Assembly (NCBI GenBank): GCA_963205275.1
Contig: CAUJIH010000047.1
Location: 1-64,000 of the forward strand
Reading direction: 5' to 3'
DNA from: Verrucomicrobiota bacterium
Lineage (GTDB): Bacteria > Verrucomicrobiota > Verrucomicrobiia > Verrucomicrobiales > DEV007
DNA: 64,000 nucleotides
Part shown: one piece after another, positions 1 to 64,000 of the stretch
How positions within the stretch are numbered: position 1 is the stretch's first letter
Layout: every line of letters starts with the position of its first letter
Made by a program: the position numbers and the translations under genes
The notes under the pieces: model-generated
The model's database searches: none
Told to the model about the DNA's origin: nothing
Seen by the model: only the letters and a program-made list of their open reading frames with translations

Positions 1-1152
1 GAGGTTTTGTGCGCAGACGCGGTCGCGCACTTGGTTGTGATCTTCGTAATAGGTTACGTCCAGCAGGTGATGGCATTGATTCTCTATGTCCCAGTGCCGG
101 CGGATCGTTGTGCCAATAGCGGCGGTATCCTCCGGGGGTAGGCTGCTAAGATAATAATGCACTTCCTGCACCGGATGTCCGCTTGCTTGGCGCTGGCGCA
201 GGGTGGTGCGGATCACGCAGATGACGCTTTGCAGTCCATACCACAGATACGCCTTGGGCCACCAGTCGCCCACTGGTGTGACGACGACTTCACGCTCTTC
301 ATATCGGCCTCGGTTCTTCTCCACGGTCTTGCTGCGCTTCACCTCAGGCGGCCACTCTTGCGGCGCGACTTCGGGCGGATGTAGGGTGGCAGCCGCAGGG
401 ATGCCCTTGGGCAACAGCCCCGATGGCAGTTCGGCATCTTGGCCACAGAGTTCGCGGAAGTGTGTTGTAACGGTGTTATAAGCTTCTTTCTCGTTGGCTT
501 TGAGAGCCAAAAGCCAAGCACCACCCGCCTCATGGATCATTTGAGCTGCCTCCGCGTGGCCTGCCATAGCGTCAATGCTCACCAAGGCTCCTTTAAGTTC
601 GAGGCTGCCCAGCAACTGCGGTAGCGTGGCCCATTCGTTGCTCTTCTCATCACAGGCCGCCTGCCCGACGCTGAGGCCTACCTCGCTGACCCAGGCTCGC
701 AACAGATGCAAGCGACCGCGACCGCTTTCGGGGTCTTTCACACCTCGGTTAACCTTGCCATCAATGCGCACATGCAGGCCTTCAAGGGAACCCACCCAAG
801 TGGAGATGATCTCCATCAAAGCGGCTGGTTTGATCATCATGAAGACGTTGCGGAAGGTGTCGTGCGAAGGCGCACCGTGGGTGAGGGGCACGTATTGGCG
901 CAGCCACTCGAGCTGGGTTTGCGCAAAGATGCCCATGCTAACGAAGTCATCGCAATCGGCAATGGTGGCGAAGAGGGCGGTGAGCAAGACATCGCCGAGG
1001 GGATGAAGTACCTGTCCTTGGGCACGGGAATCAGGGATACTGCGCAAGCCTTCGAGCAGGTGGGCGATGGGCAAAGCACCTGGAGCAAGCGCGGAAGGGT
1101 CAGAGGAAAAGCGTGGAGAGGAATCGACAGGAGAATTAGAATCAATGGGCAT
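1..1152 (-). CDS. ISAs1-family transposase, 3' end cut by window edge
   Basis: This is a DDE transposase that moves an insertion sequence by cutting and joining DNA ends. The 384 codons in the window carry the ISAs1 signature: an N-terminal region with LRSIPDSRAQGQ near residues 36-47, RIDGK with D131, SIDAMAGH with D194, and RRHWDIENQCHHLLDV with E357. D131, D194 and E357 are the likely catalytic triad. The family is usually about 370-450 residues, so little is missing. The ATG at 1152 was chosen because the alternative ATG at 1156 reads straight into a stop. The frame is intact with no internal stop, so the element may still be active. Family is certain; the exact IS name is not. Confidence 0.93.
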   Translation of the reverse strand, partial: MPIDSNSPVDSSPRFSSDPSALAPGALPIAHLLEGLRSIPDSRAQGQVLHPLGDVLLTALFATIADCDDFVSMGIFAQTQLEWLRQYVPLTHGAPSHDTFRNVFMMIKPAALMEIISTWVGSLEGLHVRIDGKVNRGVKDPESGRGRLHLLRAWVSEVGLSVGQAACDEKSNEWATLPQLLGSLELKGALVSIDAMAGHAEAAQMIHEAGGAWLLALKANEKEAYNTVTTHFRELCGQDAELPSGLLPKGIPAAATLHPPEVAPQEWPPEVKRSKTVEKNRGRYEEREVVVTPVGDWWPKAYLWYGLQSVICVIRTTLRQRQASGHPVQEVHYYLSSLPPEDTAAIGTTIRRHWDIENQCHHLLDVTYYEDHNQVRDRVCAQNL

Positions 1153-1210
1153 TCATGATTTAGACAGCAATTATGGTAATTCGTACAGCTTTATTTTTAC
1201 TTTTTATTCA
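1..1210 (-). mobile_element. ISAs1-like insertion sequence, partial
   Basis: The transposase gene plus about 60 bp of AT-rich DNA upstream of its start form one end of an insertion sequence; the other end lies outside the window. The element end is inferred to lie between about 1160 and 1230, where the neighbouring signal-peptide gene stops abruptly. Terminal inverted repeats and target duplication could not be identified because only one end is visible. Confidence 0.6.
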
Positions 1211-1456
1211 CTATATTTTCCATTCTACCCATGCGTAAGCCCTACCTTTAACCCAGGCCGGACAATGAAAGTGTAGCGAGGAAGATCCCGATGTAGCAAA
1301 TTCTGAGGAACGAGCAAGGCTACCGTCCGACGGATGGGACTTCCACTGTACCGCGTCCACATCGGCGTCGGTTTCAAAATCGTTTAGTAGAACTCCCGAT
1401 TGGCTAAAAGCGATGGTCGTGACGAACAGAAGAAAGGTGACCAAGCGGGTGTGCAT
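1211..1456 (-). pseudogene. Secreted protein stub, probably truncated by the IS
   Basis: An 81-codon frame begins with a clear signal peptide (MHTRLVTFLLFVTTIAFSQ) and continues with NDFETDADVDAVQW and SSEFATSGSSSLHFHCP. The second part resembles the start of a carbohydrate-binding-type beta-sandwich domain found at the N-terminus of secreted glycoside-active enzymes. The frame ends at the point where the insertion sequence begins, and a mature chain of about 60 residues is too short for such a domain. I infer that the rest of the gene lies beyond the IS or is lost. An intact small secreted protein is possible but less likely. Confidence 0.55.
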
Positions 1457-1567
1457 GATTCGATTTCAATCGCAGGTGATCCGAGAAGTGTCAATCCCGG
1501 CCGCTATTGCTCCTCATCACATGGGCAAAATCTGGCTCTGGAATACCTACCGATGTGCGCTCGATCT

Positions 1568-2158
1568 TTAGGCAATCATTGTCTCAATCGCGGACAACAG
1601 TTCGATTCGACCCTGTTTCGTAACAGCAGATACGGTGTGAACGGAGGGTTCACCCTCTGCAAATTCAGCCAATGCAGCAAGAAAGAAACCTTGATTCTCA
1701 GTCACCTTCGAAGGCTTGGTCTTATCAGCCTTAGTAAAAACGAGGGAAAAGGGAACGCCCACTCCGACGAGCCACTCGACAAACTCAAGATCAATTCTCT
1801 GAGGTGGATGCCGACCGTCGATGAGGACGAAGATGTGTCGAAGATTTTCTCGCTCTGTCAGATAGTCGCTAATGAGTGACTGAAACCTCTCTCGAATGGA
1901 TTTAGCCGTCTTCGCGTAGCCGTAACCAGGAAGATCGACCAAGGTCCAAGCCTCATTGATGACGTAAAAATTGATCGTAGCCGTTTTACCCGGCGTTCCG
2001 GAAATCTGGGCGAGGGCTCGCTGATTGCAGAGCAGATTGATCAGAGAGGATTTCCCGACATTCGAGCGCCCGATAAAAGCGAACTCAGGCAGAGGAGACG
2101 GCGGACAAAGAACAAACTCGGCAACGCTCGTCACGAATCGGGCAGTTTTGATTTTCAT
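1568..2158 (-). CDS. engB: Ribosome biogenesis GTP-binding protein EngB (YihA/YsxC)
   Basis: EngB is a cytoplasmic GTPase needed for late assembly of the large ribosomal subunit. With the start placed at the ATG at 2158 the protein has 196 residues, the usual length. It shows the P-loop GRSNVGKSS at 30-38, the family signature SGTPGKT at 53-59, G3 DLPGYG at 75-80 and G4 TKAD at 142-145, with SAV at 177-179 as G5. The frame is open to an ATG at 2212, but the extra 18 residues are unlike the family N-terminus. It follows rsgA at 60 bp on the same strand, so the two ribosome-assembly GTPases are probably co-transcribed. Confidence 0.95.
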   Translation of the reverse strand: MKIKTARFVTSVAEFVLCPPSPLPEFAFIGRSNVGKSSLINLLCNQRALAQISGTPGKTATINFYVINEAWTLVDLPGYGYAKTAKSIRERFQSLISDYLTERENLRHIFVLIDGRHPPQRIDLEFVEWLVGVGVPFSLVFTKADKTKPSKVTENQGFFLAALAEFAEGEPSVHTVSAVTKQGRIELLSAIETMIA

Positions 2159-2218
2159 GGAGTTTTGGTCAGGAAGGCGGATAGAGGAATTGAGAAATCC
2201 CCCAACAATCATGCCTAC

Positions 2219-3331
2219 TCACAGGCCCGTCGGACGTGGTTTCAAGTGGAATTCGTGATCTCGGCGATCTGCCAAGTTTCTCGCTTTGATGCGATGATCT
2301 CTTTTTGCACGACGTTCAAGTGTAATCCGCCGTTTTTCGAGTCTCATTTTTAAGTGAGCAATCTCCTCGTCGAGCTTTAAAAATGCTTCGAATCGCTCTG
2401 CTGCGAGCCTGTTTTCTGCCACAGCCTCACGGATGGCGCATCCCTCGTCGCTACCGTGACGACAGTCATGAAAGCGACACAGTGCAGCGATTTCGAACAC
2501 ATCCAAAAATTTCTCTCGCAGAGTCGTTTCATCCGTCCACATTTGGACTTCTCGAATTCCAGGGTTGTCGATCAAAATTCCGTCGGAGGGCAGAAGGATC
2601 AATTCCCGCGCCGACGTCGTGTGCCGTCCTTTTCCCGTGACCTCGTTGACATGCCCTTCCTCTCTCATTTTCTCCCCCAACAGTGCATTGACGAGCGAAG
2701 ACTTCCCCACCCCGCTCGATCCGATGAAGGTGATAGAAACTCCCGGTGAGAGGAGCTTCTGGATCGCCTTCACGTTCGTTCCATCGATCGTACTGGTGAT
2801 GATGATTTTCGCATCCGGAGCCAATGCCTGAATCGCTGCTGCAGCTGCGTTGTTTTCCTCCGGAGAATATAAATCGCTCTTGTTCACCAGAACCACTGCG
2901 CTGGCTCCGCCTCGTCCGATCAAGGCGAAATAGCGCTCCAGCCGTCGCAGATTCAGATCAGCCCCAGCGTCGGTGACGATACAAACGATTGATATGTTCG
3001 CGGCTAGCACCTGCTCCTGCGTGCTTTTTCCCGGAGTCTTACGAGAAAAGCGACTCTGCCGGGGGAGGCGAGCACGGATGACGTTTTCTTCGCCGGGTTT
3101 CCCGATTTCCAGAGCGATCCAATCTCCCACGGCGGGGAGCTCGGCATCGCTGATTGCATCGTGATACACCTTTCCTCCCAAAACGGCCTCGCGCTCGTGG
3201 CCCTCCTGATCGAGAACTCCGTAGGAGATCTTATTATCGCGTATGATCCGAGCAGGCACCCACCCGAGCGTCGCATAACGCGAAAATGCGTCAGCAAAAA
3301 AGTCGTTCCATCCGAGTTGCTTCAGAGACAT
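2219..3331 (-). CDS. rsgA: Small ribosomal subunit biogenesis GTPase RsgA (YjeQ)
   Basis: RsgA is a circularly permuted GTPase that proof-reads the 30S decoding centre during maturation. The permuted motif order is visible: G4 NKSD at 150-153 precedes the P-loop GSSGVGKSS at 204-212, followed by GKGRHTT at 233-239 and G3 DNPGIR at 255-260. An OB-like region occupies about 20-110. The zinc knuckle is C285, C290, H292 and C298, followed by a basic C-terminal helix. The ATG at 3331 (MSLKQLGW) was preferred over an in-frame TTG at 3349 because the family begins with this motif. It lies 14 bp downstream of the DUF1080 stop, suggesting a shared transcript. Confidence 0.96.
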   Translation of the reverse strand: MSLKQLGWNDFFADAFSRYATLGWVPARIIRDNKISYGVLDQEGHEREAVLGGKVYHDAISDAELPAVGDWIALEIGKPGEENVIRARLPRQSRFSRKTPGKSTQEQVLAANISIVCIVTDAGADLNLRRLERYFALIGRGGASAVVLVNKSDLYSPEENNAAAAAIQALAPDAKIIITSTIDGTNVKAIQKLLSPGVSITFIGSSGVGKSSLVNALLGEKMREEGHVNEVTGKGRHTTSARELILLPSDGILIDNPGIREVQMWTDETTLREKFLDVFEIAALCRFHDCRHGSDEGCAIREAVAENRLAAERFEAFLKLDEEIAHLKMRLEKRRITLERRAKRDHRIKARNLADRRDHEFHLKPRPTGL

Positions 3332-3345
3332 ACGTAGGGGTCGCT

Positions 3346-4191
3346 TCAATCTGCAGCACGAAGATTCAGCTCCCTAATCCAGATATTACGATAACGGACC
3401 GGATTATTATGATTCTGCAGCTTAAGGGGACCACGCTCCCGCACAGTGTGATAATCGGCAACTCGCTTGTGTCCCGTCGCACCGAGGTAGTCCTGATGAT
3501 ACTGCGTGATCACACCATTGTGAAAAACCGTGATGTAGGCTCTCTTCAGCAGATTACCGTCGGCATCCCACTTCGGAGCTTCGAAAACAATATCATAAGT
3601 CTGCCATTCTCCCGGTTTGCGCGAGGCATTCACCAAGGGTGGCTTGTACCCGTAAAGTGCGGAGGCCTGGCCGTCTGCGTATGTTTTATTTTCGTAGCTG
3701 TCGAGCACCTGCATCTCGTAACTCCCTAAAAAGAATATTCCGCTGTTTCCACGCCCCTGTGAGTTCCCTTCGATCACTTTCGGAGTCGCAAATTCGATAT
3801 GGAGCTGTACATCCCCGAATTCTCTTTTCGTCTGAATAAATCCGCCGACACCCTGCCCTTTGGACGGGACTTCAGTATATCCATCCTTTACGATCCAGTC
3901 GGCGGGAGACTGGTCTTTTTCCATCACCCATTCATCCAGATTTTTACCGTCGAAAAGCACGATGGCATCCGACGGGGCATCGGCTGCCGTCTTGCCAGGA
4001 GTGACGACTTCGGGACGAGGACGATTGTCGTCGTGCACGCGCCATTTTCCGCCGGGCAGGAACGGCGTGTCGGTATATCCTGTGGGAGAGAGAACTGGAG
4101 CTTCCTGTTTTGATTTCCCTTCCTGAGCAATCACGGACGATAAAATCAGGACAGGAAGAGCAGAAAAAAGAATGAGGGAGAGTCGTTTCAT
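3346..4191 (-). CDS. Secreted DUF1080 (3-keto-disaccharide hydrolase family) protein
   Basis: The family has a concanavalin-like beta-sandwich; some members hydrolyse 3-keto-disaccharides or 3-keto-glucosides in the periplasm. This 281-residue protein starts with a signal peptide ending near SSVIAQ (residue 23). The domain begins at about residue 76 with AIVLFDGKNLDEW, and later shows GRGNSGIFFLGSYEMQVLD and the terminal RYRNIWIRELNL typical of the fold. The N-terminal 50 residues after the signal are Pro/Thr-rich and variable. It is the first gene of a minus-strand run leading into rsgA. Substrate cannot be told from sequence. Confidence 0.88.
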   Translation of the reverse strand: MKRLSLILFSALPVLILSSVIAQEGKSKQEAPVLSPTGYTDTPFLPGGKWRVHDDNRPRPEVVTPGKTAADAPSDAIVLFDGKNLDEWVMEKDQSPADWIVKDGYTEVPSKGQGVGGFIQTKREFGDVQLHIEFATPKVIEGNSQGRGNSGIFFLGSYEMQVLDSYENKTYADGQASALYGYKPPLVNASRKPGEWQTYDIVFEAPKWDADGNLLKRAYITVFHNGVITQYHQDYLGATGHKRVADYHTVRERGPLKLQNHNNPVRYRNIWIRELNLRAAD

Positions 4192-4280
4192 GAAGAACGG
4201 AAATTTGTCATGCCGAACTCATGGAGGCAATAGCCGATTAGCGCCCTGCATGAAGTAGAAGTTGGGGAGAAAATCAGACA

Positions 4281-5480
4281 TCAGGGCACGTTTTCACTCT
4301 GGATATCAAGGTGTCTGTAGACGCTGAGAGTAGAATCGCCGCTGAGATCGTGATAGGCGACTACATCTGGCAATTTCATGATGACCCACGGAGAGAATAC
4401 ATCGGCCCCGTTTTTCGTGTAAACGAGATCGTCGGCGATGTGAATGCATCCATGAATGATCTTCGCTCCCGAGGTGATCAGAATCATGTCTCCGAATTGA
4501 AGAGGGGGAAGTGAAGGCTGAAACTCACTGGCAAGTAATTCCGTCATTTCAGGAGAATCAGCGTACACATTTTTGGGAACGAATCGAAAGAAGTTATAGC
4601 AGGTCCAAAACCAGTCGGGATATCGCCCTGATATCCCATCCCCCGGATCGGGGAAACGATTGAGCGATTGGCGAGCGGTCGCAGGAAGGAGATGAGCGAT
4701 ATCAATTGCCCCGTCTTCTCGCGCCTCCAGGATTGATCTCAGAATCGGGAAAACCGCCTTGTATTTGTAGCTGGCAGACCAGTAATTGACCAAACTCTCA
4801 GACATGGATTCACGATCAAAGCGCAAGCGGACCATTAAGCCCTGTCGCCGATAAATTCCCTTCAGAATCGTTTTCTCATCAGAGGAGGAAAGTGTTCGCC
4901 GCAAGAGTAACGGTATGTCGGAGAAAAAGAAGCCGTGATCCTTAGGAGTGCGGTAGGCGAGAATCGATACATCCTCAATCGCTGCCCTAGGCATCCCGCT
5001 ACCGGCAAACCACGCGGAGAGATTTTCAGAGTCGATATAGACTGGTCGGGCTTGGAATCGGTTCCCAGGAAAAGTCGAAAGCAGGTGATAAAGAAGCATC
5101 CGCGAAGCGTGAGGAAGCGAAAGGACAGTCTCGTCCGTGGGAAACACACGCGTATTCTCCAGCGATTTAATGATGGAGGAACCTTTCACGATGCGATCAA
5201 TCTCTGCCGGATCGAGCCCCCCCTCCAGCATCGAGCTTCGGACCGTCGGTTCTCCACCTACGGGAAAATCCCACTCTGCTCGTTGGGAAGGAACGGATAG
5301 CAGGCGCAGATATTCTTCCGGAGCTTCCAGCGGAACACGATAATATTCCATCACGCCCCACGGTCCGGCTGGAGTGCGTATCACATCGCGTCCAGAAAGC
5401 GATTGGGCCAACGAGAAGTCCGGGGAAAGCCCGAGTAACAACACGGCGAAGTGCAAAGCTCCGATTAGTCGGGAGTTCAT
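4281..5480 (-). CDS. Secreted NlpC/P60-like protein, catalytic Cys replaced (paralog A)
   Basis: A 399-residue secreted protein of unknown role, with signal peptide MNSRLIGALHFAVLLLGLSP and following residues. Its C-terminal 120 residues resemble a papain-like NlpC/P60 domain and align with the upstream gene: PDWFWTCYNFF, FGDMILI, then IIHGCIHIADDLVYTKNG. At the place of the nucleophile the upstream paralog has Cys (DCFW) but this one has W290; a cysteine, C294, sits four residues later. H343 matches the candidate catalytic histidine. The ATG at 5480 begins one base after the stop of the upstream gene, so translation is probably coupled. It may be an inactive or altered enzyme. The fold assignment is inference. 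Confidence 0.6.
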   Translation of the reverse strand: MNSRLIGALHFAVLLLGLSPDFSLAQSLSGRDVIRTPAGPWGVMEYYRVPLEAPEEYLRLLSVPSQRAEWDFPVGGEPTVRSSMLEGGLDPAEIDRIVKGSSIIKSLENTRVFPTDETVLSLPHASRMLLYHLLSTFPGNRFQARPVYIDSENLSAWFAGSGMPRAAIEDVSILAYRTPKDHGFFFSDIPLLLRRTLSSSDEKTILKGIYRRQGLMVRLRFDRESMSESLVNYWSASYKYKAVFPILRSILEAREDGAIDIAHLLPATARQSLNRFPDPGDGISGRYPDWFWTCYNFFRFVPKNVYADSPEMTELLASEFQPSLPPLQFGDMILITSGAKIIHGCIHIADDLVYTKNGADVFSPWVIMKLPDVVAYHDLSGDSTLSVYRHLDIQSENVP

Positions 5481-5481
5481 C

Positions 5482-6726
5482 TTATTCGGAGATTTTATGA
5501 CGATAAATCCGGTCCACATGCTCAGTTTCATCCAGATAAACGGAGAGCATGTCAGATTTTTCCGTCAGAACAAAGGGTCGAGCAAAGCTGGTACCGTTCT
5601 TGGTAAAAACAATATCCCCTGCAATATGAACATAAGCGTGTAAAAACGAATTATCGTCCTTTTTGAACATGCAAACGATATCTCCAAATTCTGGCGGTCC
5701 GCTGACTTCCTGAAACTCTCCTTCTAGGTGCTGCACACAAGCTGTCGAATCGATTAATCGAGGAGAAGCTTTACGCTGAAAGAACTGAAGTGCAGCCCAA
5801 AAGCAGTCCGGTGTATTAAACGGACCGACGTCACTGAGGCTCGTATATCCATAAAGATACCGCCGAGGCACTGATGGCAGGATCTGGACCAGATCGAGTC
5901 GAGTAACGCCTGAAGTAGCGGCCACTCCCCGAATGAAGGAATCAATTTCCTTGTTTCGTCCTTGGGCCGACCAGTAAGAAATGATGCTGTTCAGATCAGA
6001 AGTCTCATCTAGGATCAGATTTACGAATAGTCCGCGAGTCGCCAATGCTGCACGGATAAAACGCTTCTTTTCATTCTGATCTGCGATCTTGTTCAGGATA
6101 TACGCTCGATCCATGATGCTGAGCACATTATTTCGCCGAAAGGCTACTTGTTTCACCAACGCCATCGTTTCTGGAGCGACGCTTGCCGACTCAAAAGCGC
6201 CGAAATCCCCGCCCTCCAAATTGATCACAGATTTTGCGAAAAAAGTTGGATTATTGAGCCTGAGCCAGTGCGCCAAAGCAGATCGATCTTCTGGACGCAT
6301 ACTCTCGACGATAGCATCCGTAATCGTGAGTTCCAGCCCCCGGGGACTTATATCCCATTTCCCTTCGCGATCAATGAGAGCGAGAGTTTCGGGTAAAATG
6401 CCCAAGCTGCTGAGCAAGGACTGGATCACGGAAATCTCCCGAGGTCCAAAATTCCAATAAGATCTCTCCTCATATAGGGCTGCCCATAGATGCGATTCTG
6501 GCGGCTCCAAGGTGACGGGATAGTATTCCAGTGTGCCATAAGGTCCGGAGATGCGACGGGCCTTATTCTCTGACGCAACAATGGGAGTCGGAGCCTCATC
6601 GGAAGAAATCGCTGCGCATGGAGCCTCTGATACAAAAACAGCCAGCGCCAAAATCAGCAAAAAGAATCTTTCGCTGGAACAAAAGACTGTAAAAAACCCT
6701 CGGAAGAGAAAGGGCTGAGTGAGCAT
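5482..6726 (-). CDS. Secreted NlpC/P60-like protein (paralog B)
   Basis: A 414-residue protein with an N-terminal hydrophobic segment near residues 20-38 that probably acts as signal peptide or anchor. The N-terminal region (GPYGTLEYYPVTLEPPE) matches paralog A (GPWGVMEYYRVPLEAPE), showing tandem duplication. The C-terminal part has PDCFWAALQFF with C308, FGDIVCM, and HAYVHIAGDIVFTKNG with H363. This arrangement of Cys, Gly-Asp and His recalls the NlpC/P60 cysteine peptidases and amidases that act on peptidoglycan peptides. It ends one base before the start of paralog A. No named family is claimed; activity is inferred from residue spacing only. Confidence 0.6.
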   Translation of the reverse strand: MLTQPFLFRGFFTVFCSSERFFLLILALAVFVSEAPCAAISSDEAPTPIVASENKARRISGPYGTLEYYPVTLEPPESHLWAALYEERSYWNFGPREISVIQSLLSSLGILPETLALIDREGKWDISPRGLELTITDAIVESMRPEDRSALAHWLRLNNPTFFAKSVINLEGGDFGAFESASVAPETMALVKQVAFRRNNVLSIMDRAYILNKIADQNEKKRFIRAALATRGLFVNLILDETSDLNSIISYWSAQGRNKEIDSFIRGVAATSGVTRLDLVQILPSVPRRYLYGYTSLSDVGPFNTPDCFWAALQFFQRKASPRLIDSTACVQHLEGEFQEVSGPPEFGDIVCMFKKDDNSFLHAYVHIAGDIVFTKNGTSFARPFVLTEKSDMLSVYLDETEHVDRIYRHKISE

Positions 6727-6955
6727 AATTCAGTGTGAGTGGAGAACTTCGTCTGCGTGTTATACAAATCAAGCGGAGCAATGGACCAGACGGATTCGCG
6801 TATTTGCTGATTTCTGTCGCTATCCGACGCGGAATTTTGTTCTTTCACCTCATAAGTAGTGAATGATCTCGATAAATTTTTATCGTGAGGTTTTCCAATG
6901 TAAGGACAGAATTCCAGATCTTTATAACATCATATTTATTAACAATCAGGCATTT

Positions 6956-7393
6956 CTCATCGTGGGTTGCCCTCGCGAAATCAAGAGTCAGGAAAACCGC
7001 GTCGGTCTGACCCCCTCTGGAGTCAGACAGCTTACAGGTCGAGGCGTGCAAGTCATCGTGCAATCGAGTGCAGGGATTGGTGCCGCGTTTTCTGACGAGG
7101 AGTATCTGTCCGCCGGAGCGACGACTCATGCTGATCCAGTGTTTATCGAGGAAGGCGTCGTCCACTGCTGCGTGGACAATATGCCCGGAGTCTATGCCAG
7201 GACGTCCACTCAGGCTCTCACCAATGTCACCATTCGCTATGTGGAGCGATTGGCTACGCTCGGACTGTCCACGGCCTGTGAGTACGTCCCTGAACTGAGC
7301 GGCGGAATCAATGTCCATGAGGGACAAATTACCTGTCGAGAAGTGGCCGAGGCTCACGGGCTGCCTTGGAAGGCCGTGAGCGAAGTCGCGTAA
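6956..7393 (+). pseudogene. ald: Alanine dehydrogenase remnant with in-frame internal deletion
   Basis: The frame joins the N-terminus of alanine dehydrogenase (IVGCPREIKSQENRVGLTPS and about 35 more residues) directly to its C-terminus (THADPVFIEEGVVHCCVDNM to the end). About 230 codons are missing, including the whole NAD-binding Rossmann domain of this roughly 370-residue enzyme. The join is in frame after YLSAGA, so the frame stays open. The expected start codon position reads CTC; only GTG at 6962 could start. Without the cofactor domain the product cannot make pyruvate from alanine. The remaining sequence is well conserved, so the deletion looks recent. Confidence 0.85.
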
Positions 7394-7416
7394 GTGAACT
7401 GCCGAAACGACGCAGT

Positions 7417-8325
7417 CTACTCGATGATCAGATACTGCGACATCGCGGTGGCGACATCCATGCCCCCGCGGAGGAGCGTGTTCCCCTCAAACAGGGCGGA
7501 GGGATCGATCCCCTCTGCACCTTCCCAGTCCCGCTCGTCAATCTGACCGCTCTGCCCATAAACAAGGAGAGGATTGCGATACGTCACCTGTTCGACAAGA
7601 TCTAGCGCGATCCCGCGCTCTTTCATGAGCGCCGCAGTTTTGGGAACGGCTAGGGCATCGCTGATTCCCCAGTCCGCTGCACTGTCCACGATGATGCGCT
7701 CTGCCCCGTATTCCCGCAGGATCTCCACCATGCGTTCGGTCCCGAGTTTCGTATGTGGATAGATGGTGAAAGCAGTCCAGTAACCTCGGTCGAGCACCAT
7801 TTTCACCGTTTCTTCGTTATTGTGGTCAATCACGACCATGGAAGGATCGACTCCGGCATCTTCCAGCACATCCATGGTCCGAATGGTGCCTTTTTTCTTA
7901 TCCCGGTGTGGAGTGTGAATCTGGATGGGGAGATTGGCTTCGACCGCAATCCGAGCCTGAAGACGCAAATATTTCTCCTCAGCCGCCGTCTGGTCATCGA
8001 AACCGATCTCGCCAATTCCGACGACACCTTCTTTGCAGACGTATAGGGGAAGAAGTTCCATCACCGCATCAGCGAGTTTCACATGATTCGCCTCCTTCGG
8101 ATTCAGACCGATGGTGCAGTAGTGCCGAATGCCGAACTGGCTAGCGCGGAAGCGTTCGAAGCCTATCAGGGTGTTGAAATAGTCTTTGAACGTGCCAACC
8201 TCCGTTCGTGGCTGTCCCTGCCAGAAGCTGGGTTCGATGATGGCCGCGACTCCTGCAGCAGCCATGCGCTGGTAGTCGTCAGTGGTGCGTGACACCATGT
8301 GGACGTGAGAATCGAGAAATTTCAT
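7417..8325 (-). CDS. eboB: EboB-like TatD-family metal-dependent hydrolase
   Basis: A 302-residue TIM-barrel amidohydrolase of the TatD type. Metal-binding candidates are H7 and H9 (DSHVHM), E106 (GIGEIGFD), H137 and H140 (IHTPH), H168 (IDHNN) and D214 (VDSAADWG). The frame opens upstream at 8406, but the ATG at 8325 begins exactly with the family motif and overlaps the eboA stop as ATGA, so it was chosen. Immediate linkage to eboA identifies it as the TatD-like member of ebo clusters, which in cyanobacteria and Bacteroidetes help export precursors of secondary metabolites to the periplasm. The other ebo genes are not in this window, so its role here is open. Confidence 0.82.
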   Translation of the reverse strand: MKFLDSHVHMVSRTTDDYQRMAAAGVAAIIEPSFWQGQPRTEVGTFKDYFNTLIGFERFRASQFGIRHYCTIGLNPKEANHVKLADAVMELLPLYVCKEGVVGIGEIGFDDQTAAEEKYLRLQARIAVEANLPIQIHTPHRDKKKGTIRTMDVLEDAGVDPSMVVIDHNNEETVKMVLDRGYWTAFTIYPHTKLGTERMVEILREYGAERIIVDSAADWGISDALAVPKTAALMKERGIALDLVEQVTYRNPLLVYGQSGQIDERDWEGAEGIDPSALFEGNTLLRGGMDVATAMSQYLIIE

Positions 8326-9242
8326 GATCGCTTCACAGATTGGGAGGGAGTGGGAGAGCCATTGAGCACGACGAGGGGCGTGATCGCCTCGCCTAGCGTT
8401 TGCCAAGAAAGTTTTTCATCAGCGACGGCGGCGATTTCTTCCTTCAGAGTTTCGCGCAAATCTTCGGGAATCAAAGAGTTCGAATCTTCCGCGAGAACGA
8501 GCGCCGCCGCCTGACGATCATGACTTTCTCCCGTATTCAGCAGATGACGAAGGTCCTTCGCGATTCCGTCATCGATAAAGCCGATGCAGTTTCTCCAAGC
8601 CTCAGAAGAGAGCTTTCGCCCCGCTGCCCAGCGCTCGTGCGCCAGTTCCGATATGGCAAGGGCGAGTGCGGGGTTTCGCCTCTGCTCAAGGTTATAGATA
8701 TGATAGATCGGACGCGACAGAAAGAGAGCCTTCAGCACCATCTGATTCCACGACGCCTCCGAGAAATGGGCCGCTGGGAAGGGATTATTCAGCGCGATGG
8801 AGTCGAACACATCGACGATGTTTGATCGCAAGCCCTCGATGATGGTATCGCGCAAATGATCGGGCCAGGGAAGCAGTGGACTGGCCGAGTAGATCGCCAC
8901 CCGCTCGCGAACGTCGGCGGTATCGAGCACGGCGAAAAGAGTAGTCAAGCAGGTTTCTTGATCCTGTTCTGCCAAAGTGAGTAGCAGGATCACGCGGGCC
9001 AGCCGGAAGAGATCCCAACCGCGAATGCTAAACCCCGGAACTTTTCCACTAGCATCTACCTTCTCCGCCAGATCATCAGGGATGCGATCATGCTTCGGAA
9101 AATGTCGAGACACACCGCTGAAGGCGAAATAAAAGGCGTTCCTCTGAAAGTGGGCCTCCTGTTCCGCGATCCGCTCTCGGAGCCAGTCAAACGCGGCGGG
9201 GGGAGAAGAGGCTTTCAGGACATCAAGTAGCTGATCTCGCAT
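8322..9242 (-). CDS. eboA: EboA domain-containing protein
   Basis: A 306-residue, mostly helical cytoplasmic protein that matches the EboA family: NAFYFAFSGVSRHF near residues 36-49, RGWDLFRLARVILLL near 74-88, NPFPAAHFSEASWNQMVLKA in the middle and AHERWAAGRKLS later. EboA has no known enzymatic activity; it always accompanies ebo genes involved in moving natural-product precursors to the periplasm. The stop codon overlaps the eboB start (ATGA at 8322-8325), indicating translational coupling. It is divergent from the solute-binding protein gene, with 81 bp between the starts. Family assignment is from memory of conserved motifs. Confidence 0.8.
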   Translation of the reverse strand: MRDQLLDVLKASSPPAAFDWLRERIAEQEAHFQRNAFYFAFSGVSRHFPKHDRIPDDLAEKVDASGKVPGFSIRGWDLFRLARVILLLTLAEQDQETCLTTLFAVLDTADVRERVAIYSASPLLPWPDHLRDTIIEGLRSNIVDVFDSIALNNPFPAAHFSEASWNQMVLKALFLSRPIYHIYNLEQRRNPALALAISELAHERWAAGRKLSSEAWRNCIGFIDDGIAKDLRHLLNTGESHDRQAAALVLAEDSNSLIPEDLRETLKEEIAAVADEKLSWQTLGEAITPLVVLNGSPTPSQSVKRS

Positions 9243-9323
9243 GATTTTTTACACGTTCGGCCTCATTCCCGCTTGCGTCAAACCGCTTGAGAATCTCTGA
9301 GTGGACGCGAAGATGCTGGCGTG

Positions 9324-10127
9324 ATGAGTCTAAGACGACTGTGCTTTCTACTCCTTCTCTTTCCCCTGCTTCTGACAGGATGCGGGGAAAGGACTCCTGT
9401 AGAAAAAGAATCCGCCCCCTTCGTCGTAGGGATGGAGATGACCTATCCACCCTTCGAGATGCGCGATGGCAACAATAGACCGGACGGAATCAGCGTGCGG
9501 ATGGCCGAAGATATTGCAGCGTGGCTCGGACGATCGCTAGAGTTTCGAGACATCGAATGGGACGGGATCATCCCCGCTCTTCAATCCGGAAAGATCGACG
9601 TCATCATCTCCTCCATGACCCGAACGCCAGAGCGCGAGAAGATGATCGCCTTTTCCGACGGCTATGTCACCAACGGAATCTGCCTACTGGTGGGGATCAA
9701 CTCGGCGATTCAGTCAGTCGAGGATCTGAAACAAGGCACACGGAAAATGGCTGTAAAACTCGGCACCACAGGACATCAATGGGCGCGCACCAATTTGCCG
9801 AACGTGTCGCTCATCATTCTGGACGATGCCGGGACATGTGCGCTGGAGGTGGCGCAGGGAAAGGCCGATGCTTTTCTCTACGATCAGATTTCCATCTATC
9901 AATTTTGGCGAAAATATGACAAGCAAACCCGCCCCATTCTCCAGCCCATCCGACAGGAGACTTGGGCGATCGGGCTGCGGAAGGGCGATGAGACGCTGCG
10001 CGAGAAGATCAACGCCTTTTTGGCCGACTACAGAGAGAAAGGGCGCTTCGACGATCTGGCGAATCGCTATATGAGCGAGGAAAAAGCGACATTCGAGAAA
10101 ATGGGCGTGCCCTTTATTTTCCACTGA
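9324..10127 (+). CDS. ABC transporter solute-binding lipoprotein, amino-acid type (SBP_bac_3)
   Basis: A 267-residue family 3 solute-binding protein. The signal peptide ends in the lipobox LTGC with C20 as the lipidated residue, so it should be membrane-tethered in the periplasm. The start of the domain, FVVGMEMTYPPFEMRD, then GISVRMAEDIAAWLG, WDGIIPALQSGKIDVIISSM and TPEREKMIAFSDGY are classic for polar amino acid binding proteins. GTG at 9321 is possible but ATG at 9324 is more likely. No permease or ATPase gene is adjacent, so it must use components encoded elsewhere or act as an orphan sensor. Its 3' end overlaps the convergent yjbQ by 14 bp. Confidence 0.92.
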   Translation: MSLRRLCFLLLLFPLLLTGCGERTPVEKESAPFVVGMEMTYPPFEMRDGNNRPDGISVRMAEDIAAWLGRSLEFRDIEWDGIIPALQSGKIDVIISSMTRTPEREKMIAFSDGYVTNGICLLVGINSAIQSVEDLKQGTRKMAVKLGTTGHQWARTNLPNVSLIILDDAGTCALEVAQGKADAFLYDQISIYQFWRKYDKQTRPILQPIRQETWAIGLRKGDETLREKINAFLADYREKGRFDDLANRYMSEEKATFEKMGVPFIFH

Positions 10128-10548
10128 CTCCCATCGCCGACAGAACGATCTCTCGTCGATGTGCGGCGCGACGGTGCTCGAAGAGAAATACGCCCTGCCA
10201 GGTCCCGAGCGCCAAGCGTCCGTGCTGAATCGGGATCACCTCACTGGTGCGCGTCAGCGCCATGCGCAGGTGGCTGGGACTGTCGTCCGGTCCTTCGTAG
10301 GTATGTACGAGAAAAGGCAAAGTCTCAGGCACTAGGTAATCGAAAAAAGCATGGAGATCTGTCCTCGCCTCTGGATCGGCATTTTCCATGATGACGAGGC
10401 TGGCGCTGGTGTGTCGCACGAAGACCGTGAGCTGGCCTTCGGAGATGCCCATTTCACCTACGAAATCGTGTAGGGAGCGAGTCAGTTCATAGGTGCCTTT
10501 TCCGTGTGTGGATAGGGTCAGTTCTCGAGTCTGTGCGATGAAGTTCAT
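10114..10548 (-). CDS. yjbQ: YjbQ family protein (UPF0047, secondary thiamine-phosphate synthase)
   Basis: A 144-residue cytoplasmic protein of the YjbQ/UPF0047 family. The C-terminal half carries the signature GRLALGTWQGVFLFEHRRA and, earlier, FVRHTSASLVIMENADPEAR with the conserved histidine and acidic residues thought to bind metal. Escherichia coli YjbQ has weak thiamine phosphate synthase activity; the physiological role is unsettled. ATG at 10548 was chosen over TTG at 10554. The gene is convergent with the solute-binding protein and lies just downstream of the PQQ-propeller gene on the same strand (24 bp gap), which may place it in that transcript. Confidence 0.93.
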   Translation of the reverse strand: MNFIAQTRELTLSTHGKGTYELTRSLHDFVGEMGISEGQLTVFVRHTSASLVIMENADPEARTDLHAFFDYLVPETLPFLVHTYEGPDDSPSHLRMALTRTSEVIPIQHGRLALGTWQGVFLFEHRRAAHRREIVLSAMGVSGK

Positions 10549-10572
10549 AAACAAGATCAGAAAAACGTGTTC

Positions 10573-12165
10573 TCACGGTGGCGGTAACAGCCAAGCAGAA
10601 GCTTCGCGATCATTGCGCACCAGCAGAATACGTCCGGCAATCACCGGAACATTCCAAGTCATCGAGGAAAGCGCCGGGATACGCCCTTTTTCAGAAAATC
10701 CCTCGGGCGAGACTCGACCGAGCACTACATCACCCGCTTCGGTCTGCACTAGCAGGTATGAGCCAAAGAGGAGATGCTGTCCAAACCCAAATTTCTCACC
10801 CTTCCACAAGCGTCTTCCCGTTTCGAGCGAGACGCAGGTGAGTCGTCCCTCATCGAGTCCGTAGATCGCATCCCCCTGTACGACTACCGAACTGAATTTC
10901 GTCTTCAGCGAGTTCGTCTTCCACAAGGGGCGAACGGAAAACATCTCATCTCTGTCTTTCTCAATTTTCAGAAGCAGACTCCCCGCTCCATAGCTAGCCG
11001 TGACGATCACACGATCCTCACTCCGCGTGATCGCTTGCCCTACTTTCGGCCAAATCCCCGGCCAAGAATAGGTCCAAAGCACATGTCCCGTGGCCGGATC
11101 GAGTCCACAAACGTCCTGCCGATTGACACTCACGATCTGCCTTCGCCCACAGAGATCGACGACGCGAGGCGAACTGTAACTGGCTCCTGACCCCTGATAG
11201 ATCCATCGGTTCTCACCATTTTCCGGATCGACCGCGATCAGCGTCGGCCCCGGCTCGTCCGATCCAGCGAGAATCAGTAAGTTTTCCTCTGACAGAAGCA
11301 GGGGCGTATTCGCCATTCCCCAGCGCTGAGTTTCGAGTCCGAGATCGCGCAGCAGATGACGCGTCCACAGCTCCTTCCCGCTCGCAAGGTCGAGACAGTG
11401 AACGATCCCTGTGCTTCCCATCGTGAAAACGCGCTCGCCATGCAAAAGAGGAGTCGCTCGTGGACCGTCTCCGCCCATCGCTGAGCCACCATTTTCTGCT
11501 CGTTCGAGCAGGAGACGAGTCTGCGGATCCGAATGAATCCAGAGATCCTCACCTGATCGCAGATCGAGACAGAGAACCTGCTCATCGTCCACCGACTGTT
11601 GTTGGGTCAGAACTCGCGAGCCGGAAATGGTAAAGCTCGACCAAGCTTTCCCGAGCGGACGCCTCCATAGGAGCCTCGGAGGATGAGTCGACCAATCCGT
11701 GCCAAAGGGAGGAGCCGGCCACATTCCATCCCGCTCAGGGCCGAGGAAATCGAGAGCATCCACGAGTTCTTCCGTCTTCGGAAAATCAGGTGGCCATTCG
11801 CTCGCGCCGGCGGGATGCCCGATAGCAACTTCCTCCGCACCAGATCCGGAATCATCCGACCATACCCAAGAGAATTTTGGAAAAGAGGAGCCGGAAGCCG
11901 AGCCACGGTATCGAATCAGCCGAGATGTCACCCCCATCAGAAGAGCCATCACTAGGGCAACGCTCAGAACACGACGCCATCGACTGCGAAAGGACGTCGC
12001 GCCGAACACCAGATACCACCCTCCGTAAAGAAATAGCGCCGCTGCGACCGATCCCGGAACACCCCACCACAGATGAGTCATTCCCATCCACCAGACCCAA
12101 AGAGTCACGGCGACGGGCAGGAGAACGATCAGCCCCAGACTGGTGATTCGGAGAAAACGATGCAT
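10573..12165 (-). CDS. Membrane-anchored PQQ-like beta-propeller protein
   Basis: About 530 residues. Three hydrophobic segments lie in the first 80 residues (ITSLGLIVLLPVAVTLWVWW, then LWWGVPGSVAAALFLYGGWY, then VLSVALVMALLMGV). The rest is built of PQQ-type repeats: VLCLDLRSGEDLW, VHCLDLASGKELWTRHLL, LIAVDPENGENRWIYQG, VCGLDPATGHVLWTYSW and LTCVSLETGRRLWKGEKF, which fold as a periplasmic propeller. Such proteins resemble BamB or quinoprotein domains, and PVC genomes carry many of unknown role. No residues for PQQ or metal binding are certain. Start ATG at 12165 preferred to GTG at 12192. Divergent from the small I78-like gene. Confidence 0.82.
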   Translation of the reverse strand: MHRFLRITSLGLIVLLPVAVTLWVWWMGMTHLWWGVPGSVAAALFLYGGWYLVFGATSFRSRWRRVLSVALVMALLMGVTSRLIRYRGSASGSSFPKFSWVWSDDSGSGAEEVAIGHPAGASEWPPDFPKTEELVDALDFLGPERDGMWPAPPFGTDWSTHPPRLLWRRPLGKAWSSFTISGSRVLTQQQSVDDEQVLCLDLRSGEDLWIHSDPQTRLLLERAENGGSAMGGDGPRATPLLHGERVFTMGSTGIVHCLDLASGKELWTRHLLRDLGLETQRWGMANTPLLLSEENLLILAGSDEPGPTLIAVDPENGENRWIYQGSGASYSSPRVVDLCGRRQIVSVNRQDVCGLDPATGHVLWTYSWPGIWPKVGQAITRSEDRVIVTASYGAGSLLLKIEKDRDEMFSVRPLWKTNSLKTKFSSVVVQGDAIYGLDEGRLTCVSLETGRRLWKGEKFGFGQHLLFGSYLLVQTEAGDVVLGRVSPEGFSEKGRIPALSSMTWNVPVIAGRILLVRNDREASAWLLPPP

Positions 12166-12277
12166 TCGATAGCCGAGGCAGCAGGATAGCACAGAGCACG
12201 TCGTCGGTCGGTGAAAAGATAGACGGTGGCTCTAGACTGACGCTTGTAAGACGAGAGAAAATCTGGCACAGTGGAGA

Positions 12278-12586
12278 ATGAAATACCATCAGGGAATTTT
12301 GATCCTCACCGCTGCCGCCATACTCATCCCCTCCGCCTGTCGAGATAAGGGAGATGTAGACAATCGCCCCGCCAAAATGCCCGATGCAGGCGAAGCAGCC
12401 GTGAAGGACTCCGACTTCATCAATCTGGAAGAAGCCGCTGCTGCCACTCTGGCCAAGAAGCGAGGACTCACCTACCGCATCATCTCCGTCAATGGAGAGC
12501 CTCGTCCGATGACGATGGATCTGCGGCATGACAGGGTCAACTTCGAGATGCAACAGGGTCGAGTCGTGAAAGTGACTCGTGGCTGA
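12278..12586 (+). CDS. Small exported protein, peptidase-inhibitor I78-like
   Basis: A 102-residue protein with an N-terminal signal segment ending at PSAC (C21), possibly a lipoprotein although the lipobox is atypical with Pro at -3. The C-terminal 40 residues (TYRIISVNGEPRPMTMDLRH, then DRVNFEMQQGRVVKVTRG) resemble the I78 family, whose consensus ends in T-x-D-Y-R-x-D-R-x-N and G-x-I-x-x-V-x-C-G. Here the final Cys is Arg. I78 proteins are related to elastase inhibitors of fungi. The middle is an Ala/Glu-rich helix. Inhibitory function is a guess from family resemblance. Confidence 0.62.
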   Translation: MKYHQGILILTAAAILIPSACRDKGDVDNRPAKMPDAGEAAVKDSDFINLEEAAAATLAKKRGLTYRIISVNGEPRPMTMDLRHDRVNFEMQQGRVVKVTRG

Positions 12587-12670
12587 GAGTGATCACCCTT
12601 CCTCAATTTCGCACTATTCTGAAAATAACGGAGAAGTTGATTTCTAGAGTAAGTTACGCTATTTTATCTG

Positions 12671-13105
12671 GTGAGATTTCTCCTGATTCTTCCCATGCTC
12701 CTCTTCGGATTTCTCCTCGCCGGCTGCGCGAGTCGTGGGGGAGGTCGGGCAGGCGTGGAGTATGTCACACTTGAGGCCACAGGATACTGCAAGTGCGGAG
12801 AATGCTGTGGCTGGCGACGGAATCTACTGATGCAGCCCGTGTATGCCTATGGTCCGATGAAAGGCGAGCGGAAGAAAATCGGGATCACTGCCTCCGGTAC
12901 GAAGGCGAAGAAAGGTACCATCGCCGCCGATACTAATGTCTTCCCCTTCGGCACCAGAATGCGAATCCCAGGCTATGGAGACGGAGTCGTCGAAGACCGT
13001 GGCGGTGCGATCCAAGGCACGCGAATCGATTTGTTTTTCAAAACGCACCAACAGGCCTTGGAATGGGGACGCAAGACGGTCACCGTCGAAGTCTGGCGTC
13101 CCTGA
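12671..13105 (+). CDS. 3D-domain lipoprotein (RlpA/MltA-like double-psi barrel)
   Basis: A 144-residue lipoprotein. It starts at GTG 12671 with signal sequence and lipobox LAGC (C19). The mature part carries a 3D domain, named for three conserved aspartates, here D87 (AADTNVFPFGT), D109 (VVEDRGG) and D120 (RIDLFF). The domain is shared with the MltA and YabE/YuiC group of peptidoglycan-cleaving transglycosylases. A Cys-rich stretch YCKCGECCGW at 39-48 precedes it. Probably it works on or binds cell wall glycan. It stands between the I78-like gene (84 bp upstream) and the large heme protein on the same strand. Confidence 0.88.
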   Translation: MRFLLILPMLLFGFLLAGCASRGGGRAGVEYVTLEATGYCKCGECCGWRRNLLMQPVYAYGPMKGERKKIGITASGTKAKKGTIAADTNVFPFGTRMRIPGYGDGVVEDRGGAIQGTRIDLFFKTHQQALEWGRKTVTVEVWRP

Positions 13106-13204
13106 AGTGCGCCTTTCTCCCGATGCGAGAGAAGCTCGACTCAAGCACTTTGAGAGCCCCCCAATACTCGCATCCGTATCTTGTATCGAAGCACGATTCT
13201 CACC

Positions 13205-16200
13205 ATGATCCGTCCGATGAACCACCTCCGTCTCTTCACTGACTCACCTGTCGGCAGCCACCTTTTGCTGACCCTCTCTGGTTTCGCTCTGTTCCACACA
13301 TCACAAGTATCTGCACTCGATCCCGTAGTGGCGGAGGGAGTGTCGGTATCTGAAGCGATGCCCCCGGGGCTGATCCACTTTCCCATGATGGCTGCCTTCG
13401 ACGATCAGGGCGCTCTTTACGTCGCAGAGAATGCAGGGGTCAATCTGAACAAGGAGGAGCTGCTAAAGGAGCATCCCAGCTCGATCAAGAAGCTCGTGGA
13501 CACCGATGGCGACGGGATTTTCGACAAAGTCACCACCTTTGCCGACAACATGACCTTCCCCCAGGGAGCGATGTGGGTCTATGACTCGCTCTACGTCATG
13601 TCTCCTCCCAGTCTCTGGCGGCTTGCGGATGAAGATGGGGATGGGCGAGCCGAGATCCGTGAAGAACTCGCCACCGGATTTGATTTTACTGGAAACGCTG
13701 CCGACGTCCATGGTCCCTTCCTCCATCCGAACGGGCGTCTCTACTGGTGTCACGGGCGGAAAGGATTTGAGGTTCGCGACACTGACACTGGCCTGCTCCT
13801 GCACAGTGGGAAAAGTGCTCGCATCTGGTCTTCTCAGCTCAGCGGCGGCGAAGTCGAACCTTTTGCCGGCGGCGGAATGGACAACCCTGTGGAAATCGAC
13901 TTCACCGATGAAGGAGAAATCATCGGTTCCATCAATCTCTTCTATGGCCGTCCACGTGGGGACGTGCTGGTCCACTGGATATATGGGGGCGTCTATCCTC
14001 GCTTCGATCAGGGGCAGGTGCTGGCCGAGCTTCCCCGCACGGGGCCTCTACTACCTCACGCCCATAACTTCGGTCACGTCGCCGTCTCTGGCATGTGCCG
14101 CTACCGTAGTGGATCACTCAATCCCATCTGGAAGAACGGATGGCTCGTGACTCACTTCAATACCGCTGAAGTTACCCTCACCCACCTCCCTGCAAAGGGT
14201 GCCAGCTACGGCGACGGCGACACGGAGACCATCTTCCGAGCGACGAAGCCAGATTCTCACTTCACTGACGTTCTGGAGGACAGAAATGGAGATCTGCTAG
14301 TGATCGATACAGGCGGCTGGTTTCGTATCGGCTGCCCCACTTCTCAGATCGCAAAGCCTGATGTATTTGGGATGATCTATCGCCTCTCGAAACAAGGCAC
14401 GCCCTACACCCGCCCGGACTATCCGAACTGGGACAAGCTCACCGCCGAGCAAGTTTCCCATCATCTCTCTGCCCCGGAATCCTGGAAGCGTGAACGGGCC
14501 ATCACAGAACTGGCGGTGAGAGGATCCTCTGCCATGCCGGAATTGGAGCGAATCCTCTCGGAAAAATCCGAGGATCCCATTGGACGAATTTCCGCCGTCT
14601 GGACGCTCTCGCGCATGAAGTTTTCTGAATCCGCCGACCTGATCTACGGTGCTCTTACAGATTCGGATCCACGCGTCCGACAGACCGCCTGCAACGCGAT
14701 CTCTGTGACGCGCACATGGCAGATCGTAGCAGCCAATCAGCCTGCCGAGCGAGCCATCGAGTTGGAGCGGAACAAGACCATCTCTGGCGCTCTGGCCAAT
14801 ATCGTGCGGGGAGACGAAGCCGCCGTAGCCCGCTGCGCCGCCGCTGCGCTCGGACGCATGGCAGAGTCTCGCGCCATCGGAGCCATCACCGGACGTCTGG
14901 GGCGCAGTGGAGATGATCCCTTTCTCCGTCATGCTCTCGTCTATGCGCTGATGGAAATGGACGACTTCGCTGCGACGCGAGAGGGCCTCAGCTCGAACGA
15001 TCCCGCCATTCGCTCCGGTATTCTCCTCGCGCTGGACGGGATGGCTTCTTCGAAGCTGGCAGCGCTCGACGTAATCACCTCTTTGGAGGCGGATGATTCC
15101 GCCCTGCGTGACACAGCTCTCTCCATAGCCTTGCGCCACCACGAGTGGGATGGGGCTTTGGCCAATGCGTTTTTCTCCTGGCACGGAGCAATGGATGAAA
15201 AGCGGCGGATGATTCTGGATCGGATCGTCCCCGCCTTCTCCACGACTCCACCCATGATCTCTTTCCTCACCAGTCTGATCCAATCGGAAGATGCCGTCGC
15301 ACGAAACACCGGACTTGAACTGGTCGCATTGTCACCCGGCATTCCATTTCAGACAGAATGGGTCGATAGCCTGAAAAAGGGACTCGAGAACGATGCCAGT
15401 CCAGACTTTCGAACAGCGACTGTGAATGCTCTGCGCACGGCTCACAGTGATGATTTTTCCGAAGCCCTCACCCGGATTTGTGCAGACGAGTCGCTGGAGA
15501 AATCCCTCCGCCTCAGTGCAGCCGAGGCACTCGCTCGACCGGGAAAACCCATCGTCGAAGCAGCCTTCACCACTGCCGTCTCGGTTTTTACGGCTCCTGC
15601 AGAAGATTCCCTGCGGACTCGTAGCATCTCCTTGCTTTCGAAGTCCGCTCTCACTCCTGCCCAGCGCGATCGGCTGGTCACGGTGCTTCCCCACTTCAGC
15701 CCTCTCGAATGGATCTCATTTCCGGAGATATTTCGCGGCATTGATTCTCCAACTCAGGCCGATGCCCTTCTCAAGGCGCTGACTTCTGCGTCCATGCTGG
15801 AGACCCTCGATAGCACGACTCTGAAAAAGCGTTTCGCCCCCTATCCCGACACACTGGCGGCACTCGAAAGCAAGCTCACCGAAATGAACAATGCTCGCGA
15901 AGACAAGAAAGCGATGATCGAGAAAGCCATCACAACGATGGACCAGGCCGATCCCGCCGCAGGAGCGCTAGTGTTTTCGTCAGGAAAAGGAGCCTGTATC
16001 GCCTGCCATCGCGTCGGAGAACTCGGCGGGAAAGTGGGACCGGATCTGAGCACCATCGGACGAATCCGCACGGCTCGGGATTTGTACGAGTCTGTTTTCT
16101 TCCCCAGTGAATCCATCGCCCGTGATTTCGATACCTATGAAGTCGTGCTGAAATCATCCGGCGAAGTGAAAACTGGTCTGATTCCCGAACAATCCGTCCA

Positions 16201-16366
16201 GGGGCTTCGTCTAATCAACGCCGCCGGCAGCAGTGAAATGATTCCTCAAAGTGACGTCACCACGATTCGGAAGCTGACGACATCGATCATGCCGAGTGGA
16301 CTCGACCAGACGCTGTCTACCGAAGACTTACGCAATCTGATCGCGTGGTTGCTGTCGCACAAGTAA
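13205..16366 (+). CDS. PVC-type heme-binding CxxCH protein (membrane-bound dehydrogenase type) 1
   Basis: A 1053-residue exported protein with three parts: a signal sequence (to about residue 37); an N-terminal propeller-type domain (VSEAMPPGLIHFPMMAAFDD to about 400, with LVDTDGDGIFDKVTTF and YVAENAGVN); HEAT-like repeats to about 880; and a C-terminal cytochrome c domain with CIACH at 931-935 and GPDLSTIG. This architecture is almost confined to Planctomycetes, Verrucomicrobia and relatives, where it is tied to oxidation of sugars or other organics. ATG 13205 was chosen; ATG 13217 is also possible. The electron donor cannot be told. A second copy lies at 29108-32185. Confidence 0.93.
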   Translation: MIRPMNHLRLFTDSPVGSHLLLTLSGFALFHTSQVSALDPVVAEGVSVSEAMPPGLIHFPMMAAFDDQGALYVAENAGVNLNKEELLKEHPSSIKKLVDTDGDGIFDKVTTFADNMTFPQGAMWVYDSLYVMSPPSLWRLADEDGDGRAEIREELATGFDFTGNAADVHGPFLHPNGRLYWCHGRKGFEVRDTDTGLLLHSGKSARIWSSQLSGGEVEPFAGGGMDNPVEIDFTDEGEIIGSINLFYGRPRGDVLVHWIYGGVYPRFDQGQVLAELPRTGPLLPHAHNFGHVAVSGMCRYRSGSLNPIWKNGWLVTHFNTAEVTLTHLPAKGASYGDGDTETIFRATKPDSHFTDVLEDRNGDLLVIDTGGWFRIGCPTSQIAKPDVFGMIYRLSKQGTPYTRPDYPNWDKLTAEQVSHHLSAPESWKRERAITELAVRGSSAMPELERILSEKSEDPIGRISAVWTLSRMKFSESADLIYGALTDSDPRVRQTACNAISVTRTWQIVAANQPAERAIELERNKTISGALANIVRGDEAAVARCAAAALGRMAESRAIGAITGRLGRSGDDPFLRHALVYALMEMDDFAATREGLSSNDPAIRSGILLALDGMASSKLAALDVITSLEADDSALRDTALSIALRHHEWDGALANAFFSWHGAMDEKRRMILDRIVPAFSTTPPMISFLTSLIQSEDAVARNTGLELVALSPGIPFQTEWVDSLKKGLENDASPDFRTATVNALRTAHSDDFSEALTRICADESLEKSLRLSAAEALARPGKPIVEAAFTTAVSVFTAPAEDSLRTRSISLLSKSALTPAQRDRLVTVLPHFSPLEWISFPEIFRGIDSPTQADALLKALTSASMLETLDSTTLKKRFAPYPDTLAALESKLTEMNNAREDKKAMIEKAITTMDQADPAAGALVFSSGKGACIACHRVGELGGKVGPDLSTIGRIRTARDLYESVFFPSESIARDFDTYEVVLKSSGEVKTGLIPEQSVQGLRLINAAGSSEMIPQSDVTTIRKLTTSIMPSGLDQTLSTEDLRNLIAWLLSHK

Positions 16367-16437
16367 GGCGAGGGGAAGGAGCTAGAAAGAATGAGAGCTG
16401 ATTGAATTCCTGAAGAATCACTGTTGAATACCGTCGC

Positions 16438-17766
16438 ATGTCGTCACCCCTCTCCCCCACGGCCAAAATCGGCCTCACCACTGCCATCGCGATCGTCGTA
16501 GCGAATATGATCGGCACAGGGGTCTTTGGCTCGCTTGGATTTCAAGTTGCCGATATTCCTTCTGGATTCCCCATTCTGCTGCTCTGGCTGGTTGGAGGAA
16601 TTTTCTCGCTCTGCGGGGCGGTATGCTATGCAGAACTGGCTTCGATTTTTCCGAAATCAGGAGGCGAGTACCATCTGCTGTCGAAGTCCTGGAATCCCTT
16701 CATCGGCTTCCTCGCGGGCTGGCTTTCGGTCACCGTGGGATTCGCGGCTCCAGTTGCTGCGAACGCTGTGCTGGTGGGCGAATACATGGGCAAGATCACC
16801 GGATACAACGGACTCTGGTTCGGCGTTCCCGTGGTGCTTCTGATCACATGGATCCACTTGGGAAAACTCAGTAATATAAGCCTTTTCCAATCAGGATTCA
16901 CCTATGCGAAAGTTCTTCTAATCCTCGTCCTCGGGGCACTGGCCTTTTTCCTTGGCACAGCTCAGCCCATCTCTTTTCTACCACAAGCTGGAGATGGGAA
17001 GCTGATCCTGTCCGGTGGATATGCCATCGCTCTGGTATATGTGCTCTACGCCTACACAGGTTGGAATGCAGCGACCTACATGATGGATGAGGTGAAATCT
17101 CCGGAAAGAACGGTTCCCATCGCTCTGCTGGTCGGGACGGGGATCGTCGCTGCGCTGTATGTTTTTCTGAACGCTTCTTTCCTCTATTCCACGCCGATGG
17201 ATGCGATGGCCGGGAAGCCACAGGTCGGACTGATCGCTGCGGAGAGCTTCCTGGGCTCGAAAGGAAGTATTGTGATGGGCATTCTGATCAGTTTCGGACT
17301 GGTCTCCACCATCAGCTCGATGACTTGGGCGGGGCCTCGTGTCGCAGCAGCTATCGGACGCGATCACCGGAACTTTCAGTTCCTAGGACGCACCAATCGG
17401 AACGGGATTCCGGCCATCGCCGTGATTCTGCAGATGATCATCGTAATCGCCCTGCTTCTGTCGGCAACATTCGACCAACTGATCAACTACGTGCAGGCCT
17501 TGCTGACGATCAGCTCGCTGATGGTAGTGATCGGACTCGTCGTCCTGAGGATTCGTCGCCCCGATCTCAAGCGTCCCTATAAGGCATGGGCCTATCCCCT
17601 GCCTCCCATTCTTTTCGGTGCGGTCAGCCTCTACGTGCTCTACTTTCAGATCGAGCAAAAGCCGAAGGAATTCTGCTACGGTCTCGCGACCTTGGCGCTG
17701 GGAATCCTCGTCTATGTTCTCTTCGTGCGAGGCGAGCGGAAGACATCCGACCTTGCGTCTCGATAA
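16438..17766 (+). CDS. APC-family amino acid permease
   Basis: A 442-residue inner-membrane transporter with 12 predicted hydrophobic segments. The first segment contains the APC signature IVVANMIGTGVFGSLGF at about 20-36, where the unwound Gly-rich motif binds the substrate amino group. FPKSGGEYHLLSKSWNPFIG and the conserved YAYTGWNAATYMMDEVKSP (segment 6) also fit. It most resembles the LAT/YfnA-type amino acid transporters. It lies 71 bp after the heme protein and before a hairpin that could end transcription. The substrate is not determinable; a cationic or neutral amino acid is typical. Confidence 0.93.
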   Translation: MSSPLSPTAKIGLTTAIAIVVANMIGTGVFGSLGFQVADIPSGFPILLLWLVGGIFSLCGAVCYAELASIFPKSGGEYHLLSKSWNPFIGFLAGWLSVTVGFAAPVAANAVLVGEYMGKITGYNGLWFGVPVVLLITWIHLGKLSNISLFQSGFTYAKVLLILVLGALAFFLGTAQPISFLPQAGDGKLILSGGYAIALVYVLYAYTGWNAATYMMDEVKSPERTVPIALLVGTGIVAALYVFLNASFLYSTPMDAMAGKPQVGLIAAESFLGSKGSIVMGILISFGLVSTISSMTWAGPRVAAAIGRDHRNFQFLGRTNRNGIPAIAVILQMIIVIALLLSATFDQLINYVQALLTISSLMVVIGLVVLRIRRPDLKRPYKAWAYPLPPILFGAVSLYVLYFQIEQKPKEFCYGLATLALGILVYVLFVRGERKTSDLASR

Positions 17767-17788
17767 GCGGTAAGCGATTACACAGCGC

Positions 17789-17820
17789 GTGGGAATCGGA
17801 TTAGTCGACTCGAATCCCAC
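17789..17820. terminator. Candidate bidirectional terminator hairpin
   Basis: Between the convergent permease and hydrolase genes, GTGGGAATCG and CGAATCCCAC form a 10-bp stem with one mismatch around a 12-nt loop. There is no long T-run on either side, so it would be a weak intrinsic terminator. Confidence 0.4.
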
Positions 17821-17826
17821 AGCTTC

Positions 17827-18948
17827 CTACGGCGCAGCTTCCTGCGGAGTCAGCCAGTGCTCAATGAAGCGATACGACTCGTGCCGCTCTCTATCAGGAA
17901 AATCGTGTTCGCTGTCGGGGTAAGTGATGCGGAGCTTCTCCGGCACACCGTAAAGTTCGTAAATCTTCCGGATTTTCGGAGCCGCTTTTTCGATCCCCCG
18001 CCAGTCGAAGTTCACGTCATGGATGGGTGAATTGGAGAAGAATGCGTCTGGAGCCAAGGCTGCGGTCAATTCGTAAAAATCAAAGGGAATCTTGTCAGGA
18101 TCGAGATCGTAGCGCTCCTGAATCAATGGAAAATACCGCTCACCCGTCCAGCCTTTTACGTCGCCCTCGTAATAGTCATGAAACGGCGTCCAGCCACAAC
18201 TCGACACCACCACTTTCACTCGTCGATCATAGAGCCCGAGAAAAATCGCATTGTGCCCGCCGAGGGAGTGCCCAATGGTCGCGATTCTCTCTGGATCGAC
18301 CTGAGGCAGAGAGAGCAGCAGATCGACGCAGCGCATGTGATTCCAGATACCCTTCATCGTACCGGATTCGTAGCGATCTGCATTGAAATCGTATCCTTCA
18401 GAATCACCGAAAGACGGATAATCGGGGGCGATCACGACATGGCCTCGCTCTGCCAGCTCCCGAGCATACGCTCGATTCTCACGTGGCCCTTGGCCGTCCA
18501 CGATTTTCTTCCCCAGCTTTCCCGTCGGCTGCAGAGCCACGATCCCGATCTTTGATTTTGGAGCATCGGGCGGCACCTGTCCGTCGGCTGCAGCAGCGGC
18601 CCTTGGCAAATAAAGATAGGCAGCCGTGCGGTCTCCCGCCTCAGACACGAAACTGATCGTCTGGCGCTCAAAATGATCAGTCACCTCGCGCTCCGTGACT
18701 CTCACATCGAGATCTGGCATATTCTCTCTCGATGGCAGTTTCCCCGCAGCCAACTCGAAGCCTTCGAGAATCGCAGCTCGCCGCTTTTCCCAGTCCGCGA
18801 CCGAACGAATCGACTGCGGATGCCCCTGCGCGTCGGGGTACCAGTCCAGCGACTGATGCGAAGCTGGCAGCTTCCCCATCTCATCGGCCCACCCACAACT
18901 CAGGGTGGACAGCAGTGCAATCAGGCTAAACAGAGTTCTCCTTGACAT
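17827..18948 (-). CDS. Secreted alpha/beta hydrolase (esterase or S9-like)
   Basis: A 373-residue exported protein with signal peptide MSRRTLFSLIALLSTLSCGW and A21. The alpha/beta-hydrolase fold is seen from VVIAPDYPSFGDSEG (about 171-185), the nucleophile elbow GHSLGG with S228, and the catalytic His H348 in DSEHDFPDRERHES. The acid is probably in the 300s (DVNFDW or PDSE). The family in PVC bacteria is often annotated as acetylxylan esterase or dienelactone hydrolase-like, acting on plant or algal polymers. It is followed upstream on the same strand by the second DUF1080 gene, 27 bp away, so the pair may be an operon for degradation of an esterified sugar. Confidence 0.87.
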   Translation of the reverse strand: MSRRTLFSLIALLSTLSCGWADEMGKLPASHQSLDWYPDAQGHPQSIRSVADWEKRRAAILEGFELAAGKLPSRENMPDLDVRVTEREVTDHFERQTISFVSEAGDRTAAYLYLPRAAAAADGQVPPDAPKSKIGIVALQPTGKLGKKIVDGQGPRENRAYARELAERGHVVIAPDYPSFGDSEGYDFNADRYESGTMKGIWNHMRCVDLLLSLPQVDPERIATIGHSLGGHNAIFLGLYDRRVKVVVSSCGWTPFHDYYEGDVKGWTGERYFPLIQERYDLDPDKIPFDFYELTAALAPDAFFSNSPIHDVNFDWRGIEKAAPKIRKIYELYGVPEKLRITYPDSEHDFPDRERHESYRFIEHWLTPQEAAP

Positions 18949-18974
18949 GGCTCGGTCGCTTTTAATTCACCCGA

Positions 18975-19688
18975 TTACTTCAGTGGGCGGAGGCGGATAT
19001 TCTTCCACTCCACTTCATAGGGTCCTGTGCCTGCCTTGATCCCGTGGACTTGCAGGCCGATGTGACCTTTCGGGTGAGACTGGAATACCTCCTCGTGCGT
19101 CAGATCCGCTACGGGGCTTCCGTTAATGAAAGTCTGGATCCTCGCTCCCTTTGCGATGACGCGAAAGTGATTCCACTCTCCATTTTTTAGGAGGGAACGC
19201 TCTACCATCGGGACTTGTTTCGGCTCAGGAGAGAGCCAGGCCAAGCCGGTAGCCTCGCCGTAGATGTACCCTGACTGTCCGGGAGAGGCCTCAATCTCTA
19301 CTTGGGGACCAAAGAAGCGACCCAAGCCATTGTTGGGAGTCACTTTCCCATTTTTGTCTGGCTTCACATCAGTCTCCGTCTTCTCTCGCGAACGAATCTG
19401 CACACCAGAGTTCAGGTGATCATTCACCTTCACGTCGAATTCTAACTCGAAGTCACCGTATTCTCGTTCACTAATCAGAAAAGAATTGGGGCTACCCTCG
19501 ACGGTTTCTCCTCGGATGACACCATCGACGACACTGTATTTCGCGGTTCCCAGAGTGGAATGCTTCCAGCCGTTGAGAGTTTTTCCGTCGAAGAGAGAAA
19601 TCCAGCCGTCCTCTTGCGCGGATGTGAAGGAAAGCAGAATACCGGAGGCGAGAAAAGCGGTCACGAGAGGGAGAATTCGGATTTTCAT
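18975..19688 (-). CDS. Secreted DUF1080 (3-keto-disaccharide hydrolase family) protein 2
   Basis: A 237-residue protein with signal peptide to about residue 24 (MKIRILPLVTAFLASGILLS). The DUF1080 fold starts with GWISLFDGKTLNGWKH and shows SEREYGDFELEFDVKVNDHL, NSGVQIRSRE, PQVEIEASPGQSGYIYGEAT and the final EVEWKNIRLRPLK. It differs from the copy at 3346-4191 by lacking its long N-terminal spacer. ATG 19688 was taken because the 13 residues before it are not signal-like. It probably acts in the periplasm on 3-keto-sugars, perhaps produced by glucoside 3-dehydrogenases. It is likely co-transcribed with the downstream esterase-like gene. Confidence 0.9.
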   Translation of the reverse strand: MKIRILPLVTAFLASGILLSFTSAQEDGWISLFDGKTLNGWKHSTLGTAKYSVVDGVIRGETVEGSPNSFLISEREYGDFELEFDVKVNDHLNSGVQIRSREKTETDVKPDKNGKVTPNNGLGRFFGPQVEIEASPGQSGYIYGEATGLAWLSPEPKQVPMVERSLLKNGEWNHFRVIAKGARIQTFINGSPVADLTHEEVFQSHPKGHIGLQVHGIKAGTGPYEVEWKNIRLRPLK

Positions 19689-19832
19689 AATGAACGGGAA
19701 TGACTGAATACTATGAGTTTCCTGCATCTCTGTCGATGACCTAATCGCGCCTCCAGTGTAAAAATTGAGGAAAAATCCAATTGTCAGTGCTCCGAGACTT
19801 GATTCCTCAGAATTTCAGGATACCGTCACCGC

Positions 19833-19902
19833 AACTCCGTGGTGTAACGGCAGCACAAGAGATTTTGATTCTCTTTGTCAAGGTTCGAATCCTTGCGGAG
19901 TT
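19833..19902 (+). tRNA. tRNA-Gln (anticodon TTG)
   Basis: The acceptor stem AACTCCG pairs perfectly with CGGAGTT. The anticodon stem AGAGA/TCTCT encloses loop TTTTGAT, giving anticodon TTG. The T-arm CAAGG-TTCGAAT-CCTTG is complete. The CCA end is not encoded. It reads toward ispD, which ends 10 bp away on the other strand. A run of six T residues follows at about 19909-19914. Confidence 0.95.
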
Positions 19903-19912
19903 GTCTCCTTTT

Positions 19913-20665
19913 TTAACCGTCGTCGCCAACGTCGCCGTCTCCGTAATCAGACCCGTCTCCGCAACCAGACGCTTCTCTCGCTCGTCTTTGGCGAATCTGC
20001 AGAACTGCTACTGCCAGTTCCAAATCCGACGGGACGGTGATTTTCAGATTCGGTTCTCTATTCTCTACCAGCTTCACTGAATGGCCAGACTCTTTGACCG
20101 CAGTGACTTCATCCGTCACCACCATTCCTCGTTCGAGCACGCTGGCATAAGCCTTGCGCAGGAGAGAAAGGGTAAATATCTGCGGAGTCTCCATCGCCCA
20201 GAGATTTTCTCGTTCCACCGCCGTCGCGACTTCGTCGTCTAGATTCGCGCGCTTCAGAGTATCCACCACTCGATGAGCGAGTGCAGCAGCTCCATGGGCG
20301 GCAGCGACCGCTGCACATCGAGAGATAGCCTCTGGCGAGACCAAAGGACGTGCCGCATCATGGACTGCCACGAGAGGACAATCGTCCGGAACACGCTCCA
20401 ACCCAGCCCATACGGAGAGATGTCGCTCCACTCCCCCCGGAACGGCTTCGATGAATTTCGAAATGCCGCTCCGAGCCACGAGTGCAGTGATTTCATCGAC
20501 GGCACCGGGTGCGACGATGACGCGAATTTCCGCGACTTCAGGGCAGGCCTCCATCGCACGCATGGAGCGAATCAATACGCTCTCGCCCAACAGATCGGCT
20601 GCCAGCTTATCGAATCCCATCCGACGGCTACTACCTGCCGCCACGATGATCGCTGAAATTCTCAT
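19913..20665 (-). CDS. ispD: 2-C-methyl-D-erythritol 4-phosphate cytidylyltransferase IspD
   Basis: IspD makes CDP-methylerythritol from MEP and CTP, the third step of the non-mevalonate isoprenoid pathway, in the cytoplasm. The 250-residue protein begins MRISAIIVAAGSSRRMGFDK with the CTP-binding Gly-rich loop and Lys, and contains VAVHDAARPLV, TLKR, and the C-terminal TDEVTAVKESGHSVKLVEN and NLKITVPSDLELA motifs. The normal family length is about 230. The last 16 residues (from about 235, Cys/Gly/Asp/Tyr-rich) are an unusual tail that runs up to the tRNA-Gln 3' end. ATG 20665 was preferred to TTG at 20692. Confidence 0.96.
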   Translation of the reverse strand: MRISAIIVAAGSSRRMGFDKLAADLLGESVLIRSMRAMEACPEVAEIRVIVAPGAVDEITALVARSGISKFIEAVPGGVERHLSVWAGLERVPDDCPLVAVHDAARPLVSPEAISRCAAVAAAHGAAALAHRVVDTLKRANLDDEVATAVERENLWAMETPQIFTLSLLRKAYASVLERGMVVTDEVTAVKESGHSVKLVENREPNLKITVPSDLELAVAVLQIRQRRAREASGCGDGSDYGDGDVGDDG

Positions 20666-20704
20666 GCGAGCAGATTTCGTCAGGTCTCGCAAAAGACGAC
20701 TCGC

Positions 20705-21160
20705 TCACTGGAGCCGCGCCATCACCGCCTGAGAGAGTTGTTTCCCGTCGGCTCGGCCAGCAGCTCGCTCCTGCACTAGTTTCATCACAGCGCCCATGTC
20801 TTTGCGCGAAGTGGCCCCGATTTCGCTGATCGCGGTATCGATGATTGCAGCCAATTCTGACTCACTCAGAGCCGCAGGAAGGTAGCCCTGAAGAATCTCG
20901 ATTTCCGCAGATTCCTGAGCCGCCAGTTCCGCACGTCCGCCGCTGGTGTATTGTTCCACTGAGTCTTGGCGTTTCTTCACCTCCCTGCGTACGACAGAAA
21001 CGATTTCTGGGTCCGTCAGTTCAGCTCCCGCGCCTCCCTTTTCAATGGCAGCGTTCTTAACCGATGCCTTGAGCATGCGAATCACATTGAGCGCGAGCGT
21101 GTTTCTTTCACGCATCGCCGTCTTCATGTCCTCGTTAATTTGTTGGGAGAGTTCACTCAT
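20705..21160 (-). CDS. GatB/YqeY domain-containing protein
   Basis: A 151-residue cytoplasmic protein of the YqeY family, which shares the helical tail domain of GatB, the tRNA amidotransferase subunit. Motifs: NEDMKTAMRERNTLALNVIR near the N-terminus, VKKRQDSVEQYTSGGRAELA in the middle, EIEILQGYLP, and near the end MGAVMKLVQERAAGRADGKQ. The stand-alone protein is often found near dnaG and rpoD or with tRNA-related genes; no catalytic residues are known. It lies 39 bp upstream of ispD on the same strand and probably shares its transcript. Confidence 0.93.
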   Translation of the reverse strand: MSELSQQINEDMKTAMRERNTLALNVIRMLKASVKNAAIEKGGAGAELTDPEIVSVVRREVKKRQDSVEQYTSGGRAELAAQESAEIEILQGYLPAALSESELAAIIDTAISEIGATSRKDMGAVMKLVQERAAGRADGKQLSQAVMARLQ

Positions 21161-21186
21161 GCGCTTACATTAATCTCGATAAAACG

Positions 21187-21738
21187 ATGCGCGATGCAAA
21201 AAATAGTAACCCTAGTCCGTCAAATCCTCTCATTCGCCCCGCTAGGCGAAGCTGGAGCGGAGTTCTGTGGAAAATCGGACTGGGACTCGCTCTCATCGTA
21301 GCCGGAGGTCTCGCGATGCGGTATCTCTGGGAGACATACCGCCGCGCCGCCGCGATGGATGCTTGGGTCGAAGTCCCGTGTCACATCGAAACCGGCTTCA
21401 TCGATCCCGTGGGGCGAGATCAATACGGCCAGGTGAAATACGCGATCCATCTGACCTATCGCTATCAGTGGGAGGGAAAAGAACGAAAAGGAAATCGTTT
21501 GCGACGTCTCTCCAGTGAGAGCACCGACGCGCAGAAACTTCTGAAGCAGCTCAACACCCGAACGGCGGGCACAGATACTGTCTGTTATGTCAATCCCGAA
21601 GCTCCCGATCAAGCAGTGTTGCAAAAGGATACCAAAGCCGCTCTCTACTCCCTCTGGCTGCCGGGACTGATCATGATCGGAGGCTGTGGAATTCTTGGAT
21701 CAGCCATCGTTTCGGCTTTTCGGAGGCCTTCGAGATGA
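21187..21738 (+). CDS. DUF3592-like membrane protein
   Basis: A 183-residue protein with two transmembrane segments, about 28-47 (WKIGLGLALIVAGGLAMRYL) and 155-175 (WLPGLIMIGGCGILGSAIVS). Between them is a soluble domain with WVEVPCHIETGF and VCYVNPEAPDQAVL, typical of DUF3592 proteins, whose function is unknown. The topology puts the soluble domain probably in the periplasm. It is divergent from the YqeY gene with 26 bp between starts. The next gene is a shorter DUF3592 protein 105 bp away, with its own promoter candidate. Confidence 0.72.
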   Translation: MRDAKNSNPSPSNPLIRPARRSWSGVLWKIGLGLALIVAGGLAMRYLWETYRRAAAMDAWVEVPCHIETGFIDPVGRDQYGQVKYAIHLTYRYQWEGKERKGNRLRRLSSESTDAQKLLKQLNTRTAGTDTVCYVNPEAPDQAVLQKDTKAALYSLWLPGLIMIGGCGILGSAIVSAFRRPSR

Positions 21739-21774
21739 GGAGAGATCTTTTTTCGAAAATCTGTAAATATAGAA

Positions 21775-21804
21775 TTGCTTCGACGTCGTCGAATCTGATA
21801 TAAT
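21775..21804 (+). promoter_or_regulatory. Candidate sigma70-type promoter
   Basis: TTGCTT at 21775-21780 and a perfect TATAAT at 21799-21804 are separated by 18 bp. They lie about 40 bp upstream of the second DUF3592 gene, which suggests that it is transcribed on its own. Confidence 0.5.
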
Positions 21805-21843
21805 CACCCACCGAGCAATTCACCTATTCCTTGCTCGTCACTT

Positions 21844-22302
21844 ATGAATCGTCGATCTAACTCTCCGATTATTCTCGGAATTGTGCTGCTGGCCATTGGT
21901 GGACTCTTTTTTTACACGGGGATTTCCGAGAAGATGCGACTGGCAAGACTCGAATCAGAAGGGGTTTCCACCCCGGGGAAGATCGTCGAGGCACATGTTC
22001 GAAGCGGCCAAAAGGGCCGAAAGACCTACTACCTTTCGGTGGATTGGGACGCAGGCACCGAAAGGAAGAACGGAGATTCATTCAGCGTGACTCGCCTCTT
22101 TTATAATAGCCGAATCGGAAACGGAGGTAGCATTTCCGATTCCTCTGTGACAGTTCGATACGTTCCGAGCGATCCAGATTCAGCGATCATCGTCGGCGGT
22201 AGACCTGAAATGGAGGGAATAAGATGGGTCGGACTCATCCTGATGATCATCGGCGGGCTGATTATTACTGTAAGAATCCTGCGTCGTATCGTGGGCAGGT
22301 GA
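21844..22302 (+). CDS. DUF3592 membrane protein
   Basis: A 152-residue protein with transmembrane helices at about 9-26 (ILGIVLLAIGGLFFYTGI) and 128-147 (WVGLILMIIGGLIITVRILR). The soluble middle has TPGKIVEAHVR, YYLSVDWDA and SVTVRYVPSDPDSAIIVGG, which is the DUF3592 pattern. It is probably a small beta-domain between two membrane anchors; the function is unknown. It looks like a diverged duplicate of the preceding gene. The 270 bp after it (22303-22572) hold no convincing gene. Confidence 0.8.
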   Translation: MNRRSNSPIILGIVLLAIGGLFFYTGISEKMRLARLESEGVSTPGKIVEAHVRSGQKGRKTYYLSVDWDAGTERKNGDSFSVTRLFYNSRIGNGGSISDSSVTVRYVPSDPDSAIIVGGRPEMEGIRWVGLILMIIGGLIITVRILRRIVGR

Positions 22303-22572
22303 GAGGGGCAAAGCCGCCCAGCCGATGCTACGCTTCGCCGCATTATGCGACGTAAGGATTCACTTCATTCTGGCCGCAGCCCCTGCCCTTACACCCGCTC
22401 CGATAACGCACTGATCGCCAAATCTCTACCCAAATTCAAGCCAAACATACGGTGCCTGATCGGCCGCCTCTTCTTCGGTGAAACACTCTGGAAGCAGGCC
22501 GCTGCCACCCCGGAGCAGTCCTGCTATGGAACGTGAAGAAAAACACCGCGTCGTGACACCGATAGCGGTGAG

Positions 22573-23799
22573 TCATCCTTCTTGTTCCCCTCTTTTCACC
22601 GGTTCGCGGAAGAAAATCGCAAAGAAGATCAGAACTGCAACGGCCCCCCAAGCCGGGGCCTGCCAGATAGCAGCCCAGTCGTGTGTGATTCCGTCACTGG
22701 TCGGAGTCTCTAGCGTATAATGATGCTGTACCTGTCCCGCAAGGAAGCTGCCCGCAAAACTCCCGACTCCCCAGAGAATGAAGGCGATGAATCCCTGTGC
22801 CGCGCCACGCATCCGAGGCCCGGCTTCATCATCGACATAGAGTTGACCAGCGATGAAGAGGAAGTCATAGCAGGCACCGTGCAGCAGGATGGCGAGGAAA
22901 ATCAGCCCGATCGCCCATTCTCCACCAGTAGCGCTAACGGACAGCGAGAAATAACGGGCGATCCAGCAAGCGATTCCGAGAAGGATCGTTCGCTTATACC
23001 CGAGACGACGGAGGAAGAACGGCAGGAGCAAGAAGAACACGACATCGGACACCTGAGCGAGTGAGGTTTTCACCAGCATATTCTCCCAGCGGAGTTCGGT
23101 GAGATATTGCCCCAAATTGACGAAGTAGAAATACAGCGGAATGCAGATCAAGAACATGCAAAGAATAAAGACCGCGAAGGATCGTTTCTTCAGCAAGGCC
23201 AGTGCATCGAGCCCCAGGACCTCTCCCAGACGTACATCAGCCCCTGCCTTGGTGGGCGGAGTGTGGGGCAGGATGAGGCAATACAGGCCGAAGAATATCG
23301 ATGCAGATCCTGCGAGATAAAACTGTGTGGGGGAGGTGGCTCCGCCCATCGCATTCACGGCCACGAGTCCGAAAATCCAACCGACAGAAGAAAACAGTTT
23401 CACCCGTGGAAAATCAGTTTTCGCATTCGCCAGATGGGACAGGGACAGGGAATTCCCCAGAGCCAAGGTAGGAACGTAGAGGGCGCAGTAGGCGATCAGC
23501 AGAGAATAGAACGTCCCAAAACTCTGACAATGAGGCAGGAGAAAGAGAAGCACGCCGCCGAGTATTCCGAGGACCGAAAGGAGCTTCTCCGAGGCAAAAA
23601 ATCGGTCTGCGATCAGTCCGACGAGAAAAGGTGACACCATTGCACCAATGGCGAAAGCCCCGTAGGCTAAACCGATCTGTTGCCCGTCAAAGTGCAGAGC
23701 GCTCTCTAGATACGCCCCCATGCTGACATACCAGCATCCCCAAATGAAGTATTGGAGAAACATGAAACCTGAGAGCTTGATTCGAAGTGACTGCTGCAT
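22573..23799 (-). CDS. MFS transporter, nucleoside:H+ symporter type
   Basis: A 408-residue inner-membrane protein with 12 hydrophobic segments. It fits the nucleoside:H+ symporter family (NupG/XapB): LQYFIWGCWYVSMGAYLESA at about 15-34, SPFLVGLIADRFFASEKLLS, PTLALGNSLSLSHLANAKTD and FPRVKLFSSVGWIFGL. The family usually has about 420 residues. The substrate is likely a nucleoside, but PVC paralogs may carry other sugars. The gene is divergent from the secreted protein at 23973, with 173 bp between them that probably contain both promoters. Confidence 0.88.
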   Translation of the reverse strand: MQQSLRIKLSGFMFLQYFIWGCWYVSMGAYLESALHFDGQQIGLAYGAFAIGAMVSPFLVGLIADRFFASEKLLSVLGILGGVLLFLLPHCQSFGTFYSLLIAYCALYVPTLALGNSLSLSHLANAKTDFPRVKLFSSVGWIFGLVAVNAMGGATSPTQFYLAGSASIFFGLYCLILPHTPPTKAGADVRLGEVLGLDALALLKKRSFAVFILCMFLICIPLYFYFVNLGQYLTELRWENMLVKTSLAQVSDVVFFLLLPFFLRRLGYKRTILLGIACWIARYFSLSVSATGGEWAIGLIFLAILLHGACYDFLFIAGQLYVDDEAGPRMRGAAQGFIAFILWGVGSFAGSFLAGQVQHHYTLETPTSDGITHDWAAIWQAPAWGAVAVLIFFAIFFREPVKRGEQEG

Positions 23800-23972
23800 G
23801 GGAAGACGATGAGAATCGCGATGCGCTGATTCGACTGGATTTGCTCGAAAGAGTCAAGAATTTGATGAGAGCATCCAAGAACTTAAACGCGGGAATGCTG
23901 CGACAAAGTTCTCGGCACAAAAATCGCTTCACCTCTCGTCCGCCTCATTCTATCCTGCGAATCTTCCACCTG

Positions 23973-25130
23973 ATGAAACGACTACTGCTTTCCGTACTTT
24001 TTTCTTCTGCCTGCCTCCTGTCGCCTGTCACTGGGATTACCGAAGGCCTATCGCCGAGTCAGTTACCGAACGAAATCCCCACCGGACCACAGGGAAAATT
24101 CCACGTTCAGGGGATCGCAGTGGATCAGCTTCGCGGATTTATCTATTTCTCCTTCACGAATGAACTGATCAAAACCGATCTGAAGGGCCATCTTATCGGT
24201 AGTGTGACGGGACTGGTGGGACATCTGGGAGATCTCACCTATGATCCCCTAACCGATCGCGTTTTCGGCTCGCTCGAATACAAAGACGACAGAATCGGCA
24301 CCTCGATCCGCAAGAAACTCGATGTCGCGGAGAGCGGAGTGAATGCCTTCTATGTAGCGATCTTCGACGGAGCCAAAATCATGCGCCCTCACATCGATGC
24401 CTCTGCGACGGATGTCGTGAAAGCTGTCTATCTGAAAGAAGTGGCTGAGGACTACCAAGCCTCAGTCAAGGTCGGAGCTGAGACGGTTCCCCATCGCTAT
24501 GCTTGCTCCGGCATCGATGGAATCACATTAGGGCCGGGAATCGGCTCATCGGATGGCGGTCCGTTTCTCTACATCGCCTACGGAATCTACGGTGATGTCA
24601 GCCGTGACGATAACGATCACCAAGTCATCCTGCAATACGACATCCGCGACTGGGCATCGTATGCCCGCCCCCTGAGTCAAGACGCCCTACACACGGTGGG
24701 ACCGGAAAAGCCAGCTTCGAAATACTTTCTCTACACGGGGAATACTTCATACGGTATTCAGAATCTCGAATACGATCGGGCCTCGGGAAACTTCTTTGCA
24801 GCCGTTTATCCGGGAAAAAAGCTGAACTTCCCCCATCACTCGCTCTTCGTGATCGACGGAAGGAAAGCGCCGCATTCAACGATGATTCAGTCCGACGGTC
24901 GAGAGATCGAGGTGCAGGCGCTCAGCCTCTTGGACGCAGGTGAAAAAGATGAGAAATCGGGCACTCGTGGATGGAATTTCAAATACGGCGCAACGGGACT
25001 GACACCACTCGGTGACGGCTACTTCTATTTGGCGAGAAAAGAAAAAATCGCGGATCAGTCTTCCTCCACTGCGGTGAAGTATCGCTGGATCGGCGAAGGA
25101 GAAACGGCCTTTGAAGAGGTGGCAAAGTGA
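23973..25130 (+). CDS. Secreted propeller-like protein of unknown function
   Basis: A 385-residue protein. Although the frame opens at 23787, the ATG at 23973 starts a proper signal peptide (MKRLLLSVLFSSACLLSPVT). The mature protein begins GKFHVQGIAVDQLRGFIYFS and has repeated blade-like segments: LIGSVTGLVGHLGDLTYDPL, DRVFGSLEYKDDR, DGITLGPGIG, YGIQNLEYDRASGNFFAAVY. It resembles uncharacterised periplasmic proteins of Bacteroidetes and PVC bacteria; a six- or seven-bladed propeller is likely. No catalytic residues can be named. It is convergent with the asparaginase-like gene, 44 bp away. Confidence 0.7.
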   Translation: MKRLLLSVLFSSACLLSPVTGITEGLSPSQLPNEIPTGPQGKFHVQGIAVDQLRGFIYFSFTNELIKTDLKGHLIGSVTGLVGHLGDLTYDPLTDRVFGSLEYKDDRIGTSIRKKLDVAESGVNAFYVAIFDGAKIMRPHIDASATDVVKAVYLKEVAEDYQASVKVGAETVPHRYACSGIDGITLGPGIGSSDGGPFLYIAYGIYGDVSRDDNDHQVILQYDIRDWASYARPLSQDALHTVGPEKPASKYFLYTGNTSYGIQNLEYDRASGNFFAAVYPGKKLNFPHHSLFVIDGRKAPHSTMIQSDGREIEVQALSLLDAGEKDEKSGTRGWNFKYGATGLTPLGDGYFYLARKEKIADQSSSTAVKYRWIGEGETAFEEVAK

Positions 25131-25174
25131 ACCCACTGGGCGGAATCCCATGCTCCCGAGGAGCAGGAGCAGAA

Positions 25175-26230
25175 TTACTTCTTAGCCGGATACTGTCCCA
25201 CCTCGATCTGCCCGGCAGGATCGATCCATCCGTAGTTCATCGCCTTCGTGTTATGGGGCATGACGATCACTCCGGCGCGATCCATCGCGATCACACCACC
25301 GGTTCCGCCCATGTGAGTCAGTTTTTCGTAGATTCGACTGTTCGCAGCTTCGATTACGGAAGACCCCTTGTAGCGCATCATGGCGGTGATGTCGTACGCA
25401 ATCGCACCGCGGATGAAATATTCGCCCGTCCCCGTGGCCGAGACGGCACAAGTTTCGTTGTCCGCGTAAGTACCAGCTCCGATGATAGGAGAATCGCCAA
25501 CGCGCCCCCAGGCTTTATACATCAATCCGCCCGTCGAAGTTCCAGCAGCGAGATTCCCATCCTGATCCAGAGCAACCGCTCCGACAGTTCCGAAATTGGC
25601 ATTGGGAAATTGCTTCACCAGCTGATCTCGATTGACCTGTTTTGATTTTTCACCATCCTTCATCTTTCGATCTCGGATGGCTTTCCACGCAGCGCGTTGT
25701 TTCTCTGTGATGAAGTATTCATTCTCGACCATCTCGACCTTTTGCTCTTTCCCGAACGCCTCTGCACCGTCACCGATCAGGAGTACATGAGGGGACTTTT
25801 CGAGGACGAGACGAGCCAGTGCGATGGGATTTTTGACGTGCTTAACCGAGGCGACAGCTCCCGCATTCAGCGTCTGGCCATCCATGATCGACGAGTCGAG
25901 CTCTGCCGTGCCTTCATTGGTCAAGACAGCACCCTTTCCGGCGTTGAATAGCGGCGAATCCTCCATCACACGAATCGCCGCGACGACTGCATCGAGACTC
26001 GATCCTCCGGTGGTAAGGATTTGGTGCCCGGCGTGCAGAGCTTCTGTCAGCACAGCCTTCTTTCGTGCCAGAACTTCGGGATCAGAGCTGGGATTCGAGT
26101 CAGCACCTCCATGAATCGCGATGGCACATGGTCTGTCCTGCGCCGCGGATTCGACGATGAAAGAAGCGGAACAGAGAGCACTCAGTAGAAGGCCGGACAA
26201 TAAGGAGCGGAAGTGAAGAGTGTGTCGCAT
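25175..26230 (-). CDS. Secreted isoaspartyl peptidase / L-asparaginase (Ntn hydrolase)
   Basis: A 351-residue type 2 asparaginase that hydrolyses isoaspartyl dipeptides and asparagine. The precursor autocleaves before T215 in ANFGTVGAVA, which then becomes the N-terminal nucleophile. Other family motifs: AIAIHGGAD at 36-44, NAGKGAVLTNEG at 96-107, ELDSSIMDG and, in the beta subunit, GDSPIIGAGTYAD and SATGTGEYFIRG. It carries a signal peptide ending near ESAAQ (31), so it acts outside the cytoplasm, unlike the E. coli cytoplasmic IaaA. It is convergent with the unknown secreted protein. Confidence 0.95.
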   Translation of the reverse strand: MRHTLHFRSLLSGLLLSALCSASFIVESAAQDRPCAIAIHGGADSNPSSDPEVLARKKAVLTEALHAGHQILTTGGSSLDAVVAAIRVMEDSPLFNAGKGAVLTNEGTAELDSSIMDGQTLNAGAVASVKHVKNPIALARLVLEKSPHVLLIGDGAEAFGKEQKVEMVENEYFITEKQRAAWKAIRDRKMKDGEKSKQVNRDQLVKQFPNANFGTVGAVALDQDGNLAAGTSTGGLMYKAWGRVGDSPIIGAGTYADNETCAVSATGTGEYFIRGAIAYDITAMMRYKGSSVIEAANSRIYEKLTHMGGTGGVIAMDRAGVIVMPHNTKAMNYGWIDPAGQIEVGQYPAKK

Positions 26231-26302
26231 CGGATGGGGAAAAAGGAGAACGGAAGAGAACGGAAGAGTGAGAGTGAATCGAGAGCATCACTCACAATCA
26301 AT

Positions 26303-27106
26303 TTAACGCCAGATTTTTAGCGTTGCGAGCAGCGGTAAGTGATCCTGATCATTCAGCCCAGTTCTCGGAGCGGAAATCTGATCGATGCTGATGTTTTTCG
26401 AGGTGATGATGTTGTCGATATTCTGCTTGGGTTCATTGGTGCCACAGCGCTTCGCTGCGGTACAGAACCATCCGTGCTCGCCGCCGTTGGCGAGATGGAA
26501 TCCAGCATCTTTAATCTTCAGAATGTTCTCGCCTGGCGCATTCAGATCACCGGCACAGATAAAATATTCGTGCTTCTTCAGCTCAGCGATCAATGCATCA
26601 ATGGAGGAATCGTGAGATTTCGCCTGCCAAGGCACGTGAACTGACATCAGTACGACCGTGATATCACCGATTTTCCAGTCCACCTGAGTGATGTAATACT
26701 GATCGTGAGTGAGGGGGACGATGCGCTTGTTGCTGATCGTCTCATGGGTGGCGATTCCGTTGTGAATGTAGCGATTTTCGGTGCCGAATTCCACGGATTT
26801 AAAGATAGGGTTCAGCAGAGCATCGGTGGCGTTGATTGTCTTGTCCTTGTCAAAAGTGCTGTTCCACTCCTGAATCAAAAAAAGATCCAATTTTTGGTCC
26901 GTGATCCATGTTTTCCAGCGCTGAAGCGCGGGCTGCACATCCTCTGCCTGATAACCGCCGAGCTGGCCCTGATTAAAATGCCCCGTGTTGTAGGTGGCAA
27001 CGCGCAAGGTTTTGATCGGCTGGTCTTCCGCCTGACAGACGAGGAGTCCGGCGCAAAACAAGGCGAGGACGGGAAGAAGGGGAAGAAAGAAGAGACAGCG
27101 TTTCAT
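26303..27106 (-). CDS. Secreted endonuclease/exonuclease/phosphatase-family protein
   Basis: A 267-residue protein of the EEP (DNase I-like) fold. The signal peptide ends near CQAED (about 27). EEP motifs are VATYNTGHFNQ (Asn), LFLIQEWNS (metal-binding Glu), VLMSVHVPW, ICAGDLNAPGENI (catalytic Asp/Asn) and LNDQDHLPLLATLKIW (Asp-His). It could be a nuclease, phosphodiesterase or lipid phosphatase. ATG 27106 was chosen since the upstream extension is repeat DNA. Its last codons are duplicated in the intergenic remnant at 27486-27656, evidence of a former tandem copy. Confidence 0.88.
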   Translation of the reverse strand: MKRCLFFLPLLPVLALFCAGLLVCQAEDQPIKTLRVATYNTGHFNQGQLGGYQAEDVQPALQRWKTWITDQKLDLFLIQEWNSTFDKDKTINATDALLNPIFKSVEFGTENRYIHNGIATHETISNKRIVPLTHDQYYITQVDWKIGDITVVLMSVHVPWQAKSHDSSIDALIAELKKHEYFICAGDLNAPGENILKIKDAGFHLANGGEHGWFCTAAKRCGTNEPKQNIDNIITSKNISIDQISAPRTGLNDQDHLPLLATLKIWR

Positions 27107-27143
27107 GGTTCGTGATGAGATGTGAAAGGCAATATGGAAAAGA

Positions 27144-27240
27144 AAACCGGATCTTGTAAAGAGCGCATTCCCTTTACTTCTCGGGCGCTTTCGCGGAATT
27201 CGCTTCCTTCGCCGCACTCGTGGCCTTTTCTCTATTGAAT
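27144..27240 (-). pseudogene. Remnant of the 3' end of a ceramidase-like gene
   Basis: This segment is close to 27688-27778, the 3' end of the intact ceramidase-like gene. It keeps the codons for about the last 20 residues (EANSAKAPEK-like end) and its own stop. Nothing of the rest of the gene remains. It marks the end of a lost second copy. Confidence 0.75.
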
Positions 27241-27241
27241 C

Positions 27242-27487
27242 AAAAAATCTGTGTTCATCCGCGAAATCTGTGGATAAAAATCTCGAACTCTTCGGCATCT
27301 CCTATCTGGGCGAGAAGCACCCGTCGGAGAGCTGTGTCTCATCCTCGATCAACAAGGTCTCTGCATGGGGCAAGAGAATCGCAGAAAAAGGACAGGCGAT
27401 TTTAATCATCCACAGATTACGCAGATTTCCGCAGATACGAATCAGAAAAATCTGTGTTCATCCACGAAATCTGTGGATAAAAATCTC
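27242..27487. repeat. Pair of 43-bp intergenic direct repeats
   Basis: Two nearly identical copies, 27242-27284 and 27445-27487, read AAATCTGTGTTCATCC, then (G/A)CGAAATCTGTGGATAAA, differing at about one base. Between them, at about 27410-27435, is a related phrase (ATCCACAGATTACGCAGATT). These sequences look like members of a dispersed non-coding repeat family rather than genes. Confidence 0.7.
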
Positions 27488-27656
27488 AACGCCAGATTTT
27501 GAGCGTCGCGAGCAGCGGCAGGTGATCCTGATCATTCAGCCCAGTTCTCGGAGCGGAGATCTGGTCAATGCTGATATTTTTTGAAGTGAGGATGTTGTCG
27601 ATGTTCTGATTGGGCTTGTCGGTGCTGTAACGCTTCCCTGAAGTAGAGAATCATCC
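27486..27656 (-). pseudogene. Remnant of the 3' end of a second EEP-family gene
   Basis: The minus strand encodes a close match to the last 56 codons of the intact EEP gene: QNIDNILTSKNISIDQISAP followed by RTGLNDQDHLPLLATLKIWR. The matching Trp codon at the upstream edge has become TGA, and the rest of the gene is missing. Confidence 0.85.
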
Positions 27657-27710
27657 GAATAAAAATGGCCTGTCCTTCAAAAACCGAGTCTTGTAAAGAG
27701 CGCATTCACT

Positions 27711-29075
27711 TCACTTCTCGGGCGCTTTCGCGGAATTCGCTTCCTTCGTGGCACTCGCAGCTTTTTCTATATTGGATCGAACGAAATCGGTGAATCCTTT
27801 TTCGACGGCCGGGGTGAAGGGCGTGACGCGCGTGGACTCGTATCCGCCTTCTTTGAAGGCGACAGCGGTGGGGAGATAGCCGAACCAACCATTGGTGTAG
27901 CCGAAGTAAAAGGTGTTCGCGAAAGGTGAGTGCTCGCGAGCGGCCATGGAGTATTCGCAGAAGAGTTCAACCGGAGCGGTCCAGATCAAGATGTCATCGG
28001 CGAGCCGGATAAAGCGGCATCTCAGCCGCACGAGCGGCTGGCCTTGGGCGTCGTTGCGAGTGTCGGCGGCCATGTCCTCCGACCAGCCGAGCCCTTCCTT
28101 GCGCGGGGTTTCGAAGATGGCTTCGACAGGCTGGATCGCCAGCGTGTCGCGGTAGCTGGTGATCGCTTCACGAGCGGCGAGAATGGGATCACCGAGCAAG
28201 CTGCGAAACTCTCGGAGGTGACCCTCTTCGGGCGTGGAGTAAACACTGTAGAGTGGCGCGATATTTCCGGCGGCACCGTTCAGATAGAGCATGGGTGCTC
28301 CGGTTTTTTCCTCGACGCGTTCCGCAGCCTCTCCTGGGCCGTCGCTGCTGATGATGAGACTTTTCCCTCCGAGTACGGTGCCGTGCATCGCGTAATTGGC
28401 CAGAGTCGCGATCGGTTCGTCGCTGTCGCGTTTCATCAGCTTCAGGATACCGATCATGCGGTCGCGGGGGCCGTCTGGATTCTGTCCGAGCTTGATCTTA
28501 CCATCCGGAGTGCGCTCGCGACGGTTGATGTTCGCATCGGCAGTGCCCCATCCGACGCCCAAGCGGGCGGGCTGGAGCGAATCCAGCGTCTGCCCGATGC
28601 CGTCGATGAGCTTCTGAATCGCCAAATCGGTGTACCTGCGGTCGAAGCTGTGGACGTTGCGCTCGGGCATATAAACGTCGTAAATGCCCGGCTCTCCGAC
28701 TTCGGGACCGGAGTGGGTATGGGTGGTGGCCCAGAGAAAGTCAACAGGATCGATGCCGTGCGTCTTTTGCACCTGCTCGGCGACGTGCCGGTATTCGGTG
28801 GGAGACAGCACACAAATATCGGTGGATACGATCACGAGTTTCCGCGCTCCGTCGTCGAGGGTGAGGATGCGGTGGTAGAGGCAAGAGTAGATTTCACCAT
28901 TCGAGATGCGCTCGCCATAGCCGATCAAGTATTGAGGAGTGTCGGGTGTGATGTCGATTTTCGCGGCAGCAGCACGGAGTTTTCCACCTTCGGCAAAAAG
29001 TGCAGAGGGCAGAGCGAGCAGGAGGCCGAGAGAAAATCCGGCGGCGGTGACGAGATAAGAGCGGTGGCTTTTCAT
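27711..29075 (-). CDS. Secreted neutral/alkaline ceramidase N-terminal domain protein
   Basis: A 454-residue exported protein with a signal peptide ending about ALFAEG. It matches the catalytic N-terminal domain of neutral ceramidases: AAAAKIDITPDTPQYLIGYG at the start, TTHTHSGPEVGEPGIYDV (zinc-binding His pair), VNRRERTPDGK-type INRRERTPDGK, NYAMHGTVLGG, and NGAAGNIAPLY. Full ceramidases are about 650-700 residues and carry a C-terminal immunoglobulin-like domain that is absent here. In PVC genomes this shorter form is common and its substrate is unknown, so ceramide cleavage should not be assumed. Together with the EEP gene it was once tandemly duplicated. Confidence 0.86.
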   Translation of the reverse strand: MKSHRSYLVTAAGFSLGLLLALPSALFAEGGKLRAAAAKIDITPDTPQYLIGYGERISNGEIYSCLYHRILTLDDGARKLVIVSTDICVLSPTEYRHVAEQVQKTHGIDPVDFLWATTHTHSGPEVGEPGIYDVYMPERNVHSFDRRYTDLAIQKLIDGIGQTLDSLQPARLGVGWGTADANINRRERTPDGKIKLGQNPDGPRDRMIGILKLMKRDSDEPIATLANYAMHGTVLGGKSLIISSDGPGEAAERVEEKTGAPMLYLNGAAGNIAPLYSVYSTPEEGHLREFRSLLGDPILAAREAITSYRDTLAIQPVEAIFETPRKEGLGWSEDMAADTRNDAQGQPLVRLRCRFIRLADDILIWTAPVELFCEYSMAAREHSPFANTFYFGYTNGWFGYLPTAVAFKEGGYESTRVTPFTPAVEKGFTDFVRSNIEKAASATKEANSAKAPEK

Positions 29076-29107
29076 CGGAGCGAAATTCTTATTCGGGGTT
29101 TCTGATA

Positions 29108-32100
29108 TTAGTCGGGGTTTTTGATATAAGCGATCAGATCGGCCATGTCTGCTGGCGGGATCAAGTTTCCGAGTCCAGCGGGCATCAGGGACATTCCGAC
29201 TTCTTTTTTCGAAGTGATGTTCTCACGAGGTAAAATTTCCTCGGTAGCACCGGGCACGCGCAGCGTTATGGATTCTCCGGTCTCGGAAGCAATGACGCCC
29301 ATTTTCTCCGATCCATCCTTGAGTGTGATCTGCCACAGAGCGAAACCGTCGGCGATCGAGCGATTCGGCTGGAGGATATCAGAGACGATGGCGACGGGTT
29401 CGCGTATGCGTATGCTGTTCAGGTCTGGACCGATGGGAGTGCCTCCTTTTCCTCCGAGCTGATGACAGGCAGAACACTGCTGGAGGTAAATCGTCGCCCC
29501 TTTTTCTCGCGACCCTCCTTTCGCCAAGGCAGCACGATAATCTTCTGGCACGGGGTCCTCCATGCTGCCATCAGCGGAGAGTCCCAGGACTGTGCGCAGT
29601 CGGGCACGGGTAGCTGTGTCGGCACGAGCAATCAGGCCTACATGGCGACCACCGGAGAGATAGCTAGGAGCGATGATGCCTTTCTCCAGAGCAGTGACCA
29701 AGGCATCGCGGCGCTCGGGTGTCGCCAGGAAGAGGCCAATCACGTCCTTGCGAATTTCCTCGGACATCGCAGGCCAGCGAACGAGGAGTTCATCCGTCAG
29801 GCTCGCGCTGTTCTGTGCACCTAATGCTTCGAGAGCGACCTTTTGGATTTCTGGAGCTTCGCTCGGCTGAACGAGGGCGAGCATGACCTCACCGTTTTCA
29901 CCCGGCTCAGCGAGCGACAGCAGTGAGATGGCGATCAGGCGATCGGGGAGTTTTTCAGACGAATCTGCGATGATTTTTCTGGCGTGTGCGAGCGCTTTCT
30001 TCAGAGCCTCCCCCTGCGGCAGGCCCATGGCAGCGAGAAGCGTGAGACTGGCTCGCCGCACGTCGTCACGCGGATGCCCGGTGACTTGTCCCAACAGAGT
30101 CTCCCGCTCCGATGCGAGACTGGGATCATGCAGCACGGACCTTTCGGCCCCTTTAGAGATTCCCGTGAGAATCGCTGTCAGCCCAGGAGCGGAAGACTTC
30201 GCGTCAGGCGACTCCTCTGAGTGCGTCAGGGCGAGCATCTTTCGAATACCGGCGACGTCCGCCTGACGACTCTGCATCGTGACCAAGCGCTCGACCAGAG
30301 ACATCCAGCGCCTCGGCTCCTTCTCCGCCAGCGTCAGTCCTCGGGCGAGCAGTGCGGAGTAGTCGAGAAACTTCGCCGAAAAAATCGCCACATGATTCCA
30401 AGAATCCTCTGTCGAGAAAAGAGCGTCTGCGAGTTCCTGCTTCACCTCAGGCAAATCGAGATCGCCTAGCGTGTAGAGCCTCTGAAAATACGCTCGGTGT
30501 CCCGGATCTTCCTGCATCGCGAGCAATGCCTTCTGAAGTGCTGGACTTTCGACCAAGAAGGCTTCCGAGAGTAGAATCGCATTTTCCCGTATTCCAGCTT
30601 CCGCATCCTGAAGCAGAGCGAGAATCGTCTTTTCATCCAGTGCCCTCAGTCCCTCCAGAGTCCAAGCCGCATGGAGTCGGGCGAAAGGTCGAGCGTCCTC
30701 CAGCGCCAGTGCGGTGAGTTTTCGGATCAGTTCCGTCGATGCCTGTCCGGTTTTTTTCCGATGCCTGTCCACCAGCAGCCGTTGCGCGTTGCGACGATGC
30801 CATTGATTCGCATTTCCCAGAGCTTCTAGCAGGACCGAATCCGTCGCCTGACTCAATTCTGTCCCCTTCATCCACGCAGGAGCCGCTGTGCCCTCAGGCG
30901 TGATGCGATAAATGCGCCCTTTGTCGATGCCGTCGTGTAAGTGAGGAGATTCTGCCACCTCCTTCGCCATCCACTCCGGATGCTCGATGATGCGGCGGTA
31001 GTAATCCACCACGTAAAGCGCTCCGTCCGGCCCCACCACGTTTGCGACCGGGCGGAACCATGCGTCACGCGAAGTCAGGAATTCTTTTCCCTCGAACAGA
31101 CGCGATGCGGTGAAAGTAGCTCCTTTGTCCGAGATCAAGTCGGCATGAACGAGATTGCCGACGGGTTCAGCGACAAAACTGACGCGATCATAGGGAGCGG
31201 GGAAAAGTCCGCCGTCATAGCATCGGATACCGCAAGCGGAGGTGAACACGCCCGCAGTTGTCAGCATTTGATGCTCGGGATGCTCCGTGATGGGGAAAAC
31301 CTCCGCTGCGTCACCATGATCGGAAATCGAGACGACGGATGACGAGAGCAACTGCTTCGGATTCCGTGCCAAGTAGCGGGCGGCGATCACTTCGTGATAA
31401 ATATGGCGGGAGTTGCTCACCAGAAAATGTCGCCCCCAGGGATCGATGGATTGACCGAACTGTGTCGCACTCGACAGCGCCTCCACTCGACCTTCATCTG
31501 GCCGCAGGCGCACGCGGCGGCCGTTGGCATTGACGGGCAGTTGCTCGGCATTGGGATGATGGGGGAAGCGGATTTCAGACCCCGCATCGCCGAATTCCTC
31601 CACGTAGATGCGAGGGGTCACGGCGGGTTCGTTTCCGAGATAAATCCAGTTATCCAGACCGTAGAGAGGGCCATTCATGATATGCTGGGGATTGGATTGA
31701 GCGAATCCAGTCAGCACGACCTCGCGACGATCCGCCACTCCGTCCCCGTCCGTGTCCTCGAAATAGATCAGGTCGGGGACATCCGTCACGAGAATCCCCT
31801 TCTTCCAGCGCATCACCCCATTGGGAAAGCGTAAATCCTTCGCGAACACCGTCGCTCGGTCCGGCAGTCCGTCTCCGTCCTGATCGATCAGCAATTTTAC
31901 CGTTCCCGTGCGCGACTTTTCCAGAGGGTAGCCGTGCATCTCCACTACATACACGCGCCCGTCCTCGTCGATGTCCATCGCCACCGGATCGGTGACCAGA
32001 GGCTCGGCGGCGAAGAGATCGATCCGGAATCCGGGAGCCAGCTCGAAAGATCGGAGCGCCTCCTCGGGTGATAGAGCAGTGCGGGCCTGGTCAGCACTGA

Positions 32101-32185
32101 AGACGGGGAGAGAGTACAAGGCACAGAACAGCAGAAACAGAGGAAAACGAACCGTTCCGTCCGTGGAATTGCGATGAGACGACAT
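29108..32185 (-). CDS. PVC-type heme-binding CxxCH protein (membrane-bound dehydrogenase type) 2
   Basis: A 1025-residue exported protein with a signal peptide (CALYSLPVFSADQ end). The N-terminal propeller part starts FELAPGFRIDLFAAEPLVTD and includes AMDIDEDGRVYVVEMHGYP and LLIDQDGDGLPDRATVFAKD. A helical HEAT-like region follows (about 480-870). The C-terminal cytochrome c carries CSACH at 904-908 with GPDLNSI and late motifs NRSIADGFALWQITLKDGSE. It is a paralog of the protein at 13205. The stop lies 32 bp downstream of the start of the ceramidase-like gene, on the same strand, so the pair may form an operon with it. ATG 32185 was preferred over GTG 32200. Confidence 0.93.
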   Translation of the reverse strand: MSSHRNSTDGTVRFPLFLLFCALYSLPVFSADQARTALSPEEALRSFELAPGFRIDLFAAEPLVTDPVAMDIDEDGRVYVVEMHGYPLEKSRTGTVKLLIDQDGDGLPDRATVFAKDLRFPNGVMRWKKGILVTDVPDLIYFEDTDGDGVADRREVVLTGFAQSNPQHIMNGPLYGLDNWIYLGNEPAVTPRIYVEEFGDAGSEIRFPHHPNAEQLPVNANGRRVRLRPDEGRVEALSSATQFGQSIDPWGRHFLVSNSRHIYHEVIAARYLARNPKQLLSSSVVSISDHGDAAEVFPITEHPEHQMLTTAGVFTSACGIRCYDGGLFPAPYDRVSFVAEPVGNLVHADLISDKGATFTASRLFEGKEFLTSRDAWFRPVANVVGPDGALYVVDYYRRIIEHPEWMAKEVAESPHLHDGIDKGRIYRITPEGTAAPAWMKGTELSQATDSVLLEALGNANQWHRRNAQRLLVDRHRKKTGQASTELIRKLTALALEDARPFARLHAAWTLEGLRALDEKTILALLQDAEAGIRENAILLSEAFLVESPALQKALLAMQEDPGHRAYFQRLYTLGDLDLPEVKQELADALFSTEDSWNHVAIFSAKFLDYSALLARGLTLAEKEPRRWMSLVERLVTMQSRQADVAGIRKMLALTHSEESPDAKSSAPGLTAILTGISKGAERSVLHDPSLASERETLLGQVTGHPRDDVRRASLTLLAAMGLPQGEALKKALAHARKIIADSSEKLPDRLIAISLLSLAEPGENGEVMLALVQPSEAPEIQKVALEALGAQNSASLTDELLVRWPAMSEEIRKDVIGLFLATPERRDALVTALEKGIIAPSYLSGGRHVGLIARADTATRARLRTVLGLSADGSMEDPVPEDYRAALAKGGSREKGATIYLQQCSACHQLGGKGGTPIGPDLNSIRIREPVAIVSDILQPNRSIADGFALWQITLKDGSEKMGVIASETGESITLRVPGATEEILPRENITSKKEVGMSLMPAGLGNLIPPADMADLIAYIKNPD

Positions 32186-32321
32186 AAGATCAAATAGCAC
32201 GTGACGGGTGTATCAAATCAGCGGAGGAATGGCAAGTCGTTGCTGACAAGATTTCATCGGAATACGCCCTCTCGGAGAACCTTACTCGGAGTCTGTCGGG
32301 CTGGGAAAGGCCTCCAAACTC

Positions 32322-33542
32322 TCATTTTATTGCAACATCTTCTAAAGATGCGTTGAATGATGAAATCGGCGGAATCGAGTGGGCGGGTTTGGGTCGCGTG
32401 AGATCGAGCACGGGGTGAGCATAGAACAGGCGGTTGCGCTTTTGCGAGGTCATCTCGGTGAGCAGACCGTGTTTTTGCCAAAACTCGACCGCCTTTGCCA
32501 CATTCTGGAAACTTTCTCCCGTTTGAGCTGCATGATGGGGAATGGAAAATACGGGTGCGGCGAAGAGGGAGTCAAGAACCCCAGCACAGGCGCTTGGAAC
32601 ACGTTTCCCCTGATCCATCAGATGACGGTAATGGTGATAGAGATCGATCACCTGTCGAGTGTCTTCCAGCGCCTCGCGGGCGGTATCGCGGACGCCTGTG
32701 AGAAAATACGCGATCCATTCTCCCCATTCGCCATGGGTGCTGACGGCCAGAAGATGTCGATAGTAATCCTCGCGATAGCGTTCAAAAAACGCGGAAAGAT
32801 ACAACAGGGGCTGAGACAAGAGGCCGCGTGCGCACAGGAAGAGCGTGATCAAAAGCCGCCCAATCCTTCCATTGCCATCCAGAAATGGGTGAATTGCCTC
32901 GAACTGGTAATGCAGCAGGGCGATCTTCACCAATTCCGGCTCCCGGCTGTCTGCGTGCAGGTAGTTTTCCCAAGCGGAAAGACAGTCATCGAGCTGATCC
33001 GGAGGCGGAGGAACGTAGGTGGCCGTGCTCACCGTAGATCCAGGCCGTCCAATCCAGTTCTGACTGCGACGATATTCGCCCGGTGTTTTGGACGAATCCT
33101 CGCCCCGCACGCTGCTAAGCAGGATGGCGTGGAGTTCCTGAATCAGGCGGGTGCTGATGGGCAGCTCCTCCAGACGGCGGAGGCCGATTTCCAAGGCTCT
33201 TACATGATTCGCTACTTCGCGGATCGAGGCCTTCTCCGACACTTGGCTCGGTTCCAAGTCAAAGAGCAATAAATCTTCTACTTCGGCATACGTGTCTTCA
33301 ATCAAAGAACTGAGCATGGCCTCCCGGCGCAGGTAGGGTCGAATGAGCAAATGAGGATTAGGCAGCAGCCGTCCGGCTCCGCTCAACTCCGCCACCGCCC
33401 GATCCGCTTCGGAAAGTAGGGTGGCAAGCTCCCAGTCGAGAGGCAACTCCGGTGGTAAAGGGGGAGGAACGAAGGCAACATACCCTGCAGGCTGCCTTTG
33501 GCAGAAAGCTCGCTGGGATGACTCGAATGCGGCGGGATCCAT
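32322..33542 (-). CDS. Fic-domain AMP-transferase-like protein
   Basis: A 406-residue Fic protein. The active-site motif HPFLDGNGRIGR lies at 218-229 with the catalytic His at 218. Fic enzymes transfer AMP or related groups to hydroxyl side chains of target proteins. An N-terminal inhibitory helix is likely: SSLIEDTYAE at 78-87 fits the class II pattern Ser-x-x-x-Glu, although Asp83 replaces the usual Gly or Asn. The C-terminal 100 residues include a winged-helix-like region (FQNVAKAVEFWQKHGLLTEM). There is no adjacent Fic partner (antitoxin) gene. The target is unknown. Confidence 0.92.
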   Translation of the reverse strand: MDPAAFESSQRAFCQRQPAGYVAFVPPPLPPELPLDWELATLLSEADRAVAELSGAGRLLPNPHLLIRPYLRREAMLSSLIEDTYAEVEDLLLFDLEPSQVSEKASIREVANHVRALEIGLRRLEELPISTRLIQELHAILLSSVRGEDSSKTPGEYRRSQNWIGRPGSTVSTATYVPPPPDQLDDCLSAWENYLHADSREPELVKIALLHYQFEAIHPFLDGNGRIGRLLITLFLCARGLLSQPLLYLSAFFERYREDYYRHLLAVSTHGEWGEWIAYFLTGVRDTAREALEDTRQVIDLYHHYRHLMDQGKRVPSACAGVLDSLFAAPVFSIPHHAAQTGESFQNVAKAVEFWQKHGLLTEMTSQKRNRLFYAHPVLDLTRPKPAHSIPPISSFNASLEDVAIK

Positions 33543-33848
33543 ACACTTTCCAAATCGTTCTTCAGCGAATTTAATCGCCTCTTATTCCATCGAAATCAAA
33601 TTCAAAACAATAAGATGTGCCCTTATTCGGGGAACTTGAGGTTGGAGAACATTCGCGCTCCGCTTCGCCTCGACATTGTATTCGGCATTCGGGGGCAGGC
33701 ATGCGGACTCAAGCAGCGAACGCAATCGGAGCAGGGTAAAAACATGTCATCCGGAATCGCGTAATCAAGACATTTTCAAGATTTGGAATTCAGATTATCT
33801 TGAACTACTTGAACATCTGTCATAGTCGTAGGGAACGACATCGTCCTC
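33543..33848. other. Intergenic region without recognisable gene
   Basis: These 306 bp separate the divergent Fic and small membrane protein genes and must hold both promoters. The half next to the Fic gene is AT-rich. I see no open frame, RNA fold or repeat that I can support. Confidence 0.6.
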
Positions 33849-34220
33849 ATGAGAACTCTCGCCTTCCTTTGCGCTATCCTACTTATCATCACTGGTCTAT
33901 TCGGCTATTTCGCTTGGGAGGCGATCGGCGCGACGGCGCAGTCCATCACCGCACTGATCCCCGCCTTCGTCGGTCTCCCCATGCTGATCGGCGCGATCAT
34001 CACACTGAAGAGCAATAAGGTGGGAATGCACATCGCAGTACTCTTCTCTCTTCTCGGAGCGCTCGCCGGCCTCGGTCGACTTGTGCCTGGCCTGATCAAG
34101 GGCACGGTCCACTTCGCCGATGCTGCGCCAAAGCTGATCCTCACGATGACGGTGATCTGTATTGTCTTCACCGTGATGGCTGTGCGTTCCTTCATCGCCG
34201 CCCGCAGGGCACGCGGCTGA
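33849..34220 (+). CDS. Small four-helix membrane protein, unknown function
   Basis: A 123-residue protein with four hydrophobic helices: about 3-22 (TLAFLCAILLIITGLFGYFA), 33-52 (ITALIPAFVGLPMLIGAIIT), 57-80 (GMHIAVLFSLLGALAGLGRL), and 96-115 (LILTMTVICIVFTVMAVRSF). It ends in a basic tail (AARRARG). No named family could be assigned. It is a single-gene unit, followed by an intergenic region that carries a palindromic repeat, before the FAD/Fe-S dehydrogenase. Confidence 0.75.
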   Translation: MRTLAFLCAILLIITGLFGYFAWEAIGATAQSITALIPAFVGLPMLIGAIITLKSNKVGMHIAVLFSLLGALAGLGRLVPGLIKGTVHFADAAPKLILTMTVICIVFTVMAVRSFIAARRARG

Positions 34221-34336
34221 ATGCCGACTCTACATGGGGAGGATGACGCGGTGCACTGGATCTCGGTTGGATCGCGGTTGGCCCCTGTTTTCTTTGACGG
34301 AATCGGAGGCTGGAAGCGTTAGATTTTGCGAATTTT

Positions 34337-34356
34337 CACAGACAGGATTGTCTGTG
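34337..34356 (+). repeat. Palindromic 20-mer shared with the 48-kb repeat
   Basis: CACAGACAGGATTGTCTGTG forms a stem of CACAGACA and its complement TGTCTGTG around a 4-nt loop. It is the exact reverse complement of the 20-mer found at 47968-47987 and 48170-48189, 13.6 kb away, so it belongs to a dispersed repeat. Confidence 0.7.
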
Positions 34357-34456
34357 CTACAGTCTTCTGTCAGTCGCTCGCAGATCATTCAGGAATCCGC
34401 CTCTTGTGTCTAGGCTTGACATCCCTTAGCCTAGCTCCGCTCATTTCCCGAATCTT

Positions 34457-37396
34457 ATGCCCGTTTCTTCCTCTGCGATGCAGGAGCTGAAAAGCCGCCT
34501 CAGCGGTGAACTCCTGACTGACAATGCCATGCGTACCATCTACGCGACGGACGCTTCTGAATACCAGGAGTTGCCACTGGCAGTGACTTTTCCCAAGTCC
34601 GAGGACGATGTGCGCGAGCTGGTGCTGTTCGCTGCAAAACACGGGGTCGGGTTAATCCCGCGCGCTGCCGGGACTTCGCTGGCGGGACAGGTGGTCGGGT
34701 CGGGTATCGTGGCGGATATCGGGCGACACATGAACGCGATTCTCGAGATCGATGCGGAGAGTCGCCGCGTGCGCGTGCAACCCGGCGTGGTGCGCAATGA
34801 GCTGAATCTCGCACTGGCCGAGTACTCTCTGTTTTTCGCTCCTGAGACATCGACAGCGAACCGAGCGATGATCGCGGGCATGGTGGGCAATAACTCCTGT
34901 GGTGCCAATTCGATTGTGTACGGAGCCACTCGCGATCATGTGATCTCAGCTCGGGGATTCCTTGCCGATGGATCATTCGCTAGCTTCGGGCCGCTCAGCG
35001 CTGAGGAGTTTGCCGCCAAATGCGAGGGACCTGACTCGCTGGAGACCCGCATTTACTGCTTCGTCCGCGATCTGCTTTCGGATGCGACGAATCGTCAGTT
35101 GATTCGTGATCATTTCCCCAAAGCCACCGTTACCCGTCGCAACACGGGCTACGCTCTCGACTTGCTGATGGATGCGCAAGTCTTCGATCCGGGGTCGGAT
35201 AGGCCTTTCAACCTTTGTCGTCTCATCTGCGGATCGGAAGGCACGCTGTTTATCGGGACCGAATTCGAGCTGAACTGTGAACCACTGCCACCGGCGGGAG
35301 GGCTGCTTTGCGCCCATTTTGAAACCGTCCAAGATGCGCTGAAGGCCACGCTCATTGCCATGGCACATCGTCCCTTCGGTTGCGAACTGATGGATCACCA
35401 CGTTCTCGATGGTACGAAGTCCAATCTCGAACAGTCGAAAAATCGCTTCTTCATCAATGGCGATCCGGCGGCGGTGCTGGTGATCGAAGTCCGAAATGAG
35501 GATCACGAGTTCATTGAATCCGAGTTTTCCGCCATGGAATCCGAGTGCCGCGCTGCTGACTTAGGATACGCCTTCCCTCGCGTGTGGGGATCGGATATGG
35601 ACCGCGTTTGGGAACTGCGCCGAGCCGGACAGGGCCTGATGAACAACAATATCAAAGGGTCCGCGAAGCCTCGCGAGGTCGTGGAAGACACCGCCGTCGC
35701 GGTCGAGGATCTGCCTGCGTACATTGCCGAATTCGACGAACTTTTGCACAGTAAATACGGGATCAGCACTGTGTATTATGCTCATGCCGGGGCCGGAGAG
35801 CTGCACACACGTCCCCTTTTTGACCTGAAAACGGAAGAAGGACTGCGCATGTTTCGCGGGATCGCCACTGATATTGCCCATCTGGTAAAAAAATATCGCG
35901 GCTCGCTCTCGGGAGAGCATGGGGACGGACGCCTGCGAGGGGAGTTCATCCCGCTGATGGTGGGGGCCGAATGCTATGCGATGATGCGCCAGGTGAAGCA
36001 GACCTTCGACCCCAAGGGGATACTGAATCCGGGGAAAATCATCGACACCCCGCCCATGGATACTTCCCTGCGGCATGCGCCCGGCAATCCGACTCCGAAA
36101 TATGAGACCGTGTTCGATTTCAGCGAGTCCGGTGGCTTCGTCGGAGCGACGGAAAAGTGTATCGGGGTCGGGCTGTGCCGCAAAACAGCTCTGATGGGTG
36201 GGACGATGTGTCCCAGCTACATGGCGACCAGGAACGAGAAGGATAGCACCCGCGCTCGTGCGAACATGCTACGAAACGTGATGACGAATCCCAAGGGCGC
36301 GGAAAACCCTTGGGACAGCGAGGAGGTGCGTCAGTCTCTGGATCTGTGTATTTCCTGCAAAGGCTGCAAGGCCGAATGCCCGACCAATGTCGATATGACG
36401 CGGATGAAGGCGGAGTGGCAGCAGCACTATTACGATGTCCACGGCGTGCCATTTCGCTCTCGTCTGATTGCGAATTTTTCGAAGGCGATGAAGCTCGCGT
36501 CCCTCGCCCCGTGGCTTTCGAATTGGTTCATGACGAATCCGGTGACCTCTCGGGCTTTCAAGAAGATGGTGGGATTCGCTGTCGATCGAAGTTTGCCCCC
36601 TCTGCACAGCACTACGCTCGCCGCGTGGTATAGCCGGCATGGGAACACCGACGGCCCGTTTCCGAACGGACGCGTCTATTTGTTCTGTGACGAGTTCACG
36701 AACTACAACGACACGACCATTGGCATTCAGGCCATCCAGTTACTGAATCGGCTTGGCTACGAGGTCATCATTCCCGAGCACGTGGATAGCGGACGCGCTC
36801 ATCTCTCCAAGGGGCTGATCCGCGAGGCGCAAAAGCTAGCGATCCGAAACGTGGAGCTGCTCTGCGATGTCATCACCTCGGAGACTCCGCTCATCGGCAT
36901 CGAACCCTCTGCCATCCTCAGCTTTCGGGACGAGTATCCTGATCTCGTGTCGGCAGAGCTGAAAGATGAAGCCAAGGCGCTGGCTGAAAATGCCTTGTTA
37001 ATCGACGAGTTTTTCGGTCGTGAGATTGATCAGGGGCGGATGAAGTCCTCTTCCTTTCACACGGTGGAGCACGCCATCAAGCTGCAAGGGCACTGTCATC
37101 AAAAGGCCTTGTCCTCGCTGGTGCCTACAGTGAAAATGCTGGAGTTGCCTAAGAATTACAAGGTTTCCCTGATTCCTTCTGGTTGTTGTGGCATGGCCGG
37201 TTCCTTTGGCTATGAAGCGGAGCATTACGAACTCTCCCAGCAGATAGGCGAACTCATCCTCTATCCCACGCTGCGGAAAACTCCCGAGACCACTTTGATT
37301 GCAGCACCCGGCACGAGCTGCCGTCATCAGATCAAAGACGGAGTTCATCGAATCGCAAAACATCCCGTCGAGATCTTGTACGAGGCTCTCGTGTGA
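34457..37396 (+). CDS. FAD-binding and Fe-S dehydrogenase (YdiJ/DLD-2 type)
   Basis: A 979-residue fused flavoprotein with the FAD-linked oxidase domain (about 35-210; GLIPRAAGTSLAGQVVG and MVGNNSCGANSIVYG) and its C-terminal cap (about 230-535). Two iron-sulfur motifs follow: C568 and C574 (CIGVGLC), then CISCKGCKAECP at 631-642, and the C-terminal CCG domain has SGCCGMAGSFG at 909-919. It resembles E. coli YdiJ (1018 residues), a D-2-hydroxyglutarate-type dehydrogenase, and GlcD/GlcF-like glycolate or D-lactate dehydrogenases. It oxidises a 2-hydroxy acid and passes electrons to quinones. The exact substrate is undetermined. Confidence 0.9.
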   Translation: MPVSSSAMQELKSRLSGELLTDNAMRTIYATDASEYQELPLAVTFPKSEDDVRELVLFAAKHGVGLIPRAAGTSLAGQVVGSGIVADIGRHMNAILEIDAESRRVRVQPGVVRNELNLALAEYSLFFAPETSTANRAMIAGMVGNNSCGANSIVYGATRDHVISARGFLADGSFASFGPLSAEEFAAKCEGPDSLETRIYCFVRDLLSDATNRQLIRDHFPKATVTRRNTGYALDLLMDAQVFDPGSDRPFNLCRLICGSEGTLFIGTEFELNCEPLPPAGGLLCAHFETVQDALKATLIAMAHRPFGCELMDHHVLDGTKSNLEQSKNRFFINGDPAAVLVIEVRNEDHEFIESEFSAMESECRAADLGYAFPRVWGSDMDRVWELRRAGQGLMNNNIKGSAKPREVVEDTAVAVEDLPAYIAEFDELLHSKYGISTVYYAHAGAGELHTRPLFDLKTEEGLRMFRGIATDIAHLVKKYRGSLSGEHGDGRLRGEFIPLMVGAECYAMMRQVKQTFDPKGILNPGKIIDTPPMDTSLRHAPGNPTPKYETVFDFSESGGFVGATEKCIGVGLCRKTALMGGTMCPSYMATRNEKDSTRARANMLRNVMTNPKGAENPWDSEEVRQSLDLCISCKGCKAECPTNVDMTRMKAEWQQHYYDVHGVPFRSRLIANFSKAMKLASLAPWLSNWFMTNPVTSRAFKKMVGFAVDRSLPPLHSTTLAAWYSRHGNTDGPFPNGRVYLFCDEFTNYNDTTIGIQAIQLLNRLGYEVIIPEHVDSGRAHLSKGLIREAQKLAIRNVELLCDVITSETPLIGIEPSAILSFRDEYPDLVSAELKDEAKALAENALLIDEFFGREIDQGRMKSSSFHTVEHAIKLQGHCHQKALSSLVPTVKMLELPKNYKVSLIPSGCCGMAGSFGYEAEHYELSQQIGELILYPTLRKTPETTLIAAPGTSCRHQIKDGVHRIAKHPVEILYEALV

Positions 37397-37554
37397 ACTC
37401 CCTTCTCGTATTGAACAATCCACTACGGACGATTCACTACCGAATTCTCTCGCGAAATTTTCTTGCCATCCCGCTCCAGAACTGATTTCATCATGCATTC
37501 GGAAGGCTTCTGCCTGCCGCGGCCAGAAAAATTTCTCCGTTTGAGAAAATAGTC

Positions 37555-37583
37555 TTGTATTGACATTGTATTTCAAATAGAAT
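37555..37583 (+). promoter_or_regulatory. Candidate promoter of the Verru_Chthon cassette
   Basis: TTGTAT at 37555-37560 and TAGAAT at 37578-37583 lie 17 bp apart, about 45 bp before the cassette protein A start. The surrounding 40 bp are AT-rich. A TTGACA occurs too (37560-37565), so the -35 element is uncertain. Confidence 0.4.
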
Positions 37584-37628
37584 GCTTCGTAAATACAGAT
37601 ACGATTCGTTCTTTCCCCTCTCCAGACC

Positions 37629-40600
37629 ATGAAACTCGCGGAAAAACTTCATCTCAATCGGCTCTTTCCCAAGGATCGAAAGGGCGTCGCTCTCATCACG
37701 GTCCTCACGGTGATGTCCCTCACCACGATTCTGATCCTGACCTTTTTCTCTCTGGCGAGCAGTGAACACCGTGCGTCATACACCTACTCCAACGGATTGC
37801 AGGCCCAGCAGGTGGCGGAGGAGGCGGTCAATCTGGTGATCGCCCAGATTCGTGAAGCGACCACCGTAGGGACCAAGACGGCATGGGCATCCCAGCCTGG
37901 ATCGATCCGGCAGTGGGGGGATAATGGTCGGCCACTTCTCGCTTACAAGCTCTATTCGGACGATCAGATGAAGATCGATTCCGACGGCGATGGGTGGGGT
38001 GACTTCCGGAATGACTTCACCGACATGAGCGACTGGTCGACTCGTCCGGAGCACTACGTTGATCTGAACGAGCCAGTGATCCGAGGGGAGAAGGTGTATT
38101 ACCCCATCGTCCATCCTGCCGCCTCGTCGATTCCCAAATGGCCTCAACCTCTCGGGGAAGATCAGGATGGAGTCGAGGGCTTTAGCTATAATAAACGGCC
38201 CGCACGGAGGCTTTCCGATCAAGGACCGATGGGAGAAAAAGCGGCCAAAATTGGCGATGGTTCTAGGGACGGCCATGTCGCGATGCCTGTGAAGTGGATC
38301 TATCAACTCGCTGATGGAACTCTTGGCGTCCTTTCTGATGGGAATTCGGGAACCGGATATGCGTTCAGACCCATCGCAGGGGCGGGGAATCCATCTGCCG
38401 AGAATCGTATCGTCGCACGCTTCGCTTTCTGGGCGGATGATGAGACCTCGAAGCTCAATATCAACACCGCAGCAGGTGGTCTCGCTTGGGATGTGCCGAA
38501 GGCAGGGGGGGAACTCGACATGAACATGGGACGATATCAGCCCGCGCAGCACGAGTGGCAACGCTATCCTGGGCATCCTGGCTCGACGCACTTGATTCCA
38601 GTTCTGGCTCCCGGCGTGCTGGATATCGTAAATGATCGCGATGCGATGGAGATGCTCTTCAGGGTCGTCCCCCGCATCGTCGGCGGAGGTTCTGAGTCGG
38701 GAACTCGGTACATTGATACGCGGAGAAAGGAAGAACAGAACGGGCTCATCGCGGACCGAGATCCTCTATTCCCGACAGTGGACGATATCATCATGCGTTC
38801 AGATCGTAAGCCCCATGAATTCCCGGATGCAAAAGGCCGTCCGATTCCGGCGAATGAGCTGAGCGAATATCTGGAGAGATCAAAGTTCTTTCTGACAGCG
38901 AACAGTCGTGCGCCGGAGACGAACATGTTCAATCTCCCGCGTGTCGCAATTTGGCCGATTTATAATGCTGCGTATGGATCGACGGATTATAAGACTCGGC
39001 TGACCCCGTTTGATCGACTCCTGCACTACTGCGCCTCCATGGGCATGTCGACCAGTGGTAACTACCCACGGTATGAATATGTGTTCAAACGAGAGAATGC
39101 CGATAGCACAACATATGATTATGAGAAGATTCCTCGGAATCAGGAACTTTACGGATATTTGCAAAAGATGTTGGAATTGAGGTTTCCGGGATATGGCGGC
39201 TCCTTTATGGATAAATATCCGAGCCAGGAATATTTGCAGATATTAACGGAAATTTTCGACTACATCCGTTCCACCAATCTGCATGATGACTCGATCTATG
39301 AGGACTTCAATGATGCTTTCACCAAAAATAACAACAACAACTCCAGAGCATATACAAACCCGCGTGACAAAAATAACACACAGGTCGGTCACAAAGGGCA
39401 TGGACAGGTCGTTCCGATAAGGATCGGCAACACAAAGGGCATGGGGCGATTCTACAGCCTCGGCAGCGTACAGATTCAGGTGATCTCGTGCGCTGAGGCA
39501 CATGATCGCATGTTACCGAAGAACTTTGGAGCGACCGCATACCGCGCATCAGATTGGAGAGATCCTGCCGACCCCTATAGTACGAATGGGGAAAAACAAG
39601 CTCTGTTTGCGAATTTCCCCCCTCATCCTCTCGGCTTCGAGAGACCAGGCGATCCAAGAAATCCAAGCTCAGACTACCTCCTCAAGGAGCCAATTTGGCT
39701 TCGTGATCTGCGGGAGGCAGCATATCCACCGCTTCCAGCCACCGGGCCAACATCGTACGTCATTCGCTATAACGCAGCATTTGATCCGAATACTTGGAAC
39801 TGGCAATTGGCGTTTCTGGATCCGCTGTACGCGGACGCAGTCATGGCGAGTCCGACGACTAGTAAATTTAATCGAGAATTCTTGAGTTCCGACGCATTTA
39901 AAGAGGGGGCGACTCGACTAAAAGGCGGAGAACAGCTCGTACAAGCGGGATTGTTCTTCAATCTCTTTACTCCTAGCATTGGCTGGGGTTCGATCAATCC
40001 AGATATGGAGATCGAGATCGATGCATCTGGAAATTTTAATTTCGATACGGTGAGCAGTAGTAACATTTACGAAAGGTCTCCCGATGTTCTCTCCCCCGGG
40101 CGCTTTCTCGGATTCAAAAATGGTGGCAGCAAGTGGGTTTTCTCTACGAATCGTCTCGACACCGCTTGGGGAGGTCGGCGGTATGGAGGACTGATGCCGA
40201 TGGAGTATCTATTGACGGTTCCGCAGGCCACAAATAGTCGGACTTATCCTGGAAGTTTCGGGATCGAAATTCAAAGCAAATTTCCGCAGTATGATCTGTC
40301 AGGGAATAAGGCCGGCTTTGCGTTCAATAAGCCCGGTATACTTAATGGATACAGCTTTGTATGGCCGGGATTCGTGAGTGGATATCGGGCGTCTACACTG
40401 GGGGGTCCGAGTCGACTATCTCCGATCGATCGAGGCTGGGACGTAACCAGTGGAGTCAGAGTCTATAGTGGTGATCCAAGCTCTCTAAACAACGATACGC
40501 AAAACGCATATCACTACGATTTAATTACCGCTCCATTCAAGATTATTGGTGGTGGATATGAAAAAGCGCCTCCCGGTCAAGACCCGATTCTGGATCGCTA

Positions 40601-42557
40601 CTTTAATCCCGGAGAAGTTCAGTTTTTCGGAGGTAGATTGACATTTAAGTTCTATCACGGGGGAAGGGATGCAGAGTTTTCTGCACCGAATGGATCGATT
40701 GGGAACTTCGGTGCCGGACGGGGGGAGTTGATTCAGGAAATTGAGTTGGATGTTCCCTCATTCAAATTCGATAGCGGTAATAATAAACACTCTGACCTTC
40801 CCTATGACCGTGCTCCGTTAATGTTCAACTACCAGGCGGGAACGTATCGAGATCATTTGGGAGGGTATTACAACGACTTCTATCAACTTGAGGGTGATTC
40901 ATTCTCCTTGCTCGAGCGAAATAGTCTTTCTGCTGATCCTGGGAATCCACTCAATACCCCTCTTGGAACCACGACGAATCGGACATACGATGTCCGAATC
41001 TCGGCAAGCGAGAATAGGCCGAAATACAATCTTGCGGTTCCGTCCGGCCGCTTTGGCCACACAAATGTCTATTCTCGTCCGGGGTTGTTTTCTCCGAACG
41101 ATATCGTCCAGTCCATCGAGATCGCGCACGGGGACGCACGCATCGTCGCCGGGCGACCGACAATCGCGAGGAGCGATAAGATTTTTCAAGAACATCGTTA
41201 CTACCAGAAGAGTACACTTGCCCACTCCGCCACGAGTGCGGTCGGCAGTCCCTACTATGGGGCCTCCATCGAGAAAGATTACCTCATCCGGACAGACCTC
41301 CCAACATCACCCGGAACCTCACCATACGCCTACTCGGGCGAGAGTCGCGTTCCGCTCCCATTCGGGGTGGAGCGATCCGAAACGGTGCAGCTCTATGGAG
41401 ACTTCGACAATGGTTCCGGTCTGATGATCGACGGCCCTTACATTAACAAGCCGGATGAAGGCAATGTTCACTCGCTGAAATCGAAATACATGGGTTCCGA
41501 AGGTGGCTTCTGGGAAAGTCGCAGAAACTACGGGGAATTTCCTTACTTTAATCGCGATGACATTCAGGAGACAGGCGGCCCCGCCTACTTCTCTCCGAAT
41601 CGTCTCGTCTCCGGCTCAGGGATGTTCGGCTCTCTTCCGACCGGAGTGCTCACCAATAATCCTTGGCGAACCCTGCTCTTCCGACCGGCGACTTCCGGTT
41701 CAAGAGCTGGATTCAGAAAGCATCCGGGAGGCGACAATCCACCGGATCATCTCCTGATGGATCTCTTCTGGATGCCCGTGGTGGAGCCTTATGCCATTAG
41801 CGAACCGCTCTCCACGGCTGGCAAGGTGAACATTAACTTCGAGATTGTTCCCTTCCTGCACATTCAGCGGAGCACAGCGCTTCGTGGCATCTTCCGCTCT
41901 GAGATGATGCTTTGTATTCCAAATAAGTGGCATTACAACTACAAGCACAATCACGGACGTGGACGAGGATATCACTGGAGGGATAAGCCCTATGCCGGAG
42001 AGCTACAAGGGAAGCGCCTTCGCTCCATCATCCGGGAGGATGACACGATCGACCAGTTCTTCGACCGCTTCGATAACGGAAAGAAGATCTTCAAGTCGGC
42101 AAGCGAGATCTGTGAAATGCACCTAGTTCCGGAGGAGGTATCAGATCGGCTCATGCAGCCACGCGGCAAGATAGGCTCCTACACTCCCTCGATTGTAGAA
42201 CTTGAGAGCGGGAAATACTGGCAGGATCATTCCTTGGTGGGCGACAATTCTCGCGAGCGCCCCTATACGAACATTCAGCAGCGGCTCACGAGCAAATCAA
42301 ATACCTTCTTGGTCCACTATCGGGCGCAGGTATTGAAGCAAGCGAAGCGGGAAAGTGCATCGGATTACAACAACTGGAACCCGGACACCGATACCGTACA
42401 GGCGGAATATCGCGGTTCCTCAATTGTCGAACGATATGTGAATCCGGATGCCACCGATATACCCGACCTTGCCAAAGCCATGGCGTCTGGCGCTGGAGAA
42501 TCTCTCGACAAGTATTATCGCTTCCGGGTGGTCAATCCCCGCCGATTTGCCCCCTGA
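37629..42557 (+). CDS. Verru_Chthon cassette protein A, GspK-like giant
   Basis: A 1642-residue protein, first of a four-gene cassette. The N-terminus is pseudopilin-like: a basic leader to K18, G19, then a long hydrophobic helix VALITVLTVMSLTTILILTF. Position +5 after the likely cleavage is Thr24, not the usual Glu, as in the type II secretion minor pseudopilin GspK. A helix with QAQQVAEEAVNLVIAQIREA follows, typical of GspK/PilX proteins. The remainder is a huge extracytoplasmic region rich in Gly, Pro and aromatic residues. The family is known from Verrucomicrobium and Chthoniobacter genomes; its role is unknown. I infer it caps a pseudopilus. Confidence 0.85.
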   Translation: MKLAEKLHLNRLFPKDRKGVALITVLTVMSLTTILILTFFSLASSEHRASYTYSNGLQAQQVAEEAVNLVIAQIREATTVGTKTAWASQPGSIRQWGDNGRPLLAYKLYSDDQMKIDSDGDGWGDFRNDFTDMSDWSTRPEHYVDLNEPVIRGEKVYYPIVHPAASSIPKWPQPLGEDQDGVEGFSYNKRPARRLSDQGPMGEKAAKIGDGSRDGHVAMPVKWIYQLADGTLGVLSDGNSGTGYAFRPIAGAGNPSAENRIVARFAFWADDETSKLNINTAAGGLAWDVPKAGGELDMNMGRYQPAQHEWQRYPGHPGSTHLIPVLAPGVLDIVNDRDAMEMLFRVVPRIVGGGSESGTRYIDTRRKEEQNGLIADRDPLFPTVDDIIMRSDRKPHEFPDAKGRPIPANELSEYLERSKFFLTANSRAPETNMFNLPRVAIWPIYNAAYGSTDYKTRLTPFDRLLHYCASMGMSTSGNYPRYEYVFKRENADSTTYDYEKIPRNQELYGYLQKMLELRFPGYGGSFMDKYPSQEYLQILTEIFDYIRSTNLHDDSIYEDFNDAFTKNNNNNSRAYTNPRDKNNTQVGHKGHGQVVPIRIGNTKGMGRFYSLGSVQIQVISCAEAHDRMLPKNFGATAYRASDWRDPADPYSTNGEKQALFANFPPHPLGFERPGDPRNPSSDYLLKEPIWLRDLREAAYPPLPATGPTSYVIRYNAAFDPNTWNWQLAFLDPLYADAVMASPTTSKFNREFLSSDAFKEGATRLKGGEQLVQAGLFFNLFTPSIGWGSINPDMEIEIDASGNFNFDTVSSSNIYERSPDVLSPGRFLGFKNGGSKWVFSTNRLDTAWGGRRYGGLMPMEYLLTVPQATNSRTYPGSFGIEIQSKFPQYDLSGNKAGFAFNKPGILNGYSFVWPGFVSGYRASTLGGPSRLSPIDRGWDVTSGVRVYSGDPSSLNNDTQNAYHYDLITAPFKIIGGGYEKAPPGQDPILDRYFNPGEVQFFGGRLTFKFYHGGRDAEFSAPNGSIGNFGAGRGELIQEIELDVPSFKFDSGNNKHSDLPYDRAPLMFNYQAGTYRDHLGGYYNDFYQLEGDSFSLLERNSLSADPGNPLNTPLGTTTNRTYDVRISASENRPKYNLAVPSGRFGHTNVYSRPGLFSPNDIVQSIEIAHGDARIVAGRPTIARSDKIFQEHRYYQKSTLAHSATSAVGSPYYGASIEKDYLIRTDLPTSPGTSPYAYSGESRVPLPFGVERSETVQLYGDFDNGSGLMIDGPYINKPDEGNVHSLKSKYMGSEGGFWESRRNYGEFPYFNRDDIQETGGPAYFSPNRLVSGSGMFGSLPTGVLTNNPWRTLLFRPATSGSRAGFRKHPGGDNPPDHLLMDLFWMPVVEPYAISEPLSTAGKVNINFEIVPFLHIQRSTALRGIFRSEMMLCIPNKWHYNYKHNHGRGRGYHWRDKPYAGELQGKRLRSIIREDDTIDQFFDRFDNGKKIFKSASEICEMHLVPEEVSDRLMQPRGKIGSYTPSIVELESGKYWQDHSLVGDNSRERPYTNIQQRLTSKSNTFLVHYRAQVLKQAKRESASDYNNWNPDTDTVQAEYRGSSIVERYVNPDATDIPDLAKAMASGAGESLDKYYRFRVVNPRRFAP

Positions 42558-42606
42558 GGAATCCAGATCACCCGTCCTAATGCAGTCAAATTGAAATCAG
42601 ACTTCT

Positions 42607-43218
42607 ATGACACTTCGAATTTCTCATCATCTCACGAATCAGCGAATCAATGAACGCGGATTCAGCCTGATTGAAGTAACGATCGCCATGGCGATCGCCG
42701 CCCTCGGGATCATTACGATCTTGGGACTCATCCCACGCGGGATGGACACCATGCGCGAAGCGGGGGATCAGGCGATTCGTGGTCGGATCGAGCAGGCGAT
42801 TCTGAATGAGTTACAGATGACTCCGTTCGAGGATGCAATGGGGAGTTCCCCGCTCGACGGATATGATGGAATGGAGTTCTACTATGATGCGCAGGGGGAA
42901 GAGCTGAGCGACAGCAAAAGTCAAGGATCGGTACCGGAAGATCGGAAAAAAGGGAGCATGGCGCATGTGTTTTCGGCTCGAGTGTGGATACCGAAAACAA
43001 GCGGCGGGAAAGCTCCCGAAGCAGTCGGAGGCGCGCAGTTTCGCGGGTTTAAGCTCGACAGTGCTTCCGATGCCAATCCGTTCATCCGACCGGTGCTGGT
43101 TGAGGTAGCTGCAGTGGGAGGGAGGGAGAGCTTTGATTGGGACAAGGAGACGAACTTCAACTTGATCACGACCTATCAAGCGTTCGTATCGAAGCTAGGT
43201 CAGGACTATTCAAACTAA
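42607..43218 (+). CDS. Verru_Chthon cassette protein B, GspI/PilV-like pseudopilin
   Basis: A 203-residue pseudopilin. The prepilin motif ERGFSLIEV at 16-24 places cleavage after G18, with F19 at +1 and E23 at +5, followed by a hydrophobic helix to about 42. The following IPRGMDTMREAGDQAIRGRI and AILNELQM fit the helix of GspI or PilV proteins. It starts 49 bp after gene A and is probably in the same transcript. Expected steps are processing by a prepilin peptidase and insertion into the inner membrane. No such peptidase gene is in the window. Confidence 0.85.
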   Translation: MTLRISHHLTNQRINERGFSLIEVTIAMAIAALGIITILGLIPRGMDTMREAGDQAIRGRIEQAILNELQMTPFEDAMGSSPLDGYDGMEFYYDAQGEELSDSKSQGSVPEDRKKGSMAHVFSARVWIPKTSGGKAPEAVGGAQFRGFKLDSASDANPFIRPVLVEVAAVGGRESFDWDKETNFNLITTYQAFVSKLGQDYSN

Positions 43219-43227
43219 AACGTAGCG

Positions 43228-44307
43228 ATGAGACAGACTTCTTTTCATAAAATCCGGTCGGCCTTTTCGCTCATTGAGCTGATGGTCGCGATGTCCATTC
43301 TCTCCGTGCTCTTGCTCATGATGACTGCGCTCCTCGAACAGGTGCAAAAGAGCTGGAGCGTGTCCGAGAGTCGCATCAGCCAGTTTCGCGAAGCGCGCGT
43401 CGCCTTCGATTTGATGGCCAAAAGCATCGGGCAGGCTTCTCTCAACACATACTGGGATAACGTGTTCGACGAAGACGGAGTCATTCAGGGGTATGCGCCG
43501 ACTTCAGAACTCCACTTCATCGTCCTAGACAAGGCTCAGTCACAACTGCCTTCAGGGAAGACACAAAGTCCACTGGGGCACGCGATCTTCTTTCAGGCTC
43601 CCTTGGGATTTTCTGAAACTTATAGAAACTTAAACAGTCTTTTTAATGGACGTGGTTACTTAGTCTCGTATGGATCGGATAAGCGCTTTAAGCCGAGCTT
43701 TATCCAATCGAAAGATCGCTATCGCTATCGCTTGATGGAGTTTCGCCCTCCGGCAGAAGCGAATCAGGTGTGGGCGGACGGAGACGAGGAGCGGAGTAAG
43801 AATGGAGAGGCTGAATACACTCAGTGGTACAAGCAGTCGATGGGAGTTTCGGAAGATCGCGAGAAGGGTGACTTCGAATCGTATCTCAACCCGCTGGCCG
43901 AGAACATTATCGCCATCGTTCTGTCACCTAGGGATTCTCTGGCGAAGGCTGGCGATTCTCGTGGTAGTGCCTCCGATGAGATTGCTCCGAATTACTTTTT
44001 TGATTCGAATGACAAAGAGAGGCAAACTGATCCCAAAGATCCATTCTCGGTTCATGCCCAGCAGGTGCCGCCTCTTCTTCGTCTCTCAATGGTGGCGATC
44101 AGCGAAGCTGCCATGATTCGGCTGGAGGGAGATGGTGGTGGGGAACCATCTGACATTTCACGTGCGCTCTCCGGACTCTTTCAGCGCGTCGGACAGTATG
44201 ACAAGGATGTTGAAACACTCTCCGAGCGACTAAACGAGAAGAGGATCGATCATAAAATTTTCAGCACGATGGTAATGATGCGCAGTGCAAAATGGACCGG
44301 CAAATGA
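43228..44307 (+). CDS. Verru_Chthon cassette protein C, GspJ/PilW-like pseudopilin
   Basis: A 359-residue pseudopilin. SAFSLIELMVAMSILSVLLL (11-30) is the prepilin leader and helix; position -1 is Ala12 instead of the usual Gly, and E17 is at +5. The helix continues into SRISQFREARVAFDLMAKSI, as in GspJ and PilW. The C-terminal globular region is large and contains acidic-rich loops. It starts 9 bp after gene B and overlaps gene D by four bases (ATGA), so translation of the cassette is coupled. Confidence 0.85.
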   Translation: MRQTSFHKIRSAFSLIELMVAMSILSVLLLMMTALLEQVQKSWSVSESRISQFREARVAFDLMAKSIGQASLNTYWDNVFDEDGVIQGYAPTSELHFIVLDKAQSQLPSGKTQSPLGHAIFFQAPLGFSETYRNLNSLFNGRGYLVSYGSDKRFKPSFIQSKDRYRYRLMEFRPPAEANQVWADGDEERSKNGEAEYTQWYKQSMGVSEDREKGDFESYLNPLAENIIAIVLSPRDSLAKAGDSRGSASDEIAPNYFFDSNDKERQTDPKDPFSVHAQQVPPLLRLSMVAISEAAMIRLEGDGGGEPSDISRALSGLFQRVGQYDKDVETLSERLNEKRIDHKIFSTMVMMRSAKWTGK

Positions 44308-45020
44308 AAACGCTTTCCCCTTCACAATTCAGGTCGCGATTATTCGGACAAATCGGACAAGTCCGCCGATCGAGGGCTGCATTCTCCCTGATCGAACTGA
44401 TGGTCGTGCTCGGCGTGGTTGCGATGTTACTCGCGCTGGCGGCACCGAACCTGTTCAGTTTGCTCACGTCAAATACTCTGACGGGAGAGGGAACCCTCCT
44501 GCGAAACCAGCTCACGCTCGCGCAGCAAAATGCTGTTTCAAAAAGTGCTGATGTGGAGATCCGATTTTTCAAAATGGAGGATCAAGATGCCGCGCGATCC
44601 GAGGAGACATTCTCAGCATATCAGCTCTATCAGTATAATCATGACGGGGATCTAGAACCGATCACTCAGTATTTCCGGGTGCGCCATCCCGTGGCACTCC
44701 ATGTGCAGTTGAGCACTCTCTTGAACACAGGAAGCGGCGGAGCGACGAAAGAGGACAGACAGTACGGATTTGACTCTCCGCGCACCGGTCAGGCAGAAGT
44801 CCCCTCCGGAAAGGGCGGGGAACTCAAAACCTCTCAATACATCGCTTTCCGCTTTCGTCCCGATGGATCGACCGACCTCCCCCACCGGACGGCAAATGGC
44901 GACACATGGTACCTTACGCTCGTACAGGGAGAAGGAGCACTGAACACGAAGGATCCGGATAATTACTTCTGTCTGCAAGTGAATCCCTACAATGGGCAGG
45001 TCAGTGAATTTCGTCCGTAA
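44304..45020 (+). CDS. Verru_Chthon cassette protein D, GspH/FimT-like pseudopilin
   Basis: A 238-residue pseudopilin with AAFSLIELMVVLGVVAMLLA at about 25-44 (E31 at +5). The next helix reads NLFSLLTSNTLTGEGTLLRN and QLTLAQQNAVSKSADVEIRF, the classic FimT/GspH pattern with a variable globular domain. The start was set at ATG 44304, which overlaps the stop of gene C (ATGA); the in-frame ATG at 44292 would overlap more. Like proteins B and C it has a canonical +5 Glu. It closes the cassette; the PQQ gene 170 bp further on seems separate. Confidence 0.85.
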   Translation: MKTLSPSQFRSRLFGQIGQVRRSRAAFSLIELMVVLGVVAMLLALAAPNLFSLLTSNTLTGEGTLLRNQLTLAQQNAVSKSADVEIRFFKMEDQDAARSEETFSAYQLYQYNHDGDLEPITQYFRVRHPVALHVQLSTLLNTGSGGATKEDRQYGFDSPRTGQAEVPSGKGGELKTSQYIAFRFRPDGSTDLPHRTANGDTWYLTLVQGEGALNTKDPDNYFCLQVNPYNGQVSEFRP

Positions 45021-45190
45021 TCGCATTGACCGGAGCTAGAGCAGACGGCGACGGCAAGGGTGATCGACAAGGGTGGCGTGAATTCGATTTTCGCCGCTAT
45101 CCCGTATCACCCTGAGACACGGCTGATCGATGGAACTCTCTTGACAGAGCAGGAATTTCTAACCAAGCTGACTCTTCTAACAGAAATCAC

Positions 45191-46510
45191 ATGACGACTC
45201 GACATCTCCTGCCCACCGCCGCCGTGATTCTCCTCGCATCGTCTTCGATCATGGCTGACAACTGGCCGAACTGGCGGGGTCCCTTTTATAATGGATCATC
45301 GGTAGAAAAAGGTTTCCCATCGGTCTTTTCCAAAACCCAGGGAGTCGCTTGGCAGATTCAGTTGCCGGGACCAGGTGCATCGACTCCCATCGTGTGGAAG
45401 AACGCAGTTTTTCTGACCTCCGTAGATGAGAAGACGGAAAATGTGGTAGGAATGAGAATCGATGCGAATAGCGGAAAGATCGTATGGTCTGTGCCCCTGT
45501 CGTCCGGGACTCATATCGATGAGCGCAGCACCTATGCGAGCAGTTCTGCCGTGACGGATGGAAAAACGGTGTGGTTCTTCACCGGGAAAGGTGATCTCGC
45601 AGCCTATGACTTCGAAGGACAGGAGATCTGGCGTCGGAATATCGAGAAGGATTACGGGGCCTTCGCCTTCCAGTGGACATTTTCCAGCACGCCCCTGCTC
45701 TATGAAGGTACGCTGTATTTGCAGATCCTCCAACGCGATGTGCCAGTGAATGAGCGCGGGCGAACCGACGGCCCCATCAAGTCATTTCTGCTGGCGATGG
45801 AGCCGGATACGGGAAAGACGAAGTGGGAAAGCGAGCGCACGACCGACGCGGTCCAGGAATCGAAGGAAGCCTACTCGACTCCGATTCCGATTCTTCACGA
45901 TGGACGAGCGGAGATTCTGATCGCGGGGGGAGACTACCTGACCGGACACGATCCTGCGAATGGCAAGGAACTCTGGCGCTGGGGGACTTATAATCAGGAG
46001 AAAATCGGGCACTGGCGTACGGTGACTTCACCCGTGTACGGAGACGGTATTATTCTCGTGAGCGCTCCGAAAGGGGCTCCTGTCTATGGCATACAAGCGG
46101 GAGGGAATGGATTTCTGCTCGATACTTTTCGGCGCTGGACGAGTGAGGGAAAGGAAGTGACCACCGATGTTCCGACGCCGCTCTTTTACGATGGTTATTT
46201 CTATATTCTGAATGATCGCCTGAAGATCCTCAACTGCGTGCAGCCTCAGTCGGGGGCTGTACTCTGGAGTAAACCGCTGGGAGCTAAGGTCAAGATGGAG
46301 GCGTCACCCACCGGGGTCGATGGGAAGATATACATGATCAGTCATCTCGGCGAGGTGATCGTGGTCAGCGCAGGTCCCGAGGGTGGGAAAATTCTGAATA
46401 CAGCCACCTTCGGCGAGCCGCAGAGTGTCTATATCCGCGCTTCTATCGTCCCGGCGAATGGAACCCTCTACATCCGCACTGATGATACTCTCTACGCGGT
46501 GCGGAAATAG
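45191..46510 (+). CDS. Secreted PQQ-like beta-propeller protein
   Basis: A 439-residue exported protein. The signal peptide ends in SSSIMA with the mature chain starting near DNWPNWRGPFYNG, the typical opening of verrucomicrobial outer membrane assembly BamB-like/PQQ repeat proteins. Blade motifs are MRIDANSGKIVWSVPL, LAAYDFEGQEIWRRN, LAMEPDTGKTKWESER, GHDPANGKELWRWGTY and NCVQPQSGAVLWSKPL. It probably folds as a periplasmic propeller; whether it binds PQQ is not visible. It is 170 bp after the Verru_Chthon cassette on the same strand and convergent with the following gene (10 bp). Confidence 0.87.
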   Translation: MTTRHLLPTAAVILLASSSIMADNWPNWRGPFYNGSSVEKGFPSVFSKTQGVAWQIQLPGPGASTPIVWKNAVFLTSVDEKTENVVGMRIDANSGKIVWSVPLSSGTHIDERSTYASSSAVTDGKTVWFFTGKGDLAAYDFEGQEIWRRNIEKDYGAFAFQWTFSSTPLLYEGTLYLQILQRDVPVNERGRTDGPIKSFLLAMEPDTGKTKWESERTTDAVQESKEAYSTPIPILHDGRAEILIAGGDYLTGHDPANGKELWRWGTYNQEKIGHWRTVTSPVYGDGIILVSAPKGAPVYGIQAGGNGFLLDTFRRWTSEGKEVTTDVPTPLFYDGYFYILNDRLKILNCVQPQSGAVLWSKPLGAKVKMEASPTGVDGKIYMISHLGEVIVVSAGPEGGKILNTATFGEPQSVYIRASIVPANGTLYIRTDDTLYAVRK

Positions 46511-46520
46511 AGTCTGAATT

Positions 46521-47888
46521 CTACTGGAACCAACGTTTGAGCAGTTTCTGCTCGTCAGGTAGTAGTTTCTCTTGGCGAATCGTCTGTCCACCTGTCCCGG
46601 TAGCGGCTGTTCCTCCTTGAGTCGATGAAAAGGGAGTTTTCTCGACTTCCCGTTTGGATTCGCCTGCTTCCCCTAATTTGTCGCCGAGGGTCGCACGGGA
46701 CAGATCATCGCTCTGCACAGGAGCGATTGCTCCGGTATCGAGATGGGTTTCTTTCTCACCCAATGTCAGAGGAGCCGAGCCGGGGCCTCGAGTCGGATCG
46801 CCAACTCCGGGCGTCTGAGAAGACATCCCCTCCGCTGAGTTTTCGCCTTGCCCTGGGAGTCCACCTTGTCCAGGCATGCTTCCTTTGCTCAGCTCAGGAA
46901 GTCCCTCCATCGCGCCTAGGGCAGATGCCGCCTTGCCTAATTGCTCCTGCAGGGCTTTCGCTTCTGCGGCGCTCATCGAATTTCCCGACTTCGACAAATC
47001 CTTGGGATCAAGGTTCTGCAGACGATCCAACATCGATTTCTTGGATGCGAGCGAATTTTCTTTCAGTTCTCCAAAGCTTTTCTCGAAGTTCTTTTCTGCA
47101 CCTTCTTTCTCGGAAGCATCGGATGACTCGCCTGCATTCTGCATCGCGGCAAGGTTTCTCTCCATGTCAGACATAGAGGAAACAAGATCCCGAATCTCTT
47201 CGGCGAGAGACTCGCGCAGAGTATCGGTAGCCTCCATACTGGAGTGGCTAAACCAATCCTGCTCGGGCTGGCTCCGCAAGTCTTCTACCTTTTTCGCAAA
47301 TTCCTGGATCGCCTCGGAATCGACCAGTTCTTCCTCCTTTAACTCAGCGATCCATTCCTCCATCTGATCCCAGGCGGCAGGAGCGGCGACGGCATGTGCA
47401 GCGGAAACGGAGTGCCCGACGGGAATCCACCAAGCGATGGCCAGAAAAAGAATCGCCATGCAGAGGGGACCACAGGATCGTAGCGCATCCCAGCGAAAGG
47501 CGGCGCGGCGGACGGTAGGACCGCTATCATTTTCAAGCGGTGCAGGCCATGCGCCGATGCCTGCCTCAGCGGATACCAAACGTCCGGCTAGCGCAAGTTT
47601 CATATCCAGCCGAACGAATCCGGCCTTGAGCGTTACAAATCGGGATTTCGCCCAGAACCAAGCGATGAAAGCGAAGCTGATGATCAGCACTGTCAGGCTG
47701 AGCCAGAGAGCTCGTGAACTCAGCCATGAAACGGCCTCCGTCCGTGCAATCAGAATCACAACGGCGAGGACAAAGAAGCCGCCGATGAGCAGGCGATTGA
47801 AACACTCCAGCCACCATGCAGCGTTCAGTTGTCGCGCAACACGAGCAGCACGATTTCGCCAGAAATTCTCGACTCTCCCAGCATTCAT
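46521..47888 (-). CDS. Membrane protein with coiled-coil and linker regions, unknown
   Basis: A 455-residue protein. Hydrophobic helices lie at about 30-47 (LLIGGFFVLAVVILIART), 58-80 (SRALWLSLTVLIISFAFIAW) and 142-158 (MAILFLAIAWWIPVGHS). Then comes a long acidic helical part (WDQMEEWIAELKEEELVDSE, coiled coil to about 300), then a Gly/Pro/Ser-rich stretch and a short C-terminal helix (LPDEQKLLKRWFQ). Similar proteins are encoded near BatA/BatB-type von Willebrand and MoxR genes in PVC genomes, but none is adjacent here, so that link is uncertain. No enzyme motif was found. Confidence 0.6.
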   Translation of the reverse strand: MNAGRVENFWRNRAARVARQLNAAWWLECFNRLLIGGFFVLAVVILIARTEAVSWLSSRALWLSLTVLIISFAFIAWFWAKSRFVTLKAGFVRLDMKLALAGRLVSAEAGIGAWPAPLENDSGPTVRRAAFRWDALRSCGPLCMAILFLAIAWWIPVGHSVSAAHAVAAPAAWDQMEEWIAELKEEELVDSEAIQEFAKKVEDLRSQPEQDWFSHSSMEATDTLRESLAEEIRDLVSSMSDMERNLAAMQNAGESSDASEKEGAEKNFEKSFGELKENSLASKKSMLDRLQNLDPKDLSKSGNSMSAAEAKALQEQLGKAASALGAMEGLPELSKGSMPGQGGLPGQGENSAEGMSSQTPGVGDPTRGPGSAPLTLGEKETHLDTGAIAPVQSDDLSRATLGDKLGEAGESKREVEKTPFSSTQGGTAATGTGGQTIRQEKLLPDEQKLLKRWFQ

Positions 47889-47963
47889 ATCCGGAAATAG
47901 AGAATAAGCTCAAAAGCCTAGGAACCGCAAGCAAACAGAGAACTCTGAACTAGTGAAAGGAGA

Positions 47964-48116
47964 GTGGCACAGACAATCCTGTCTGTGTAGTCCTTCGATT
48001 TTAAAGGACAGGCTAGTTTGAAAGTTAGTTCGGAAAGCGGTGTCAGGCCACCGCACTCCACAGCGCTTCGCGCCGAGTGTGTCATGCACTTTAGGTGGGC
48101 CGAAGGATCTTAAGGG
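47964..48116 (+). repeat. 153-bp direct repeat, copy 1
   Basis: It matches 48166-48317 with a single one-base indel. The unit starts with GTGGCACAGACAATCCTGTC, which is a palindromic 20-mer core, and also holds CACTCCACAGCGCTTCGCGC. No protein is encoded. The gap of 585 bp between genes (47889-48473) is otherwise filled by this repeat, its second copy and AT-rich DNA. Confidence 0.9.
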
Positions 48117-48165
48117 CGGCTAGTTTCAAGATAGAATGCAGAAGTACTGGACTGGTGAAGGAAGG

Positions 48166-48317
48166 GTGGCACAGACAATCCTGTCTGTGTAGTCCTTCGA
48201 TTTTAAAGGACAGGCTAGTTTAAAGTTAGTTCGGAAAGCGGTGTCAGGCCACCGCACTCCACAGCGCTTCGCGCCGAGTGTGTCATGCACTTTAGGTGGG
48301 CCGAAGGATCTTAAGGG
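48166..48317 (+). repeat. 153-bp direct repeat, copy 2
   Basis: Second copy of the unit, 50 bp after the first. It contains the palindromic 20-mer at 48170-48189. Between the copies, GGTGGCACAGAC and TTAAGGG(C/A) flank the unit, which suggests the copies arose by duplication of a dispersed element. Confidence 0.9.
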
Positions 48318-48473
48318 ACAGGTTATTTTCGCACAAAAATTTCTCTAACTTCTCTTAGGACGCCACTTCAGAACTTCTTATTTCCTTATCTTCAATTCCT
48401 AGGGCGCTCGCACGGTTCGAACACCACAGACTTCCTTAAATCCCGAGAGAACAAAGTCTCAAGGCTAAATCGC

Positions 48474-48827
48474 TCACTCTGTCTCTGTGGGGGCCTCGTT
48501 GTCAGAGGCTTCAGGCGCTTCAGACGTTTCTGCATCCTCGGCTTTCTTGGGCGCTGCCTTTTTCGATGCTACTTTCTTGGTCGTGGTTTTCGTAGCAGTG
48601 GCTTTCTTTGTGGGAGCTTTCTTGGCAGAAGCTTTCTTGGCAGGAGCTTTCTTGGCAGTTACTTCTTGGGCATCAGCGGACTCGTCTGATGACTTCGCCT
48701 TCTCAGATTCTTTCTTTGCTCCAGTCTTTCGCTCGAGAGCCGCCTGCATCTTCGAGCGCTCGCTGAGGCGTCTCAGATATTGCTTTCTGCGGACTCGCTT
48801 TTGCACTTTATTGTGTTGTCTTCCCAT
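48474..48827 (-). CDS. Small lysine-rich, histone H1-like tail protein
   Basis: A 117-residue very basic protein. The N-terminal 30 residues (MGRQHNKVQKRVRRKQYLRR) are an Arg/Lys-rich helix resembling those of small nucleic-acid-binding proteins. The rest consists of AKKA-, TKK- and PAKK-type repeats typical of histone H1-like tails, ending in an acidic stretch (EDAETSEAPEASDNEAPTET). The charge separation suggests binding to nucleic acid by the basic part. ATG 48827 was chosen over TTG 48836. Related small proteins occur in Verrucomicrobia without assigned function. Confidence 0.8.
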   Translation of the reverse strand: MGRQHNKVQKRVRRKQYLRRLSERSKMQAALERKTGAKKESEKAKSSDESADAQEVTAKKAPAKKASAKKAPTKKATATKTTTKKVASKKAAPKKAEDAETSEAPEASDNEAPTETE

Positions 48828-48932
48828 GTTAATCAAACAGCTTCACTTACTGCGCTGGCAGCAGTTAAAGATACAATCTGAATTGAGGCAAGTGAAAATC
48901 CGCCCTTGGAAGTCCCTGAAATCAATCGATCC

Positions 48933-49850
48933 CTATTTCTCCGTCTTTATTTTCTGAAAAAACTCGCTTGGTGAAACCAGATCCTTCCCATCGTCGTCAA
49001 AGCGAGTTCCAATTTCGCTCAGAGAGGAAATTTCTTTCACAGCTTCCATGCCTTTGGTGATTCGAACGGGGTCGAATACGAGACGGGTGAGGGGCAAGCC
49101 ACGCAGTGGACTCAGATCAGTAACTCCGGTTTCTCCGATGTGAAGCCGTTGAAGGCGGGTGCCAGCGAGTGGCGAGAGATCTGTAACTTTCGTCTTGTGA
49201 AGGGTTAGACTGACCAGCGGGCAATGAGCCAGAGGGGAGATGTCACTGACTGGTGTTCCGGTGAGCCAGAGCATCTGCAGCGGCATCCCAGCGACAGGAG
49301 ACAGATCCGAGACGTGTGTCCCGAGCAGATTGAGTTCGATCAGCCCTAATCCTTTCAGAGGCGAGAGATCCGATACGGCGGTATCGCTGAGATACAATTT
49401 GCGCAGGGAAGTCATGCCTTCGAGAGGAGTGAGGTCTTTGACCTCCGTTTTTTCTAGATAGAGTTCGATCAGGGGCATTCCCTTCAGCACGCTGATCTCT
49501 TGAACTGCGCAGTCTAGTAGATACAGGGCTTGGAGACGCATTCCGCGGAAGGGGGATACGTCTGTCACGTGGCATTGATCCAGTCCGATGGCTTCTACCT
49601 GCCCCTGTGGACTGATCTGAAAGTTGCCATTCCCTGTGTATGCGGGATTTGCGGAGCGAATGGCCTCGTGCAGTTTGACATCGCTCCATATCTGAGGAAC
49701 TGAGGTCGATGCAGGGAGGGAGGCCTCGGCAGGGTTCGTTTCGCCCGAAGATGTGTCGGAAGATTTCTGGTTCGGGGGGGAAGTGTCGCTACAAGCAGCG
49801 AGCACCATCGCTGCGATAAAGCCGAAGATTAATAAATGGGAACGATACAT
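48933..49850 (-). CDS. Leucine-rich-repeat lipoprotein
   Basis: A 305-residue lipoprotein; the signal sequence ends in lipobox LAAC (C20). A Ser/Thr/Pro-rich spacer reaches about residue 52. From about 85 there are nine short leucine-rich repeats of 21-23 residues with pattern L-x-x-L-x-L-x-x-T-x-V-x-D-L-S-P-L (for example LRKLYLSDTAVSDLSPLKGL). This is the SDS22-like or internalin-like variant. It should form a curved, surface-exposed protein-interaction scaffold. No partner is evident; the next gene upstream on the minus strand is a LysR regulator, 50 bp away. Confidence 0.87.
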   Translation of the reverse strand: MYRSHLLIFGFIAAMVLAACSDTSPPNQKSSDTSSGETNPAEASLPASTSVPQIWSDVKLHEAIRSANPAYTGNGNFQISPQGQVEAIGLDQCHVTDVSPFRGMRLQALYLLDCAVQEISVLKGMPLIELYLEKTEVKDLTPLEGMTSLRKLYLSDTAVSDLSPLKGLGLIELNLLGTHVSDLSPVAGMPLQMLWLTGTPVSDISPLAHCPLVSLTLHKTKVTDLSPLAGTRLQRLHIGETGVTDLSPLRGLPLTRLVFDPVRITKGMEAVKEISSLSEIGTRFDDDGKDLVSPSEFFQKIKTEK

Positions 49851-49900
49851 CTACGAAAAATGTGGTATCTAGCAAGCGATCAAGATCGGCGCAAAGAGGA

Positions 49901-50857
49901 TCAAGGCTCTACCAATGCGGGACACAGCTCAGAGTCAATGTCTTCCTCTGCGTATTCTGTTTTATCCTGAGCGGTTCCACTGTTCTCCTTCAGCAGAGAG
50001 ATCATCTCGCGCATGGCTGGTGTGATCGCTCGCGAGCGGCGACGCACGATCCCCAGTGGCCTCTTCGCATAGGGTCCCCGGATCGCGATGCGGCAGAGAG
50101 TGCCTGCCTCGACTTCCTCTGCGACGCTCTTGCTCGGCACGATTGAAATCGCGTTCTCCACCATCACGCCACGCTTCACTGTCTCGATATTATCGAATTC
50201 CACGACCTCTTTCACTGTCACTCCGGCTTGAGATAGCATCGTGTCGATCGCTTTGCGAGTCGGCAGATCAGGCTCGAAGGAAATGAATCGATATCCGTTG
50301 ATCGCCTTCAGGGAAATGTTTCCTTTTTTCGCTAGGGGGTGTTCGGCAGGGCAGATGACGACGAGCCGATCACTCCACGCCGGTTCGATTTCGACTCCTT
50401 TCCGATCCTGCGGATAGGCAACCAACCCGAGATCTGCTCGATTGTCGAAGATATCGATGTACACTTGGTTGGATCGACGATATTGCACTTGGAGGTCTAC
50501 GTCGGGGAAGCGACGACGATATTCCTCCAAATAAGGGGGGAGTTCGTGAAAGCCAATGCTGTACACTGTCGCAATGCGCAGAGGACCAGCGATGACGTGC
50601 CGCATATTTCCCAGTTCTTCATCGAGTTTATTATAAGCATCGACGATGTGACGTGAGGCTCGGAGGAAGACATCACCCTCTGGAGTGACGGCGAAGTTCT
50701 TCCGTCCGCGCTCCACCAAGATCACATTGTAGCGATCTTCTAGTGCGCGGATTTGCTGACTCACAGCACTTTGGCTAATGCCATTACGCGCTCCAGCTTC
50801 CGAGAAGCTGGAGGTGTCAACTAGGTCACAGAATACTTGAAATGTTTCGACATGCAT
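49901..50857 (-). CDS. LysR-family transcriptional regulator
   Basis: A 318-residue LysR-type regulator. The winged helix-turn-helix is at about 15-50 (SSFSEAGARNGISQSAVSQQ). The substrate-binding domain runs from about 90 (GPLRIATVYSIGFHEL) to 290. It is similar to the CysL/CysB-like group. It lies just upstream on the minus strand of the LRR lipoprotein and may control that gene or a divergent target. The inducer is unknown. The 289 bp between it and the PBP4 gene hold only C-rich DNA with no gene. Confidence 0.93.
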   Translation of the reverse strand: MHVETFQVFCDLVDTSSFSEAGARNGISQSAVSQQIRALEDRYNVILVERGRKNFAVTPEGDVFLRASRHIVDAYNKLDEELGNMRHVIAGPLRIATVYSIGFHELPPYLEEYRRRFPDVDLQVQYRRSNQVYIDIFDNRADLGLVAYPQDRKGVEIEPAWSDRLVVICPAEHPLAKKGNISLKAINGYRFISFEPDLPTRKAIDTMLSQAGVTVKEVVEFDNIETVKRGVMVENAISIVPSKSVAEEVEAGTLCRIAIRGPYAKRPLGIVRRRSRAITPAMREMISLLKENSGTAQDKTEYAEEDIDSELCPALVEP

Positions 50858-51146
50858 GTCGCTTATGATGAAATACGCACGCCAGAGTGAAATAGGAACT
50901 CGTCGCCTGCATGAGATTTTCTCAAAATGGAGTTTGAGAGGAGATTAGGCAATAAGCGAAAACTTTCTGTCATATTCACGATTGTGCAAACGTCTGATTC
51001 CATAGAGGGGCGGCGTCGCTGCTCCCGAAGTTTTCCTCCTCCTGTCCCCTACCTCTCGTCCCCTGCTCTCTGCGTCCTCCTGTGGAGAGTGGGGGAAAGC
51101 GGCGAGGGAGACGAAAATAACGGTAATTTCGATATCGATTCACATC

Positions 51147-52640
51147 TTATTCCTCACTCCGAAATACATTGATGGCAGAGTCGATTAGTTCCTCTGCAGC
51201 ACTCACATCAGGATAGTGATTCAGGATCAGGGTGAAGAAGAATTTCTTATCATCATTTTGATCGACGATTCCAGTCAGAGAGCGGATCGAGGACATCGCA
51301 CCCGCTTTGAAGTGGATGCGCCCATCGTCCGTGGACAGGAGTGATTCCACATAGTGACTGCCCTGTGGTCCTGTAGCGGCGAAATGCTGCACCTGTGCGA
51401 GCGTCAGCGGTGGAATGTGATCGGCTCTCGCTAGGCCCGAACCGTCGACGATTCTTAGGCTTTGCAAGTCTAGCCCGCGTCGTTTCCAATGACTGCGGAT
51501 CGATTCGTCAGAAGACATCCCTGTTTGTCGTGCGATGGCCCGGAACAGGCATTCGGTTTCGTGATTGTCGGAAGAGGCATGAATGCTTTTGATAATGTCG
51601 AGAAGAGGTGGGGACTGGTGCTTTAGCAGCTCATGGGTGATTTCGGGAACAGCTTCGTTCCCGAGGTAGAGTTGTCCCGCTCCGACGGCTTCGCCTTTGA
51701 CCTCAATGCCTGCTTTCATGAGTTCTGAGCGTAGGTGCCATGCAGCAAAGCGCTCTGGATCGGGCACTGCTCCTTTCGCCTCCCACTCACCGCCCAGAGG
51801 AATCTGGCCGCGCAGATGGATCACAGAGGCCCGCTCGCCACCATAGATCGACAGACCGTCGCCCGAGTCTTTTTCGGAAGTGGTGACTTCTGTCCACCAT
51901 TCGACGCCGGGGACTTCGGGAAAAGTGCCGAGAAGCTTGGCTGGATCACCGACTTTTTCGCCAGGTGACAAGACGGCAATGTACCGATTATGGGCGAGAT
52001 TGAGTCCCGACACTGGACTGCCATAGCCATTTCCAATGTCGCCCCAATCCCAGAAATCGGCGAACAATGGCCCGCCGAGAGCACGCCCGTCGCCGATGAC
52101 TCGTCCTGGAATCGTTTTGAGACCTGCCTTCACCAGATTTTGCACCCATTTTTCCAGATCCTCAGGGGACAGCATGGGGTCTCCCCCACCCTGAATGATG
52201 AGATCCGCCTGTGGTTGTGTCGGGTTCGCCGGATCGCTAGTGCCGAGACGAGTTTGGAATCGGAAGTCAGGTCCGAGGATCTCCAGAGCGGAGGCGGTGG
52301 TCAGAGTTTTGAGAGATGAGGCGGGAATCTGTGCCGTCGTTTCATTGAGTCCATACATCAACTCACCTTCGGCATCCAGAAGGCAGAAGCCGATCATCGC
52401 TCCTTGAAATTTAGGGTCGCTCTTGGCCTTTTCAAAGATTCTCTCAAGATCGACGATCAGAGGGTCTCGAGGTGGTGGCTCCAAGGGTGGAGGCTCGCTC
52501 ACAGGAGGAATTTCCGATGCTGTCGGAGTCGGAGGTAGAGACTCAGGAGCGTCGCTAAGCTTACGGGATAAGTAGAAAAGAAAGGCCAGCGCGACGACGA
52601 GGGCAGATGCGAGAGCTGTAATGACGAGATTCTTCACCAT
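51147..52640 (-). CDS. dacB: D-alanyl-D-alanine carboxypeptidase/endopeptidase (PBP4, S13)
   Basis: A 497-residue class C low-molecular-weight penicillin-binding protein. It is anchored by an N-terminal membrane helix (LVITALASALVVALAFLFYL) followed by a Pro-rich linker. The active site is S108-x-x-K111 (ASSLK), with the SxN motif at 357-359 (SDN) and the KTG counterpart K445-A446-G447. VDGSGLAR at 398-405 also fits. The extra domain between the first two motifs (about 125-290) is typical of PBP4. It trims or cleaves peptidoglycan cross-links in the periplasm. The symbol is by family only. Confidence 0.92.
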   Translation of the reverse strand: MVKNLVITALASALVVALAFLFYLSRKLSDAPESLPPTPTASEIPPVSEPPPLEPPPRDPLIVDLERIFEKAKSDPKFQGAMIGFCLLDAEGELMYGLNETTAQIPASSLKTLTTASALEILGPDFRFQTRLGTSDPANPTQPQADLIIQGGGDPMLSPEDLEKWVQNLVKAGLKTIPGRVIGDGRALGGPLFADFWDWGDIGNGYGSPVSGLNLAHNRYIAVLSPGEKVGDPAKLLGTFPEVPGVEWWTEVTTSEKDSGDGLSIYGGERASVIHLRGQIPLGGEWEAKGAVPDPERFAAWHLRSELMKAGIEVKGEAVGAGQLYLGNEAVPEITHELLKHQSPPLLDIIKSIHASSDNHETECLFRAIARQTGMSSDESIRSHWKRRGLDLQSLRIVDGSGLARADHIPPLTLAQVQHFAATGPQGSHYVESLLSTDDGRIHFKAGAMSSIRSLTGIVDQNDDKKFFFTLILNHYPDVSAAEELIDSAINVFRSEE

Positions 52641-52822
52641 ACCTAGACAGGATAGTGCGAGCGTACACGCGATGCACGAGATAGAAGAAAAATTTTTAGA
52701 TTTTTTGCTAGTGGATGCATAATGCTCTCGCCTGAATCGTCGAGTGAGAAGAAGATTCACTTCGTTATCCCCTATTCTGTAATTCTCTATTCTGTAATTC
52801 CCTATTCACCCTTCGCAAGCCC

Positions 52823-53053
52823 ATGACCATCCTCAGCAACGAAATCGCGCTCCTGTCGGAATTTCTCGAAAGCCTCGGACCTGAAGTTTCCGGTCACTCA
52901 GCTCAGCCGATCAATGATGAAATGAAGGAGCGAATTCGTCAATTCGCTTCCGGAAAGCTGGGACTCGCGGAGAGACAGGAAATCCTGCCCCAGATCTTGG
53001 AAAATGAGACTGCATTTCGAGCTTTGGTGAAGGCTCTACAAGGGCAGGCGTAA
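52823..53053 (+). CDS. 76-residue protein at head of GAF-subtilase cluster
   Basis: A small soluble protein with no signal peptide. Its second half (IRQFASGKLGLAERQEILPQ) recalls the helix-turn-helix-like anti-sigma or zinc-finger-lacking regulators whose consensus reads G-x-L-x-x-x-E-R-x-x-x-L. It could also be a short precursor or adaptor peptide for the following genes. No metal-binding Cys or His cluster is present. The stop is one base from the start of the GAF gene, so translation of the two is probably coupled. Confidence 0.55.
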   Translation: MTILSNEIALLSEFLESLGPEVSGHSAQPINDEMKERIRQFASGKLGLAERQEILPQILENETAFRALVKALQGQA

Positions 53054-53054
53054 T

Positions 53055-53651
53055 ATGGCAGCCGCGCATACACAGCTCCTTCGACTCCCCGGCGCAGTAG
53101 AGGCTGGTTTCTCTGTTGAACACCACTTGGAGACTTGGTTGGAAGGCTGCACGCCCGATCAGTTAATCGCATTGGTCGATACGGCGGCTCTGGCACTGAT
53201 ACGCGGAGCCTTCGCCCACGTCGGTGCCTGTGAGGGCACGATCTGGATCGCAGACCGAAAGGTAGGGGAACTCGTCGCCAGCTACAATTCAGGCGAGAAT
53301 GCTGAGGATCTAGTCGGATTTCGTCAGCCAATGGATCACGGGATCATCTCGATGGTATATGCGCAGCAGCAGCCTTATTGTGAAAATAGTATCAGTCGGG
53401 ACTCCGGACATGATGACACGCTCGACCGAAAGATCGCTAAACACACCACGGCGATGATCGCGGTTCCGTTTTATTTCGGCTTTGGTCTGCGGGGCGTGAT
53501 CTCGGCCGTTCAGTTGAGCGGTGAGGAAAAGTCCCGAGACGGATTTCGTTCAGTGGATCTCGAGTCTCTTGCTCGGGCGACTAATTTAGTCGGTCGCTTG
53601 ATCGACGGTAGTCTATTCGCTTCTCTGCTCGGCCTTGGAGATGGGATTTGA
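53055..53651 (+). CDS. GAF domain protein
   Basis: A 198-residue protein. The C-terminal two-thirds fit a GAF sensor domain: GTIWIADRKVGELVASYNSG near 72-91, HGIISMVYAQQQPYCENS and FGLRGVISAVQL at about 143-154. The first 45 residues are helical (HLETWLEGCTPDQLIALVDT). There is no output domain, so it probably senses a ligand or redox state and acts on a partner. It begins one base after the 76-residue ORF and overlaps the subtilase by 11 bp. Confidence 0.8.
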   Translation: MAAAHTQLLRLPGAVEAGFSVEHHLETWLEGCTPDQLIALVDTAALALIRGAFAHVGACEGTIWIADRKVGELVASYNSGENAEDLVGFRQPMDHGIISMVYAQQQPYCENSISRDSGHDDTLDRKIAKHTTAMIAVPFYFGFGLRGVISAVQLSGEEKSRDGFRSVDLESLARATNLVGRLIDGSLFASLLGLGDGI

Positions 53652-54444
53652 TGCACGGATTTCTTGGCCCAGTCTCGATCAAGCGCGACAGGCTCTGGCC
53701 AGTGGTGATGGATCAGGAGTCAAAGTAGCGATCATCGACTCCGGGATAGATGTCACACATCCCATGCTCGCAGGACTCGAACTGGCGGATGAAGTCAGCG
53801 TCTCTTGCGACGGACTCAGTCTGAGGGTCGAAGAAGATTCGGGAGGTGATCTGTTCGGACATGGGACAGCCGTGAGTAGTCTGTTCCGCAAAATCGCTCC
53901 GGGAGCGACGATTGGCAGTTTCCGTGCTCTCGATAGCAGTAATCAGGCACGGAACTTCGTCATCGCCGAGTGCGTGAATCAGGCGATTTCGAGGGGCTAT
54001 CAGGTGATCAATTGTAGCTTCGGGTGTCGTGGTCTTACTCGATACGTGATGGATTATAAGGAATGGGTAGATCGAGCTTATCTGGAGGGTGTTCACGTGG
54101 TGGCTGCATGTAGTAATCTCGATCCCTCGATCCGAGAATGGCCGGCCTTTTTCCCCAGTGTGATCAGTGTGAGAGGTATCGATTGCCCCTCTCACGATTT
54201 TTATTACCAGTCCGGTCAGATGGTCTCCTTCCTCGCACGGGGCGAGCAGGTGGAGGTTCCCTGGCTAGGAGGCGGGACAAAGATTGAAACAGGTAGCAGC
54301 TATGCTGCACCTTTGATTTCCGGATGGATTGCTCGAATTCTCTCTGCTCTGCCCGACCTCAATCCCGCTTCCCTAAAACCTCTACTCGCCGAGCTTGCGA
54401 AGAGTTATTCAGAGAATGAGAAGAATTTTGAATATTTCTCATAA
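53641..54444 (+). CDS. Subtilisin-like serine protease, no signal peptide
   Basis: A 267-residue S8 family peptidase. The catalytic triad is D33 (IIDSGIDVTHP), H74 (FGHGTAVSS) and S220 (TGSSYAAPLISG), with oxyanion-hole N159 (ACSN). There is no signal peptide, pro-domain or transport sequence, so it should act in the cytoplasm. Start ATG 53641 was preferred over TTG 53635. It overlaps the GAF gene by 11 bp. Cytoplasmic subtilases occur in maturation of modified peptides and in some regulated-proteolysis systems; the substrate here is unknown. Confidence 0.9.
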   Translation: MGFDARISWPSLDQARQALASGDGSGVKVAIIDSGIDVTHPMLAGLELADEVSVSCDGLSLRVEEDSGGDLFGHGTAVSSLFRKIAPGATIGSFRALDSSNQARNFVIAECVNQAISRGYQVINCSFGCRGLTRYVMDYKEWVDRAYLEGVHVVAACSNLDPSIREWPAFFPSVISVRGIDCPSHDFYYQSGQMVSFLARGEQVEVPWLGGGTKIETGSSYAAPLISGWIARILSALPDLNPASLKPLLAELAKSYSENEKNFEYFS

Positions 54445-54458
54445 AAAACTAGATTTCT

Positions 54459-54499
54459 TATTAATTGTAAAATAAACTTAATTAAATTTACAATTAATA
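54459..54499. promoter_or_regulatory. AT-rich hairpin before the RRE-like gene
   Basis: TATTAATTGTAAA at 54459-54471 and TTTACAATTAATA at 54487-54499 form a perfect 13-bp inverted repeat around a 15-nt loop. All bases except two pairs are A or T. It is just upstream of the start of the following gene and right after the subtilase stop. It may bind a regulator or set differential expression. Confidence 0.5.
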
Positions 54500-54503
54500 T
54501 AAT

Positions 54504-55601
54504 TTGAATACTCGCGCCTTAGAAAAGCTGGAAGAGATCTTCCCCTTGCGTCTCCGCCTCCGAGAGGAGATGAAGTTTTTCCAAATCGGAGATTTCGTTG
54601 TGGCTGAACGTAAGGCAACTGGACAGAAATACACTCTAAGGCCGTGGCAGTACGAACTGCTGGCATTACTCAATGGCACGGTCACATTTCGCGATGCTTC
54701 AAAATCGATCTATTCACAGCATCACGGGACTTTCACAACGAGCGGCCTGCTCAATTTCTATCGATGGCTGTACGATGAGAATCTCGTGGAGTGCGTGTGT
54801 GATTCGATCTATCAGTTGACTCCCGAATACGAGTCTCCTTTTACTCTTTCTCTACTCGATGCTCCTGATGCAGAGTCGAAAGTGAACGAAAATACATCTT
54901 TTTTCGTGCCCGATGAAACAGCATCGCAAAAACCTCTTTCCTTTCCGAATTTGGAAGATCAGGTCGCATACGAGCTGTGGGATGATTCCGATGAAGAGGG
55001 TAGTCTTGGCAAGAATGCTCACCCTGAGTCAATCGAGACTTTTGAGGTAGATGGAGCGATAGATCGATTTCTGAATTTCACCGGGAAGGTTATTCATAAG
55101 CCCGCGATGCGTCGCTCTCTGATAATTATAGCGGGACTGGCATTTCTTCTATCGGTGATTCGCATCGCACACGTGACCTCTCCACTTTTTGAGCCTGTGG
55201 GACAGCGTTTGGCGATCATGTTTTTACCGAAATCTGAGGTCGTGACCGTAGTTGCCTCAGAGCGAACCGCTGCATCGCCGACGGTAGATCGTGTCGCCCC
55301 GGCGGCGCGTGTGGATGAATCGATGAAAGAAAAGGCTCAGGCACAGCCCCAACCTGCTCCGTCAGCGAATACTCGTTCCTCAGAAGAATTGCCCTCGACG
55401 CAGAGTGCTCCACAGCCCCCAGCTATGAATCCGCAAGCGCAGACGCTCGACAAAATCACGACCCTCCGCGCACAATTGGAGGAATGTCGCATCCGCCGGG
55501 ACGAGTATTATCTGCAAAATGATGAGGCTGGATATCGCCGCGAAGTGCATCGAATGACGGGCCTCGCCAACGAGATCGGCGAGATCGAAAACGGACTCTA
55601 G
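54504..55601 (+). CDS. PqqD/RRE-like membrane protein with coiled-coil tail
   Basis: A 365-residue protein. Residues 28-100 (GDFVVAERKATGQKYTLRPW, then LLALLNGTVTFRDASKSIY) look like the winged-helix fold of PqqD/RiPP-recognition elements; this is an inference from pattern. Residues 110-195 are acidic and low in structure. A transmembrane helix lies at 205-224 (SLIIIAGLAFLLSVIRIAHV). Then comes a Pro/Ser/Ala-rich linker and a coiled coil at 313-363 (LDKITTLRAQLEECRIRRDE). This layout recalls truncated HlyD-type secretion adaptors. The TTG start at 54504 is uncertain; ATG 54570 is an alternative. Confidence 0.55.
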   Translation: MNTRALEKLEEIFPLRLRLREEMKFFQIGDFVVAERKATGQKYTLRPWQYELLALLNGTVTFRDASKSIYSQHHGTFTTSGLLNFYRWLYDENLVECVCDSIYQLTPEYESPFTLSLLDAPDAESKVNENTSFFVPDETASQKPLSFPNLEDQVAYELWDDSDEEGSLGKNAHPESIETFEVDGAIDRFLNFTGKVIHKPAMRRSLIIIAGLAFLLSVIRIAHVTSPLFEPVGQRLAIMFLPKSEVVTVVASERTAASPTVDRVAPAARVDESMKEKAQAQPQPAPSANTRSSEELPSTQSAPQPPAMNPQAQTLDKITTLRAQLEECRIRRDEYYLQNDEAGYRREVHRMTGLANEIGEIENGL

Positions 55602-55707
55602 GCAGCGATTTGAGCTGCAGCTCTGAGTTCGTATCGCGTATCCAATCCCCTGATTGCGGCTTCAAGAGAGCTTGAACAACCCCTCTCTTCTGGGCTTTGA
55701 TGGAGAG

Positions 55708-57063
55708 ATGACACGCTCTCTTCTCTGTTTAATTCTCATTCTCTCTGTCTCTCTCGCGAACGCAGATTCCGTATGGAAGGCCGGAGCCGCCTCCATCGTG
55801 ATCACCCCCAGTGAGCCGATCTGGATGGCGGGCTATGGCGGACGAAAGGCACCGGCAGAAGGAAAGGAAACCGAACTGCACGCGAAGGCGCTCGTTCTGG
55901 AGGATGCGGAAGGACATAGGGGATTGATCATGACTTTGGACTTGGTGGGGATTGATCGCGGCATGACAGGACGCATCACTGCCGCACTGGAGGAAAAATA
56001 TGGACTCGCACGCGATGCGATCACTTTCTGCACCTCACACACACACTCTGGCCCCGCCCTGCCGGGAACTCTGGCACCATTGCATTATGTAGTGCTAGAG
56101 CCGGAGATGCAGAAGAAGATCGACCACTACGCCGACGAACTGTTTCAGAAGACGGTAGAAGTCACGGGACAAGCCATCGCATCGATGGCTCCGGCACGAC
56201 TCCAGTGGGGCAGCGGGAAAGCGACTTTCGCTGTGAATCGCCGGGAAAACAAAGAGAAGGACGTGCCTGAGCTGCGTGATCGTGGTGTGCTCAAAGGCCC
56301 CGTAAATCACGACCTCCCCGTCCTCTCCGTGAGAGGCGAGGATGGAGCGATTCGGGCGATCCTCTTCGGCTATGCCTGTCACGCCACGACTTTGGGATTC
56401 CAAACCTGGAATGCCGACTACCCCGGCTACGCTCAGGCGGCTTTGGAAAAGCAGTACCCCGGAGCTGTGGCGCTCTTCTGGCAAGGCTGCGGGGCCGATC
56501 AGAATCCCTTGCCCCGACGTGTACTAGAGCTGGCCGGGCATTATGGAACCGAACTCGCAGACCGCGTGGTCGATGTGCTGGCCGCCCCGATGACTCCGGT
56601 TGCTCCGACTTTGAGCCATGCCTATGAAGAGATCGAGGCGCCGCTTGATCCGGTGCCAACAGAGGCAGCGCTGAAGGAAACTTTGAATTCCGATCAGAAA
56701 TACGAGGCAGCACGAGCAAAGTATCTGCTCCAGAAGATCGAGAAAGAAGGACCTCTCAAGAACTTCTATCCCTATCCGATCGCTGTTTGGAAACTGGGCG
56801 ACGAGGTGGACTTCATCTTTCTCGGTGGCGAAGTCGTGGTCGATTACGTGAATCGCCTGACGCGGGAGAGATGCGGCACCGCCACTTGGGTCGCGAGCTA
56901 TAGCAATGATGTTATGGCCTATATCCCCTCGTTGCGAGTGCTGAAGGAAGGTGGATACGAAGGAGGCGGCTCCAATCCCATCTACGGTCTCCCTTCCCTG
57001 TGGCATGAGAGCATCGAAGAGGTGATCATCTCCAGCGTTCATCGGATCGGTGGAGGAAAATGA
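55708..57063 (+). CDS. Secreted ceramidase-like protein (tandem copy 1)
   Basis: A 451-residue exported protein with signal peptide (MTRSLLCLILILSVSLANAD). The neutral-ceramidase-like domain opens WKAGAASIVITPSEPIWMAG and has the zinc-binding SHTHSGPALPGTL, AVNRRENKE, GYACHATTLG and FWQGCGADQNPLPRR. It is shorter than classic ceramidases and lacks their C-terminal domain. Frame starts at 55654 but ATG 55708 gives the signal peptide. The following gene is nearly identical over long stretches, evidence of a recent tandem duplication or gene conversion. The substrate is unknown. Confidence 0.87.
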   Translation: MTRSLLCLILILSVSLANADSVWKAGAASIVITPSEPIWMAGYGGRKAPAEGKETELHAKALVLEDAEGHRGLIMTLDLVGIDRGMTGRITAALEEKYGLARDAITFCTSHTHSGPALPGTLAPLHYVVLEPEMQKKIDHYADELFQKTVEVTGQAIASMAPARLQWGSGKATFAVNRRENKEKDVPELRDRGVLKGPVNHDLPVLSVRGEDGAIRAILFGYACHATTLGFQTWNADYPGYAQAALEKQYPGAVALFWQGCGADQNPLPRRVLELAGHYGTELADRVVDVLAAPMTPVAPTLSHAYEEIEAPLDPVPTEAALKETLNSDQKYEAARAKYLLQKIEKEGPLKNFYPYPIAVWKLGDEVDFIFLGGEVVVDYVNRLTRERCGTATWVASYSNDVMAYIPSLRVLKEGGYEGGGSNPIYGLPSLWHESIEEVIISSVHRIGGGK

Positions 57064-57155
57064 GACATCGATCACTCTGATCTAATCTTCGCATCCCCTG
57101 ATCACGCCCGTCAGAAGCGGTGGAAGAATCACGTTTTCCGAAGTTTGCTTAGCCC

Positions 57156-59477
57156 ATGATTCGTAACGCTTTCTACCTCTCTGCGCTCCTGAGTGCCACG
57201 CTCCTGCATGCCGAGCCAACTTGGAAGGCCGGAGCCGCCGCCATCGTGATCACCCCCAGCGAGCCGATTTGGATGTCTGGTTATGCCGCTCGCACTGCTC
57301 CGGCGGCAGGGAAAGAGACCGACGTATTCGCGAAAGCCCTCGCTCTAGAAGATGCTACGGGAAACCGAGGCCTGATCATGACACTCGATCTCGTGGGAAT
57401 TGATCGTGGGATGACGGGGCGGATCGCGAAGGTGCTGAAGGAAAAATATGGACTCTCTCGCGATTCGATCACCTTCTGCACCTCTCACACGCACAGCGGA
57501 CCGGCTCTTCCAGGAACTCTGGCTCCGCTGCACTACATCCAGATGGAACCGGAAATGCAGAAGAAGATTGAGGCCTACGCTGAGGAATTGCTACGAAAAA
57601 CGGTGGAAGTCACGGGACAGGCGATCGCAGCCATGGCTCCGGCTCGGCTTCAGTGGGGCAGTGGGAAGACCACTTTCGCCGTCAATCGACGTGAAAATAA
57701 GGGAGTCAATGTGCCGGAATTACGCAATCTAGGCGAATTGAAGGGCCCTGTGAATCACGATGTTCCCGTCTTATCTGTACGCGGCATGGATGGTTCGATC
57801 CGCGCCGTCCTCTGCGGCTACGCCTGCCATGCGACGACGCTGGGCGATCAGACGTGGAATGCCGACTACCCCGGCTACGCTCAGGCGGCTTTGGAAAAGC
57901 AGTATCCGGGAGCTGTGGCGCTCTTTTGGCAGGGCTGCGGAGCCGATCAAAACCCCATCCCGAGAAAGGAGTTAGCTCTGGCCGAGCACTACGGTGCCGA
58001 ACTGGCAGGACGAGTGATCGATGTGCTGAATGCTCCGATGACAGTTATCCCCCCTGCTTTGTCCCATGCCTATCAGGAGATCGATGCCCCGCTCGACCCC
58101 GTACCGACAGAAGAGGAGTTAAAAGAGACTCTGAAGTCTGATCAGAAATACGAGGTAGCACGAGCAAAGTATCTGCTGCAGAAGATCGAGAAAGAAGGTC
58201 CGCTCAGAGCCTCCTACCCCTATCCGATCGCGGTATGGAATCTCGGCGGCGAGGTGGACTTCATCTTTCTCGGCGGTGAAGTCGTAGTCGATTACGTGAA
58301 TCGCCTGACCAAAGAGCGACATGGACTCGCTACCTGGGTCGCCAGCTACAGCAATGATGTGATGGCCTACATCCCATCGCTTCGGGTACTAAAAGAAGGT
58401 GGCTACGAAGGTGGGCTGTCGAATGTCTATTACGGCCTCCCGGCATTATGGAGTGAGAATATCGAAGAAACCATCGTATCTGGCGTTCACCGCCTCGGAG
58501 CTGTTCGCGGTTATCCGGCTCCCGTTCGCGAGGTTTATTACCCGGTGCCAGAGGACGGCAGCATGCAGCCGACACTCTTCTGGTCACCGGATCTTCCGGC
58601 GGGAGAAAAGGCACCCTTGCTCGTATGCTTTCACACCTGGTCCGATAACTATCTGCAAGCCGGAGGAGAGGCGAAGTATGCAGAATGGTGTCTGAAGAAC
58701 GGCTGGATTTTTCTTCATCCCAATTTTCGTGGACCGAACTCTACCCCCGAGGCAATGGGTTCCGATCTCGCCATCGCCGACATTCGCGCCGCCGTAGAAT
58801 GGGCCAAGTCACACGCACCCGTCGATGTGGATCGCATTTACGCCGTCGGAGCCTCAGGTGGCGGGCACATGGCAGAACTGGTCGCGGGTCGACTTCCTGA
58901 TATCTGGGCCGGAGTGTCTGCATGGGTTGGCATTTCCGACATCGCCGCTTGGCACGCTGACACCACAGCCGCGAAGCGAGGGGGCTACGCGACGAATATC
59001 GAGTCCGCTCTCGGTGGTTCTCCCGCCGACTCCGATCAACGAAGGGCCGATGCCGCCCATCGTTCTCCCCTGTCCTGGCTAGAAAATGCGAAGGGCGTGC
59101 CACTCGATATCAATCACGGCGTGGACGACGGACGCAGTGGGAGTGTGCCCTTTACCCATTCCCTGCGAGCCTTCAATAAGGTCGCTGCCGAGTCGGATCG
59201 AATTCCCGAACAGGAACTGAGTGACTGGTATGCGGATCCTCAAACTCTGCCTAGAGATGAAAAGCTGAACGATCCCCTCTACTGCAACAATCCACCACTG
59301 TATCGAAAGACCAGCGGAAACAGTCGTGTAACGATCTTCCAGGGAGGCCATCAAATCATACATCAAGCCGCATTGAATTGGCTGGCTGCACAGCGGAAAG
59401 GACATCCCGCGAATTGGAGTCCTACGAAGGTCACTGATCTTCAGACGACAGAAGATGATCGTGCCAGCGGAAAGTGA
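57156..59477 (+). CDS. Ceramidase-like domain fused to alpha/beta hydrolase (tandem copy 2)
   Basis: A 773-residue exported protein. Residues 20-450 duplicate the previous gene (SHTHSGPALPGTL, GYACHATTLG, FWQGCGADQNPIPRK). From about 460 a prolyl-oligopeptidase-type alpha/beta hydrolase follows: APLLVCFHTWSDNY, FLHPNFRGPN, nucleophile S567 in GASGGGHMAE, acid D657 or D658 (GVDDGRSG) and H732 (GGHQIIHQ). The fusion suggests a two-step action on one substrate, e.g. cleavage by the first domain and deacylation by the second. Copy 1 has only the first domain. Confidence 0.85.
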   Translation: MIRNAFYLSALLSATLLHAEPTWKAGAAAIVITPSEPIWMSGYAARTAPAAGKETDVFAKALALEDATGNRGLIMTLDLVGIDRGMTGRIAKVLKEKYGLSRDSITFCTSHTHSGPALPGTLAPLHYIQMEPEMQKKIEAYAEELLRKTVEVTGQAIAAMAPARLQWGSGKTTFAVNRRENKGVNVPELRNLGELKGPVNHDVPVLSVRGMDGSIRAVLCGYACHATTLGDQTWNADYPGYAQAALEKQYPGAVALFWQGCGADQNPIPRKELALAEHYGAELAGRVIDVLNAPMTVIPPALSHAYQEIDAPLDPVPTEEELKETLKSDQKYEVARAKYLLQKIEKEGPLRASYPYPIAVWNLGGEVDFIFLGGEVVVDYVNRLTKERHGLATWVASYSNDVMAYIPSLRVLKEGGYEGGLSNVYYGLPALWSENIEETIVSGVHRLGAVRGYPAPVREVYYPVPEDGSMQPTLFWSPDLPAGEKAPLLVCFHTWSDNYLQAGGEAKYAEWCLKNGWIFLHPNFRGPNSTPEAMGSDLAIADIRAAVEWAKSHAPVDVDRIYAVGASGGGHMAELVAGRLPDIWAGVSAWVGISDIAAWHADTTAAKRGGYATNIESALGGSPADSDQRRADAAHRSPLSWLENAKGVPLDINHGVDDGRSGSVPFTHSLRAFNKVAAESDRIPEQELSDWYADPQTLPRDEKLNDPLYCNNPPLYRKTSGNSRVTIFQGGHQIIHQAALNWLAAQRKGHPANWSPTKVTDLQTTEDDRASGK

Positions 59478-59644
59478 CCCTGTAGAGTATTGCGCTCTAC
59501 CCTGTTCAGTCTCTGCAACAGCTCCGTGGTCGCAACTGATATCTCCGTGCCAGTCTATATGCGCTCGCAACTCAGGCTCAAACGAAGCGCAGAGAATCAA
59601 TGATCGAAATTTGACAAAGACAGAGTCTCAGAGGAAAGAACGTC

Positions 59645-59896
59645 ATGGCCAGTCAAGCGGATGTTTCGAAGATCTACGGGAAGATTAAGTGGGTGGACAA
59701 TTTCCCTGATTTCAAGGTAAAGATTGTCGAAAATTTTGCCGATTTACACGTCCAGATCGTAGGACATTTTCCCAACGCTCCCGGTCAGTGGCAATTTGTG
59801 GAGAACTTCCCCGATTTCAAAATCAAGCGCGTCGATAGCTTTCCCGACTTTACGATCAAATTCGTGGATCATTTTCCCGGCCCGCAGCGAAAGTAA
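59645..59896 (+). CDS. Micro-repeat protein (FPDF repeats)
   Basis: An 83-residue protein with no signal peptide. It is made of about six 11-residue repeats with pattern [FL]-x-[VI]-x-[IF]-V-[DE]-x-F-P-D, for example FKVKIVENFAD, QWQFVENFPD, FKIKRVDSFPD and FTIKFVDHFPG. Alternating hydrophobic residues suggest a small beta-rich repeat or solenoid. A good Shine-Dalgarno-like AGAGGAAAG lies 6 bases before the ATG. Its 3' end overlaps the convergent PepSY gene by 41 bp. Similar repeat proteins are known but have no assigned role. Confidence 0.75.
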   Translation: MASQADVSKIYGKIKWVDNFPDFKVKIVENFADLHVQIVGHFPNAPGQWQFVENFPDFKIKRVDSFPDFTIKFVDHFPGPQRK

Positions 59897-61076
59897 TTCG
59901 TTTTGAGAATTCTGGATCGTAGCCACCTTGGCTGCGGGTGGGGATGGAGTCGTGCTTTGGTTGTGAAACCGTGATCGCCTTGCTCTTGTTTCGACGTCGA
60001 CTGTTCCAGATCAGAAAGCCCGAAACGGCTAGCGTACCCGGGGCGAGTCCTCCGAGGCACCATAGGACACGAATGGGCCAGCCTCCAAAAGTGCCGTAGT
60101 GAAGGGGCACGAAGGCATCGTAAATCTGTGCCCACAGGGAAGCGTCCCGTATATCGGCAGATTCGCGGAATCCCCCTGCTGCATCGTAGGACATCATCGA
60201 TCCGTATGGACTGCGGAGAGAACCTGCCCCACCATGCTCCCCGTACAGGTAGAAAATTTTCTCCGGAATTTGGGGAAACGCGATGTAATTCGCCTGGAAT
60301 CCCGCGATCCGATTGGGCGCATCCCGGAGAATGCTATCGAGTGACCCCCAGTCGGACGGACTCATGACCACGGGAGCCTTGACCACTTTCTCCGTCGGCG
60401 CTTCTTCCCGAAGGTGTCCGATGACGTGAGCGAGATTCCACCACGCCCCCGTGAATCCAAGGACGAGATTGAAGGCGACCGTGTTGATTCCGACGAACTT
60501 GTGGACATCGGACAACAGGATGCGCATGCTGCGCCCCCAGCGCAGTCGGAAGAAGTTTCGATAAAAGTCGCGATAAAGCCAGAGACCAGAAATTCCCAGC
60601 AGTAGGAGGAGAACGCCGAAAATCCCGCTAATGGCAATGCCGACGTGCCCGGCGAGGAACATGTAGTGCAACTCCAAGATCCAACCGGTAAAACTGGCGG
60701 CGGAATCCTCAGGGGCACTGAGCACCTCGGCTGAATATGGATCGAGATAGGCGGAAAGCCAATGTCCGCCATCATCGGGACGAGTCATCCAGACACGATC
60801 CGACTCTCCCGCCGATTCGGCGGGCAACCACCCCATCAACCGATATTGCGGAAAGGCCGTCGCGGCGGTCGCGACCAGCGTATCCATAGGCAGTCGCTGT
60901 CCATCAGCAGCGGGCTGAACGCGCACAATCTCAGGCCGCAGTGCACCGTCGATCTCTTTCGAGAACATCAAGATACTCCCTGTGATCCCGATCACCACCA
61001 ACCCGATCCCAGCGACTAATCCTAGGATAGAGTGCGTGCGCCAGATCGTCCGCTTTCTGATTCTGAATCGAGTCAT
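59856..61076 (-). CDS. PepSY-associated transmembrane protein (ferric-siderophore type)
   Basis: A 406-residue inner-membrane protein of the PepSY_TM/PiuB group. Four long helices: GLVAGIGLVVIGITGSILMF (about 20-39), the pair AGHVGIAISGIFGVLLLLLG, NTVAFNLVLGFTGAWWN after DVHKFVG, and LAPGTLAVSGFLIWN near the end. H139-like and H191-like histidines in these helices may bind heme. Family members help reduce or take up iron from siderophores. It lies 27 bp downstream of the TonB receptor on the same strand and is probably co-regulated by iron. The final 40 residues are a poorly conserved tail. Confidence 0.88.
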   Translation of the reverse strand: MTRFRIRKRTIWRTHSILGLVAGIGLVVIGITGSILMFSKEIDGALRPEIVRVQPAADGQRLPMDTLVATAATAFPQYRLMGWLPAESAGESDRVWMTRPDDGGHWLSAYLDPYSAEVLSAPEDSAASFTGWILELHYMFLAGHVGIAISGIFGVLLLLLGISGLWLYRDFYRNFFRLRWGRSMRILLSDVHKFVGINTVAFNLVLGFTGAWWNLAHVIGHLREEAPTEKVVKAPVVMSPSDWGSLDSILRDAPNRIAGFQANYIAFPQIPEKIFYLYGEHGGAGSLRSPYGSMMSYDAAGGFRESADIRDASLWAQIYDAFVPLHYGTFGGWPIRVLWCLGGLAPGTLAVSGFLIWNSRRRNKSKAITVSQPKHDSIPTRSQGGYDPEFSKRITFAAGRENDPRI

Positions 61077-61103
61077 TTATCAGCACTCTCCTACGAGCCA
61101 GAG

Positions 61104-63290
61104 TCAGAACGTACGACGCAGAGTCACGCCCAGGAATCGACGCTGACCAAAGAAAACGTCACCGCGAGAGAGAGCCGTAGCGACGTAGTCCTCATCCGTG
61201 AGATTGGTCGCATTGAGAGTCAAGTCCCACGGACCCCATTGATAGCCCACCATCGCATCGAGAATCGCGTGAGAGGGAGTGCTCAGAGTATTCGTCGCAT
61301 CGACATTCGGCCCGGTATAGTGGGCACCGATCCCAGCCTTGAACCCTTGCCATTGCCCGCTCGGACGCCAACTGAGCCATCCGGAGATTTCATGTTCGGG
61401 CACACTTTCCAGGCTCAGTTCGGCGGGAGTGCTGAGGTCGCGGGTGTTCAGCAGAGTATAGCCCGCCTGCAGATAGAAGTCGCCAAAACGGTGGATGGCT
61501 TCCACCTCCATCCCCTGTAGCGAGAGCTCCCCGCTCGCAATATAAGTGTTTGGAATCATGCCAGGGAGCGCCCGATTGCTTTCAGTGATGTCAAAAAAGG
61601 AAAGTGTGTAGAGATTGTGACTGTCCTCGGGCTGGTACTTGATCCCCACCTCAAACTGCTGCCCTCTCTTCGGATCTAGGATTTTCCCCGTCGAATCAAG
61701 CTCCCATCCCTGCGCAGGCATGAAAGACTCCGCATAGTTGAAGTAGGGAGCAAAACCGTTGCCGAGCTTGTACATCACGCCCACATCGGTTGTAAAAGCC
61801 TCGTCCTTCTGTGCTCCGGGCACGCCCTGAGTCGACGTCTCGACATGATCATAACGACCGCCCAGAGAGAAGATCCAGTCATCAAGTTCAATCCTGTCCG
61901 AGAGATAGATGCCCGTCTGGACAAGGTCTGTGTAAGGATCGTCAAAGAGGGGTCCGACTGGCTGTGGAGTTCCATAGGCCGGATTGTAGAGATTCAGCGG
62001 TGTGCCCATGCCGTAATAGCTGCGAGTATCCGTGCGCGAGTCCTGATGATCGATCCCGATTGAGGCGTTATGCGCTGCTGCTCCTGTCTCGAATTCGGCA
62101 CGCAATCGTAGATCATAAACGAGCGCCTCCGATCTGGCATCGCTGATCCAGAGTTCCCTCTGCACGAGACCACTAGGGGCAATTCGCCCGAATCCCGATC
62201 CGGTAAAAAGAGGCCACAGCGAGCGGTAATCGGCATCGCCCTTCGTATAGTTCCCGCGAGCTTCGATGCTCAACACATCATTGAGACGATGCTCAAAAAT
62301 CATGGTGAAGGAATTCTGCCGCGTATTGTAGCGGTCGAATCCCGGCTCGCTCGCAAAGCGATTGGACGGGATGCGCGTCCCCGGCAAGAGCGTTCCCTGC
62401 CAGGGCAAGAACTGCGAAGATGTACCCGATTTGTCTTCCTGTGTGTTGAAGAGGAAAGTCAGCGATGTGTCCTCCGAAGGACTCCACGTGATCGAAGGCA
62501 GGACGAACCAACTATCGTCCGGCACGTAGTCCACTTGCGTGTTCGCCTCACGATCCACTGCGACGAGTCGCCAGGACCAGTCTCCGTCCCGGCCTCCGAC
62601 ATCGAATCCACTCTCGAAGCGGTCGTAGCTACCGTAGGAAGCATAGATCTCGTTTCGCTCAAAAGTCGATGCCGTCTTGTAGCTCGCATTGAGAATTCCT
62701 CCGACACTTCCTTGCCCAAACAACACACCCGCAGGTCCTTTGATGACTTCGAGCGTATCCAGCGCATAGGTGTGGGGACGAGTATTGTTGTAATAGCCGA
62801 AGATACCGCGCATTCCGTTCACATACGCAATCGGTGCCACGCCTCGAACGAAAGTCCAGTCCCCGCGAGTGTCCAGTCCATAAGGGCCAGCACTGACTCC
62901 CGGCGTATAATTCAGAGCATCCTGAAGATTGAGAGCACCACGATCTTGCATCTGCTGCTGGGTGACGACCGAGACACTCCGTGGCGTCTCCGCGATCGGT
63001 GCATCGATTTTCAGGGAAGCCGGAGCCCGATCTTCGAACACGAGCGGCGCGGTCTGCACAGGAGTCACGACCACGGGAGCCACTGGGGCTGACGAAGGAG
63101 CAGACGAGGGACTTGTCCGGGAGCGCGGCGCAGGACGCGATACCGGACGAGAAGTTCCAGCCGCAGCCTCGACTACGGTGCTCTCCAGTTCCGTGACTCC
63201 GGAATCCTGTGCACGAAGCTCGCTGACGGAAAGGGAAGCGAGAGATGATCCGACTACAGACCACAGCAGAAAATAAAAAGTAAATCGCAT
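61104..63290 (-). CDS. TonB-dependent siderophore receptor
   Basis: A 728-residue outer-membrane receptor for ferric siderophores. The signal peptide ends near SELRAQ (28), followed by a Pro/Ser-rich spacer. The plug domain begins about 93 (IAETPRSVSVVTQQQMQDRG, LNLQDALNYTPGV and GPAGVLFGQGSVGGILNASY). The beta-barrel extends from about 205 to the terminal RRFLGVTLRRTF, ending in Phe. It resembles FhuE/FoxA-type hydroxamate receptors. A Fur-like operator precedes the gene. It forms an uptake module with the downstream PepSY protein. Exact siderophore unknown. Confidence 0.93.
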   Translation of the reverse strand: MRFTFYFLLWSVVGSSLASLSVSELRAQDSGVTELESTVVEAAAGTSRPVSRPAPRSRTSPSSAPSSAPVAPVVVTPVQTAPLVFEDRAPASLKIDAPIAETPRSVSVVTQQQMQDRGALNLQDALNYTPGVSAGPYGLDTRGDWTFVRGVAPIAYVNGMRGIFGYYNNTRPHTYALDTLEVIKGPAGVLFGQGSVGGILNASYKTASTFERNEIYASYGSYDRFESGFDVGGRDGDWSWRLVAVDREANTQVDYVPDDSWFVLPSITWSPSEDTSLTFLFNTQEDKSGTSSQFLPWQGTLLPGTRIPSNRFASEPGFDRYNTRQNSFTMIFEHRLNDVLSIEARGNYTKGDADYRSLWPLFTGSGFGRIAPSGLVQRELWISDARSEALVYDLRLRAEFETGAAAHNASIGIDHQDSRTDTRSYYGMGTPLNLYNPAYGTPQPVGPLFDDPYTDLVQTGIYLSDRIELDDWIFSLGGRYDHVETSTQGVPGAQKDEAFTTDVGVMYKLGNGFAPYFNYAESFMPAQGWELDSTGKILDPKRGQQFEVGIKYQPEDSHNLYTLSFFDITESNRALPGMIPNTYIASGELSLQGMEVEAIHRFGDFYLQAGYTLLNTRDLSTPAELSLESVPEHEISGWLSWRPSGQWQGFKAGIGAHYTGPNVDATNTLSTPSHAILDAMVGYQWGPWDLTLNATNLTDEDYVATALSRGDVFFGQRRFLGVTLRRTF

Positions 63291-63301
63291 GGCAGAGCTT
63301 T

Positions 63302-63320
63302 AATGAGAATGAGTCTCATT
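63302..63320 (-). promoter_or_regulatory. Fur-like operator of the siderophore receptor
   Basis: AATGAGAATGAGTCTCATT is a 7-5-7 inverted repeat (AATGAGA/TCTCATT), matching the Fur box style. It lies 11 bp upstream of the receptor start, next to a TTGACA-like -35 (63320-63325, minus strand). Binding there would block the promoter when iron is plentiful. Confidence 0.72.
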
Positions 63321-63475
63321 GTCAAAATTCAGTTTTAGCGCTTTTTTGTCATGTTTAAAAAGGACGCCTTGTCGTGTGATCTCAGATAAAAGGATGAAGA
63401 TTTCTCGTTGTGACCTGCCACGAGAGGCTGAAAGGTTCATTCTTCACGTTCATTTACTGAAAGAGTTGCTTTTCC

Positions 63476-64000
63476 ATGCCTCCCTCGTCTAACGAATCTC
63501 CTTTTCCTGTTTTCCCCGGCACGCCGTATCCTCTGGGAGCTACGGCGATGGAGGATGGGTCGGTGAACTTCGCCGTCTGCGCCCCGCCTGAGGCTGATGT
63601 ATATCTGTGCCTCTTCACCGATACCGCACAGCCGAATCGCGAGACCTGCCGGATCCACATGCCGGAGCGCCGAGGCGATGTGCGGTTCCTGCGCGTTGGC
63701 AGAATTCCTGATCGTGCCACCTATGGCTATCGAGTTGATGGTCGCTGGGATATCTTTTCCGGACGCTTCTTCAATTCGAACAAACTCCTTCTCGACCCTT
63801 ATGCTCGGCGTGTGGACAGAATCTCTCGCTTCCACCCATCCCTGTTGTCACGAGGAGAGCGAGAAGAACCCAGCACGGAGGATAGCGGACCTTATGCTCC
63901 TCGCGCTTTCGTTCCCACCGTAGATCACTACGATTGGGAAGGCGATGTCGCGCCGCGCACACCGCTAACGGAGACCATCGTGTATGAAATGCATGTCAAA
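63476..64000 (+). CDS. glgX: Glycogen debranching enzyme GlgX / isoamylase, 5' part
   Basis: The first 175 codons of a debranching enzyme cut by the window end. The N-terminal CBM48-like domain opens PGTPYPLGATAMEDGSVNFA and includes VYLCLFTD, TYGYRVDGRW, and LLLDPYARRV. The final LTETIVYEMHVK is the beginning of the GH13 catalytic barrel. Enzymes of this family hydrolyse alpha-1,6 branches of glycogen or limit dextrin; the full length is about 650-720 residues. It is separated from the Fur-box region by about 155 bp, and reads away from the receptor. Confidence 0.93.
   Translation, partial: MPPSSNESPFPVFPGTPYPLGATAMEDGSVNFAVCAPPEADVYLCLFTDTAQPNRETCRIHMPERRGDVRFLRVGRIPDRATYGYRVDGRWDIFSGRFFNSNKLLLDPYARRVDRISRFHPSLLSRGEREEPSTEDSGPYAPRAFVPTVDHYDWEGDVAPRTPLTETIVYEMHVK

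Follow-up and report, generated by a model that had tools for sequence, protein, structure and literature searches.

A predicted NlpC/P60-type hydrolase and a paralogue without its catalytic residues are kept as a pair in Verrucomicrobiota

Introduction

Wall hydrolases endanger their owner. Within the window, as we call the whole 64,000-nucleotide stretch of a Verrucomicrobiota genome analysed here, two homologous genes lie in tandem; the upstream copy (gene B) appears to encode an exported hydrolase of the NlpC/P60 type, and the downstream copy (gene A) has a tryptophan in place of the likely nucleophile. What would a bacterium keep such a copy for, and is the arrangement kept in its relatives? 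Below, copies with both the Cys and the His of the putative site are called intact or live, and those without the Cys are called dead.

Results

A tandem pair of homologous genes

The first-pass annotation, made from the sequence, had read Cys308 and His363 in B, a tryptophan (Trp290) at the cysteine position of A with a cysteine (Cys294) four residues further on, and one base between the genes; the codons and the spacer base are indeed found so (Table 1). A longer frame for A, up to position 5531, is possible but would overlap B. The two proteins are homologous along most of their length (26% identity over 368 columns, E 3e-35) and are the only two family members detected in the genome of the window. 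Both have hydrophobic, signal-peptide-like N termini, as do most of their relatives (judged by eye). A retains His343 plus the K-N-G that follows it. Besides the Cys, it has a second loss, absent from the earlier annotation, in that the position of B Tyr397, a residue invariant in intact copies, is occupied by His377.

Table 1. Coordinates of the features described in the text, in the window unless another locus is given
Feature	Coordinates	Strand	Length	Remarks
Gene B, upstream copy	5482-6726	-	414 aa	Predicted exported NlpC/P60-like protein; Cys308, His363 and Tyr397 intact
Gene A, downstream copy	4281-5480	-	399 aa from ATG at 5480	Trp290, His343, His377
Spacer base, stop of B to ATG of A	5481-5481	-	1 nt
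NlpC/P60-like C-terminal domain of B	5482-5880	-		Residues ~283-414; structural matches ~240-414
Same C-terminal domain of A	4281-4688	-		Residues ~265-399; structural matches ~222-399
Cys308 codon of B	5803-5805	-		Predicted nucleophile
His363 codon of B	5638-5640	-		Predicted base
Tyr397 codon of B	5536-5538	-		Invariant in intact copies
Trp290 codon of A	4611-4613	-		Nucleophile position
Cys294 codon of A	4599-4601	-		Four residues past Trp290
His343 codon of A	4452-4454	-		Aligns with His363 of B
His377 codon of A	4350-4352	-		Aligns with Tyr397 of B
Live-dead single-frame fusions, both orders	Loci L240, L241, L250

Near the pair, a frame at 6863-7393 (+, 176 aa) matches both ends of the NCBIfam model for alanine dehydrogenase, with the middle missing. 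In relatives, the alanine dehydrogenase frame is far longer and lies upstream of the pair (for example, L156:3455-4657); the frame in the window may be a remnant or an assembly fault. The region 7417-9242 (-) holds a gene for an EboA-family protein, matching NF035937 below the cut-off (E 6e-57) and the EboA domain model above it, and an adjoining gene for a TatD-like hydrolase; both recur in relatives near pairs in which Trp replaces the Cys.

Distribution of the family

With B as the sole query, matches were obtained in 20 of 194 genomes sampled from the phylum, the weakest of them (G042, E 9.9e-4) in an apparently unrelated frame. A profile, A1, matched 103 of 239 genomes sampled from the order, 34 of the 74 genomes of the taxonomic family of the window and 34 of 150 sampled from the family of genome G091. 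Among named genomes, 321 relatives were identified; in the best 79 loci, which were those examined, titles are nearly all from Verrucomicrobiota (for example, Akkermansiaceae, Prosthecobacter and Brevifollis) and the nearest locus is from UBA2367 (L150), with 60% identity to A. The named set and the other sets share genomes (such as L150/L097), so their counts are not additive. A single-protein scan of the genome contigs gave no match. Lone intact copies were also seen in MAGs titled Candidatus Kuenenia stuttgartiensis (L169) and Akkermansia muciniphila (L178), labels that look doubtful. Brevifollis gellanilyticus, a cultured relative, likewise carries a lone intact copy (L210).

Gene order and junctions of live and dead copies

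We scored 155 domain hits, from loci some of which overlap: Cys and His are both present in 119, the Cys is missing from 33, and three are fragments. The survey of the window's family covered 60 loci and 100 members, of which three, downstream fragments truncated at contig ends, were left unscored. Each of the 31 Cys-less copies, which stem from 25 genomes, lies directly downstream of an intact copy, and all 23 lone copies are intact. The Cys is replaced by Trp in 14 dead copies, Ser in 12, Gly in four and His in one. The first-pass annotation had proposed a survey of homologues for the same asymmetry, which recurs in these 25 genomes; as the Cys is lost at the same gene position in relatives, the loss is not a chance reading. 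Both copies are intact in four two-gene arrays, whose domain-to-domain gaps measure 244-340 bases, as compared with 78-192 in live-dead pairs. Longer arrays also occur, one of four genes alternating as intact/Gly/intact/Ser (L095:867-5721 and L166:867-5715) and one of three genes in the order intact/intact/Gly (L138:3040-6612).

The named set (best 79 loci of 321 relatives) together with the window contains 82 Cys/His copies and 25 Cys-less copies (Trp 16, Ser 6, Gly 3), each of the latter after an intact copy. No Cys-less copy without a live neighbour was seen among the surveyed copies of either family or of the named set. Of these 25 live-to-dead junctions, again drawn from the window and the best 79 of 321, 10 have the start codon closest to the upstream stop at +1 and eight have it at -4; in 24 it lies between -4 and +14, the exception being L161 (+36), and alternative starts are possible in several loci. 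This spacing resembles translational coupling, and the A-B operon is probably coupled.

At least one of the window's neighbour genes recurs at 12 of the 15 named Trp-type loci and at none of the eight Ser- or Gly-type loci (best 79 of 321); the latter have different genes around them, so the pair persists in more than one genomic context. At nine loci, all of them pair loci, a lipoprotein-like frame lies 55-225 bases downstream of the last domain of the pair (for example, L155:7147-8214, +). It was discarded as a core operon partner, having no Pfam match and no counterpart in the window.

Split genes and fusions in a second family

A live-dead pair was present in five of the loci fetched from the family of G091. 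Two of these (G091 and G425) have separate genes with the dead copy first and then the live one; in G075 (885 aa) and G419 (918 aa) the two domains form a single open frame in dead-live order, and in G521 (821 aa) a single open frame in live-dead order, the lengths being counted from stop to stop. Since G091, G425 and G521 are of one genus, split and fused forms coexist within a genus. In the five dead domains, Phe (two), Ile (two) or Asn (one) replaces the Cys and Tyr (four) or Phe (one) replaces the His. A lone copy in G506 lies in two overlapping frames (L243:2858-4170, -), from a frameshift or a sequencing error.

Conservation of active-site residues

We aligned 128 members, comprising 92 intact copies and, respectively, 31 and five dead copies from the families of the window and of G091, with members shorter than about 300 residues excluded. 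Cys308, His363, Tyr397, Asn377 and Gly378 are present in 100% of the 92 intact copies. Tyr397, found in 92/92 intact copies, is kept in only 3/36 of the Cys-less ones; likewise, for the named set alone (best 79 of 321, window not counted), the Tyr occurs in 81/81 intact and 0/24 Cys-less copies. The dead copies of the window's family keep the His in 30/31, Lys376 in 31/31, Asn377 in 28/31 and Tyr397 in 3/31, and those of G091's family have lost Cys, His, Asn377 and Tyr397 altogether. Conversely, the off-site residues Trp91, Trp252, Pro284, Gly348-Asp349 and Arg409 are kept in live and dead copies, so that two dead lineages have lost the same positions of the site but not the scaffold. From this pattern, Tyr397 is probably an active-site residue.

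The first-pass annotation had also raised the possibility that Cys294 of A reaches the active site. The corresponding position, four residues after the nucleophile (+4), is Cys in 13 of the 14 Trp copies and is occupied in the 92 intact copies by Ala (43), Ser (41), Thr (5) or Cys (3). A Cys there is thus not special to dead copies, and the free variation of the position in intact copies argues against the suggestion; we reject Cys294 as a displaced nucleophile.

Fold and superfamily of the C-terminal domains

Neither protein has a match in Pfam, PHROGs, PADLOC or PDB sequences; a defence system was discarded for lack of a PADLOC match. NCBIfam gave no credible match to A or B, with one sub-threshold hit to A (E 0.17), and a profile built from 28 members retrieved nothing credible from PDB. 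The PF00877 (NLPC_P60) profile matched neither A nor B at E <= 1 and matched two of the 28 members weakly (best E 0.011); because its cut-off is not reached, we file the pair under the superfamily and not under PF00877.

AlphaFold2 models of the full-length proteins, from alignments of 76 sequences for B and 69 for A, reached mean pLDDT 86.5 and pTM 0.83 (B) and 90.6 and 0.88 (A). In the model of B, Cys308 begins a helix (308-313) and His363 lies within a strand (361-369); in that of A, Trp290 begins the equivalent helix (290-295) and His343 lies within strand 340-349. Foldseek returned no match to either model at E <= 0.001, and its top rows, from libraries that include a viral one, are mixed yet rich in NlpC/P60 proteins. 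In a second structural comparison, NlpC/P60 structures dominate the lists over the C-terminal domains of both proteins, the best matches being 8xup_E for B (Z 6.6, rmsd 4.8, 121 aligned) and 7v6u_A for A (Z 7.1, rmsd 3.9, 116 aligned); all Z values here are below 8, a range that, by the tool's own warning, may reflect a mere common arrangement.

The NlpC/P60-like cluster (papain-like cluster II) is characterized, in the excerpt of PMC10318531, by a GD at beta-strand 1 and an Arg on beta-strand 5. In our alignment, Gly348 and Asp349 occur in 98% and 100%, respectively, of the 92 intact copies and both in 31/31 and 5/5 of the dead ones, Arg409 occurs in 99% of intact copies and in 30/31 and 4/5 of the dead ones, and these positions agree with the strands of the B model. 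The Cys at a helix start followed by the His in a strand, both invariant in the 92 intact copies, is likewise found in that model, and when profiles were compared against 11 PF00877 proteins from the order, the alignment, although weak, was in register at the GD and the His. These observations assign the C-terminal domains of A and B, moderately but consistently, to the NlpC/P60 superfamily. The structure prediction that the first-pass annotation had proposed for these domains therefore places their fold in that superfamily, with moderate scores; its label of NlpC/P60-like stands at this level, by fold, GD and Arg, Cys helix and His strand, and does not reach significance by sequence.

Phylogeny and selection

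A quick tree was built from 127 members, with the trait column kept in and 23 of the 27 order-mates L033-L059 left out (from 150 to 127 rows). On this tree the live/dead label requires three changes for both families together, and in the window's family the upstream copies group apart from the downstream ones. A single clade of all 31 dead copies of the window's family was not rejected (p-AU 0.344), and they may go back to one or two loss events. As few loss events lie behind many related pairs, the counts given above are not independent.

Synonymous sites were saturated in at least one gene in five of the genome pairs compared. In the other two, measurable in both genes, A gave dN/dS values of 0.110 and 0.088, and B gave 0.103 and 0.076; these ratios are rough because dS exceeds 1 even in the closest pairs. 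Purifying selection acts on the dead copies as it does on the live ones.

Discussion

Our results suggest that the dead copy works as a partner of the live one and is no relic, the pairing being kept, and sometimes fused, in many relatives. The first-pass annotation had seen in the active enzyme and its altered homologue a heteromer or a regulator-enzyme pair, and a conserved functional pair is borne out by gene order, junctions, purifying selection and single-frame fusions. We favour, as the probable reading, an exported NlpC/P60-type cysteine hydrolase and a catalytically dead paralogue encoded in a tightly spaced, probably coupled operon, with B needing A. B would be a cysteine hydrolase acting through Cys308 and His363, close to which Tyr397 and the T-K-N-G strand would lie, and its most likely targets would be peptide or amide bonds in peptidoglycan, beyond the inner membrane; its superfamily and apparent export are the two grounds for this substrate. 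A would be dead and retained because B needs it, the two most likely forming a heteromer in which A positions the substrate or keeps B in a working state, much as a prozyme does. The likeliest role of A would be to complete, activate or aim B, and an inhibitory role is possible within the same pair. Because the dead copies are conserved, lie tightly after the live ones and are joined to them in either order, a heteromer of fixed stoichiometry fits best, and we infer that the pair most likely takes the form of a physical heteromer. We offer only tentatively the further proposal of an obligate heteromeric hydrolase, whose active and dead subunits arose at least twice in a phylum-wide family and whose catalysis depends on the prozyme-like partner.

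A might instead bind peptidoglycan on its own through a kept cleft, taking part in the same process as B without contacting it. Mycobacterial RipD, a non-catalytic peptidoglycan-binding NlpC/P60 protein according to the excerpt of PMC12067865, is among the structural matches of A (Z 6.1), and the His, Lys and Asn kept in dead copies of the window's family look like a cleft still in use. We nevertheless consider a lone binder rather unlikely, since the surveyed sets held dead copies beside live ones only and the fusion of live and dead domains in one frame argues against it; moreover, the dead domains of G091's family have neither the His nor the Asn, which means that something other than an intact cleft is retained there. 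It is more doubtful still that B is a superfamily member of other chemistry (amidase, acyl or lipid transfer), with A as its partner and no wall hydrolase involved. Permuted lipid amidases and acyltransferases do stand beside peptidoglycan hydrolases in the superfamily, as the same excerpt of PMC10318531 has it, and the D-C-[FH]-W motif differs here from the D-C-S-G of classical members, but the closest structures are peptidoglycan endopeptidases such as MepS, CwlO, RipA and SagA, and the unpermuted order, Cys before His, points the same way.

That A is catalytic by other means, whether by the Ser that some lineages have at the Cys position (12/31 of the dead copies in the window's family) or by a residue that has moved, Cys294 for example, which the frequent +4 Cys of Trp copies favours, seems very improbable, given that the same lineages also have Trp, Gly or His at the Cys position, with one copy lacking the His, that Tyr397 is gone in 33/36 Cys-less copies and that the +4 position is freely Ala, Ser, Thr or Cys in intact ones. 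Almost no weight attaches to A being a decaying duplicate or an assembly fault, even though the genome is a draft (109 contigs, 96.47% complete) and a neighbouring gene appears broken: A is a full-length open frame, and both the recurrence of the asymmetry in 25 genomes and a dN/dS of about 0.1 in relatives refute this reading.

The hydrolase and dead paralogue that we favour share with the PF00877 endopeptidases (MepS/Spr, CwlO, RipA and SagA) the C-terminal fold, the Cys helix and His strand, and the GD and Arg, but add a long N-terminal part of ~240 residues and carry Thr/Ser-Lys-Asn around the position of the third catalytic residue, in addition to the different Cys motif. RipD likewise has an NlpC/P60 domain without catalytic residues and matches both A and B in structure; its gene stands alone in varying contexts, in the account excerpted from PMC12067865, whereas every A-type copy surveyed either adjoins an intact paralogue or is fused with one. 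The mycobacterial ripA-ripB genes are, in the same account, a pair of NlpC/P60 paralogues that arose by duplication and share an operon, but RipA and RipB both have the catalytic residues, unlike A. With a paralogue without catalytic residues kept beside an active one, the pair belongs to the enzyme-pseudoenzyme kind, which is already known. Dead paralogues activate the active enzyme in hetero-oligomers in the case of trypanosome AdoMetDC, with its prozyme (PMC5201418, as excerpted), and of DHS (PMC3663545, likewise); these systems have other folds and organisms, and complex formation and activation were measured there, whereas they would apply to A and B by analogy. In the open-access texts searched, we found no description of this pair.

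The comparison of live and dead copies flagged Tyr397 without guessing from structure, and a large family that no Pfam or NCBIfam model covers gains a first functional hypothesis. As lone, intact-intact, live-dead operon and fused forms occur as a series in one phylum, the passage from a lone enzyme to one with a dead partner is directly testable, and the pair bears on the question of how bacteria restrain their wall hydrolases.

Follow-up and report, generated by a model that had tools for sequence, protein, structure and literature searches.

The stretch of DNA analysed here (64,000 nucleotides, hereafter the window) lies at the beginning of contig C47 in a draft genome of 4.08 Mb, the named relatives of which, as identified by sequence, are uncultured Verrucomicrobiales/Akkermansiaceae MAGs. 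Four adjacent genes and the sequences around them make up the locus described below.

52716..52741, + strand: ECF-like promoter TGCATAA-N15-CGTC, 5' of gene 1; sole match in the window, conserved and recurring
52823..53053, + strand: gene 1, helical protein of 76 aa, predicted to be a soluble anti-sigma factor lacking a zinc motif
53055..53651, + strand: gene 2, GAF-domain protein, predicted ligand sensor (Pfam GAF_2, weak profile matches)
53641..54444, + strand: gene 3, S8 subtilase with D33/H74/S220, predicted to be cytoplasmic (Pfam Peptidase_S8, invariant triad)
54445..54503, + strand: AT-rich intergenic region of 59 bp separating gene 3 from gene 4; contains an inverted repeat
54504..55601, + strand: gene 4, combining an RRE-like domain with a single membrane helix and a helical hairpin (structure model and fold search)

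All four open reading frames lie where the original prediction had placed them. The 1-bp gap between genes 1 and 2 (53053/53055) was confirmed, as was the 11-bp overlap of the GAF and subtilase genes, given the ATG start of the subtilase at 53641; its longest reading frame begins at a TTG at 53635. The last junction, which had been counted among the tight ones, did not stand, as genes 3 and 4 are 59 bp apart (54444/54504). The start codon of gene 4 is TTG. Genes 1–3 are without an evident signal peptide or membrane segment, as judged from the sequence.

The order gene 1-2-3 is kept in all the closest loci that were compared, and gene 4 is present in most of them. In most relatives, the block has an SMC-type gene on one side and a PHP-domain gene on the other. 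The flanks in the window are different: from translations only, a D-Ala-D-Ala carboxypeptidase-like gene lies upstream, and downstream (55654-59477) there are two ceramidase-like genes in tandem, of which the second encodes an additional hydrolase-like region at the C-terminus. The trio of genes 1–3 and gene 4 stay together in the window genome despite the changed flanking genes, and since these flanks are unlike those of the relatives, the block has been held together through a relocation. The trio is well supported as a conserved module. Of the four-gene neighbourhood that had been proposed, genes 1–3 are regular neighbours, while gene 4 is not always found with them; the conserved, poorly described unit expected among these genes consists of the trio. 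Our literature search found no description of this gene combination; the main ECF reclassification was outside its coverage, and an earlier description is possible.

Gene 3 matches Pfam Peptidase_S8 (4.7e-25). Its catalytic triad (D33, H74 and S220) and the oxyanion residue N159 are intact, and the D, H and S residues are invariant in 69 of 69 homologues. No signal peptide is visible, which together with the intact triad agrees with what had been read from the sequence earlier, and the N-terminus is too short for the usual propeptide. The enzyme looks active and cytoplasmic. The nearest curated families by score are QhpE (82.5 bits against a cut-off of 165), PatA (40.5 against 421) and mycosin (92.8 against 279), all cut-offs being missed widely, and no gene context matching the QhpE, PatA/PatG or mycosin subtilases is present at the window locus. 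The match of gene 2 to Pfam GAF_2 (E 7.5e-5, 23.4 bits) is under the curated cut-off of 28.6, and its profile gave weak matches to GAF structures; a distant homologue, at L072, passes the GAF cut-off. About 47 residues are invariant across 27 relatives of gene 2, which suggests a conserved pocket in this GAF family.

For gene 1, sequence profiles found no family and no match to an anti-sigma family model. Profile matches to TAL-effector and spike were dismissed as repeat/helix noise. The predicted fold consists of four helices, and its top three structural matches are anti-sigma domains (RslA, SigK partner and DdvA), with low Z-scores of 4.4, 3.2 and 2.5, respectively. The HX3CX2C zinc motif, optional in class I anti-sigma factors, is absent from gene 1, and the 76-aa window protein has zero cysteines; zinc-free class I anti-sigma factors are known (PMC7406223). 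In the family alignment, close relatives are 72-75 aa long from the conserved start, and conservation extends up to the last helix. A RiPP precursor was ruled out for gene 1, as the protein is conserved to its C-terminus and has no core region. Since the fold scores are low and the sequence profiles gave no family, the putative anti-sigma activity is assigned mainly on the basis of gene position, protein size and co-occurrence, and the fold lends support.

The gene 1 profile is present in 68 of the 289 genomes of the order. We fetched 34 loci from outside the window's genus and its nearest relatives, and observed the following. An ECF-type sigma gene lies directly 5' of gene 1 on the same strand in 28 of these loci; a GAF gene is nearby in 27 and a subtilase gene in 24, and all four genes occur together in 21. 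Their arrangement varies. A single sigma-gene 1-GAF-subtilase operon is present at, for example, L116, L120 and L121, while the sigma-gene 1 pair is convergent with GAF-subtilase at others (e.g. L134, L135 and L143) and divergent from it at L124 and L128. L126, L127, L136, L142 and L249 have the sigma gene and gene 1 with no nearby GAF or subtilase gene. Within the window's genus, the sigma gene is found ~9-20 kb upstream on the same strand where the contigs are long enough, and in this genome it is on another contig (C108:29788-30477), unlinked to the trio. The sigma gene has moved away from gene 1 in this genus. The subtilase and sigma trees agree in placing the genus next to lineages in which the genes are linked (L112, L113 and L116).

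The identity of the partner as an ECF factor follows from its domain content, as it has sigma regions 2 and 4 but lacks region 3. At L116, the Pfam matches were 5.4e-8 for Sigma70_r2 and 2.5e-4 for r4_2, and those at other loci were weaker. Compared with solved structures, the profile of the sigma family matched sigma factors only, nearly all of them ECF, over positions 12-204 of 237.

The sigma factor, like gene 1, was found in 68 of the 289 genomes, 62 of which are common to both (co-occurrence probabilities for this set ignore relatedness). Outside the genus, the sigma factor occurs in 37 genomes and gene 1 in 39, with 34 in common; counted by genus, the figures are 17 and 16 of 50, with 15 in common. 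A separate phylum-wide draw gave the same result, both being present in an identical set of five among 388 genomes. Two of these five belong to other orders, and gene 1 lies 3' of the sigma gene in both; at one of these loci (L250), the GAF and subtilase genes are present and convergent with sigma-gene 1, and at the other (L249) they are missing. Since gene 1 is paired with an ECF sigma gene throughout the order and has no variable core, its product is far more likely to be an anti-sigma-type regulator than a peptide precursor.

The sequence TGCATAA-N15-CGTC at 52716-52741 has no second match anywhere in the window (0.06 matches expected). CGTC is a usual -10 element of ECF promoters. The pattern TGCAT[A/G]N-N13-17-CGTC was found within 200 bp 5' of gene 1 in 25 of 30 distinct regions from the genus, compared to 0.03 in shuffles. 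This genome alone showed no enrichment of the strict pattern (6 matches versus 4 in controls), so relatives were compared: in ten genomes there were 33 matches, and the reversed control gave 13. The pattern lies shortly 5' of genes for homologous secreted Gly/Tyr-rich small proteins in four genomes (L223, L224, L229 and L239), and in three (L191, which is from this genome, L226 and L227) it lies 5' of genes for glycine-zipper-type lipoproteins. The lipoprotein gene of L191 is 54 bp 3' of the promoter site, and L191 alone passes a Pfam cut-off. The pattern predicts a small, putative envelope-type regulon. No clear TGCATAA/CGTC element is present in the upstream region of the sigma gene itself in the window's genus; judged by eye, a similar sequence is present at L121, L122 and L125. 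We also observed that a SPASM-type gene (C59:34465, a 421-aa frame; L213, G000:C59:25000-40000), the sole one detected in this genome, is ~4.4 kb away from C59:30088, where the promoter pattern matches 5' of a gene for a secreted-looking protein.

ECF sigma factors are a main bacterial route from signal to transcription, and in the well-known proteolytic ECF route, membrane proteases read signals from outside the cytoplasm. With conserved linkage, co-occurrence, the identity of the sigma factor, an intact protease and a conserved, recurring promoter established computationally, we propose, with a probability of roughly 55%, that genes 1–3 are the regulatory end of an ECF sigma switch in which the subtilase cuts the gene 1 product. 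The 76-aa protein, as a soluble zinc-less anti-sigma factor, would hold the ECF-type sigma factor (C108:29788-30477 in this genome). The GAF protein would sense a small cytoplasmic ligand and control the co-encoded subtilase, which, once active, would cut the anti-sigma factor and thereby free the sigma factor. The latter would then transcribe the trio from the TGCATAA-N15-CGTC promoter, and also genes for small secreted or lipoprotein envelope proteins that have the same type of promoter. The anti-sigma activity, the reading of this promoter by the sigma factor, the ligand and the control exerted through the GAF protein, the substrate of the protease and the direction of the response are what we infer in this scheme. 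Our best guess is that ligand-controlled cleavage, which had been suggested earlier, acts on a regulatory protein. More broadly, and tentatively, since we put it at somewhat less than an even chance, these genes may represent a wholly cytoplasmic one-step proteolysis switch, in which a ligand would gate a GAF-subtilase pair that destroys a soluble anti-sigma factor lacking zinc, and which would be widespread in Verrucomicrobiales and present in other orders. If true, this would add an internal, ligand-gated route to ECF sigma control in Verrucomicrobiota, a phylum with little-known envelope regulation. The predicted promoter and target genes make the switch directly testable.

The proposed switch has features in common with known systems. 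As in ECF systems with soluble class I anti-sigma factors of the ChrR or RshA type, there is a small soluble partner, encoded together with the ECF-type sigma factor, with a helical predicted fold; unlike in those systems, this partner has no zinc motif, and its gene is accompanied by those for a GAF protein and a dedicated cytoplasmic subtilase. The mechanisms that a review (PMC8999054) gives for soluble anti-sigma factors do not include a GAF protein with a subtilase. The idea that the sigma factor is freed by destroying its inhibitor, proposed here, is shared with the proteolysis of membrane anti-sigma factors of the RseA/RsiV type. However, the conserved unit includes neither a membrane protein nor a membrane protease, and the cleavage in our case is predicted.

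The same sigma module could also work with another regulatory target or in the other direction, the GAF-controlled subtilase destroying the sigma factor and the gene 1 product serving as an adaptor or protector. Linkage and co-occurrence fit this arrangement equally well. Proteolysis of an ECF sigma factor has been shown for AntA/ClpXP, and in the ECF54 type a subtilase is encoded near the sigma factor, as it is here (PMC8999054). However, ECF54 is described as having no anti-sigma factor and is accompanied by carboxypeptidase and CHAT proteins (PMC8999054), whereas the present linkage involves an anti-sigma-like protein and a GAF protein, and gene 1 resembles anti-sigma factors by its size, position and fold. 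We consider this alternative unlikely, and retain cleavage of the gene 1 product as the preferred reading.

The structure model of gene 4 has an N-terminal domain predicted with confidence, together with a membrane helix and a C-terminal helical hairpin. In Foldseek searches, the N-terminal domain matched RRE domains best (TbiB1, with ThcOx lower down), and it compares to PqqD with a Z-score of 7.1, winged-helix-like domains of other enzymes scoring alike. Structure prediction and fold search agree with the RRE/PqqD-like N-terminus noted earlier, at the level of the fold only. As non-RRE matches (GdmN and methyltransferases) score as high as the RREs, the fold alone is no proof of peptide binding by gene 4. 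Homologues of gene 4 in nearby genera carry lipoyl/HlyD domains, so the protein looks like a reduced membrane-fusion protein, although Pfam detected no lipoyl domain in gene 4 of the window. L205, L206, L208 and L209, from neighbouring genera, encode HlyD-type membrane-fusion proteins, the N-terminal domain of which is related to that of gene 4.

Gene 4 was found next to the PHP gene without the trio at L202, L203, L211 and L212, and was unlinked to the trio in three genomes (G004, G005 and G024). It was not found in G031 and G020, two genomes that are >90% complete and keep the trio. In relatives, the gap between genes 3 and 4 contains a conserved promoter-like tGGAC...TATAAT; the RNA fold z for 54430-54520 in the window is -2.3. 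Judging from the copies beside the PHP gene, the trio genomes without gene 4 and the promoter-like gap, gene 4 looks like an independent neighbour outside the conserved unit, to which it may have been recruited. Gene 4 as an essential fourth part was dropped for the conserved unit, as it is unlinked or missing in several genomes.

The same distribution bears on a possible genus-specific role of gene 4 in the switch, in which its RRE-like domain would tether the gene 1 product or another trio protein to the membrane and couple an envelope signal to it. Gene 4 does lie 3' of the trio in most members of the genus, and in the window genome the two are together though the other flanks differ. We nevertheless regard such a role as improbable, in view of the promoter-like element of its own in relatives, the other locations beside the PHP gene and the two fairly complete genomes that keep the trio without it. 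Least probable is the four-gene scheme of the original prediction, in which the RRE-like domain of gene 4 binds a peptide that the subtilase cuts and that is exported: it draws on that domain, on related GAF-subtilase pairs in RiPP gene clusters and on the distant likeness of the subtilase to QhpE and PatA-type maturation proteases, but gene 4 is separable from the trio and located elsewhere in several genomes, gene 1 has no variable core and lies 3' of a sigma gene elsewhere, and neither a precursor nor a modifying enzyme is present among the conserved neighbours of the window locus.

GAF-subtilase pairs were also observed in two other groups. In the second group (L056-L061, L063, L065 and L075; e.g. 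L056:8092-10739), the pair is followed by a YkuD L,D-transpeptidase with a long N-terminal extension, and there is no sigma factor or gene 1. The third group, consisting of distant pairs (L068, L069, L071 and L072; e.g. L072:3112-11384), is monophyletic in the subtilase tree and occurs in apparent RiPP clusters together with a GrrM/OscB-type radical SAM enzyme, an MNIO enzyme, an ABC exporter and a FIST protein. These clusters also contain a 133-aa candidate precursor with a Cys/Trp/His-rich C-terminus. GAF or subtilase partners are not mentioned in a published MNIO survey. Peptide cleavage would be a natural role in the RiPP-cluster branch, and the earlier peptide idea thus fits that branch better than the window locus. 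On the tentative broader reading given above, the occurrence of the pair next to L,D-transpeptidases as well as in RiPP clusters would make it a general ligand-controlled protease cassette.

Elsewhere in the window, two near-identical copies of ~170 bp (92-99%) are present at 47945-48317 with a spacing of 201-202 bp, and an 83-aa open reading frame at 59645-59896 is made of repeats like VDNFPDFKVKIVENFADLHVQIV.
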